Source: a virus. Taken from it: a stretch of DNA of 21,075 nucleotides. Shown here piece after piece: positions 1-21,075 of this stretch; position 1 is the first letter of the stretch, and the number at the start of each line of letters is the position of its first letter. Below the pieces are notes generated by a model. The model was not told the origin of the DNA. It saw only the letters and a program-made list of their open reading frames with translations, and ran no database searches. The stretch lies in the IMG/VR virus record IMGVR_UViG_3300006810_000506, positions 1 to 21,075 of that record. One strand, written 5' to 3'. The translations under genes and the position numbers were made by a program.

Positions 1-33
1 CACGCTATGGTCATGGCTAATTTATTCGGATAG
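1..33 (+). CDS. C-terminal end of an upstream gene (partial)
   Basis: Frame 1 from the window edge reads HAMVMANLFG and stops at TAG 31-33, ten bases before the next start. The other two forward frames either stop early or run into the next gene, so this is the likely 3' end of a plus-strand gene. By position it should belong to the tail module, but ten residues are too few to identify it. Confidence 0.5.
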   Translation, partial: HAMVMANLFG

Positions 34-42
34 GAAAATACA

Positions 43-405
43 ATGGCAAACCCAAATTTACTACAAGCAACAAGCTCTAAAGGATCGTGGACAGGCGTAA
101 TCGTAGGCACTACTTCTTTGCCTATGGGTATTGTTCTAAATGCGCCTTCAACCGATAACGTAAGAAAGATTGTTAGTCTTTATGCTTGTAACGTAACAGC
201 ATCAAGTGCCACATTAGAGTTACAGGTAGATAACCCAGGCATCGAAAGAACTTTAGTGCATGAACTTACTATTCCTGCAAATGCAACTATAGTGATTATT
301 ACAAAAGAAGCTCCAATATATTTATTAGAGTCCCATTCACTACAAGGAGTCGCTAGTGCTGCTAGTGCTATTCACCTTAATATTGCCTACGAGGACTACT
401 CATAA
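43..405 (+). CDS. Putative tail-associated structural protein, 120 aa
   Basis: This is a 120-residue protein with no signal peptide or membrane segment. It is rich in Ala, Thr, Ser, Val and Ile and reads as mostly beta-strand, as small phage virion or tail-appendage proteins often do. An SD-like AGGAAAA lies 5' of the ATG. The stop codon overlaps the next start (TAATG), so the two genes are probably translationally coupled. I do not recognise a named family. The tail role is inferred from composition and from its place before the next, tail-like gene and the lysis genes. Confidence 0.6.
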   Translation: MANPNLLQATSSKGSWTGVIVGTTSLPMGIVLNAPSTDNVRKIVSLYACNVTASSATLELQVDNPGIERTLVHELTIPANATIVIITKEAPIYLLESHSLQGVASAASAIHLNIAYEDYS

Positions 406-1163
406 TGTTGGCTCGTACAGGCGGCTTTATTGGATATGATCCAGAGGACACTCGTGTAACCGCCTCTGGTGTTTGGTCGTTAGAAGAAGCTATCCGCAGA
501 CAAAATGATAAGAACTGGGGTAACTATACGGCTGAGTTAGTACTCGATACTTCTACTGAATGGACTCCAAGAGCTTATGAGCTTAGTACTACAAACAATA
601 GCACTGAGCCTTACGGAGTAAATCGTTTCTTTACTACGGCTGATGCAACCTCGCATGACATTTACATTGGGTTTGTATTGCAAGGCAGTGGTTCTGCTTT
701 CTACAAAGATATGACGATTGCTGGCGTTGAGATTAAATTTGGATCAACGACAGAGACCTACAGGGATACGTCTTGGTCTGGTTGGTCAACAACAACAGCA
801 GGTGTCACGCCAGGAACTAGCCCGACAGGTTTAACTTTTACTACCGTAGCAACTGGCACGACGGCTGAAAGATGGAATATCGATGGTTCAGGTACAGGCT
901 CAGGTCAGACGGGTATGGCTAACGGCATTATTACTTCACCAGATTTTGATAGCAATACCATAGCTCAACTTTCTGGTGCTGATTATCTATATGTTGAAAC
1001 CTCTAGCCCTACGGCTAACGGTGATACGCTGTGGTTAAAGAAAACCATTACTCCTGCTATTGGTGATGAGATTACGATCAAAATAGCAAGCTACTTCAAC
1101 ACAACAAACACAGTTACATACGAGTCTGTTGTCGAAGATTGTATGCAGATTCTAGTAACTTAA
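405..1163 (+). CDS. Putative tail protein with a GVWSLEEA motif, 252 aa
   Basis: This is a 252-residue protein extremely rich in Thr, Ser and Gly, typical of beta-rich tail-fibre or appendage proteins. Residues about 22-30 read GVWSLEEAI, a short motif I remember recurring near the termini of phage tail proteins, where it is followed by an N/W-rich stretch as here. The middle, about residues 110-175, has WSGWSTTTAG-like low-complexity sequence that could be a linker or exposed loop. No catalytic motif is visible. It overlaps the preceding gene by one base and is followed ten bases later by another small gene. The virion role is inferred; receptor binding is possible but not shown. Confidence 0.6.
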   Translation: MLARTGGFIGYDPEDTRVTASGVWSLEEAIRRQNDKNWGNYTAELVLDTSTEWTPRAYELSTTNNSTEPYGVNRFFTTADATSHDIYIGFVLQGSGSAFYKDMTIAGVEIKFGSTTETYRDTSWSGWSTTTAGVTPGTSPTGLTFTTVATGTTAERWNIDGSGTGSGQTGMANGIITSPDFDSNTIAQLSGADYLYVETSSPTANGDTLWLKKTITPAIGDEITIKIASYFNTTNTVTYESVVEDCMQILVT

Positions 1164-1173
1164 AGGTTAGGCA

Positions 1174-1464
1174 ATGAACACCATTATATTTAATTCAATT
1201 CGTAACTCTGATACTGGTTTCATTACGTCAGTGTCATTCTGTTTCACGCTAACTAGCGAAGGCAAGACAGTTTACTCTCATCCTTATGTGGTTGACTTTG
1301 AAGATCAGCCTGAAGATATGGTTGCCTTTGAGAATGTCACTGAGGCAATGATGTCAGGTTGGATTAATGACCAGTTTGAAGATGCTGTATTAACAGCTAT
1401 CAGCTCAAACCTTCAAGACAATATTGATTCACTACCCAGCGCAGCTCATGGCTTGCCGTTTTAA
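1174..1464 (+). CDS. Hypothetical acidic protein, 96 aa
   Basis: This 96-residue acidic protein has an SD-like AGG a few bases before the ATG. The N-terminal half has alternating hydrophobic residues suggesting beta-strands, and the C-terminal half looks helical. There is no signal peptide or transmembrane segment. It sits between a tail-type gene and the first lysis-region gene, so it could be a small tail accessory or chaperone. I do not recognise a family, and no function can be assigned from sequence alone. Confidence 0.6.
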   Translation: MNTIIFNSIRNSDTGFITSVSFCFTLTSEGKTVYSHPYVVDFEDQPEDMVAFENVTEAMMSGWINDQFEDAVLTAISSNLQDNIDSLPSAAHGLPF

Positions 1465-1477
1465 TTGAGGACTTGTT

Positions 1478-1648
1478 ATGAGCGATCCAGATTTACACCA
1501 ACTTGATAAGGATTTAGCTGTGCTAAAGAAAGAAGTAGATACGCAGTTTAAAGAGTTGTTTACTCGGATCAAGCGTCTTGAAGCAATTATGATTGGCACC
1601 AGTGGTGCGATTATTATTCTCTTGCTGAAGATGTTAGCCGATAGTTAG
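1478..1648 (+). CDS. XhlA-like small coiled-coil membrane protein, 56 aa
   Basis: This short gene starts at ATG 1478 with SD GAGG seven bases upstream. The 56-residue product begins with a charged amphipathic heptad helix (about residues 5-36, regular Leu/Val spacing). One hydrophobic segment follows at about residues 38-53 (MIGTSGAIIILLLKML), then a tiny tail. That architecture matches the XhlA/haemolysin-type accessory lysis proteins, which anchor in the inner membrane and assist holins. It is not a full spanin, since it has no signal peptide or lipobox. It is followed by another membrane-anchored coiled-coil gene, consistent with a lysis cluster. The family name is by architecture only. 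Confidence 0.7.
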   Translation: MSDPDLHQLDKDLAVLKKEVDTQFKELFTRIKRLEAIMIGTSGAIIILLLKMLADS

Positions 1649-1657
1649 GCATGATCG

Positions 1658-2146
1658 ATGGACCCAGTAACCTTAGTAGCTACGGCATCAGCAGCATTCA
1701 AGGGGCTGAAGTCCTTAGTCGAGGCCGGAAGGGAGCTGGAAGATTGCATGAGCCAACTGAGTCAGTGGGCGGGTGCAGTAGCGGATATCGACAAGGCGTT
1801 GGAAAGAGAGAAAAAGCCTTCCCTGTTCAAATCGTTGATCCCCAAAGGTGGCAAGAGTATCCAAGCACAGGCTATGGATATGTACGCAGCAAAGTTACAA
1901 GCTCAGAAGCAGCGGGACGAGCTGCGTATTATGATTCAGTACAGTCAGGGGAAACACGGGTGGGAGCAATTCTTACGGTTAGAGTCTGACATACGCAAAG
2001 AAAGACAACGCACAGTCTATGCTGAACAAGAGCGCATACAGAAGTTAAAAGACATTGGTGCAGCCATACTTGTAACTGTTCTTGCTGTTGCCACACTTGG
2101 TCTAATATTAGTATTGGTTCTTATGATTCAGGGGACAGCAGAATAA
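1658..2146 (+). CDS. Membrane-anchored coiled-coil phage protein, 162 aa
   Basis: This 162-residue protein begins with a small-residue-rich helix (MDPVTLVATASAAFKGLKS). A long, highly charged helical region, about residues 25-130, includes an Arg/Glu/Gln-rich stretch ending near DIRKERQRTVYAEQE. A strong hydrophobic segment at about residues 133-157 is rich in Leu and Val. Proteins with this order occur in many marine podovirus lysis regions, as I remember, and are usually left hypothetical. With one C-terminal TM and a cytoplasmic coiled coil it could be a holin accessory or an inner-membrane spanin-like component, but it has no N-terminal anchor. Its stop overlaps the next start (TAATG). 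An out-of-phase frame from 1651 is a shadow. Confidence 0.75.
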   Translation: MDPVTLVATASAAFKGLKSLVEAGRELEDCMSQLSQWAGAVADIDKALEREKKPSLFKSLIPKGGKSIQAQAMDMYAAKLQAQKQRDELRIMIQYSQGKHGWEQFLRLESDIRKERQRTVYAEQERIQKLKDIGAAILVTVLAVATLGLILVLVLMIQGTAE

Positions 2147-2313
2147 TGTCTACGGTAAATAAAGCTGGCAACTACACGATGCCCACTATGCGTAAGCGTT
2201 TATTTCAGAAGATCAAGTCTGGCGGCAAAGGTGGAAAGCCAGGGCAATGGTCTGCAAGAAAGGCGCAGATGCTTGCCCGTCAGTACAAAGCTAAAGGTGG
2301 AGGTTACAAGTAA
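2146..2313 (+). CDS. Small basic protein with a GGKPGQWSARKAQ motif, 55 aa
   Basis: ATG 2146 overlaps the preceding stop, and TAA 2311-2313 overlaps the next ATG. The 55-residue product is strongly basic and has the core GGKGGKPGQWSARKAQ followed by a KAKGGGYK tail. I remember this core as a recurring small phage and giant-virus family, annotated as DUF5872-like, with unknown function. The Trp-Ser-Ala-Arg-Lys centre and Gly/Lys richness suggest nucleic-acid or acidic-surface binding, but no catalytic residues are seen. Tight coupling to both neighbours supports real translation. A packaged, DNA-associated role is possible but is inference. Confidence 0.75.
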   Translation: MSTVNKAGNYTMPTMRKRLFQKIKSGGKGGKPGQWSARKAQMLARQYKAKGGGYK

Positions 2314-2567
2314 TGCCACTAAAGAAATCTCAACAAAGCCTGAAGGATTGGACTAAACAGAAATGGCGCACCAAGTCAGGCAAGCCTAGCACTCAAGGCC
2401 CAAAGGCTACGGGTGAAAGGTATCTACCGTCTGCCGCTATAAAGGCGTTATCCCCTGCTGAGTATGCAGCCACAACAAGGGCAAAGCGTAAAGCCAGTAA
2501 GTCAGGTAAACAACATTCTTCACAACCCAAATCAATCGCAAAGAAAACCGCTAAATATAGGAGCTAA
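2313..2567 (+). CDS. Small Lys-rich phage protein, 84 aa
   Basis: This 84-residue protein carries about twenty-six Lys/Arg. The N-terminal pattern is KKSQQSLKDWTKQKW, then RTKSGKPS, RYLPSAAIKALSPAEYAAT and a Lys/Ser tail. I recognise this layout from many marine phage genomes, where it is hypothetical. The YLPSAAIKALSPAEYAATTRAK part looks helical and resembles a small DNA-binding patch. It starts inside the previous stop codon, and the next small basic gene begins three bases after its stop. This clustering suggests a shared role, perhaps DNA condensation or virion packing. I cannot tell more from sequence. Confidence 0.75.
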   Translation: MPLKKSQQSLKDWTKQKWRTKSGKPSTQGPKATGERYLPSAAIKALSPAEYAATTRAKRKASKSGKQHSSQPKSIAKKTAKYRS

Positions 2568-2569
2568 CA

Positions 2570-2716
2570 ATGCCAGATTATCCAAAGAAAGGTCAGCGCA
2601 TGGCGAAGACTATGGCTAAGAAAATGTCAAAATCAAAAGGTTTTGCAACGTGTTCAGGCTGCAAGAGCAAGGCTAAGTGCAAAGCTGCTGGTAAGTGCTT
2701 GGCTAAAGGAAAGTAA
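2570..2716 (+). CDS. Tiny basic Cys-rich protein, 48 aa
   Basis: This short gene starts at ATG 2570; SD TAGGAG at 2558-2563 lies seven bases upstream. The product has 48 residues. The first half is Lys/Met-rich, and the second carries four cysteines spaced C-x2-C-x5-C-x5-C (Cys28, 31, 37 and 43) among lysines. That spacing could bind one zinc ion as a minimal knuckle, although no family is recognised. It is the third consecutive small basic gene here. A minus-strand open frame over the same bases has no supporting features and is rejected. Confidence 0.65.
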   Translation: MPDYPKKGQRMAKTMAKKMSKSKGFATCSGCKSKAKCKAAGKCLAKGK

Positions 2717-2718
2717 AT

Positions 2719-2791
2719 AGCGATGTGGTGCGAGCATGCCAATAAGAAGATTTGTTTTACAAAAAGTAAACTAATGCAACACCACACCGCT
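2719..2791 (+). repeat. Long imperfect inverted repeat between genes
   Basis: AGCGATGTGGTG (2719-2730) pairs with CACCACACCGCT (2780-2791) at 11 of 12 positions. The pairing continues after a small internal loop with GCAT 2734-2737 against ATGC 2774-2777. Inside, GTTTTAC and GTAAAC form a third stem around an AAAAA loop. The result is one rod-like fold filling the whole gap between two genes. There is no trailing T-run, so it is not a classical terminator. Confidence 0.6.
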
Positions 2792-2808
2792 GATTAGAGT
2801 ATTGATCA

Positions 2809-3129
2809 ATGACAGGATTTGAGCAAGCAGACAAAGACCAGAACGGTCATGTGGACAAAGCTGAATGGGAGTCTATGCGTCTGGAGTTTGAACGTGAAAG
2901 GCTCATCGATGAAAACCTCAAGAGAGATTCGCAAAGACGTATGGCGTGGTTTAGCCTCATTGGTATGCTTGTTTATCCTAGTGGGGTTGTGGTGTCTAGC
3001 TTTATGGGTCTTGATAAAGCTGCTGATCTCCTCGCCTCTATGAGCAACATCTACTACGTCAGTATCGCGGCTTTAGTGGGTGCATATTTTTCTGTAACTA
3101 ACCTCAAACTAGGGGGTGAAAAGAAATGA
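2809..3129 (+). CDS. EF-hand membrane protein, holin-like, 106 aa
   Basis: Residues 8-19 read DKDQNGHVDKAE, a canonical EF-hand calcium loop: Asp8, Asp10, Asn12, Gly13, Asp16 and Glu19 are all in register. A charged helix (about 20-44) follows, then two hydrophobic segments at about 46-66 and 80-97 with a Lys-rich end. Two TM segments plus position directly before the three-TM holin and the lysozyme suggest a holin, antiholin or holin regulator. The N-terminal EF-hand may sense divalent cations. I remember similar EF-hand two-TM proteins from marine phage lysis regions. No good SD is visible, so initiation may be weak. Its stop overlaps the next start (ATGA). Confidence 0.75.
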   Translation: MTGFEQADKDQNGHVDKAEWESMRLEFERERLIDENLKRDSQRRMAWFSLIGMLVYPSGVVVSSFMGLDKAADLLASMSNIYYVSIAALVGAYFSVTNLKLGGEKK

Positions 3130-3476
3130 TTGGTGCAATTATTGGTGCAGTTGGCGAGATTGCAGGGTCTTGGGTTAAAGGCAAAGCAGATGAAGCTAAG
3201 GCTAAACAGCAAGCCAAGCTTAGAGTCCTTGAGAACGAAGGCAACTGGGAACAGATCATGGCTAAGGGTGCAGCCAGCTCGTGGAAAGACGAGTGGTTCA
3301 CTATCATCCTGAGCATTCCGTTAATCGGTGCCTTTGTTCCTGATGCTGTGCCGTACATCATGGCAGGGTTTGAGGCTTTACAACAAACACCTGAGTGGTA
3401 TCAGTGGGCAGTGCTTGCGGCTATCTCTGCGAGCTTTGGTCTGCGCGGTATCAATAAATTCAAGGGGCTGAAATGA
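3126..3476 (+). CDS. Three-TM phage holin (GTA_holin_3TM-like), 116 aa
   Basis: This 116-residue protein has a Gly/Ile-rich N-terminal hydrophobic helix (MIGAIIGAVGEIAGS). A Lys/Ala/Glu-rich amphipathic helix follows at about 18-45, then the segment SSWKDEWFTIILSIPLIGAF. Two further hydrophobic stretches lie at about 58-84 and 94-110. The order and the KDEWFT...IP...F pattern match the holin family of phages and gene-transfer agents (Pfam GTA_holin_3TM). It would oligomerise in the inner membrane and release or activate the endolysin. It overlaps the EF-hand gene by four bases upstream and the lysozyme by four downstream, giving one coupled lysis unit. Family assignment is from memory of the pattern. 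Confidence 0.8.
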   Translation: MIGAIIGAVGEIAGSWVKGKADEAKAKQQAKLRVLENEGNWEQIMAKGAASSWKDEWFTIILSIPLIGAFVPDAVPYIMAGFEALQQTPEWYQWAVLAAISASFGLRGINKFKGLK

Positions 3477-3895
3477 CACTAGACGATTTAAAACTTCAGC
3501 TTGTTAAACATGAAGGGCTAGAGCTGATGCCGTACAAATGTACTGCTGGCAAGCTCACTATCGGGGTTGGTCGTAACATCGAGGATCGTGGTATCAGCTA
3601 TGCAGAGGCCATGATGCTGCTTGAGAATGACTTGATGCTGTACTCGTCTGAGCTAGGCAAAGCCTTCCCGATTGTCAGAGAGCTTAATACTGTGCGCAAG
3701 ATGACTTTGATCAACATGGCATTCAACCTGGGGCTGACTAAACTACGTCAGTTCAAGATGATGTGGGCTGCCATCGAGGACAATGATTTTGAAGTGGCTG
3801 CTCAAGAAATGCTTAATAGTAAGTGGGCTAGTGATGTGGGCAAGAGAGCACTTGAACTCAGTGAACAAATGAGAACTGGACTCTACAATGCGTGA
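3473..3895 (+). CDS. Endolysin, T4-type GH24 lysozyme, 140 aa
   Basis: This muramidase cleaves the N-acetylmuramic acid to N-acetylglucosamine linkage of peptidoglycan. The catalytic signature E-x8-(D/C)-x5-T is present as Glu14 (KHEGL), Cys23 and Thr29 (GKLTIGVGRN), with Cys at the middle position as in a subset of GH24 endolysins. NMAFNLGL at about residues 80-87 and the C-terminal SKWA..VGKRA region match the family's second lobe. At 140 residues it is slightly shorter than T4 lysozyme. There is no signal peptide or SAR segment, so release should depend on the holin just upstream, whose stop overlaps this ATG. SD AGGGG lies five bases before the start. Confidence 0.93.
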   Translation: MTLDDLKLQLVKHEGLELMPYKCTAGKLTIGVGRNIEDRGISYAEAMMLLENDLMLYSSELGKAFPIVRELNTVRKMTLINMAFNLGLTKLRQFKMMWAAIEDNDFEVAAQEMLNSKWASDVGKRALELSEQMRTGLYNA

Positions 3896-4157
3896 GAAAA
3901 GAAAAAACGGACTGCTAGGTCGTATCGGAGTATCAGGCTACAACAAGCCTAAGCGTACTCCGAATCATCCCACTAAAAGCCATGTAGTCGTGGCTAAAGA
4001 GGGCGGCAAGACTAAGACCATACGCTTTGGTCAACAAGGCGTTACAGGCTCTCCTGACGGCTCTAAACGCAACAAAGCATTCAAGGCTAGACACGCTAAG
4101 AATATTGCCAAAGGCAAAATGTCTGCTGCTTACTGGGCCAACAAGACTAAGTGGTGA
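3888..4157 (+). CDS. Basic DUF6321-like phage protein, 89 aa
   Basis: This 89-residue, Lys/Arg-rich protein starts eight bases inside the lysozyme gene. Conserved-looking blocks are GVSGYNKPKRTPNHPTKSH, KTKTIRFGQQGVTGSP and the C-terminal FKARHAKNIAKGKMSAAYW. I recognise these blocks as a widespread phage family of unknown function (DUF6321, from memory). The pattern of a small beta domain followed by a basic helical tail suggests binding to nucleic acid or to a virion surface, but no enzyme motif is present. It is the last gene of this plus-strand block; a promoter and terminator follow within 140 bases. Confidence 0.8.
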   Translation: MREKRKNGLLGRIGVSGYNKPKRTPNHPTKSHVVVAKEGGKTKTIRFGQQGVTGSPDGSKRNKAFKARHAKNIAKGKMSAAYWANKTKW

Positions 4158-4163
4158 TACTTG

Positions 4164-4191
4164 TAGACAGCCAAGATTGATTGTGTATAGT
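4164..4191 (+). promoter_or_regulatory. sigma70-like promoter P1
   Basis: TAGACA (4164-4169, 5 of 6 to TTGACA) is followed by a 16-base spacer and TATAGT (4186-4191, 5 of 6 to TATAAT). The predicted start is near 4197-4198. The 10-mer TTGTGTATAG at 4181-4190 recurs exactly at 20310-20319 in front of the coat gene. Confidence 0.6.
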
Positions 4192-4196
4192 TAATC

Positions 4197-4291
4197 CATC
4201 GTTCCCGCAAAGGTCGATGTTTCTGATTCTTTTTTCATCAGATTTTCCTTTAGTTGACTTAGCCCCGTATCCTCTACGGGGCATTTTTTTG
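4197..4291 (+). ncRNA. Candidate phage small RNA 1, about 95 nt
   Basis: The stretch begins about six bases after promoter P1 and ends in a strong terminator, with no credible gene inside. Predicted hairpins are CATCG 4197-4201 with CGATG 4215-4219, and TCTGAT 4222-4227 with ATCAGA 4237-4242 around a U-rich nine-base loop. The terminator stem is the third. The linker at 4243-4261 is left unpaired and reads TTTTCCTTTAGTTG at 4243-4256. Thirteen of those bases (4244-4256) are the exact reverse complement of 10458-10470, the SD region of gene 10479. U-rich stretches could serve Hfq. Existence is inferred from promoter, folds and terminator; regulation is a hypothesis. Confidence 0.55.
4262..4290 (+). 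terminator. Rho-independent terminator
   Basis: GCCCCGTA (4262-4269) pairs perfectly with TACGGGGC (4275-4282) around TCCTC, followed by A and seven Ts (4284-4290). It also stops read-through from the lysis operon. The T-run exists only on the plus strand. Confidence 0.92.
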
Positions 4292-4336
4292 CCTGAACCC
4301 CTGCTAAGTCACTTAAAATTAAACACTTAAAGGGGG

Positions 4337-4364
4337 TTGTTAAGTACGTTTAACATGCTATAGT
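4337..4364 (+). promoter_or_regulatory. sigma70-like promoter P2 with extended -10
   Basis: TTGTTA (4337-4342), a 16-base spacer, and TATAGT (4359-4364) preceded by TGC, giving an extended -10. The predicted start is near 4371. It is the only strong promoter between the two terminators. A CACTTAAA direct repeat (4310-4317 and 4324-4331) lies just upstream and may be a binding site. Confidence 0.6.
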
Positions 4365-4370
4365 TAGCTT

Positions 4371-4483
4371 ACTCCTTGAGCTTGAAGTTGTAGTTGGCAC
4401 ATTTGCTCCTTTGCTCTCAAGGATAAGCCCCCTATCCCTTCACTCTCCTGTGATTTGGATGTATTTGCAAGGGGGCTTTTTTA
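4371..4483 (+). ncRNA. Candidate phage small RNA 2, about 110 nt
   Basis: This second unit runs from promoter P2 to a T-run. CCTTGAG (4374-4380) pairs perfectly with CTCAAGG (4416-4422) across a 35-base loop that contains CTCCTTT at 4406-4412. That heptamer is complementary to an AAAGGAG Shine-Dalgarno site, for example the one before the gene starting at 6492. The 3' domain is a long terminator hairpin with nested stems ATCC/GGAT and TCAC/GTGA. No plausible gene lies inside. Its 3' end touches the stop codon of the convergent methyltransferase gene. Confidence rests on the promoter, two folds and terminator; a target is not established. Confidence 0.5.
4425..4482 (+). terminator. Terminator with a large structured loop
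   Basis: AAGCCCCCT (4425-4433) pairs with AGGGGGCTT (4470-4478), and the T-run spans 4477-4482. The 36-base loop contains its own stem TCAC 4440-4443 with GTGA 4450-4453. It is directional for the plus strand: the minus-strand side has no T-run. Confidence 0.75.
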
Positions 4484-5365
4484 TGCCTGATATTCCATGT
4501 AAGCCTTTATGATTTCCGCTGCGACTTGCGGGACAATGGCGTTACCTGCTCCCCTGAGTAAGCCCACTCGATTGGGTATCCCATAAGCCAAAGGGAAAAG
4601 CGCGGGTTCAGTTGGGATTTCTCTCCATTTGCCATCTCGGCATTGAATGGCACTTGATCCTTGATGTTGCTGCATCCAGCTTTTTGCTTTGCTCTTGCTA
4701 GAGCCTCGTCCGATCTCGGAGCCATCGAGTCCATCGCATTCGGTGTTCCCCAGGGAACCATTACTGGAGCAAAGTTGGCTAACTGTCCCATGTGCGCTCT
4801 CTCTCCGTTCTCCATCTTCTTGATGGTATTTGGAATGCTGTTGGCTCCCTTGTAATCCCTTGCTGCTGGCGTTGGCCACGAAGAAAAGTCGTTCCCTTTT
4901 GTGCGGGGCACCGACGCTGCAAGCTGGCAATACTGCCATTGCTGTGGCGTAACCTTCTGCTTCCATGTCAGCTTGTAGATCATCGAACCACTCTGTTCTA
5001 ATTGCTGAGGCAACTTGCTCGCCAAATACTGTTGGAGGCGAACACTCTCTGATGAGATTGAAGAAGTGAGGCCAGAGGTGTCGCTCATCTTCTTGGGCTT
5101 TTCCACTTCCGGCAACTGAGAAAGGCTGACAGGGTGGTGATCCTGTCCAAACAGGTCGAGCTGATTCCCATCCTGCGAGTTGGAGAGCATAGCTCCAACC
5201 TCCGATTCCAGCGAAGAAATGACATTGCGTAAACCCTTCAAGGTCTGAAGGATCGACATCAATGATTGATCGTTCATCGACTTCCCCTTGTGGTATTAAC
5301 CCATCAGCAATGAGCTGGCGTAACCAGCTCGCTGCAAATGGATCGAACTCGTTATAATAGTTCAT
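4481..5365 (-). CDS. DNA (cytosine-5) methyltransferase, 294 aa
   Basis: This protein transfers a methyl group from SAM to C5 of cytosine in DNA. Visible motifs: motif I FFAGIGG (50-56, SAM binding), motif IV GSPPCQPFS with catalytic Cys79, motif VI as FGEQV (Glu-Gln-Val instead of the usual ENV), and motif VIII as APHKRERLFFVA (near 155-165). A Gly/Ser/Lys-rich target-recognition region covers about 170-250, and motif X is GNAIVPQVA near the end. It starts at the stop of the SSB-like gene (TAATG). No restriction enzyme is adjacent, so it probably protects phage DNA or regulates. Most of the gene is also open in another frame that looks genuine. Confidence 0.93.
   Translation of the reverse strand: MNYYNEFDPFAASWLRQLIADGLIPQGEVDERSIIDVDPSDLEGFTQCHFFAGIGGWSYALQLAGWESARPVWTGSPPCQPFSVAGSGKAQEDERHLWPHFFNLIRECSPPTVFGEQVASAIRTEWFDDLQADMEAEGYATAMAVLPACSVGAPHKRERLFFVANASSKGLQGSQQHSKYHQEDGERRESAHGTVSQLCSSNGSLGNTECDGLDGSEIGRGSSKSKAKSWMQQHQGSSAIQCRDGKWREIPTEPALFPLAYGIPNRVGLLRGAGNAIVPQVAAEIIKAYMEYQA
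4507..5277 (-). CDS. Overlapping-frame protein inside the methyltransferase gene, 256 aa
   Basis: This frame lies wholly inside the C5-methyltransferase gene, shifted +1, and stays open for 256 codons. ATG 5277 has SD AAGGGG six bases upstream. Its product has recognisable blocks: LDLFGQ (about 41-46), IYKLTWKQKVTP, SWPTPAARDYKG and NPRFSLWLMGYPIEWAYSGE near the C-terminus. I remember very similar proteins, usually hypothetical, encoded in the alternative frame of phage and prophage methyltransferase genes, so it appears conserved as a protein. Function unknown; a methyltransferase partner or specificity factor is conceivable. The alternative is a shadow frame kept open by constraint on the enzyme, but the blocks and the SD argue against that. 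Confidence 0.6.
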   Translation of the reverse strand: MNDQSLMSILQTLKGLRNVISSLESEVGAMLSNSQDGNQLDLFGQDHHPVSLSQLPEVEKPKKMSDTSGLTSSISSESVRLQQYLASKLPQQLEQSGSMIYKLTWKQKVTPQQWQYCQLAASVPRTKGNDFSSWPTPAARDYKGANSIPNTIKKMENGERAHMGQLANFAPVMVPWGTPNAMDSMAPRSDEALARAKQKAGCSNIKDQVPFNAEMANGEKSQLNPRFSLWLMGYPIEWAYSGEQVTPLSRKSQRKS

Positions 5366-5619
5366 TAAAAGGGAATGTCTTCTGATGGGTCTGCTTCCTT
5401 AACTGGAGCTGCTTTAGGCGCTGCATCCTTATCCTTTGGAGTCAGTCTTAGCTTCAGCACTGGTGAATTAGGCTTAGCATCCTCTGCTGCTCGCCATGCA
5501 GATACCCAATAATCAATACCGTCAACTATGCCGTTACCTTTGTAGTGCGGGTGCTTTTCTGTTTCACGGTTATCGTTCTTCCAGATTGCGATTTCATTGT
5601 TGTTATCGTATTCAGCCAT
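5365..5619 (-). CDS. SSB-like OB-fold protein, 84 aa
   Basis: The first 60 residues carry the pattern IAIWKND..ETEKHPHYKGNG followed by GIDYWVSAWR and a beta-rich KLRLTPK segment. I associate this pattern with small phage OB-fold proteins that bind single-stranded DNA. The end is an Ala/Lys/Pro linker and the acidic tip DPSEDIPF. That tip matches the C-terminal peptide by which bacterial SSB recruits partner proteins. A DNA-binding role beside the annealing protein upstream fits a recombination module. SD AGGAG lies seven bases before ATG, and the start overlaps the preceding stop. At 84 residues it is about half the length of bacterial SSB. Confidence 0.7.
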   Translation of the reverse strand: MAEYDNNNEIAIWKNDNRETEKHPHYKGNGIVDGIDYWVSAWRAAEDAKPNSPVLKLRLTPKDKDAAPKAAPVKEADPSEDIPF

Positions 5620-5885
5620 TAAAGGACTCCTGCGACTGATGCCGCTGTTATTGTAAAAATGATACCGAGGACAAAACCACCAACAACGCCAAGGCGTATG
5701 TCAGAAGCTTTGTAATGGTTAGGTACAGTGAGTTGTTGTTTAGATTTGTTTTCTTCCCACGTTTTCTTGTGTCGATAAACGCAGCTAGTTGCTATCCCAT
5801 ACTTTTTAGAAATTTTATAAGGTGTCATATTAGGGTGCATATCAAGCAGCTCCCATACAACTTTTTCCATTGATCTTTTACGCAT
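5619..5885 (-). CDS. HTH protein with C-terminal membrane anchor, 88 aa
   Basis: Start chosen at ATG 5885 because SD GGAG sits six bases upstream and the start overlaps the previous stop by eight bases; in-frame ATGs further up lack this. Residues about 12-45 form a helix-turn-helix of the homeodomain-like or transposase type (MTPYKISKKYGIATSCVYRHKK). The C-terminal 23 residues (GVVGGFVLGIIFTITAASVAGVL) form one hydrophobic helix. A DNA-binding head on a membrane anchor is unusual for a phage protein of this size. Possible roles are tethering phage DNA or a replication complex to the inner membrane, or regulation from the membrane. None is proved by sequence. Confidence 0.7.
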   Translation of the reverse strand: MRKRSMEKVVWELLDMHPNMTPYKISKKYGIATSCVYRHKKTWEENKSKQQLTVPNHYKASDIRLGVVGGFVLGIIFTITAASVAGVL

Positions 5886-6492
5886 TAGATTCTCCATTAA
5901 CAAGCAATGTAAATTGCTTTAGTTTGTTAGCGCCATCATGTTCACTATTGATGTACTCAGACTTAACGTAGTCTTTCACTTGAGGGTCTTCGCATAGCTC
6001 TTCATACACTTCTTTAGCACCAGCTCCATCGTTGTTCTCAAGGTGTAGATTGATTGTCTTGATGAAACGATTACGCAATGCCGCTGTAATAGGTGGCTTA
6101 CCCTGAGCAGGTATATCCTCGCCACGATATATATACAGTCCAAGTCCTGTAGCTACGGCAACTGCCTTGACCAAGCAGCGTTGTCGAGCGTCACTGATCT
6201 GCCGTGAAGTTGGGTTGGGGACTGAGTTGTTTCGATGATCCATGACAGGTAGGTACATGATGCGACTGAACGCATGCTCACCTTCTTTAATGATGACAGT
6301 ACATGACACCTCAACAGTGTCGTCTGGGTAATACTTAGGATCACCAAATTCGTAGTTAGATTCAGGGTAGTAGTCAGCCAGGGTAGCCCAGCAGTCACTC
6401 CATGAGAGATAAGTCAGATTCATTTTTTTGGAGGTTTTGTCATTCACGTTAAGGCGTGACATCTCCTGCCATACTCGGCGCTCAAAGCTCAT
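5878..6492 (-). CDS. DUF1071 (Sak3-like) single-strand annealing protein, 204 aa
   Basis: Start chosen at ATG 6492: SD AAGGAG lies five bases upstream, and ATGA overlaps the preceding stop. Fourteen extra in-frame codons upstream lack an SD. Recognisable blocks are LNVNDKTSKKMNLTYLSW (near 15-32), YLPVMDHRNNSV, and ARQRCLVKAVAVATGLGLYIYRGEDIP (near 100-128). This order matches the DUF1071/Sak3 group of phage annealing proteins as I remember it. Such proteins anneal complementary single strands during recombination and replication, usually beside an SSB, as here. The C-terminal 70 residues are less conserved and helical. The SD leader reads CAACCTAAAGGAG, close to a motif complementary to small RNA 1. 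Confidence 0.8.
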   Translation of the reverse strand: MSFERRVWQEMSRLNVNDKTSKKMNLTYLSWSDCWATLADYYPESNYEFGDPKYYPDDTVEVSCTVIIKEGEHAFSRIMYLPVMDHRNNSVPNPTSRQISDARQRCLVKAVAVATGLGLYIYRGEDIPAQGKPPITAALRNRFIKTINLHLENNDGAGAKEVYEELCEDPQVKDYVKSEYINSEHDGANKLKQFTLLVNGESNA

Positions 6493-6680
6493 AGTTTCTC
6501 CTTTAGGTTGTTGATCATGCAGTTCAACTTCCATTCCATCATGGAGTCGTCTGCGAAGTACTTAGTGTCCACCAATACCTGCAAGGCATTGATAGCCATC
6601 CACACATCATGCTCTGGCGGCATGTCAAATGGTTCTGAGATGTAATCGTTCTCAGTGTAAAGCTCGTCTATCTTCGTCAT
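6489..6680 (-). CDS. Hypothetical acidic protein, 63 aa
   Basis: This 63-residue, mostly helical acidic protein has no signal peptide or membrane segment. Its stop is fused with the next start (ATGA at 6492-6489), implying coupled translation with the annealing protein. It starts 29 bases inside the previous gene with no clear SD, so it may be read by re-initiation. I do not recognise a family; it is probably a small accessory of the recombination operon. Confidence 0.6.
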   Translation of the reverse strand: MTKIDELYTENDYISEPFDMPPEHDVWMAINALQVLVDTKYFADDSMMEWKLNCMINNLKEKL

Positions 6681-6981
6681 ATCTATTAATCCACGCTTGT
6701 TCTACGTCCTCACGGACATGTTCAGTTAATTTGTCTTCAACCTCGTCACGCACACGCATGCCGAACTCAGCAGGATCAACCATCAAGATGGCTAGATTCA
6801 TATCTGCTTGGGCATCAATGACGAACTCAGCGAACACATGAGGGCTGATCTGTATCAGGTTTTCAACAGCCTCAGCCAGGTCTAAAACGTATTCCCGTGA
6901 CGAAAGGTATTGCTCGAATGCTTTTTCACGTTCACGGTCTTCAGGGGGATCAATATCGCGATCAGGCGTTTGCCAGTACAT
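6652..6981 (-). CDS. Hypothetical acidic helical protein, 109 aa
   Basis: The start is taken at ATG 6981, where SD GGAGG is six bases upstream; a further ATG at 7011 lacks one. The product is acidic and predominantly helical. It has a DPPEDREREKAFEQYL stretch near the N-terminus and a charged C-terminal helix (EVEDKLTEHVREDVEQAW). There are no metal or nucleotide motifs and no membrane segment. It overlaps both neighbours by 20-29 bases, so it belongs to the same minus-strand operon. No family is recognised. Confidence 0.6.
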   Translation of the reverse strand: MYWQTPDRDIDPPEDREREKAFEQYLSSREYVLDLAEAVENLIQISPHVFAEFVIDAQADMNLAILMVDPAEFGMRVRDEVEDKLTEHVREDVEQAWINRYDEDRRALH

Positions 6982-7165
6982 AAGCGGCCTCCACAAAAAG
7001 TTTGTATTCAAAGAACTCCGGAACTGTCATGGCGAACTCGCACATAGCTGACTTGTCGTTCTGTAAGTTCAGTTCAAGTGCTGCAATGTTGTAAGTAGTG
7101 CAGCGATCTAATGCCTTTTCGTAGTCAGGATGACCGTAGTTGAGGCGGGTAGATATCTGGTACAT
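6962..7165 (-). CDS. First gene of the minus-strand early operon, hypothetical, 67 aa
   Basis: This gene is promoter-proximal in the minus-strand operon. SD GGAGG (7172-7176 on the opposite strand) is six bases before the ATG. The 67-residue product looks globular and mixed, with no membrane segment. Its C-terminal half is hydrophobic and helical (VPEFFEYKLFVEAAYVLANA). I do not recognise it. As the first gene after the divergent promoter it is probably made early, like small host-takeover or regulatory proteins, but that is only positional inference. Confidence 0.6.
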   Translation of the reverse strand: MYQISTRLNYGHPDYEKALDRCTTYNIAALELNLQNDKSAMCEFAMTVPEFFEYKLFVEAAYVLANA

Positions 7166-7191
7166 GTCGTGCCTCCGTAATTGGAGTTGTA

Positions 7192-7220
7192 AAGATAGCC
7201 TAACAAATGTTATCTTGCAA
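7192..7220 (-). promoter_or_regulatory. Promoter of the minus-strand operon
   Basis: On the minus strand TTGCAA (7220-7215) is followed by 17 bases and TATCTT (7197-7192), each 4 of 6 to consensus. The predicted start is near 7185, about 20 bases before the ATG. The -35 is one of the three TTGCAA palindromes, so binding there should block it. Confidence 0.5.
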
Positions 7221-7243
7221 CCCCTATTGCAAAAGTTTAAAAG
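7215..7243 (+). promoter_or_regulatory. Possible promoter of the plus-strand early operon
   Basis: TTGCAA (7215-7220), a 17-base spacer and TAAAAG (7238-7243) are each 4 of 6 to consensus. It would share its -35 palindrome with the divergent promoter, giving back-to-back control. Weak boxes make this tentative. Confidence 0.3.
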
Positions 7244-7263
7244 CTCACCTAATCTATTGCAAA
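7215..7263. promoter_or_regulatory. Operator-like cluster of three TTGCAA palindromes
   Basis: TTGCAA occurs at 7215-7220, 7227-7232 and 7257-7262. The last two sit in identical decamers CTATTGCAAA spaced 30 bases apart. TTGCAA is its own reverse complement. They overlap the predicted divergent promoters and precede a small regulator-like gene, so they are likely repressor sites. The binding protein is inferred to be that gene's product. Confidence 0.5.
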
Positions 7264-7294
7264 CAATTACTCACAACTAAAGACAGGAGTCATT

Positions 7295-7471
7295 ATGGAA
7301 CAACCCTCACTCTATCTAAAGATTCAGCAGCAGCTCTCAGATCGAAACCTGTCGATTGTTGCAGAGCGCACTGGCATTGATCAGCACAAGCTATGGCGTA
7401 TAGCGCGTGGTGTATCGAAGCGCCCGAAACTAGAGGACATTGAAAAGATAATGCGTTACCTGGAGGGCTAA
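7295..7471 (+). CDS. Small HTH regulator, 58 aa
   Basis: ATG 7295 is preceded by SD AGGAG (7285-7289). The 58-residue protein has the layout of a minimal Cro/CI-type helix-turn-helix. Residues about 18-40 read NLSIVAERTGIDQHKLWRIARG, where VAERTG begins the first helix and HKLWRIARG is the recognition helix. A C-terminal helix DIEKIMRYLEG follows. The size leaves no dimerisation or cleavage domain, so it resembles Cro more than CI. It sits beside three TTGCAA palindromes and opens the plus-strand early operon, so autoregulation and control of the divergent operon are likely. A short leader motif, CACAACTAAAG, lies just before its SD. Confidence 0.75.
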   Translation: MEQPSLYLKIQQQLSDRNLSIVAERTGIDQHKLWRIARGVSKRPKLEDIEKIMRYLEG

Positions 7472-7472
7472 C

Positions 7473-7886
7473 ATGACTCCAGAACAATTTGTATCTAGCC
7501 TCCGCAATGTAAAGAAGAGAGGCCGCAACCAATGGCTATGCAGTTGTCCATCCCATGCGGATGACGATCCATCACTAGCCGTTACCACATCAACTAACGG
7601 GAAGATTTTGCTCAAATGCTTTGCTGGCTGTTCAGCCTTAGACGTTGTTGATGCAATGGGTCTACGCTTAGAAGATTTATTTCCTGATGCTTATGAAGAA
7701 AACCCAATGGGTTTTGCTAAGCGTGAGATGGCAGCCCGTGAACATGAAAAGAACAAGCTTGATCATGCTCGAACCTTCTTGGCAATCCTAACGGCTAAGC
7801 TCCGTGATGGTAAGCCAGTGGATGAAGTTGAGTTAGTGAAGGCTTACAAACTTAAAGCATTACTTGAGAATGAAGGGGCGTTGTAA
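7473..7886 (+). CDS. Primase zinc-finger-like protein, 137 aa
   Basis: Residues 23-53 contain CSCPSH followed by DDDPSLAV and CFAGC. The ligands Cys25, His28, Cys49 and Cys53 are placed as in the CHC2-type zinc ribbon at the N-terminus of DnaG-like primases. No TOPRIM or catalytic domain follows; the remaining 80 residues are helical and charged. A stand-alone zinc domain may recognise primer-start sites and work with the helicase encoded two genes downstream. SD GGAGGG is five bases before the start, only one base separates it from the regulator gene, and its stop overlaps the next ATG. Two perfect-arm palindromes lie here and in the next gene. Confidence 0.82.
   Translation: MTPEQFVSSLRNVKKRGRNQWLCSCPSHADDDPSLAVTTSTNGKILLKCFAGCSALDVVDAMGLRLEDLFPDAYEENPMGFAKREMAAREHEKNKLDHARTFLAILTAKLRDGKPVDEVELVKAYKLKALLENEGAL
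7701..7713. repeat. AACCCAATGGGTT palindrome, copy 1
   Basis: This 13-base site has perfect six-base arms (AACCCA/TGGGTT) around a central A. The same 13-mer occurs at 8014-8026 in a different reading frame, and a partial copy begins at 8201. Confidence 0.7.
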
Positions 7887-8494
7887 TGCACCACTACCCA
7901 TTTCATATAGGCGACTACAGATCGTCAACGGCACACCTCTCTGATGCAGAGGATTTGGCCTACCGCAGACTGATTGATTTCTACATGGATACCGAGGAAG
8001 AAATCCCACTTGAAACCCAATGGGTTGCCAGACGGTTACGAGTGGATACCCAAGTGTTAGAAAACGTGCTGCATGACTTCTTCTATAAGTCTGAAACAGG
8101 CTGGAAACATGAGCGTTGTGACCAGGAAATAGAGAAGTACCAAAAACGGGTCAAAGCTAATCAGGTCAATGGTTTGAAGGGAGGTAGACCAAAGGGCAAA
8201 AACCCAATGGGAACCCAATCGAAACCCAAACGAACCTTAACCAAGAACCAAGAACCAATAACCAATAAAGAAAATAAACAAAAGAAATTTGTGATTCCGA
8301 CACTCGTTGAAGTCAAAGCGTATTGTGATGAGCGCAAGAATGGGATTGATGCCCAGGCGTTCTTAGATCACTACGAAGCTAACGGGTGGATGCGGGGCAA
8401 GTCAGCCGTCAAGGATTGGAAAGCCTGTGTCCGGACTTGGGAACGTAACGGTAATCACAAGCCAGCTAAACAGGAGGCGATTCAGTGGCTTTAA
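7886..8494 (+). CDS. DUF1376-type phage replication protein, 202 aa
   Basis: The N-terminal domain (YPFHIGDYRSSTAHLSDAEDLAYRRLIDFY, about 4-33) is the DUF1376/YdaU pattern found in phage and prophage replication modules. There it acts as a winged-helix origin-binding or helicase-loading protein. A basic Asn/Lys/Pro linker spans about 95-135. The C-terminal domain (VEVKAYCDERKNGIDAQAFLDHYEANGW...WKACVRTWERN) is typical of replication proteins that contact the helicase. The helicase gene starts ten bases before this one ends. The linker is encoded by tandem DNA repeats that look like iterons, as in lambda O. Start overlaps the previous stop. Confidence 0.85.
   Translation: MHHYPFHIGDYRSSTAHLSDAEDLAYRRLIDFYMDTEEEIPLETQWVARRLRVDTQVLENVLHDFFYKSETGWKHERCDQEIEKYQKRVKANQVNGLKGGRPKGKNPMGTQSKPKRTLTKNQEPITNKENKQKKFVIPTLVEVKAYCDERKNGIDAQAFLDHYEANGWMRGKSAVKDWKACVRTWERNGNHKPAKQEAIQWL
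8014..8026. repeat. AACCCAATGGGTT palindrome, copy 2
   Basis: Identical to 7701-7713 but read in another frame (here within Thr-Gln-Trp-Val, there Asn-Pro-Met-Gly). Conservation is therefore at the DNA level rather than of the protein. Confidence 0.7.
8201..8266 (+). repeat. Iteron-like tandem repeats within the replication gene
   Basis: Three 11-base units start with AACCCAA at 8201, 8212 and 8223. Four 7-base units follow: AACCAAG twice (8239-8252) and AACCAAT twice (8253-8266). A strongly A/T-rich stretch begins at once (8267-8299). Phase with the helix and the adjacent AT-rich DNA resemble a replication origin. Confidence 0.6.
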
Positions 8495-9450
8495 TGGAAC
8501 TACCCGACATCGATTTTGAAAAGTACTTAAAAAAGCGACAGAGCGATTTATTTCTTCAGAAGGTAGATAGACCTACCCAACACCTAGAAAAAGCCTTAGA
8601 ACGGCTCTCAGGGCGCGAGAAGCCATACGGTGACACCCTTCCTTGGCATAAATGCTCTGAGTTTAGATTTCGTGACGGTGAAATGACTCTCTGGGGAGGT
8701 GTGAACGGCATGGGAAAAAGCTTAGTCACTGGCATGGTGAGCATCTGGTTGGAGCATCCAGTAGTGATTGCCTCGATGGAGATGCTGCCCGAAGCCACGT
8801 TAGCTCGGATGATCCGTCAAGCTGGTGGTGTGAGTAACCCAAGTCGTGAGTATGCCACTGCCATAACGGAACAGTTGGATGGTCGAGTGTATATCTACAA
8901 TCAAGTGGGTGATGCTGAGCAAAAGAACCTGTTTGGCATGATGCACTATGCCGCTGCTGAGCTTGGTGTTAAGCATTTCTTCATCGATTCACTGGTCAAA
9001 ATCAAGGGTGTTGGCCCTGAAGATCACACAGCCCAGCAAGAATTTGTTAATAAACTCAGTCAGATAGCGAAAGATGAGCATGTGCATGTGCATTTGATTG
9101 TTCACATGCGAAAGCAAGCAGATGAGCGGGCTGTACCTGATAAGTTTTCAGTTCGTGGTCACGGTTCTATCGTGGATTTGGCTGACAATTTGCTGATTGT
9201 TCATCGCAAGACCTTGGGGGAGATAGATGAAAGCGAACCGACCGGATTTATTCGAGTGGCTAAGCATCGGCATGGCGAGTTTGAAGGGACGTGGGGTTTC
9301 TGGTTCCATGAAGAAAGCCAGCAATGGGTTCCTTCACCCTCAATGGGAGCTATGCCTTGGCCTGAGCCTGGCAGACAGTGGAGCAAGAATGAAGAACGAG
9401 AAGACGATCCAAGCTTTGACCGAATCGGCGCAGTACATGCTGGAATGTGA
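8485..9450 (+). CDS. RecA-fold replicative helicase/ATPase, 321 aa
   Basis: The start is GTG 8485, seven bases after a perfect AGGAGG; a later ATG at 8494 would be too far from it. Walker A is GGVNGMGKS (71-79), and Walker B is HFFIDSLVKIKG (about 170-180). Downstream are VHLIVHMRK and a SVRGHGSIVDLADNLLIVHR segment, as in DnaB/Twinkle/KaiC-type ATPase cores. No primase domain is fused; the zinc-finger protein two genes upstream may supply part of that role. With the DUF1376 protein it forms the replication unit. At 321 residues it is a core without the usual DnaB N-terminal domain. It should unwind DNA at the fork. Confidence 0.88.
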   Translation: MALMELPDIDFEKYLKKRQSDLFLQKVDRPTQHLEKALERLSGREKPYGDTLPWHKCSEFRFRDGEMTLWGGVNGMGKSLVTGMVSIWLEHPVVIASMEMLPEATLARMIRQAGGVSNPSREYATAITEQLDGRVYIYNQVGDAEQKNLFGMMHYAAAELGVKHFFIDSLVKIKGVGPEDHTAQQEFVNKLSQIAKDEHVHVHLIVHMRKQADERAVPDKFSVRGHGSIVDLADNLLIVHRKTLGEIDESEPTGFIRVAKHRHGEFEGTWGFWFHEESQQWVPSPSMGAMPWPEPGRQWSKNEEREDDPSFDRIGAVHAGM

Positions 9451-9592
9451 GGCTAGGTTTTGGATTAAATGTGTTAGGGAGTATGGTTACGCATGGTGGA
9501 ATGCACGAAAGGATGCCATAGCCAAAAAGCGTGGCAGCGAAAGTTTACAAAGATTGTTGGACGAAATGAATCGTCAGAGGGTGTCGAAATGA
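9389..9592 (+). CDS. Hypothetical basic protein, 67 aa
   Basis: Start chosen at ATG 9389 because SD GGAG sits five bases upstream; the frame is open earlier but only inside the helicase gene. The 67-residue product is helical and basic, with several aromatic residues (RFWIKCVREYGYAWWNARKDAIAKKRG). It overlaps the helicase end by 62 bases, and the next start is fused to its stop (ATGA). Function unknown; a small replication accessory is plausible by position. Confidence 0.6.
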   Translation: MKNEKTIQALTESAQYMLECEARFWIKCVREYGYAWWNARKDAIAKKRGSESLQRLLDEMNRQRVSK

Positions 9593-9792
9593 TCAAATTA
9601 AACGGCAGAGAAGTGATTGAAATTGAAATCGATGGTATTGATACCAATGATGCGCCAGACTTTGCGGATGCCTTCATTTCTGGGGCTATTTGGGCTGATT
9701 CTGGCAATCCATTGGACGAGATGGACATTCATAAACTGCAAGATGAGCAGCCAGAGCTGATTTATGAGTTAGTTTGGGAGTCAATGTGTTAA
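9589..9792 (+). CDS. Small acidic conserved phage protein, 67 aa
   Basis: ATG 9589 overlaps the previous stop. The 67-residue acidic protein has the pattern LNGREVIEIEIDGIDTNDAP, then DFADAFISGAIWADSG and an ELIYELVWE end. I remember this as a family of small podovirus and siphovirus proteins (E-x-x-G-x-D-x-x-D-x-P-D-F-x-D-A-F), with no assigned activity. The charge suggests a DNA-mimic or protein-interaction role, which I cannot show. It lies in the replication operon between the helicase and a regulator. Confidence 0.7.
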   Translation: MIKLNGREVIEIEIDGIDTNDAPDFADAFISGAIWADSGNPLDEMDIHKLQDEQPELIYELVWESMC

Positions 9793-10019
9793 CACGCCAA
9801 GATGTTTTGGAGCTATTTACTTCTCAGGCTGAGCTAGCCAGGGCATGTGGTGTCAGTCGGGCAACCATTAACGGATGGAAAACGAGCGACAAACCGGTGC
9901 CAGCAGAATATGTAAAGCGGGTTGTACTTGCTGCAATGGAAAATGGCCTGGTGCTGACTCCACAGATGATTCGGCCTGATTTGTGGCCCAATCCATTAGG
10001 TAATACAGATGCCGATTAA
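9786..10019 (+). CDS. Cro/YdaS-like HTH regulator, 77 aa
   Basis: Start taken at GTG 9786, five bases after SD GGAG; a TTG further up has none. The helix-turn-helix at about residues 13-33 (SQAELARACGVSRATINGWK) is clear, and the following DKPVPAEYVKRVVLAA matches the Cro/YdaS-type prophage regulators. The C-terminal TPQMIRPDLWP segment is also common in that group. It probably binds an operator in this operon, perhaps the inverted repeats before 10479. It overlaps the nuclease gene downstream by eleven bases. Confidence 0.8.
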   Translation: MLTRQDVLELFTSQAELARACGVSRATINGWKTSDKPVPAEYVKRVVLAAMENGLVLTPQMIRPDLWPNPLGNTDAD

Positions 10020-10416
10020 TTCACGAAACAAAGGCGCTCAGGGCGAGCGTGAAGTTATTCAGCTTATCGATGACCTGCTTGGCATTCAGCTACGCCGCAA
10101 CCTTGACCAATGGCGTGAAGGTGGTTTTGATTTGATAGGCTTAGAAGGATGGGCCATAGAGGTTAAGCGAGCAAAGAAGCCCCTGCTGAAGAATTGGTGG
10201 CAGCAAACCGTTGACCAGGCAAACCTGCATAATTTAAAGCCCGTTTTGTTTTACCGCCTGGACAACCAACGCTGGCGGGTTGTACTTGCCATCAGCCAAA
10301 TGACAAATTTGCTGGGTTTTGACCAATCTTTCGAAATGAGCGTTGAAATTTCGCCGGAATGTTTCGCCGCTATGATTCGAGAAAAATTCAGCGAAAACTT
10401 AAAAGAATCCTTGTAA
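10009..10416 (+). CDS. PD-(D/E)XK nuclease, Holliday-resolvase-like, 135 aa
   Basis: Residues 5-20 read SRNKGAQGEREVIQLI, giving the first acidic residue of the fold. GGFDLIGLEGWAIEVKRA (38-55) gives the D-x9-E-x-K core (Asp41, Glu51, Lys53), with LRRNLDQWREGG before it. A Trp/Gln helix (NWWQQTVDQA) follows. I associate this pattern with small phage nucleases of the PD-(D/E)XK fold that cut Holliday or other branched DNA, though substrate is not fixed by sequence. It closes the replication operon; a promoter region and new gene cluster follow. No strong SD is seen, so translation may depend on the upstream overlap. Confidence 0.78.
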   Translation: MPINSRNKGAQGEREVIQLIDDLLGIQLRRNLDQWREGGFDLIGLEGWAIEVKRAKKPLLKNWWQQTVDQANLHNLKPVLFYRLDNQRWRVVLAISQMTNLLGFDQSFEMSVEISPECFAAMIREKFSENLKESL

Positions 10417-10438
10417 ATATTAAAAATTTTCTTAATAT
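10411..10438 (+). promoter_or_regulatory. Promoter of the small-gene cassette
   Basis: TTGTAA (10411-10416), 16 bases, TAATAT (10433-10438), each 4 of 6 to consensus. A perfect 7-base inverted repeat ATATTAA 10417-10423 / TTAATAT 10432-10438 overlaps it and could be an operator. Confidence 0.4.
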
Positions 10439-10443
10439 ATAAG

Positions 10444-10470
10444 GTGTCAATACGACACAACTAAAGGAAA
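10444..10470 (+). promoter_or_regulatory. Leader with hairpin and sRNA-complementary SD
   Basis: GTGTC (10444-10448) pairs with GACAC (10454-10458). Just after it CAACTAAAGGAAA (10458-10470) contains the SD-like AAGGA and is a perfect complement to bases 4244-4256 of small RNA 1. CACAACTAAAG (10456-10466) is also found at 7272-7282 before the other early plus-strand operon. Confidence 0.55.
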
Positions 10471-10478
10471 TTAAGAAA

Positions 10479-10673
10479 ATGAAATACGAAACAACAATAT
10501 CAAAATCAGGTGAATACGTTTTGGCGTGGTACTGCGAAGGCGTTCAGGTTTCAGTGTTTGATAGTGATACTGAGCTACAAATGTTTAAGGACTATTTGTT
10601 TGATGAGCTATACAAGGACAAAAAAGAATTGACCCGTGATGAGTTATATAACCGTTGGGGGCTTTCACTATGA
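10479..10673 (+). CDS. Hypothetical protein, first gene of the cassette, 64 aa
   Basis: ATG 10479 follows AAGGA by ten bases. The 64-residue protein has a predicted beta-rich N-terminal half (GEYVLAWYCEGVQVSVFDSD) and a helical acidic end. No membrane segment or named motif is present. Its leader is the best complement to small RNA 1, so it may be the target. The stop overlaps the next start (ATGA). Function unknown. Confidence 0.65.
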   Translation: MKYETTISKSGEYVLAWYCEGVQVSVFDSDTELQMFKDYLFDELYKDKKELTRDELYNRWGLSL

Positions 10674-11128
10674 ACAATTATTCAGAAGAGCAAATTAAAA
10701 AGGCTTTACACCAATTTATTGATGATCCCGAAACTGCAAAGCGTTTTGCGGCTGCAATGCGTGAAGGCTTAGAAATTGCAGAAATGGAAAGCGAAAGCCA
10801 CCCATTTGAGGATGAAGACGAATCAGCCCTTAAAGAGTTGAACGCCGAGCTTCAGGAGTTGATGGAGCTTCAAGGCTTCACCCTTTGGCAAACCGGCGGC
10901 GGCTGTACTGCTTGGGGCAAGTATCTATTGGGCGGCAACGATGACAAATCCCCATATATGATGATTGCGCTAGATGATTGCTCAGAGTTTACAACTTTAG
11001 CTGAGGCGCATAGAAAAGACGCTCTAATGGTTTGTTGTTATACGCCCGAGGGCGAGGAATTAATAGGTCATAAACCTATTTGTTACTCATGGGATGAATT
11101 CAAAAACAACTTTAAAGGGGGCTTCTAA
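10670..11128 (+). CDS. Hypothetical acidic protein, 152 aa
   Basis: The start is the ATG overlapping the previous stop (10670), rather than a TTG further up. The N-terminal 40 residues (about YSEEQIKKALHQFIDDPETAKRFAAAMREGLE) share the pattern ETAK-x-FA-x-AMR-x-GL with a stand-alone 36-residue gene at 11812. The C-terminal region (GFTLWQTGGGCTAWGKYL..., near 75-150) has paired cysteines and aromatic residues and looks like a compact mixed fold. I remember similar C-terminal domains in phage and plasmid proteins, but with no function. It overlaps the next start as TAATG. Confidence 0.65.
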   Translation: MNNYSEEQIKKALHQFIDDPETAKRFAAAMREGLEIAEMESESHPFEDEDESALKELNAELQELMELQGFTLWQTGGGCTAWGKYLLGGNDDKSPYMMIALDDCSEFTTLAEAHRKDALMVCCYTPEGEELIGHKPICYSWDEFKNNFKGGF

Positions 11129-11325
11129 TGCTTAACGTCATCGTAATGCCTAAGTTAACAGTGCCAATGGCTGAGTTGGAGAAGTTTGACCGTGAACAAG
11201 CCAATCAAATGCTATGGGCTGCCATAGATAAGGTGCGCGACATGGACGCAGAAGAACTAAAGCAATTAGTTATAGACGGCTTGCAGGATGCAGACGGATA
11301 CCCTAACGACTTTGCGGAGTACTAA
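11128..11325 (+). CDS. Hypothetical acidic protein, 65 aa
   Basis: This 65-residue helical acidic protein starts within the previous stop codon, with a GGGGG run upstream as a possible SD. The centre (QANQMLWAAIDKVRDMDAEELKQLVIDGLQDAD) is amphipathic. Nothing suggests a membrane or enzyme role. Three bases separate it from the next gene. It is probably a small accessory protein of the cassette; no family is recognised. Confidence 0.6.
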   Translation: MLNVIVMPKLTVPMAELEKFDREQANQMLWAAIDKVRDMDAEELKQLVIDGLQDADGYPNDFAEY

Positions 11326-11327
11326 TA

Positions 11328-11603
11328 ATGGAAAAATATAATGGTTGGACTAACTACGAAACTTGGCGCACGGCTTTGGAGTTTGTGGATAATGATTATT
11401 ATGCGGATGCAGACTTCGAAGATTGTGACGGTCTAGCGGACTATATCCGCGACACCGTGACGGAATTTGTCTTTAACGATGCACCGGACGAAAGAGCGCC
11501 GCAAAGCGCCTTCGAGTCTTTAGGGTCAAGCCTAATCACTCAGTTTTTTAATGCGGTGAATTGGTACGAAATAGCCGAACATATCAAGGAGTGCGCAGCA
11601 TGA
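11328..11603 (+). CDS. NYETW-motif (DUF7249-like) protein, 91 aa
   Basis: The N-terminal block NGWTNYETWRTALEF is the hallmark of a family I know from phages and plasmids (DUF7249, from memory). It is followed by LADYIRDTVTEFV and ends with AVNWYEIAEHI, all in the family order. The 91-residue length fits. No activity is established. Its presence beside another phage/plasmid family (gene 11919) suggests this cassette is a mobile group of accessory genes. The stop overlaps the next start (ATGA). Confidence 0.75.
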   Translation: MEKYNGWTNYETWRTALEFVDNDYYADADFEDCDGLADYIRDTVTEFVFNDAPDERAPQSAFESLGSSLITQFFNAVNWYEIAEHIKECAA

Positions 11604-11815
11604 ATAAGTACCGCGTAGACATTGATTTGACTAGCTTCACTTATTACGTTGAAGCTAGCACCGAAGAAACCGCCAAAGACTTGGCTTATAAAGCCGCTCT
11701 TACTTGGTTAATGGATTATGACGCTGAGATTGAGCAAATTACAGCAAACATGGAAAACGATTGGATTGATGATGCGGACATTGAGCTAAGCGAGCGTGAA
11801 GAGGTGGAAGCATGA
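11600..11815 (+). CDS. Hypothetical acidic protein, 71 aa
   Basis: Start chosen at ATG 11600, eight bases after SD AAGGAG and fused to the preceding stop; an upstream TTG is less likely. The N-terminal RVDIDLTSFTYYVEASTEETAKDLAYKAALTW has alternating strand and helix segments, like small regulatory or nucleic-acid-mimic proteins. The remainder is strongly acidic. The ETAKDLA core resembles the ETAK motif of its neighbours, perhaps by chance. Function unknown. Confidence 0.65.
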   Translation: MNKYRVDIDLTSFTYYVEASTEETAKDLAYKAALTWLMDYDAEIEQITANMENDWIDDADIELSEREEVEA

Positions 11816-11922
11816 ACCGCAAAACAGTCGATCAAGTCTTAAAGCAATACTTCGGGGATAAAGAAACCGCTAAGAAATTCGCCGAGGCAATGCGAAAAGG
11901 ATTAAAGGAGCGTAAACAATGA
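11812..11922 (+). CDS. Very short paralogue of the 10670 N-terminal module, 36 aa
   Basis: The gene starts at ATG 11812 (ATGA overlap) and stops at TGA 11920-11922, where the next gene starts. Its 36 residues include FGDKETAKKFAEAMRKGLKE, close to the N-terminal module of the 10670 product (DDPETAKRFAAAMREGLEI). A stand-alone copy suggests gene-fragment duplication or a regulatory peptide that competes with the full-length protein. Confidence 0.55.
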   Translation: MNRKTVDQVLKQYFGDKETAKKFAEAMRKGLKERKQ

Positions 11923-12359
11923 TTAAACAAGAAACAATCCAAGCATACACCATTGATCAGCATCCTAATAAGGAAGCCGTTTTTGATTGGGTGCGTAATA
12001 ATTGGCATGATTTAGGCGAATTTGCCGTTAATGAGTTTATCGATTCACTAAAGGCGCTAGCTGATGAAATTGAGGGCGAATTAGATTATTCGGTAGGGCT
12101 ATTTCCCGATAGGGGCGAGCATATAACCTTTAAATGGTATAACAAAAAAGCCCTGAATGAATTAGACCCTAGCTTAATGCCGTTAACGGGTGTTTGTTGG
12201 GATCATTTAGTTATTCAAGCATTACAAGAAGGAAATATTGAGCATTCCCTTAGCTTTTTGCATGATGAGGGCGAATATATTTATTCGGATGAAGGAATCG
12301 AGGATTTATGCGAAGCAAACGGCTATTTCTTCACTGAAGACGGGGCGTTTCACTCATGA
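11919..12359 (+). CDS. Conserved phage/plasmid accessory protein, 146 aa
   Basis: SD AAAGGAG lies eight to nine bases before the ATG. Near the N-terminus QHPNKEAVFDWVRNNWHDLGE, then VNEFIDSLKALADEIEGELDYSVG and PDRGEHITFK, make a pattern I remember from a phage and plasmid family often found beside NYETW proteins. The C-terminal half is acidic and aromatic. Its function is unknown. No catalytic triad or metal site is apparent, so I keep this as a conserved accessory protein. Confidence 0.7.
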   Translation: MIKQETIQAYTIDQHPNKEAVFDWVRNNWHDLGEFAVNEFIDSLKALADEIEGELDYSVGLFPDRGEHITFKWYNKKALNELDPSLMPLTGVCWDHLVIQALQEGNIEHSLSFLHDEGEYIYSDEGIEDLCEANGYFFTEDGAFHS

Positions 12360-12445
12360 AAGAAATAGTGTATGAAGGATTAACCGCCCTAGCCTTTTTA
12401 GGCTGTTGGATAGCACTATTAGGATTGGAGGCGCTTTTGCAGTGA
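12356..12445 (+). CDS. Tiny single-TM peptide, 29 aa
   Basis: ATG 12356 overlaps the previous stop as ATGA. The 29-residue product is one hydrophobic helix with an acidic start: after MKEIVYEG come LTALAFLGCWIALLGL and a short tail. Hydrophobic peptides this small can disturb or stabilise membrane complexes. It overlaps a second TM peptide downstream. Confidence is limited because very short frames can be chance. Confidence 0.4.
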   Translation: MKEIVYEGLTALAFLGCWIALLGLEALLQ

Positions 12446-12525
12446 TTGCTCAGTCGTTGCGGCTATTAGCTGCAATGGCGCTTTTAGTCTTTTGGTTCAT
12501 GGCGGGAAATGCCATGTTGAATTAA
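12442..12525 (+). CDS. Second tiny single-TM peptide, GTG start, 27 aa
   Basis: GTG 12442 overlaps the previous stop by four bases; GGAGG sits about ten bases upstream. The 27-residue peptide is almost one TM helix (LLAAMALLVFWFMAG). Its position right before a strong terminator closes the cassette. Similar overlapping TM pairs can be toxin-like or holin-like, but there is no proof here. Confidence 0.35.
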   Translation: MIAQSLRLLAAMALLVFWFMAGNAMLN

Positions 12526-12529
12526 ACTT

Positions 12530-12555
12530 AAGCCCTCAGTTAAGAGGGCTTTTTT
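12530..12555 (+). terminator. Rho-independent terminator touching the next start codon
   Basis: AAGCCCTC (12530-12537) pairs with GAGGGCTT (12544-12551) around AGTTAA, with five Ts to 12555. The ATG of the next gene is 12556. The 3' arm contains GAGGG, the only SD-like sequence for that gene, so the fold hides the SD as well as ending transcription. Confidence 0.88.
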
Positions 12556-13203
12556 ATGCTTGAACCATTTGTACCCGATCAATTTAAACCCATAGCAGAC
12601 GATCAACGAACCTTTATCGTCATACCTTACAGAGCTTTAAAGGACAAAGGCTTTACCATCCAACGAATGAGAGCACTCTTGGCGTGTTGCAGTTATGCCA
12701 ACCATAAAGGAACGCTTTGGCCTTCTATTGAAAGGCTAGCCGAAGACATGGGAATAAGTAAGGCAACCATGCAAGCTCATGTTAAATGGCTAACCGAAAA
12801 GGGATATTTAATGACCGTTAATAATAGTTACACGGTAGGAAAAAGCGCCAAGCCTCGCGCCGTTGTTTATGACGAAACCAACCCACCAAATTCGGATGAT
12901 CAAGGAGAATTAGCCAAAGACTATGAAGCCCAGGTTAACGATAGAAAAAGCATTAAGGATGAAAAGCTTAGATTGTTGCAGCCGGAACAATCAAGCAATG
13001 AAGAATTAGCCAAGCCTGCTAGCTTGTATCAATGCTATCGCTCTCTCTTACTCTCTCGCTTCGGTGCTGATTTGCCGTATCAAAAGGAGATATGGCTTCA
13101 AATAAGCCACCGGCACACGCTTGAAACCTTTAAAGAAGCCGCCAGCATGCTAATAAATAGTAAGAATGCGCCGCCTTCAAGTCCGCGCATTTTCCTCAAA
13201 TAA
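12556..13203 (+). CDS. Winged-helix replication/regulatory protein (HTH_36-like), 215 aa
   Basis: The N-terminal 100 residues follow the pattern FIVIPYRALKDKGFTIQRMRALLACCSYAN, then LWPSIERLAEDMGISKATMQAHVKWLTEKGYL. This is a HTH_36-type winged helix common in phage and plasmid replication-initiation proteins. A charged linker (about 105-160) and a C-terminal helical region (YQCYRSLLLSRFG...) are consistent with a Rep-like or DnaD-like partner-binding part. It begins one base after the T-run of a terminator, with its SD in the stem. It could initiate an alternative replication mode, or regulate the cassette; the sequence does not decide. Confidence 0.7.
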   Translation: MLEPFVPDQFKPIADDQRTFIVIPYRALKDKGFTIQRMRALLACCSYANHKGTLWPSIERLAEDMGISKATMQAHVKWLTEKGYLMTVNNSYTVGKSAKPRAVVYDETNPPNSDDQGELAKDYEAQVNDRKSIKDEKLRLLQPEQSSNEELAKPASLYQCYRSLLLSRFGADLPYQKEIWLQISHRHTLETFKEAASMLINSKNAPPSSPRIFLK

Positions 13204-13606
13204 AAAAAGGCGACCCTTGCCCCCCGCGCCCCCTGACCACTACGTCATCCCCCTCACTCAAAATTTTCTGGAAAAAGCTTGGTTGGGCAATTTACTTCGC
13301 GACTGAGATATTTAGGCAATAGGCTAACTCCCCTAGAGTGGGGATATTGAATGGTTCTGGCCTTTTTAACGGTTAGGGCAAGGATGCGACTATTGATTCA
13401 GCCTACGTCAGGAGCGGACTCTGTTCGGCTGGTCAACCCGTTAGAGGCTTCTGCAAGAATTATCGTCGTCAAACGTTTATCCCAGACTGATAGGGCGACT
13501 GGAGTATCTTGGCTTATATTCAGCCTTCGGTCGCCTTGCAGAATTGACCTTTGATGTTGAGTTTACTATTGCTAGACTTACCGTCAAGTGTTATATGGTG
13601 TTAGAT
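13204..13606. other. 400-base noncoding region, candidate packaging site
   Basis: Just after the preceding stop there is GGCGACC (13209-13215) and a C-rich run (13213-13257) that stands out in this AT-rich genome. GCGACT occurs at 13299, 13386 and 13495. GGCGAC (13494-13499) pairs with GTCGCC (13530-13535), enclosing GGCT/AGCC (13511-13514 and 13522-13525). GGTCGCC (13529-13535) is the inverse of the first motif. A weak plus-strand frame at 13351-13554 has an odd composition and no SD, and I do not call it. Lying directly before the terminase genes, this is where cos or pac sites are usual; the assignment is inference. Confidence 0.4.
13551..13578 (+). promoter_or_regulatory. Possible terminase promoter
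   Basis: TTGATG (13551-13556), 16 bases, TAGACT (13573-13578) preceded by TGC as an extended -10. The predicted start is near 13585, shortly before the gene start at 13607. The weak -35 makes it tentative. Confidence 0.35.
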
Positions 13607-14038
13607 ATGGCTAACAAAAAAGTGATACCAAGCTTAGATGGTTATGGTGGTTCCGCACCCAGGGTCAAACAGCTCAGTAAGAGCAGTACGATTAAGCAGA
13701 ATCGTGAGGCGATTGCGACTGAGATGTTGTGTATGGCGACTACCTCTGTGCGTGACATCATGGATTGGGACGAATACGGCAATGTTCGGCTGAAAGCGGC
13801 GAAGGATATTCCAGAATACGCGCATCGAGCGATTAAGAAGGTGACTTCTACGATCAGTCGAGATGGCGCATCCACCGTAACGGTTGAATTGCACGATAAG
13901 GTGCAGACTTTACGGACGTTGGCGAAAGCGGCAGGTCTGATGGAGCCAGAGCAGAACATGGATAAGCCGTCGGTTATCGGTTTTAACGTCAAAGCCCCAG
14001 TGCAAATAGATCAAGAGGCTGAGGTCGTCGATGAGTGA
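13607..14038 (+). CDS. terS: Terminase small subunit, 143 aa
   Basis: Start is taken at ATG 13607 (MANKKVIPS); GGTG, six bases earlier, is the only SD-like match. An ATG at 13595 and a TTG at 13544 are possible but less likely. The protein is directly followed by TerL with an eight-base overlap. A Lys/Arg-rich first part is followed by a helical middle (NREAIATEMLCMATTSVRDIMDWDEYGNVRLK) and the DIPEYAHRAIKKVTSTISRD...VELHDKVQTLRTLAKAAGLM region. That region resembles small terminase subunits that choose and bind the packaging site. Family by position and pattern, not by a unique motif. Confidence 0.75.
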   Translation: MANKKVIPSLDGYGGSAPRVKQLSKSSTIKQNREAIATEMLCMATTSVRDIMDWDEYGNVRLKAAKDIPEYAHRAIKKVTSTISRDGASTVTVELHDKVQTLRTLAKAAGLMEPEQNMDKPSVIGFNVKAPVQIDQEAEVVDE

Positions 14039-15566
14039 TGGGTTTCCAGGGGTCAATGTTGACCTGACGACTAGCCCTGTCGCCTATGATTTTCTACAGG
14101 ATGACTCGTTTGTAACGGGAATCATGGGGCCAGTAGGTTCGGGCAAGTCCTATGTGTCGTGTTTGCGGGTGATGCGAGTTGCTTTGCAGCAAAAGCCCTC
14201 GCCTCGTGACGGTATCCGGTATTCACGGTTCGTTATCGTGCGGAACAGCTACCCTGAGTTGAAGACCACTACGATTAAGACGTGGACGGATATTTTTCCG
14301 GAGTCGACTTTCGGGCCACTGCGCTGGACTCCCCCGATTACCCACCATATCAAGCTGCCGCCAAGGGGCGAAGCTGCCGGTGTAGACTGTGAAGTCATCT
14401 TTATGGCATTAGACCAGCCAAAAGATGTCAGAAAACTGTTATCACTTGAATTAACGGGAGCGTGGGTCAATGAGGCTCGCGAATTACCCAAGGCGGTCAT
14501 TGACGGTTTGACTCACCGTGTAGGCCGTTACCCTGCAAAGCGCGATGGTGGCGCTAGTTGGCACGGTATTTGGATGGATACCAACCCGATGGACGATGAT
14601 CATTGGTGGTTCCGCCTAGCCGAGAAGGAACCTGTCACGGGCAAGTATGCGTGGAAATTTTATTCACAGCCTGGCGGGATTAAAGAGGTTTCACATGAAA
14701 CATTGCCTGAAGACCCTGAAGCGAATGATCACGTTTTCGCGGCAGGTAAGTGGTGGAAGCTCAACCCTAAAGGGGAAAATCACAAGAATCTGCCACCAGG
14801 CTACTACCTGCAACAGCTAGCGGGTAAGAATCTGGATTGGATTCGATGCTACGCTGAGGGGCGGTACACCTACGTTCAGGAGGGCAAACCCGTCTGGCCT
14901 GAATACGATGACATGTTGATGTCGTCTGATGAGATAACACCCGATCCGAACCTACCAATTCAGGTTGGACTCGACTTCGGTTTGACACCAGCCGCCGTGT
15001 TTGGGCAGCGTCACCCGTCGGGGCAGTGGCGGGTTTTCCACGAAATCGTCACATTTGATATGGGTCTTGAGCGATTCGGTAATGAATTGCTTGCCGAGCT
15101 ACAAACCAAGTTTCCGAACTATGAAGTGTTGGTTTGGGGCGACCCCGCCGGTCAGCAGCGTGATGCCATTTATGAAACGACAGCTTTTGAGTATCTGCGG
15201 ACACTCGGTCTTAGGGCGCAGCCTACCGCCACGAACGACTTTAAGGCTCGTCGCGAGGCATCCGCTGCTCCTATGAATCGCATGGTGATGGGTAAACCTG
15301 GCTTACTTATCCACAAGTCATGCAAATTAGTCCGTAAATCCCTTAGCGGTGGCTACCATTTCAAGCGAATTGCAGTGGGCGCAGGGCAAGAACGATTCAA
15401 AGACTCGCCAAACAAGAACGAACACTCACACGTCGGTGACGCATTCGGGTATTTACTCGTTGGCGGTGGCGAATACCGTAATATGACCCGTAAAGGCTCG
15501 ATGGCACAGAACAGAACGTTTGTCGCACAGACGCTAACCTCTGCTGATTTTGACGTATTTGCGTGA
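14031..15566 (+). CDS. terL: Terminase large subunit, 511 aa
   Basis: This is the packaging motor. The ATPase part has Walker A GPVGSGKS (33-40), an Arg-rich adenine-binding segment (RYSRFVIVRNSYPELKTTT) and Walker B LTGAWVNEA (about 141-149). The nuclease part begins near residue 305 with VGLDFGLTPAAV (first acidic residue), then VLVWGDPAGQQ and HSHVGDAFGYLL near the end, giving the RNase-H-like acidic triad. The 511-residue length is normal. SD GAGG is six bases upstream; the start overlaps the TerS end. Its base composition is clearly more GC-rich than the following genes (two hand-counted 60-base lines give 52 and 57% against 32 and 35% after it). This suggests separate ancestry. Confidence 0.95.
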   Translation: MSDGFPGVNVDLTTSPVAYDFLQDDSFVTGIMGPVGSGKSYVSCLRVMRVALQQKPSPRDGIRYSRFVIVRNSYPELKTTTIKTWTDIFPESTFGPLRWTPPITHHIKLPPRGEAAGVDCEVIFMALDQPKDVRKLLSLELTGAWVNEARELPKAVIDGLTHRVGRYPAKRDGGASWHGIWMDTNPMDDDHWWFRLAEKEPVTGKYAWKFYSQPGGIKEVSHETLPEDPEANDHVFAAGKWWKLNPKGENHKNLPPGYYLQQLAGKNLDWIRCYAEGRYTYVQEGKPVWPEYDDMLMSSDEITPDPNLPIQVGLDFGLTPAAVFGQRHPSGQWRVFHEIVTFDMGLERFGNELLAELQTKFPNYEVLVWGDPAGQQRDAIYETTAFEYLRTLGLRAQPTATNDFKARREASAAPMNRMVMGKPGLLIHKSCKLVRKSLSGGYHFKRIAVGAGQERFKDSPNKNEHSHVGDAFGYLLVGGGEYRNMTRKGSMAQNRTFVAQTLTSADFDVFA

Positions 15567-16042
15567 ATCCACTTGACTTAAACCTTGTTTGCAAGCTGCC
15601 GCCAGGCGTTGTGCTAGTGCCATTTATTGCTGAACACCTTAACGGTTTTGAGTTTAGTCAGCCCGATATGCAGGGGCATGATTCCATAAGAGATCACGCG
15701 ATTGCTCAGGCTCGCGGTAATACTGCCATTACCGTAATACAGTATGGCAAAACGCTTGGTATTTTTGGCTCGTCAAAAATATGGGACGGCCTAGAAGAGG
15801 CGTGGTTCTTGGTTGATGAGGCAACACGCCGCTACGGGATTGCGATGACTAAGGTTGCTAAAAAATTCATATCGCTTAAATTTCAAGAAGATAGCTTGAA
15901 TCGTTTACAAATTACAGTAAGATTGAATGACATCAGAGCTTACAAGTGGGCAAAGTGTTTAGGGTTTCAAACAGATGGTGTGATGAGGCAATTTGGCCCC
16001 GATAGCTCTGACTATTACATGATGGCAATTACAAAGGATTAA
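15563..16042 (+). CDS. GNAT-fold protein, T7 gp13-like position, 159 aa
   Basis: GTG 15563 overlaps the terminase stop as GTGA. The 159-residue protein has the secondary-structure order of a GNAT acetyltransferase. The core RRYGIAMTKVAKKFI (near 90-105) replaces the usual acetyl-CoA loop (Q/R-x-x-G-x-G/A). Then come LQITVRLNDIRAYKWAKCLGFQTDGVMR and YYMMAI, a classic end-of-domain pattern. In T7-like phages the internal virion protein gp13 has this fold, and this gene sits at the start of the head module. Whether it acetylates anything is unknown; the acetyl-CoA loop is imperfect. Confidence 0.75.
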   Translation: MNPLDLNLVCKLPPGVVLVPFIAEHLNGFEFSQPDMQGHDSIRDHAIAQARGNTAITVIQYGKTLGIFGSSKIWDGLEEAWFLVDEATRRYGIAMTKVAKKFISLKFQEDSLNRLQITVRLNDIRAYKWAKCLGFQTDGVMRQFGPDSSDYYMMAITKD

Positions 16043-16045
16043 ATT

Positions 16046-16237
16046 ATGGGTGGTGTACTTGGCTGGGCAGCCAGAGGCAAGGCTATTAAAAAGCTGAAAG
16101 ATGGTGATGCTAACAAATTATCTCCAGCGGCAGCCGTTGCTAATGAGGTTAAAGATCAGAAGCCACCCGTTCAAAAGATTGCTAATACTGCGCGTGATGC
16201 TCGCAAGAAGATGATTGAAGAAATTGAGGATGTATAG
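16046..16237 (+). CDS. Small basic structural-region protein, 63 aa
   Basis: This 63-residue protein starts ATG 16046 and ends two bases before the next gene. The N-terminal MGGVLGWAARGKAIKKLKDG is Gly/Lys-rich, and the C-terminal KIANTARDARKKMIEEIED is a charged helix. There are no cysteines and no TM segment. Position in the head operon suggests a minor virion or assembly component. No family is recognised, and the lack of an SD makes me moderately sure only. Confidence 0.55.
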   Translation: MGGVLGWAARGKAIKKLKDGDANKLSPAAAVANEVKDQKPPVQKIANTARDARKKMIEEIEDV

Positions 16238-16239
16238 CT

Positions 16240-16701
16240 ATGGATGATATGTATGAAGACATGGCTGACAAAGGTCGCAAAGGTGATACCTACGTTGGTC
16301 ATTTAACGGGTGGCGAAATGGTTGTTCCTGTTGCCGTCCTTGATGCTGAAGATGGGTTTCTTCGTAAAGCCATTAATGGCGCTATGAAAGATATGGAAGT
16401 TAATCCAGATCAGTTTACGGTTGGCCATGAGGATAACAGCGTTAATCCTGAAACAGGTCAGATTGAGTTTGGTCTTGGTAGTTGGATTAAAAGAAAAGTA
16501 TTTCGTCAAAAAGTAAAAGGCCCAAGTGCTGCTGAAAGAAAGGCTGTAGCTGAAGCTAAAGCGCGTATTGAAAAGCAGCAAAAAGAATTAGATGCGCGTA
16601 AAGTAACACTAGATCAGCAAAAACAAGCAGCGTTTCGCGCTCGTAGAGGTCGAGGCGGTTCTTACAGTTTATTAAGCTCACAAGATACATTAGGTGGTTA
16701 A
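16240..16701 (+). CDS. Phage head-region protein (DTYVGHLTGGEMVVP), 153 aa
   Basis: The N-terminal block DTYVGHLTGGEMVVPVAVLD and the following VNPDQFTVG, then SVNPETGQIEFGLG, form a domain I recognise from many podovirus virion operons, where it is unnamed. Residues 84-140 form a Lys/Glu/Gln coiled coil. The end RRGRGGSYSLLSS is Arg/Gly-rich and resembles the tail of the next protein (RQRGGRRMLLA), suggesting a common interaction peptide. It is probably an internal or neck protein; no enzymatic motif is visible. Confidence 0.7.
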   Translation: MDDMYEDMADKGRKGDTYVGHLTGGEMVVPVAVLDAEDGFLRKAINGAMKDMEVNPDQFTVGHEDNSVNPETGQIEFGLGSWIKRKVFRQKVKGPSAAERKAVAEAKARIEKQQKELDARKVTLDQQKQAAFRARRGRGGSYSLLSSQDTLGG

Positions 16702-16703
16702 TT

Positions 16704-16946
16704 ATGAGTGCTTTATTTGGTAAACCTGACACTTCAGCTCAAGAAGAGCAGTTAAGGATTCAACGAGAGCAGATTGAAGCACAAGAAAAACGTCAAGAAG
16801 CTGAAAAAGCTGAGCTTGGCGCTTCTCTTCAAGCAAAAGCTAGAGCTAGACAACGAGGCGGTCGCCGTATGTTGTTAGCTGATCGTGAAGATTCTGAGCT
16901 TGGTTTGCCTTCACAGTTAGGTGCTGGCGTTAATCGCAACGTATAA
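16704..16946 (+). CDS. Coiled-coil Arg-rich virion protein, 80 aa
   Basis: This 80-residue protein begins MSALFGKPDTSAQ and continues with a Gln/Glu/Lys coiled coil (about 15-45). It closes with RARQRGGRRMLLADREDSELG. Small proteins of this form (short FGKP head, coiled coil, RR-G-R-R tail) sit between the terminase and portal genes of many podoviruses. The shared tail with the preceding gene suggests both bind the same partner. Function otherwise unknown. Confidence 0.65.
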   Translation: MSALFGKPDTSAQEEQLRIQREQIEAQEKRQEAEKAELGASLQAKARARQRGGRRMLLADREDSELGLPSQLGAGVNRNV

Positions 16947-16950
16947 GTAG

Positions 16951-17538
16951 ATGACACGTCTAGTTGTAAAACGCGAATCGCTTGGTATCAATACTAAGCA
17001 TACGTCACCGTCCTATATAGATGGCAGCAACGAACAAATATTGGTTAGTGCTGATTATGGACTGCCAACAACTAGCCCTTTAGGGGCTAATTTGCTTGAA
17101 GGTCATGTTCATACTATCGGTTACGCCTATCCTTTTTCAGCAAAACTTGCTGATGGTGCTAACTTCGATATAGCGATTGCGTTTGCTTCTGGCATTCAGC
17201 CTAAAGTGACTATTGAAGGTTTATGTGTTGGCAACGCAATGGGCTACTTATATGAAAATGCAACCACATCAGGCGGTACTGCATTAGCTCAGGTTAATTT
17301 AAATCGTAACAGTGTTGATACAGGCAATGCTGCTGCGGTACTAAACCCTACGGTATCTGCCACTGGAACACTGCTTGGCAGTTACGTTTTGATTGGTGGC
17401 GTTAAAAAGAAAGCAACAGGCGGTGATTTAACTTCAGTCAGTATGTTGTTAAAACCGCTTACAACTTATTTGCTTCGTCTAACCAATGTCAGCGGTGCAG
17501 ATCAAGCAGCAGAAATGACTATTACTTGGTACGAATAA
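16951..17538 (+). CDS. Beta-rich head-region structural protein, 195 aa
   Basis: This 195-residue protein is Gly/Thr/Ala/Leu-rich and looks mostly beta-strand, with a HTIGYAYPFSAKLADGANFD block and a terminal AEMTITWYE strand. It contains no enzyme motif or membrane segment. The lack of an obvious SD is notable for a virion gene. Next to the portal, it may be a head decoration, fibre or collar protein; composition parallels the tail-region genes at the window start. It is not recognised as a named family. Confidence 0.6.
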   Translation: MTRLVVKRESLGINTKHTSPSYIDGSNEQILVSADYGLPTTSPLGANLLEGHVHTIGYAYPFSAKLADGANFDIAIAFASGIQPKVTIEGLCVGNAMGYLYENATTSGGTALAQVNLNRNSVDTGNAAAVLNPTVSATGTLLGSYVLIGGVKKKATGGDLTSVSMLLKPLTTYLLRLTNVSGADQAAEMTITWYE

Positions 17539-17539
17539 A

Positions 17540-19144
17540 ATGGCTGAACCAAAGAAACTCACAGTAGAGCAGATTATTAAGCGACAATCTCTCGCTCAAT
17601 CTCGCAAAGAAAATTTCCGTGACTTATACGAAGATGCGTACGAGTTTGCATTACCACAGCGCAACCTTTACGACGGTTACTATGATGGCAGGGTTGGTGG
17701 TCAGAAAAAAATGAGTCGTGTATTTGACTCAACGGCTATTAGCTCAACCCAGCGTTTTGCTAACCGCATGCAATCTGACATTTTCCCGCCACAACGCAAG
17801 TGGTGCAAGTTAGAAGCAGGAAATGAAATACCACCAGAGCGCAAGCTAGAGGTAGAACAAGCGTTAGATTTATTTAACAATAAGATGTTCTCAGTCCTCA
17901 AGCAGTCTAATTTTGACATTGCGATTGGTGAGTTCTTGCTAGACCTGTCAGTCGGTACGGCTGTGATGTTAGTTCAGCCAGGTGACGGTGTTGTACCAAT
18001 CAACTTCATTCCAGTGCCTCAGTACCTTGTGTCATTTGAAGAAGGTGCAAACGGTCAGGTAGACAATGTTTACCGCCGCATGCGTCTGAAGGGTGAAGCG
18101 ATCAAGCAGCAATGGCCTGATGCACAGATTGATGCTGAGTTGCAGCGCAAAATAGATGACAAGCCAACTGAAGAGATTGACCTGTTAGAAGCGACAATTT
18201 ATGACTATGAGCGTGGGGATTACTCTTACCACGTTATCGAGCCAAAAGGTAAAAGCGAGTTAGTTTACCGTCGTAAAGATACTAGCCCTTGGGTGGTCAG
18301 CCGATTTATGAAGGTTGCTGGTGAAATCTATGGTCGAGGCCCAGTAATCACAGCCCTGCCAGACATCAAGACCTTAAACAAGACGCTTGAGTTGTTGCTG
18401 AAGAACGCAAGTTTGGCAATCACTGGTGTCTATACGGCAGCAGATGATGGAGTCTTAAATCCTCAGACTATTAAGATTGTGCCAGGCGCAGTTATTCCAG
18501 TTGCTCGAAATGGTGGCCCACAAGGTGAATCATTACGCGCTCTACCTCGTGCGGGTGATTTCAACGTAAGTCAGATTATAATCAATGACTTACGCATGAA
18601 TATTAAGAAAACACTTTTAGATGAGTCGTTGCCGCCAGATAACATGTCAGCACGTTCTGCGACTGAGGTTGTCGAGCGTATGAAGGAGCTAGCTCAAAAC
18701 TTAGGTTCTGCGTTTGGTCGCTTGATTAACGAAACCATGATTCCGATTGTTCAGAAGACATTAGAAGTTATGAACGAATCAGGCATGATTACCTTGCCAC
18801 TGAAGGTCGATGGTCAGGAGGTTAAGGTAACGCCAACATCTCCACTTGCCGCAGCTCAGAATATGGAAGAAGTAAACAGCATCATGCAGTTTGCTCAGGT
18901 AGCTCAATCTATGGGGCCAGAAGGTCAGTTGGCTGTTAAGACGGGTGAGATGATTGATTACTTGGCTGACAAGATGGGTGTTCCTGCAAGTATCCGCACG
19001 ACTCCGATGGAGCGTCAGCAGATGATGATGGAAGCTCAGCAGATGATGATGATGCAGCAGCAGATGATGGCTCAACAGCAAATGGCCCAACAACAAGGAG
19101 CTGCACCGGAAGGTCAGTCAGCACCACCTGAAGGAGTTATGTAA
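17540..19144 (+). CDS. Head-tail connector (portal), T7 gp8-like, 534 aa
   Basis: This is the ring protein through which DNA enters the head. The sequence has the head-to-tail connector pattern of T7-like phages: an N-terminal RKENFRDLYEDAYEFALPQR, then RVFDSTAISSTQRFANRMQSDIFPP, a GTAVMLVQPG segment, YRRKDTSPWVVSRFMKVAGEIYGRGP and TLNKTLELLLKNASLAI. LPPDNMSARSATEVVERMKE is a further block. The length is near the T7 value. The last 60 residues are Met/Gln-rich low complexity (19015-19100) with Ala/Pro/Glu to the end, which may be unstructured. It is followed directly by the Bbp19-like gene, whose start overlaps the stop (TAATG). Confidence 0.93.
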   Translation: MAEPKKLTVEQIIKRQSLAQSRKENFRDLYEDAYEFALPQRNLYDGYYDGRVGGQKKMSRVFDSTAISSTQRFANRMQSDIFPPQRKWCKLEAGNEIPPERKLEVEQALDLFNNKMFSVLKQSNFDIAIGEFLLDLSVGTAVMLVQPGDGVVPINFIPVPQYLVSFEEGANGQVDNVYRRMRLKGEAIKQQWPDAQIDAELQRKIDDKPTEEIDLLEATIYDYERGDYSYHVIEPKGKSELVYRRKDTSPWVVSRFMKVAGEIYGRGPVITALPDIKTLNKTLELLLKNASLAITGVYTAADDGVLNPQTIKIVPGAVIPVARNGGPQGESLRALPRAGDFNVSQIIINDLRMNIKKTLLDESLPPDNMSARSATEVVERMKELAQNLGSAFGRLINETMIPIVQKTLEVMNESGMITLPLKVDGQEVKVTPTSPLAAAQNMEEVNSIMQFAQVAQSMGPEGQLAVKTGEMIDYLADKMGVPASIRTTPMERQQMMMEAQQMMMMQQQMMAQQQMAQQQGAAPEGQSAPPEGVM

Positions 19145-19395
19145 TGGCTGGATGGGAAGAGCTAGAACCTATGAACGTAGTCGCAATCGACCGTAAAAAG
19201 GAAGATTTAGACATTATGATTGCTCGCACTTTCTCAACTGAGAATGGGCAAAAAGTGTTGGCATGGCTTCGAGAGGCATATCTTGAGAATCCAAGCTGGC
19301 AACCTGGAGCTGAAAGTAGCTTCGGGTTCTTCCGTGAAGGGCAGAATTCTGTCATTCGCGATATTGAAAAACGTATTAAGAGGATTAAAGAATGA
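19144..19395 (+). CDS. Bbp19-like phage protein, 83 aa
   Basis: The 83-residue protein has IARTFSTENGQKVLAWLRE followed by an acidic/Gly stretch and FGFFREGQNSVIRDIEKRIKRI. The F.T..G..VL..L ... F.EGQ..V...I pattern matches the family around Bbp19 of Bordetella phage BPP-1, small proteins encoded between portal and scaffold. The role is unknown; an assembly or connector contact is likely. It overlaps both neighbours, as TAATG upstream and ATGA downstream. Confidence 0.75.
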   Translation: MAGWEELEPMNVVAIDRKKEDLDIMIARTFSTENGQKVLAWLREAYLENPSWQPGAESSFGFFREGQNSVIRDIEKRIKRIKE

Positions 19396-20150
19396 GCGAA
19401 ACCGAAGAAAGCGGTGGCCTTTTAGACGGTGCAGATACTGCACCTGAAGAAAGCACAACCCCTGCTGAAACGGAGATCAGCCATGCGGCTCCAGACCCAC
19501 AAGCAGAAACGGTTGAAGAGCCATTAGAGCGACCAGATTGGTGGCCTGAGAAGTTTTGGGCTAAAGATGAAAGCGAGCCAATGCTCGAAGAAATCGCCAA
19601 ATCATATGCAGAACTAGAGAAGAAGTTCAGAAATGGCGATCATAAGCCGCCTGAAGAATATGCAATGGAAGTATTTGGTGAATCGCCAGAAGATGACCCT
19701 GTTGTCGGCGCTTATGTTGAATGGGCAAAGAAAAACGGCATCAATCAAGACGCTTTTAACGAGCTTGCATCAGCAGTCTTGGAGTTTGGAGGCAATGAAG
19801 CGGAACAAGCGCAAATCTCACTAGAGCAGGAGCGAGCAGCTCTTGGCCCGAATGCAGATGCCGTGATCAAAAACATGGCAACTTGGGGTCAAGGCTTTGT
19901 AGATAAAGGCATTTGGGGTGCTGAGGACTATGAAGAGTTCAAGATTTGGGGTGGCACGGCTGCCGGAATCAAGGCTCTGCAAAAGCTTCGTTCATCCTAT
20001 GAAGGTCGTGTACCAATAGAAACTGCACCGTCACAGGACATGCCGTCTAAGGACGAGCTGTACGAAATGGTCGGAAAACCTGAGTACAAGACTGATCCAG
20101 CCTACCGCCGAAAGGTTGAGAAGATGTTTGAACAGGCGTTTGGACAGTAA
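19392..20150 (+). CDS. Capsid scaffolding protein, T7 gp9-like, 252 aa
   Basis: The first 45 residues are acidic and unstructured (Glu/Ser/Thr/Ala/Pro). The marker RPDWWPEKFW lies at about 48-57, followed by SYAELEKKF and then helical segments. The C-terminal DELYEMVGKPEYKTDPAYRRKVEKMF is basic-acidic helical, the usual coat-binding end. The order and position between the small Bbp19-like gene and coat gene identify a scaffold, which templates the procapsid and is then lost. A terminator follows its stop, separating it from the coat gene. Confidence 0.88.
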   Translation: MSETEESGGLLDGADTAPEESTTPAETEISHAAPDPQAETVEEPLERPDWWPEKFWAKDESEPMLEEIAKSYAELEKKFRNGDHKPPEEYAMEVFGESPEDDPVVGAYVEWAKKNGINQDAFNELASAVLEFGGNEAEQAQISLEQERAALGPNADAVIKNMATWGQGFVDKGIWGAEDYEEFKIWGGTAAGIKALQKLRSSYEGRVPIETAPSQDMPSKDELYEMVGKPEYKTDPAYRRKVEKMFEQAFGQ

Positions 20151-20175
20151 TCAAAGCCCTTCATAAGGCCCTTCT

Positions 20176-20198
20176 AAGCCCCTTCCGAGGGGCTTTTT
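20176..20198 (+). terminator. Rho-independent terminator after the scaffold gene
   Basis: AAGCCCCT (20176-20183) pairs perfectly with AGGGGCTT (20188-20195) around TCCG, followed by five Ts. It isolates the coat gene, which therefore needs its own promoter. Confidence 0.9.
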
Positions 20199-20213
20199 AG
20201 TGCCTGTCAGAAA

Positions 20214-20260
20214 AATAAAACCAAGTTTTTGGTAATTGACAAATAATAAAACCAAGTTTT
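20214..20260. repeat. Two exact 16-base direct repeats before the coat gene
   Basis: AATAAAACCAAGTTTT is found at 20214-20229 and 20245-20260, 31 bases apart. Each contains AAAAC-CAA-GTTTT, an inverted repeat. A perfect TTGACA (20236-20241) lies between them, but the nearest TATAAA is 22 bases downstream. Candidate activator or operator sites. Confidence 0.7.
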
Positions 20261-20291
20261 CGATATAAATTGAAAGTAATTTATAAAGTAG

Positions 20292-20320
20292 TTGTTGCAA
20301 CTTGCTGTTTTGTGTATAGA
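20292..20320 (+). promoter_or_regulatory. Promoter of the coat gene
   Basis: TTGTTG (20292-20297), 17 bases, TATAGA (20315-20320). The TTGTGTATAG at 20310-20319 is identical to the one in front of small RNA 1. GTTGCAAC (20294-20301), an eight-base palindrome containing TTGCAA, overlaps the -35. Confidence 0.5.
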
Positions 20321-20326
20321 ATCAAG

Positions 20327-20463
20327 TCAGGCTAATCGGAATCCCGACCCTAAATAGTAGTACTCTACTCAACGGGCGAGTTGTAAAACGCAAGTTCAGG
20401 CCCACGCAATGTGGACAACCATAAGAGCGACACTTAACCGTATTTATTGATCAGGAGATCACA
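20327..20463 (+). promoter_or_regulatory. Long structured leader of the coat mRNA
   Basis: The predicted start near 20327 leaves about 137 untranslated bases with several short stems: AGTAG/CTACT, CAAC/GTTG and CCAC/GTGG. At the end TGATC (20448-20452) pairs with GATCA (20457-20461) and the loop AGGA displays the SD. Such leaders usually stabilise or boost abundant mRNAs; the role here is inferred. Confidence 0.45.
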
Positions 20464-21075
20464 ATGGCAATTAATGTATCAAATGCCTTTGTTACGCTGT
20501 TCGATGCGGAGGTTAAACAGGCTTACCAAGGTGAGTCTATGTTGCGTAATACCGTCCGTCTTCGTACTGGTGTAGAAGGTTCTACTCACAAATTCCCTAA
20601 AATTGGCAAAGGCGTAGCGCAAGTTCGTGTTCCACAAACTGACGTTACCCCAATGAATGTTGACTACTCACAGGCAACTGTAACCCTGTCGGATTACATC
20701 GCTGCTGAGTACTCAGACATCTTCAACCAAGCTAAAATCAACTTCGACGAGCGTTCTGAGTTGGTTCAAGTTGTATCTAAGTCAATCGGTCGCCGTGCTG
20801 ACCAGTTGATCATCGATGCACTTGACGCAGCTTCTACTTCTAACACCGTTGCTTCTTCAATCGGTGGTGCTAACACCAACTTGAACATGGACAAGCTGTT
20901 AGAAGCTAAGAAGTTGATGGACTCAAACAACGTACCTGCTGAAGGTCGTCACATGTTGATCCACGCTAACAACCTTTCTGCGTTGTTGGGTGAAACTGAA
21001 GTGACTTCATCTGATTTCAACAGCGTTCGCGCATTGGTTTCAGGCGAAGTAAACACTTTCTTAGGCTTTAACTTC
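20464..21075 (+). CDS. Major capsid protein, T7-like type (partial, 204 codons)
   Basis: The coat gene runs off the window edge. The start ATG 20464 has SD AGGAG seven bases upstream. The N-terminal AINVSNAFVTLFDAEVKQAYQG, then VEGSTHKFPKIGKG, VPQTDVTPMN and DYIAAEYSDIFNQAKINFDER, match the coat proteins of T7-like marine podoviruses as I remember them. RRADQLIIDALDA follows. No protease or other domain is seen in this part. It has a private promoter and long leader, consistent with high late expression. Confidence 0.92.
   Translation, partial: MAINVSNAFVTLFDAEVKQAYQGESMLRNTVRLRTGVEGSTHKFPKIGKGVAQVRVPQTDVTPMNVDYSQATVTLSDYIAAEYSDIFNQAKINFDERSELVQVVSKSIGRRADQLIIDALDAASTSNTVASSIGGANTNLNMDKLLEAKKLMDSNNVPAEGRHMLIHANNLSALLGETEVTSSDFNSVRALVSGEVNTFLGFNF

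Follow-up and report, generated by a model that had tools for sequence, protein, structure and literature searches.

A putative phage small-RNA gene in tandem with a terminator region between convergent gene blocks

Between the late and early gene blocks of this phage lies a gap of 323 bases that holds two terminator-ended units. The first of these (4197–4291), which a sequence-only reading had proposed as a complete small-RNA gene, is a real terminator region and is uncertain as a gene; the second (4337–4484), missed in that reading, is the better small-RNA candidate. Our preferred explanation, held tentatively and with slightly less than even confidence, is that the gap combines the terminator hairpins of the late operon (unit 1) with a separate phage small-RNA (sRNA) gene in tandem (unit 2). 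Unit 2 is in our view a sound sRNA candidate, ordinary in kind, rather than a discovery.

Layout of the gap

The window (the whole stretch of DNA analysed, a virus record of 21,075 bases with 45.6% G+C) encodes a large terminase sharing 73.5% identity with its counterpart in Methylophilales phage MEP301, whose record gives a Methylophilales bacterium from seawater as the host. A terminase scan of genome contigs gave three metagenome-assembled contigs, 64–74% identical, and as these are labelled with three different phyla or classes the host is not nameable. Late genes on the + strand run up to the endolysin and then to an 89-amino-acid protein of unknown function (phrog_7595), which is common in marine phages (48 phage records and at least 598 viral stretches). 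The methyltransferase, single-strand binding protein and Sak-like annealing protein lie on the − strand, convergent with the late genes, and the stop codon of the last early gene starts at 4481. The gap between the two stop codons, 4158–4480, therefore separates the blocks, and the earlier placement of the first unit between two convergent gene blocks, without interruption of a gene, is borne out. No tRNA or tmRNA was found. The elements on which the following account draws are these:

3473–3895, + strand: endolysin, a late gene
3888–4157, + strand: 89-amino-acid protein (phrog_7595), the last late gene, its stop codon ending at 4157
4164–4191, + strand: promoter-like site 1, TAGACA-16-TATAGT, agreeing with the consensus at 10 of 12 positions; not recognised in haplotype 2
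4186–4484, + strand: block common to two haplotypes with different flanks, from haplotype comparison
4197–4219, + strand: unit 1 hairpin 1, 5 pairs (stem 4197–4201/4215–4219)
4222–4242, + strand: unit 1 hairpin 2, 6 pairs with a U-rich loop (stem 4222–4227/4237–4242)
4243–4261, + strand: unit 1 linker, unpaired in the fold and containing UUCCUUU
4262–4290, + strand: terminator 1, 8 pairs then ATTTTTTT (stem GCCCCGTA/TACGGGGC, 4262–4282)
4337–4364, + strand: promoter-like site 2, TTGTTA-16-TATAGT with TG before the second hexamer (extended −10); kept in haplotype 2
4338–4355, no strand assigned: dyad TGTTAA-N6-TTAACA, an exact match lying over promoter 2; possible operator
4371–4424, + strand: long 5′ hairpin of unit 2, TCCTTGAG/CTCAAGGA plus inner pairs (closing stem 4373–4423), at a putative start site
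4425–4484, + strand: branched terminator 2 with TTTTTT, closed by AAGCCCCCT/AGGGGGCTT and overlapping the opposite-strand methyltransferase stop codon

Folding and coding content of the two units

Terminator 1, with six G–C among its eight pairs and ATTTTTTT directly behind them, is of the intrinsic (Rho-independent) type, and its fold alone has a z-score of −4.62, with 0 of 200 shuffles as good. The 95-nt fold of unit 1 as a whole scores similarly (z −4.44, 0/200), a value that is carried by the terminator since hairpins 1 and 2 with the linker reach only −1.48 and 17 of 200 shuffles fold equally well; the corresponding figures for the copy in contig L006 are −1.47 and 16 of 200. The terminator, which had been described as strong, is thus certain, and the promoter boxes and the unpaired linker of the earlier description are likewise present in the DNA. 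The two hairpins fared less uniformly: both stems exist and the second has the U-rich loop ascribed to it, but by energy they are not beyond chance. The linker at 4249–4263 is also 87% complementary over 15 nt to 4303–4317, just behind terminator 1, so that RNA transcribed past the terminator could adopt another fold around it.

An ORF of 37 codons, with an ATG at about 4217, runs across 4197–4291. A coding reading was rejected as the loss of a single nucleotide disrupts this frame in haplotype 2; among + strand frames of at least 18 codons over the stretch (frames open at its end excluded), the unit 1 frame is the only one in the window and L006 has none. A noncoding unit 1 is therefore supported.

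Unit 2 (4371–4484) folds with a z-score of −4.05, equalled by 0 of 200 shuffles, and its slightly shifted L006 copy scores −3.62. The 5′ hairpin of unit 2 by itself is weak (z −1.48, 16/200 in the window) and does better in L006 (z −2.71, 2/200). The dyad over promoter 2 adjoins an inverted repeat (4296–4309/4325–4338) and is the only exact copy in the window; with up to two mismatches it occurs at 7 places against 1.5 expected. Unit 2 also contains three CUCCU motifs, at 4372, 4406 and 4445 (P 0.0044 from 5000 shuffles, for a motif picked after inspection); when CUCCU and UUCCU are counted together P is 0.051, and the copy at 4445 is altered in haplotype 2. Unit 1 has one UUCCU and no CUCCU. 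The CUCCU motif resembles the anti-Shine-Dalgarno end of 16S rRNA.

Within the gap, the scan gave no terminator-like site on the − strand, so that RNA reading through from the early genes would be antisense to both units, a further possibility.

Conservation between two haplotypes and among relatives

The block at 4186–4484 was found in five viral contigs representing two haplotypes, L225 and L226 (window-like) versus L227, L228 and L229, of which L229 is the same contig as L006 (haplotype 2). Pattern scans of viral contigs with the two unit patterns and with the linker pattern each gave these same five, and a stricter loop pattern gave two of them. The block is 93% identical between haplotypes, whereas just upstream of it only 12 of 28 bases agree (16 differ), and haplotype 2 also diverges beyond the T-run of terminator 2 and has no gene for the 89-amino-acid protein at this place. 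With both flanks differing, the block is sharply bounded, by the −10 box of promoter 1 on one side and the T-run of terminator 2 on the other.

Aligned with MAFFT, 87 of 95 positions are identical in unit 1, 110 of 114 in unit 2 and 79 of 90 in the rest of the block. An earlier blastn count had given 90/95 for unit 1; the less favourable MAFFT recount is used throughout except for the endolysin comparison below. At fourfold-degenerate sites of the two flanking genes identity is 121/145 (endolysin 50/55, methyltransferase 71/90), and over 16 genes compared with L229 it is 600/730. Against the flanking fourfold sites unit 2 is better conserved (P 0.0009); the same comparison for unit 1 gives P 0.08, and P is 0.061 when the two units are set against the remainder of the block. 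Given that identity varies along these mosaic genomes, and that conservation at the fourfold sites of the endolysin by itself is not significantly below that of the units (P 0.18, blastn count), selection on unit 2 is likely, not proved.

The differences between haplotypes are unevenly placed. In unit 1, five of the eight fall in terminator 1, the fold of which drops from 8 to 6 pairs in L006. Conservation of the two hairpin stems in related phages had been named with the original claim as a test: both stems are unchanged in the single other haplotype, with one loop change in hairpin 1 and one deleted loop base in hairpin 2, and no further homologue was found. As only two haplotypes were compared there is no covariation, no double-sided (compensatory) change having been seen between them. 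A strict scan of haplotype 2 gave no promoter 1, where a looser TTGCAA-18-TATAAA is readable by eye, and promoter 2 is recognised there by the scan. All three haplotype differences in the dyad lie in its six central bases and none in its twelve half-site bases; those in unit 2 keep the overall fold at the cost of one inner pair.

Searches beyond these five contigs used two covariance models, R1 and R2, the latter being the model of unit 2. Two relatives with terminases 92% identical (G003 and G004) keep part of the gene neighbourhood and have a different junction, which neither model matches. Neither model gave a match in 20 stretches of 10 relative phage records, or in MEP301, where about 100 bases separate the convergent blocks. 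Over 200 loci, a set lying outside the 80 terminase loci L002–L081 and the endolysin loci L282–L304, R2 returned known copies only, and R1 returned known copies plus weak matches in seven loci (L230 at 23.7 bits; L120, L208, L270, L272, L271 and L222 at 19.0 to 20.7 bits). A search with R1 of 40 records, which took in those behind 32 of the 80 loci L002–L081, matched two: the known copy and one match of 17 bits. In 299 genomes of the G033 phylum R1 gave four matches at E ≤ 0.01 against about three by chance, the best alignment being at the terminator, and R2 gave 0 of 299 in a run without a positive control. Annotated phages had no near match to the element, a distant search of them yielding nothing beyond a match of 30 nt in three Arthrobacter phage records (E 0.3), and plasmids had no match at E 0.1.

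Two of the loci with weak R1 matches bear on the nature of unit 1. In L230 (endolysin 75% identical) and L270, two more distant endolysin relatives, a hairpin and terminator come directly behind the endolysin gene, no more than a few tens of bases from its stop, although the hairpin sequence is unrelated and there is no match with the unit 2 model. This position is consistent with unit 1 forming the 3′ end of the transcript of the lysis genes. Directly upstream on the same strand lies the late operon, which appears to continue straight into unit 1, and 4197–4291 is consequently at least equally well read as the 3′ end of that operon. Together with promoter 1 going unrecognised in haplotype 2, these observations make an independent unit 1 gene doubtful: of the complete small-RNA gene that had been claimed, the elements and the noncoding character stand, whereas its own promoter and its independence are in question.

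Nowhere in the window is an Rfam gathering score reached. The closest likenesses of unit 1 are to anti-hemB (RF02837; 24.8 bits, E 0.00097 for 421 bases, gathering score 49.5), NmsRb (RF02877; 23.9 bits, gathering score 52) and the Betaproteobacteria toxic sRNA (RF02278; 22.1 bits, gathering score 50), all below threshold; the L006 copy gives 24.5, 21.6 and 24.0 bits respectively. A control stretch with another terminator had a best E of 0.026, which places the likeness of unit 1 somewhat above terminator background. In end-to-end alignment unit 1 and the three families have in common a stem with a U/C-rich loop, a pyrimidine-rich linker and GACUU before a GC-rich terminator with a U-run; hairpin 1 lies outside both the anti-hemB match (4220–4290) and the toxic-sRNA match (4231–4289). 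The resemblance is one of shape and not of membership. Both the toxic-sRNA family and a Bordetella RNA related to it are mentioned in PMC11722255.

Readings of the gap and possible function

Under the preferred explanation the block at 4186–4484 would be a cassette of two tandem noncoding units, each ended by an intrinsic terminator. Late mRNA would enter unit 1, where two small hairpins precede the terminator, and the chief role of this unit would be to end the late-operon transcript; a short 3′-end RNA might also be made here, either through processing or by transcription from a weak unit 1 promoter. Shielded by terminator 1, unit 2 (about 4371–4484) would be transcribed separately from promoter 2, probably under the control of a DNA-binding protein at the TGTTAA-N6-TTAACA dyad, and would most likely act by base-pairing of its CUCCU stretches with ribosome-binding sites of host (or phage) mRNAs. 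A separate unit 2 gene is favoured by the folds, the kept promoter 2 and dyad half-sites, the identity of 110/114, the sharp block edges and the three CUCCU motifs.

The simplest competitor is a plain pair of tandem terminators, a double stop separating convergent operons in which the hairpins are incidental, the promoter matches fortuitous and no sRNA is made. We consider this improbable on balance but a substantial competitor. Promoter-like sites are indeed at chance level in the scanned region 3000–6000 (4 against 3.8 expected) and fewer than expected over the whole window (20 against 30); the statistically strong parts are both terminators; and the relatives end their lysis genes with a simple hairpin and terminator. 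Against it, the conservation of unit 2 extends over its whole length, beyond the terminator, and promoter 2 and the dyad half-sites persist in haplotype 2. The two readings differ in what unit 2 would mean: if transcribed, it would be a small regulatory RNA specific to this lineage and retained by phages that differ in the neighbouring sequence, and so a further example from an uncultured phage; otherwise the convergent operons are separated by a double terminator of the ordinary kind.

It is unlikely that 4197–4291 is itself an independent trans-acting sRNA expressed from TAGACA-16-TATAGT, with unit 2 as a second one. The promoter, hairpin and terminator elements that such a gene would use are there, the sub-threshold alignment to betaproteobacterial sRNA families exceeds that of the control, and the window has one further copy of a 10-mer of the promoter (TTGTGTATAG), lying at 20310 ahead of the capsid gene; but haplotype 2 lacks a recognised promoter 1, hairpins 1 and 2 do not exceed chance and the conservation of unit 1 against the flanking fourfold sites is only P 0.08. 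Least probable of all would be a DNA site, in which the repeats at 4296–4338 and the dyad at 4338–4355 serve protein binding, replication or recombination and are flanked by terminators. The inverted repeat and exact dyad do stand side by side, and the sharp edges of the common block suggest recombination there; yet the dyad overlies a promoter-like site, and the best conserved part is unit 2 rather than 4296–4355.

A bolder form of the preferred explanation would make the block a movable two-RNA cassette at the late/early operon junction, its tandem sRNAs blocking host translation starts, under a phage regulator, through CUCCUUU and UUCCUUU stretches like the 16S rRNA 3′ end, with early read-through able to titrate both; we give this little credence. 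As for targets within the phage, seven unpaired segments were compared with 44 phage translation starts and none paired beyond shuffles (lowest P 0.1). The U-run and U-rich loop of unit 1 are at most compatible with Hfq dependence. Lambda PreS and VP882 VpdS are phage sRNAs that act with Hfq, according to PMC12197685, and the present units would be like them in being small RNAs outside the phage protein genes with a proposed action on host messages. PreS and VpdS are demonstrated RNAs with tested partners, and the units here are known from their sequence.

Two other gaps in the window share short sequences with this one. Ahead of the major capsid gene, a gap of 313 bases (20151–20463) contains the second copy of the promoter 1 10-mer and a terminator-like stem, and its fold has a z-score of −2.13. 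Relatives conserve this gap well: identity is 88% over 180 nt in L012, L014 and L316, and L005 and L007 carry an insertion. Preceding the gene for a 58-amino-acid HTH regulator (7295–7471), the divergent gap between the two early blocks (7166–7294) has three copies of TTGCAA, at 7215, 7227 and 7257, and, at 7188–7205, a version of the unit 2 dyad with two mismatches.

Follow-up and report, generated by a model that had tools for sequence, protein, structure and literature searches.

A CU-rich segment at the late-operon end of this virus, TTTCCTTTAGTTG at positions 4,244-4,256 of the plus strand, probably provides the site through which a small anti-Shine-Dalgarno (anti-SD) RNA pairs with its targets, as judged from structure prediction and from analogy. 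The segment is conserved, has conserved hairpins on either side and belongs to a design shared with other phages and with known bacterial small RNAs, which points to such a role. This RNA, here called RNA1, may thus be a phage-encoded regulator that works like NmsR, a reading to which we give about even credence. The sequence match, the predicted structure, the location of the variation and the recurrence of the design are direct observations; we infer that RNA1 is expressed, that its linker is accessible in the cell, which mRNAs it targets and that it represses them. Transcription of RNA1, at the late operon's end, would start at a sigma70-like promoter of its own, reach it by read-through from the operon, or both. 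Short hairpins and a terminator would keep open a linker complementary to Shine-Dalgarno (SD) sequences, and by pairing with these the RNA would keep ribosomes off a group of mRNAs, in the manner of NmsR in Neisseria.

Location and predicted structure of RNA1

The window, meaning the whole stretch of 21,075 nucleotides analysed here, is from a 21-kb virus record that is, by its end genes, a fragment. It encodes a lysozyme, a C5 methylase, a Sak annealing protein, a helicase and a connector protein, together with T7-type capsid genes; among annotated phage records no match to the whole window was found, and those that do match are of low identity and chiefly to methylase genes. Contigs L002/L009 are 100% and L006/L010 99.7% identical to the window, and the linker is repeated in them. 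The nearest relative is the L091 lineage (87-93% identical); L092 covers the target side without the linker side, and L097 is a sister phage with 73-81% protein identity to the window.

RNA1 lies at a convergent junction between late rightward genes, the last of which occupies 3,888-4,157, and early leftward genes, which start at 7,165. It begins 40 bases 3′ of the last late gene and has a terminator at its end. The predicted fold of positions 4,197-4,290 on the plus strand (-25.6 kcal/mol, z -4.7) consists of two hairpins (4,197-4,219 and 4,222-4,242), the linker (4,243-4,261), a terminator hairpin (4,262-4,282) and a T-run (4,284-4,290). A sigma70-like promoter, TAGACA-16-TATAGT (4,164-4,191, plus strand; 10 of 12 consensus matches), predicts a start near 4,197, so that the window has both a promoter-like site and an intrinsic terminator for RNA1. 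The L091 copy also folds (z -3.2). Its differences from the window lie in loops, at one linker base and in the terminator loop and closing pairs, and include an indel of a single base within a hairpin loop. L091 retains the terminator stem; its promoter is weak, with TTGCAA-18-TATAAA visible by eye at the same place.

The linker had been expected to be free because it lies between two hairpins. With two predicted hairpins on its 5′ side and the terminator hairpin on its 3′ side, this is what the fold indicates for a start at 4,197, where the predicted unpairedness of the TTCCT core is 0.85-0.97. If the start is moved one base downstream, however, an alternative fold competes in which AAGGUCGA pairs with the 3′ half of the linker, leaving the UUUUCCUUUAG part mostly open; unpairedness then averages 0.81 over the anti-SD part, and 0.57 in the relative. 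RNA1 is thus predicted to have the NmsR trait, a UC-rich single-stranded anti-SD region flanked by stem-loops.

A second structured RNA, RNA2 (4,373-4,488, plus strand; z -3.4), has its own terminator and, from a promoter scan, its own promoter-like site (4,337-4,364), and is conserved in L091. Since CTCCT also occurs in one of its hairpin loops (4,445-4,449), where it is predicted to be unpaired, a tandem pair as in Neisseria can be considered, with RNA2 possibly a sibling anti-SD RNA. The RNA2 unit (4,337-4,488) is more structured than RNA1 and almost unchanged in L091, where the loop reads TTCCT; among the 100 loci searched with an RNA2 model, no homolog was found beyond L091.

Recurrence of the design in other phages

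A covariance model built from the window and L091 copies of RNA1 matches L014 and L054/L056, each time just 3′ of the lysozyme gene; weak matches of the RNA1 model in L139, L105, L132, L055 and L065 were dismissed as chance matches. The pattern GKKGAYTTA followed by a terminator occurs in about a dozen other phage families. With families grouped by eye, and with one family left out as a true minus-strand gene leader, TCTCCT is found upstream of GAYTTA-type terminators in 5 of 12 families, compared with 1 among 73 phage terminators taken without selection (Fisher p 1.3e-4). A tighter pattern gives 34 viral and 49 genome stretches, many of which repeat one family; on a rough count, about one random match would be expected in the viral set and a few in the genome set. 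The genome-set matches include host loci of PrrF (L245, L250) and of RF02278, the Betaproteobacteria toxic small RNA (L258, L264, L272), which score above the Rfam cut-offs. The phage elements in L180, L189, L211, L218 and L227 all lie 3′ of large plus-strand genes, that of L180 having a promoter with 11 of 12 consensus matches and the hairpin GACAAC-CGCA-GUUGUC before UUUCUCCUU. The L180, L189 and L211 elements had no match among annotated phage records, and a description of a phage class with hairpin, anti-SD linker and terminator was not found in the open-licence literature.

The L211 element (7064-7127) scores 35 bits against RF02278 (E 8.9e-6); it and an element in L194 (record 35389-35447) match this model over its full length at 35-39 bits, below its cut-off. 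Matches of the L195/L208 type were set aside as phage examples because a conserved minus-strand gene begins at that point. In L195:8780-8860 and L208:8034-8085 a hairpin, CTAARTC and an SD form the leader of this gene (MKIP...); with a terminator T-run on the opposite strand and plus-strand promoter-like sites, the element is ambiguous between the two strands.

Might RNA1 be simply the untranslated 3′ end of the late operon with its terminator, the linker having no function in trans and its anti-SD likeness reflecting composition and chance? This is a quite possible explanation, though a doubtful one. It fits the place of RNA1 just past the last late gene and its terminator end, and 23 of 300 shuffled linkers equal the best interaction energy predicted for the real one. 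It also fits the L054 and L014 linkers, for which no convincing or significant targets were found, and the marginal CTCCT enrichment over RNA1 and RNA2 together (p 0.02-0.07). It does not sit well, however, with the phage counts given above, in which anti-SD sequence is rare before other terminators and common before those of this type, nor with the conserved extra hairpins and the promoter-like site, which a terminator does not need.

For anti-SD RNAs in phages as a broader idea, the recurrence in independent phage families and the known analogues lend support. A more general proposal, which we put forward tentatively and consider rather unlikely, is that many phages end their late operon with an anti-SD RNA of their own, made up of a hairpin, a CU-rich linker, GAYUUAG and a terminator. 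Such RNAs would be the viral equivalent of NmsR and the toxic small RNAs and would lower the translation of selected early or host mRNAs late in infection. If this is true, phages would compete for ribosome-binding sites by means of a simple, recurrent RNA, which could explain a protein-free late down-regulation of early or host translation. The anti-SD linker with its GAYUUAG terminator would then be a searchable signature for the largely unannotated intergenic regions of phages, and would supply testable targets.

Candidate targets and their conservation

The complementarities that first drew attention to the linker are all accurate. The 13-base segment is the exact reverse complement of 10,458-10,470 on the plus strand, in the leader of gene 10479 (CAACTAAAGGAAA), and the 9 bases CTTTAGTTG at 4,248-4,256 are that of CAACTAAAG at 7,274-7,282 on the plus strand, just upstream of the SD of gene 7295 itself (AGGAG, 7,286-7,290). 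The minus-strand leader of gene 6492 (6,496-6,510), which encodes the Sak annealing protein, reads CAACCTAAAGGAGAA, the same motif with one extra base. With target structure costs included, the predicted interaction energies are -12.4 kcal/mol for 10479, -12.3 for 6492 and -9.8 for 7295, the best in the window.

The original prediction allowed that 13 bases could match by chance at low frequency, and the shuffles agree, putting the frequency near 0.1% of shuffled sets. One or other of the 46 leaders was matched over 13 nt in 4 of 3,000 shuffled-leader sets and by 3 of 3,000 shuffled linkers, and is so matched by 0.08% of all window 20-mers, giving a chance frequency of about 0.1-0.3% per linker, which is uncommon, not extraordinary. 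Rare as such a leader match is, reverse-complement pairs of 13 nt or longer number 7 in the window as a whole, where shuffles give 3.1 ± 1.9. The match is thus uncommon yet not decisive alone, especially as the linker contains generic anti-SD sequence.

Comparison with the relatives shifts the emphasis from gene 10479 to sak. In both L091 and L092 the 10479 leader reads CAACTATAGGAAA, which splits the 13-mer into 6+6. The linker is unchanged in L091, which holds both sites, so that leader and linker vary independently there, the outcome that was named beforehand as refuting the prediction and that does so for this target, and the 13-base match can no longer be regarded as the key interaction, being broken in both relatives that carry this leader; a scan with the GTGTCAATACGACACAAC leader matched only the L091 contig and L092. 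The 7,274 site is unchanged in L091, and in the 6492 leader GGAG has become GGAA, turning a G-U pair with the linker into an A-U pair. Among the interaction energies calculated for L091, the 6492 leader is the top target at -13.0 and 10479 is down to -8.7. The leader comparison therefore makes 10479 the least conserved of the three sites, and in sequence terms co-conservation is better for the sak leader, which is the best-supported candidate target within the phage. We conclude that the exact 13-base match is mostly incidental; as part of the NmsR-like reading, and with the same even credence that we give to it as a whole, the fit to 10479 would be an addition, peculiar to this lineage, to an otherwise generic anti-SD sequence.

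The sister phage L097 offers a further view of sak. Its late operon ends in a hairpin (GATCT/AGATC), a linker that differs from that of the window (TGCTCCTTTTAGG) and a terminator, the folded stretch not being unusually stable (z -0.8). Its sak leader contains AAAAGGAGCA, the reverse complement of its own linker; this 10-nt match exceeds in length every other exact match of the linker across 47 genes, 8 of 200 shuffled linkers give one as long, and by interaction energy the sak leader ranks third, with two other candidates above it. Set against the duplex in the window, A-U is replaced by C-G at one pair and G-U by G-C at another. Covariation between linker and sak leader across the window, L091 and L097 is thus suggestive, as one contrast in which the linker alignment is uncertain. 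In L054 no sak link was seen, the annealing gene being Erf-like with a leader that does not fit.

The surroundings of two of the sites have features of their own. The 10479 leader (10,444-10,482) has a hairpin, GTGTC-aatac-GACAC, just before the SD, and in L092 it precedes another gene, one homologous to the 10670 gene; the leader thus seems to persist as a unit as the genes behind it change. The genes of the cassette that follows (10,479-12,359) are small and lack known families, with one DUF7249 gene among them; the cassette is largely replaced in L091, and its first gene is missing in L092. In the divergent early control region, three TTGCAA motifs at 7,205-7,270, which are possible operators, lie upstream of a Cro/CI-like HTH gene (7,295-7,471).

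It had been proposed that a single antisense site shuts off three early operons (10479, 7295 and 6492) in a coordinated and specific way by long pairing, which now appears improbable. The three leaders are indeed the best predicted targets in the window, their energies together being equalled by only 6 of 300 shuffled linkers, and the 7295 and 6492 sites are kept in L091, but the 10479 pairing is broken in both relatives despite the unchanged L091 linker, gene 6492 is not an operon head but an internal gene of the leftward block that starts at 7,165, and the 10479 cassette is absent or different in relatives bearing the RNA design. Still less credible is a minus-strand ribosome-binding site (CAACTAAAGGAAAATCTG-ATG) leading a small gene, with 10,458 and 4,256 marking two similar leaders: SD and ATG are well spaced on that strand, and the L195/L208 family has the same arrangement before its conserved gene, but the window frame has 15 codons only and is shifted by the one-base indel in L091, a frameshift on which minus-strand coding across RNA1 was rejected, while at this point a minus-strand gene is absent from most of the other phage examples and the terminator poly-T is on the plus strand.

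Comparison with known small RNAs

How does the anti-SD RNA proposed here relate to established families? At gathering scores, Rfam detects nothing in the window. The RNA scores 25.5 bits against PrrF (RF00444; cut-off 90), 23.9 against NmsR (RF02877; cut-off 52) and 22.1 against RF02278 (cut-off 50), so far below the cut-offs that by Rfam score it belongs to none of the three, and weak RF02278 matches are found in 13 of 14 control genomes as well. RNA1 is thus better described as probably working like NmsR or RF02278 than as being one of them. The iron-responsive PrrF, which the same search pattern recovers in L245 and L250, resembles RNA1 in layout, its pairing sequence AUUAUCUCCUC being placed 5′ of a GGAUUUAG-type terminator; it differs in being longer, host encoded and Fur controlled.

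Other phage RNAs, in the available text of one review, include PreS, VpdS, OOP, c4 and 24B_1, which act on phage or host mRNAs; these come mostly from temperate phages and have specific targets, and a generic anti-SD linker adjoining a late terminator is not among the phage small RNAs that this text describes (PMC12197685). The closest parallels are bacterial. The Betaproteobacteria toxic small RNA, or Burkholderia double-hairpin, family (RF02278) shares hairpins, unpaired CU-rich stretches and a terminator with RNA1, and differs in being chromosomal; its expression in E. coli is reported to inhibit growth (PMC4603805). Exposed CU-rich stretches complementary to ribosome-binding sites are common to these RNAs and NmsR, and expression in E. 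coli slows or prevents growth (PMC5362039, PMC4603805, PMC5688073).

Finally, the sibling RNAs NmsRA and NmsRB (RcoF) of Neisseria are bacterial, are regulated by the stringent response and have TCA-cycle targets, in all of which they differ from RNA1. They repress mRNAs by SD pairing through a single-stranded UC-rich anti-SD region between stem-loops (PMC5362039). Such a region, with a 3′ terminator, is what RNA1 is predicted to have, and NmsRA and NmsRB further form a tandem pair, recalling RNA1 with RNA2, in which UUUCUCCUUUGUAGACUUGGC resembles UUUUCCUUUAGUUGACUUAGC.

Follow-up and report, generated by a model that had tools for sequence, protein, structure and literature searches.

A phage cytosine-C5 methyltransferase gene with a gene nested in its +1 frame, probably for a second subunit of the same enzyme

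Genes and motifs at the locus

The window analysed here is the whole 21,075-nucleotide stretch of IMG/VR virus record IMGVR_UViG_3300006810_000506. Its minus strand carries a C5-methyltransferase (C5-MTase) gene, here called alpha, and a frame of 256 codons (beta) lies inside it, as a sequence-only reading of this DNA had noted. The offset between the two starts is 88 nt, which places beta in the +1 frame relative to alpha. The features are listed below with the evidence for each.

4481-5365, minus strand: alpha, C5-methyltransferase, 294 aa (PF00145, E 9e-23; phrog_363, E 7e-83)
4507-5277, minus strand: beta, nested +1 ORF of 256 aa with ATG start, probable second subunit (phrog_1008, E 3e-33; synonymous constraint; codon-phase reversal)
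5275-5289, minus strand: beta start region, AAGGGG at 5284-5289, six bases, ATG at 5275-5277 (sequence; start region conserved in relatives)
5117-5137, minus strand: alpha motif IV, catalytic PPCQPFS (sequence; PF00145)
4906-5052, minus strand: beta residues 76-124, a constrained segment of helix and hairpin that overlaps alpha motifs VI-VIII (fourfold divergence 0.10 vs 0.41; local pLDDT about 80-90)
4883-4912, minus strand: alpha motif VIII, GAPHKRERLF (sequence; the canonical MTase alignment stops just beyond)
4753-4878, minus strand: beta module 1 (WPTPAARDYKG...), candidate cassette for target recognition (module recurrence and reshuffling)
4615-4752, minus strand: beta module 2 (WGTPNAMDSMAPRSDEALARAKQKAGC...), candidate cassette for target recognition (found again in L004, L062 and others)
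4564-4614, minus strand: beta motif IX, QLNPRFSLWLMGYPIEW (canonical motif IX PSSM; fused homologue; alpha fourfold divergence 0.062)
4508-4546, minus strand: alpha motif X, GNAIVPQVAAEII (sequence; conserved in relatives)

Alpha has C5-MTase motifs I-VIII and X and no motif IX; its alignment to canonical C5-MTases breaks off just past motif VIII, and motif X is the sole motif that follows. With regard to PF00145, motifs I, IV (PCQ), VI, VIII and X are present, motif VI reading GEQV and not ENV, while motif IX is lacking from this polypeptide and present in beta. Alpha by itself is an incomplete member of the C5 DNA methyltransferase family (PF00145). Beta, in addition to phrog_1008, also matches phrog_31772 in the profile search. 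The sequence blocks in beta that had been taken as typical of a recurring group nested in phage methyltransferases do belong to such a group, namely phrog_1008 and its relatives.

The neighbours of the gene pair encode an SSB-like protein and a Sak-like annealing protein. The terminase encoded at 14031-15566 shares 73.5% identity with its counterpart in Methylophilales phage MEP301, which suggests that the window derives from an aquatic podovirus-like phage of the MEP301 group. Two overlapping plus-strand ORFs of 112 and 162 aa were also seen in different frames at 1651-1989 and 1658-2146.

Open frames and selection in relatives

Beta relatives were found by tblastn in 198 phage records, a viral scan with alpha as query gave 62 loci, and a beta alignment scanned against bacterial genomes yielded 80 loci spanning Proteobacteria, Verrucomicrobia, Planctomycetes, Acidobacteria and others (222 relatives in all). 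Beta ORFs lie within alpha at offset 1 in 193 of 199 matches among relatives; the remaining six involve frameshifts. Overprinted pairs of this size had been expected to be uncommon in DNA phages, and this expectation did not hold: among 80 viral loci selected solely by the motif NPxWVEWxMG, 72 are nested, seven have a shortened or interrupted alpha frame and one lies at a contig end. No free-standing beta without alpha was found among the 199 matches or these 80 loci. The dual-coding arrangement is widespread in phages and prophages. A plasmid search returned 13 records, and of the two inspected, one was a phage-plasmid and the other a prophage-like region; neither had an annotated restriction gene next to the MTase. 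One small contig carries three pairs of MTase and nested protein in tandem (L049:635-3286). A Geminisphaera genome locus (L166, reverse strand) encodes a more divergent C5-MTase with motif VI ENV and an overlapping beta-like ORF of 498 codons with about six WPTP modules, and the arrangement therefore extends past the phrog_363 clade.

A frame of this length is indeed rarely open by chance. Synonymous-codon shuffling of alpha gave an expectation of 4.6 stops in the beta region, which was wholly open in 0.1% of the shuffles, and the longest +1 frame observed (262 codons) was equalled in 0.17%. In 44 viral loci picked by alpha alone, the mean number of stops was 1.1 in the +1 frame versus 12.5 in the +2 frame, and nearly all of the +1 stops belong to region edges, an intein, an N-terminal extension or one short degenerate copy. 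These 44 loci were used in place of a count of zero stops over 116 genes, which was set aside because the regions there are defined by the open frame. From beta residue 46 to motif IX, one +1 stop was observed where codon permutation predicts 26, and the +2 frame was not depleted. Only stop counts were used from this permutation, as it moved silent changes between regions, so that its result for beta similarity rose in the +2 control too. Stops in close relatives, named beforehand as the finding that should speak against a second gene, were looked for as well, and the overlap is open in the closest ones, L004, L006 and L008.

The two frames can be told apart by their rates of change, since the third codon position of alpha is the second of beta and the first of alpha is the third of beta. 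Before beta and at beta residues 1-45 the rates follow the pattern of alpha only, with third-position values of 0.39 and 0.36. Motif IX shows the opposite order (first 0.15, third 0.10, second 0.075), and at motif X the pattern is again of alpha type. Divergence at alpha fourfold sites, measured over 19 disjoint pairs, was 0.41 ahead of beta, then 0.39 in beta 1-45, 0.22 in beta 46-80 and 0.10 in beta 81-121 (p 3e-17). It was 0.165 in the modules (conditional on identity at the first two bases), 0.062 in motif IX (p 1e-20) and 0.25 in motif X. Parts of the overlap thus show 4-7 times less fourfold change than the stretch that precedes it; synonymous change, which had been proposed as a test of the overlap, is far from free there (0.062-0.10 vs 0.41). 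In the modules and motif IX, beta is the better conserved of the two proteins, and changes silent in beta outnumber those silent in alpha. Close relatives of the window itself follow the general trend, on small counts. Taken together, these patterns indicate that alpha rules motifs I-V, VIII and X, that beta rules the modules and motif IX, and that both frames matter at motifs VI-VII.

The beta ATG is preceded by a plausible Shine-Dalgarno (SD) sequence, AAGGGG, six bases upstream (AAGGGG-AAGTCG-ATG), in agreement with the sequence-only reading. Other genes in this family share the codon-30 ATG used in the window, and a second start type lies in the alpha segment VDxRSIxDV, in which arginine is encoded by AGG in 30% of cases versus 9% elsewhere. 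AGG-AG in this segment is always paired with an ATG at codon 36 (33/33, p 1.5e-8; p 8e-5 when only genes with Asp36 are considered). The start of beta is not uniform, since both ATGs are absent from 20 of 114 genes. Alpha fourfold divergence reveals no constraint over beta residues 1-45, and some relatives may therefore start beta elsewhere, a point that counts against the pair being a split enzyme; the beta leader may be dispensable. In L031 the beta frame opens at about residue 64. In L057 (1617-3801) an intein-like insert sits in alpha exactly between the PC and the Q of the catalytic site; it breaks the beta frame, which is filled with stops inside the insert and resumes after it, and this beta lacks the usual first ~55 residues.

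Openness in relatives, synonymous constraint and a start signal within alpha codons all uphold the proposal that two proteins are made from this one stretch. That the open frame is a by-product of alpha codon usage or composition would fit the unconstrained appearance of beta residues 1-45 and the mere 3-4 stops per gene expected from alpha-only shuffles at high G+C. This explanation was rejected as extremely improbable, because it is contradicted by the strong synonymous constraint at fourfold sites, the reversed codon-phase rates at motif IX and the SD/ATG coupling, and it is further opposed by openness across divergent relatives and by an in-frame fusion homologue, described below.

Motif IX, modules and single-chain homologues in the nested frame

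The motif IX of the window beta is LNPRFSLWLMGYPIEW, preceded by cassette-like WPTPxxxD modules. A PSSM was built from canonical motif IX (e.g. RLTVRMAARIQGFPDNW), and its best window was LNPxxSRWLMGxPxxW in 226 of 260 beta proteins; on alpha the same PSSM found no window comparable to that of beta. Profile-profile comparison of beta with canonical MTases gave a weak match (E 0.27), a weakness that counts against the pairing, yet it falls at the same place, motif IX.

Each beta carries one to seven units opening with W-P-T-P or similar, two of them in the window, and these modules occupy the position of the target-recognition region in C5-MTases. Local DNA matches in the variable region keep register in 2069 of 2074 cases, with some of these regions including part of the conserved core. 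Between loci, 925 module pairs share at least 60% identity; 530 of these stand at different array positions and 481 occur in proteins whose cores are less than 45% identical. Module families present in at least three loci number 37, a few of them core parts caught by the pattern. This reshuffling between distant genes is cassette exchange, as expected of recognition domains, and by their position and shuffling the WPTP modules probably recognise DNA.

Comparison of the beta sequence and profile with the PDB returned nothing relevant, and the N-terminal half of beta had no known match in profile and sequence searches. Two AF2 runs of beta alone gave low-confidence models, which we count against the split-enzyme interpretation, and a PDB fold search with the second model found no match; a structural argument was therefore not used.

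The clearest evidence for what beta appears to be comes from gp45 of Propionibacterium phage PFR1. This single polypeptide carries motifs I-VIII, the module LLPTPTARDVKD, RLSARFVEWMMGLPDGLVT and motif X, all in frame, so that module and motif IX sit between motifs VIII and X. It matches PF00145 along its length (20-312 of 324) and phrog_1008 at residues 185-342 (E 8e-43), as well as a beta-core HMM (E about 3e-9). Intermediate forms also exist: the alpha frames of ByChance, McKinley and L213 stop after motif VIII, and modules, motif IX and motif X are encoded in the other frame.

Other beta frames run into further coding sequence. In L055 (3089-4564) no stop separates the beta ORF from an MT-A70-like adenine methyltransferase in the same frame, alpha having stopped earlier; this is a possible fusion of beta with the adenine MTase. 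An HNH-like endonuclease domain follows motif IX in the beta frame of L054 (3005-4501), where alpha reads through and retains motif X, and in L024 (3056-4468) the beta ORF runs ~440 bases beyond the alpha stop into downstream coding sequence with no intervening stop.

The intermediate forms could also be read as a sign of ribosomes shifting from alpha into +1 near motif VIII, with no separate beta start, since a shift would there restore the canonical motif order in a fused enzyme with modules and motif IX. We rejected this as very unlikely, given that beta is already constrained upstream of motif VIII (residues 81-121), that SD and ATG are conserved within alpha, and that motif X of the window lies in the frame of alpha, so that a shift product would lack it. 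Beta might instead be a real protein with a separate job (e.g. toxin, inhibitor of host restriction, or regulator) that merely shares the MTase DNA; sharing DNA does not oblige two frames to share a function, and the unmatched N-terminal half of beta leaves room for one. This too was rejected, as an unlikely explanation, by the presence of motif IX in beta and its absence from alpha, by the beta part fused in frame in PFR1, and by beta never being found without alpha in the 199 matches and 80 motif-selected loci. Rather than being unrelated to its host gene, the nested protein is most likely the missing part of the same methyltransferase, contributing motif IX and, putatively, target recognition.

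Proposed enzyme and comparison with known systems

We propose, with a probability of roughly 0.86, that the pair is one split cytosine-C5 methyltransferase in which beta gives specificity and motif IX, and which serves anti-restriction self-methylation. Frame 0 would yield alpha with SAM binding, the catalytic PCQ and motifs I-VIII and X, and the +1 frame would yield, from its own internal ATG, beta with a helix-hairpin, a short array of target-recognition cassettes and motif IX. The two would associate as the domains of an ordinary C5-MTase do, with alpha as the large one and beta as the small one, and this assembly would let beta set which sequences, possibly several, are methylated. Self-methylation would shield the phage genome from host restriction. 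The annotated neighbourhoods inspected showed no restriction gene, which makes such protection of phage DNA the likely role, by analogy with known phage orphan MTases. Somewhat more probable than its opposite is the wider proposal that phages and prophages across many phyla hold a C5-MTase specificity subunit as a shufflable cassette array in an overprinted frame, each swap rewriting two proteins, the recognition unit of beta and a tolerant linker of alpha.

Long same-strand overprinting is usually associated with very small viral genomes. In these ordinary dsDNA phages and prophages it is a stable arrangement, and its two products would belong to one enzyme. Some phage records annotate both ORFs without explanation (K1G ORF30/31, Jacopo gp56/57), and many of those examined annotate alpha alone or call beta hypothetical, so that the probable specificity half of these methyltransferases is overlooked. 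Prediction of specificity from alpha, or cloning of alpha only, would be expected to fail. With single-chain, partly overlapping and fully nested forms all present, the way in which an overprinted gene arises can be tested directly.

No description of the nested phage family, its nesting or its split was found in the literature searched. The alpha and beta families correspond to phrog_363 and phrog_1008 ('DNA methyltransferase'), and the 'Mte8-like' ORFs of K1 phages belong to the same sequence families; in both cases annotation is by name alone. In M.EcoHK31I, too, the small subunit comes from an alternative reading frame within the gene for the large one. M.EcoHK31I (YGGCCR) is a natural two-polypeptide C5-MTase whose large subunit has motifs I-VIII and X and whose small subunit has motif IX (PMC3404938), and the window pair shows the same layout, compared by description, with motif IX in beta alone. 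M.EcoHK31I differs in belonging to a restriction-modification system, and its target-recognition domain is predicted in the large subunit (PMC3404938), whereas here beta carries the modules as well as motif IX, a difference that counts against our proposal. M.AquI (CYCGRG), likewise of two polypeptides, is split within the variable region (PMC3404938) and is similar to the forms of ByChance, McKinley and L213, whose motifs IX and X lie in the second frame. Motifs IX and X stand together on the small subunit in L297, L299 and L213; the window differs in keeping motif X on alpha and in having the second gene nested over its whole length. Multispecific C5-MTases of Bacillus phages (e.g. M.H2I) have tandem target-recognition domains (PMC8936443), similar to the tandem, exchangeable modules of putative recognition function here, but in a single polypeptide and not as a putative array in an overprinted frame. 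The principle of a split enzyme is therefore already known from M.EcoHK31I, and tandem recognition domains from Bacillus phage MTases; new are the breadth of the arrangement, the shufflable array in an overprinted frame, the conserved internal start and the graded forms.
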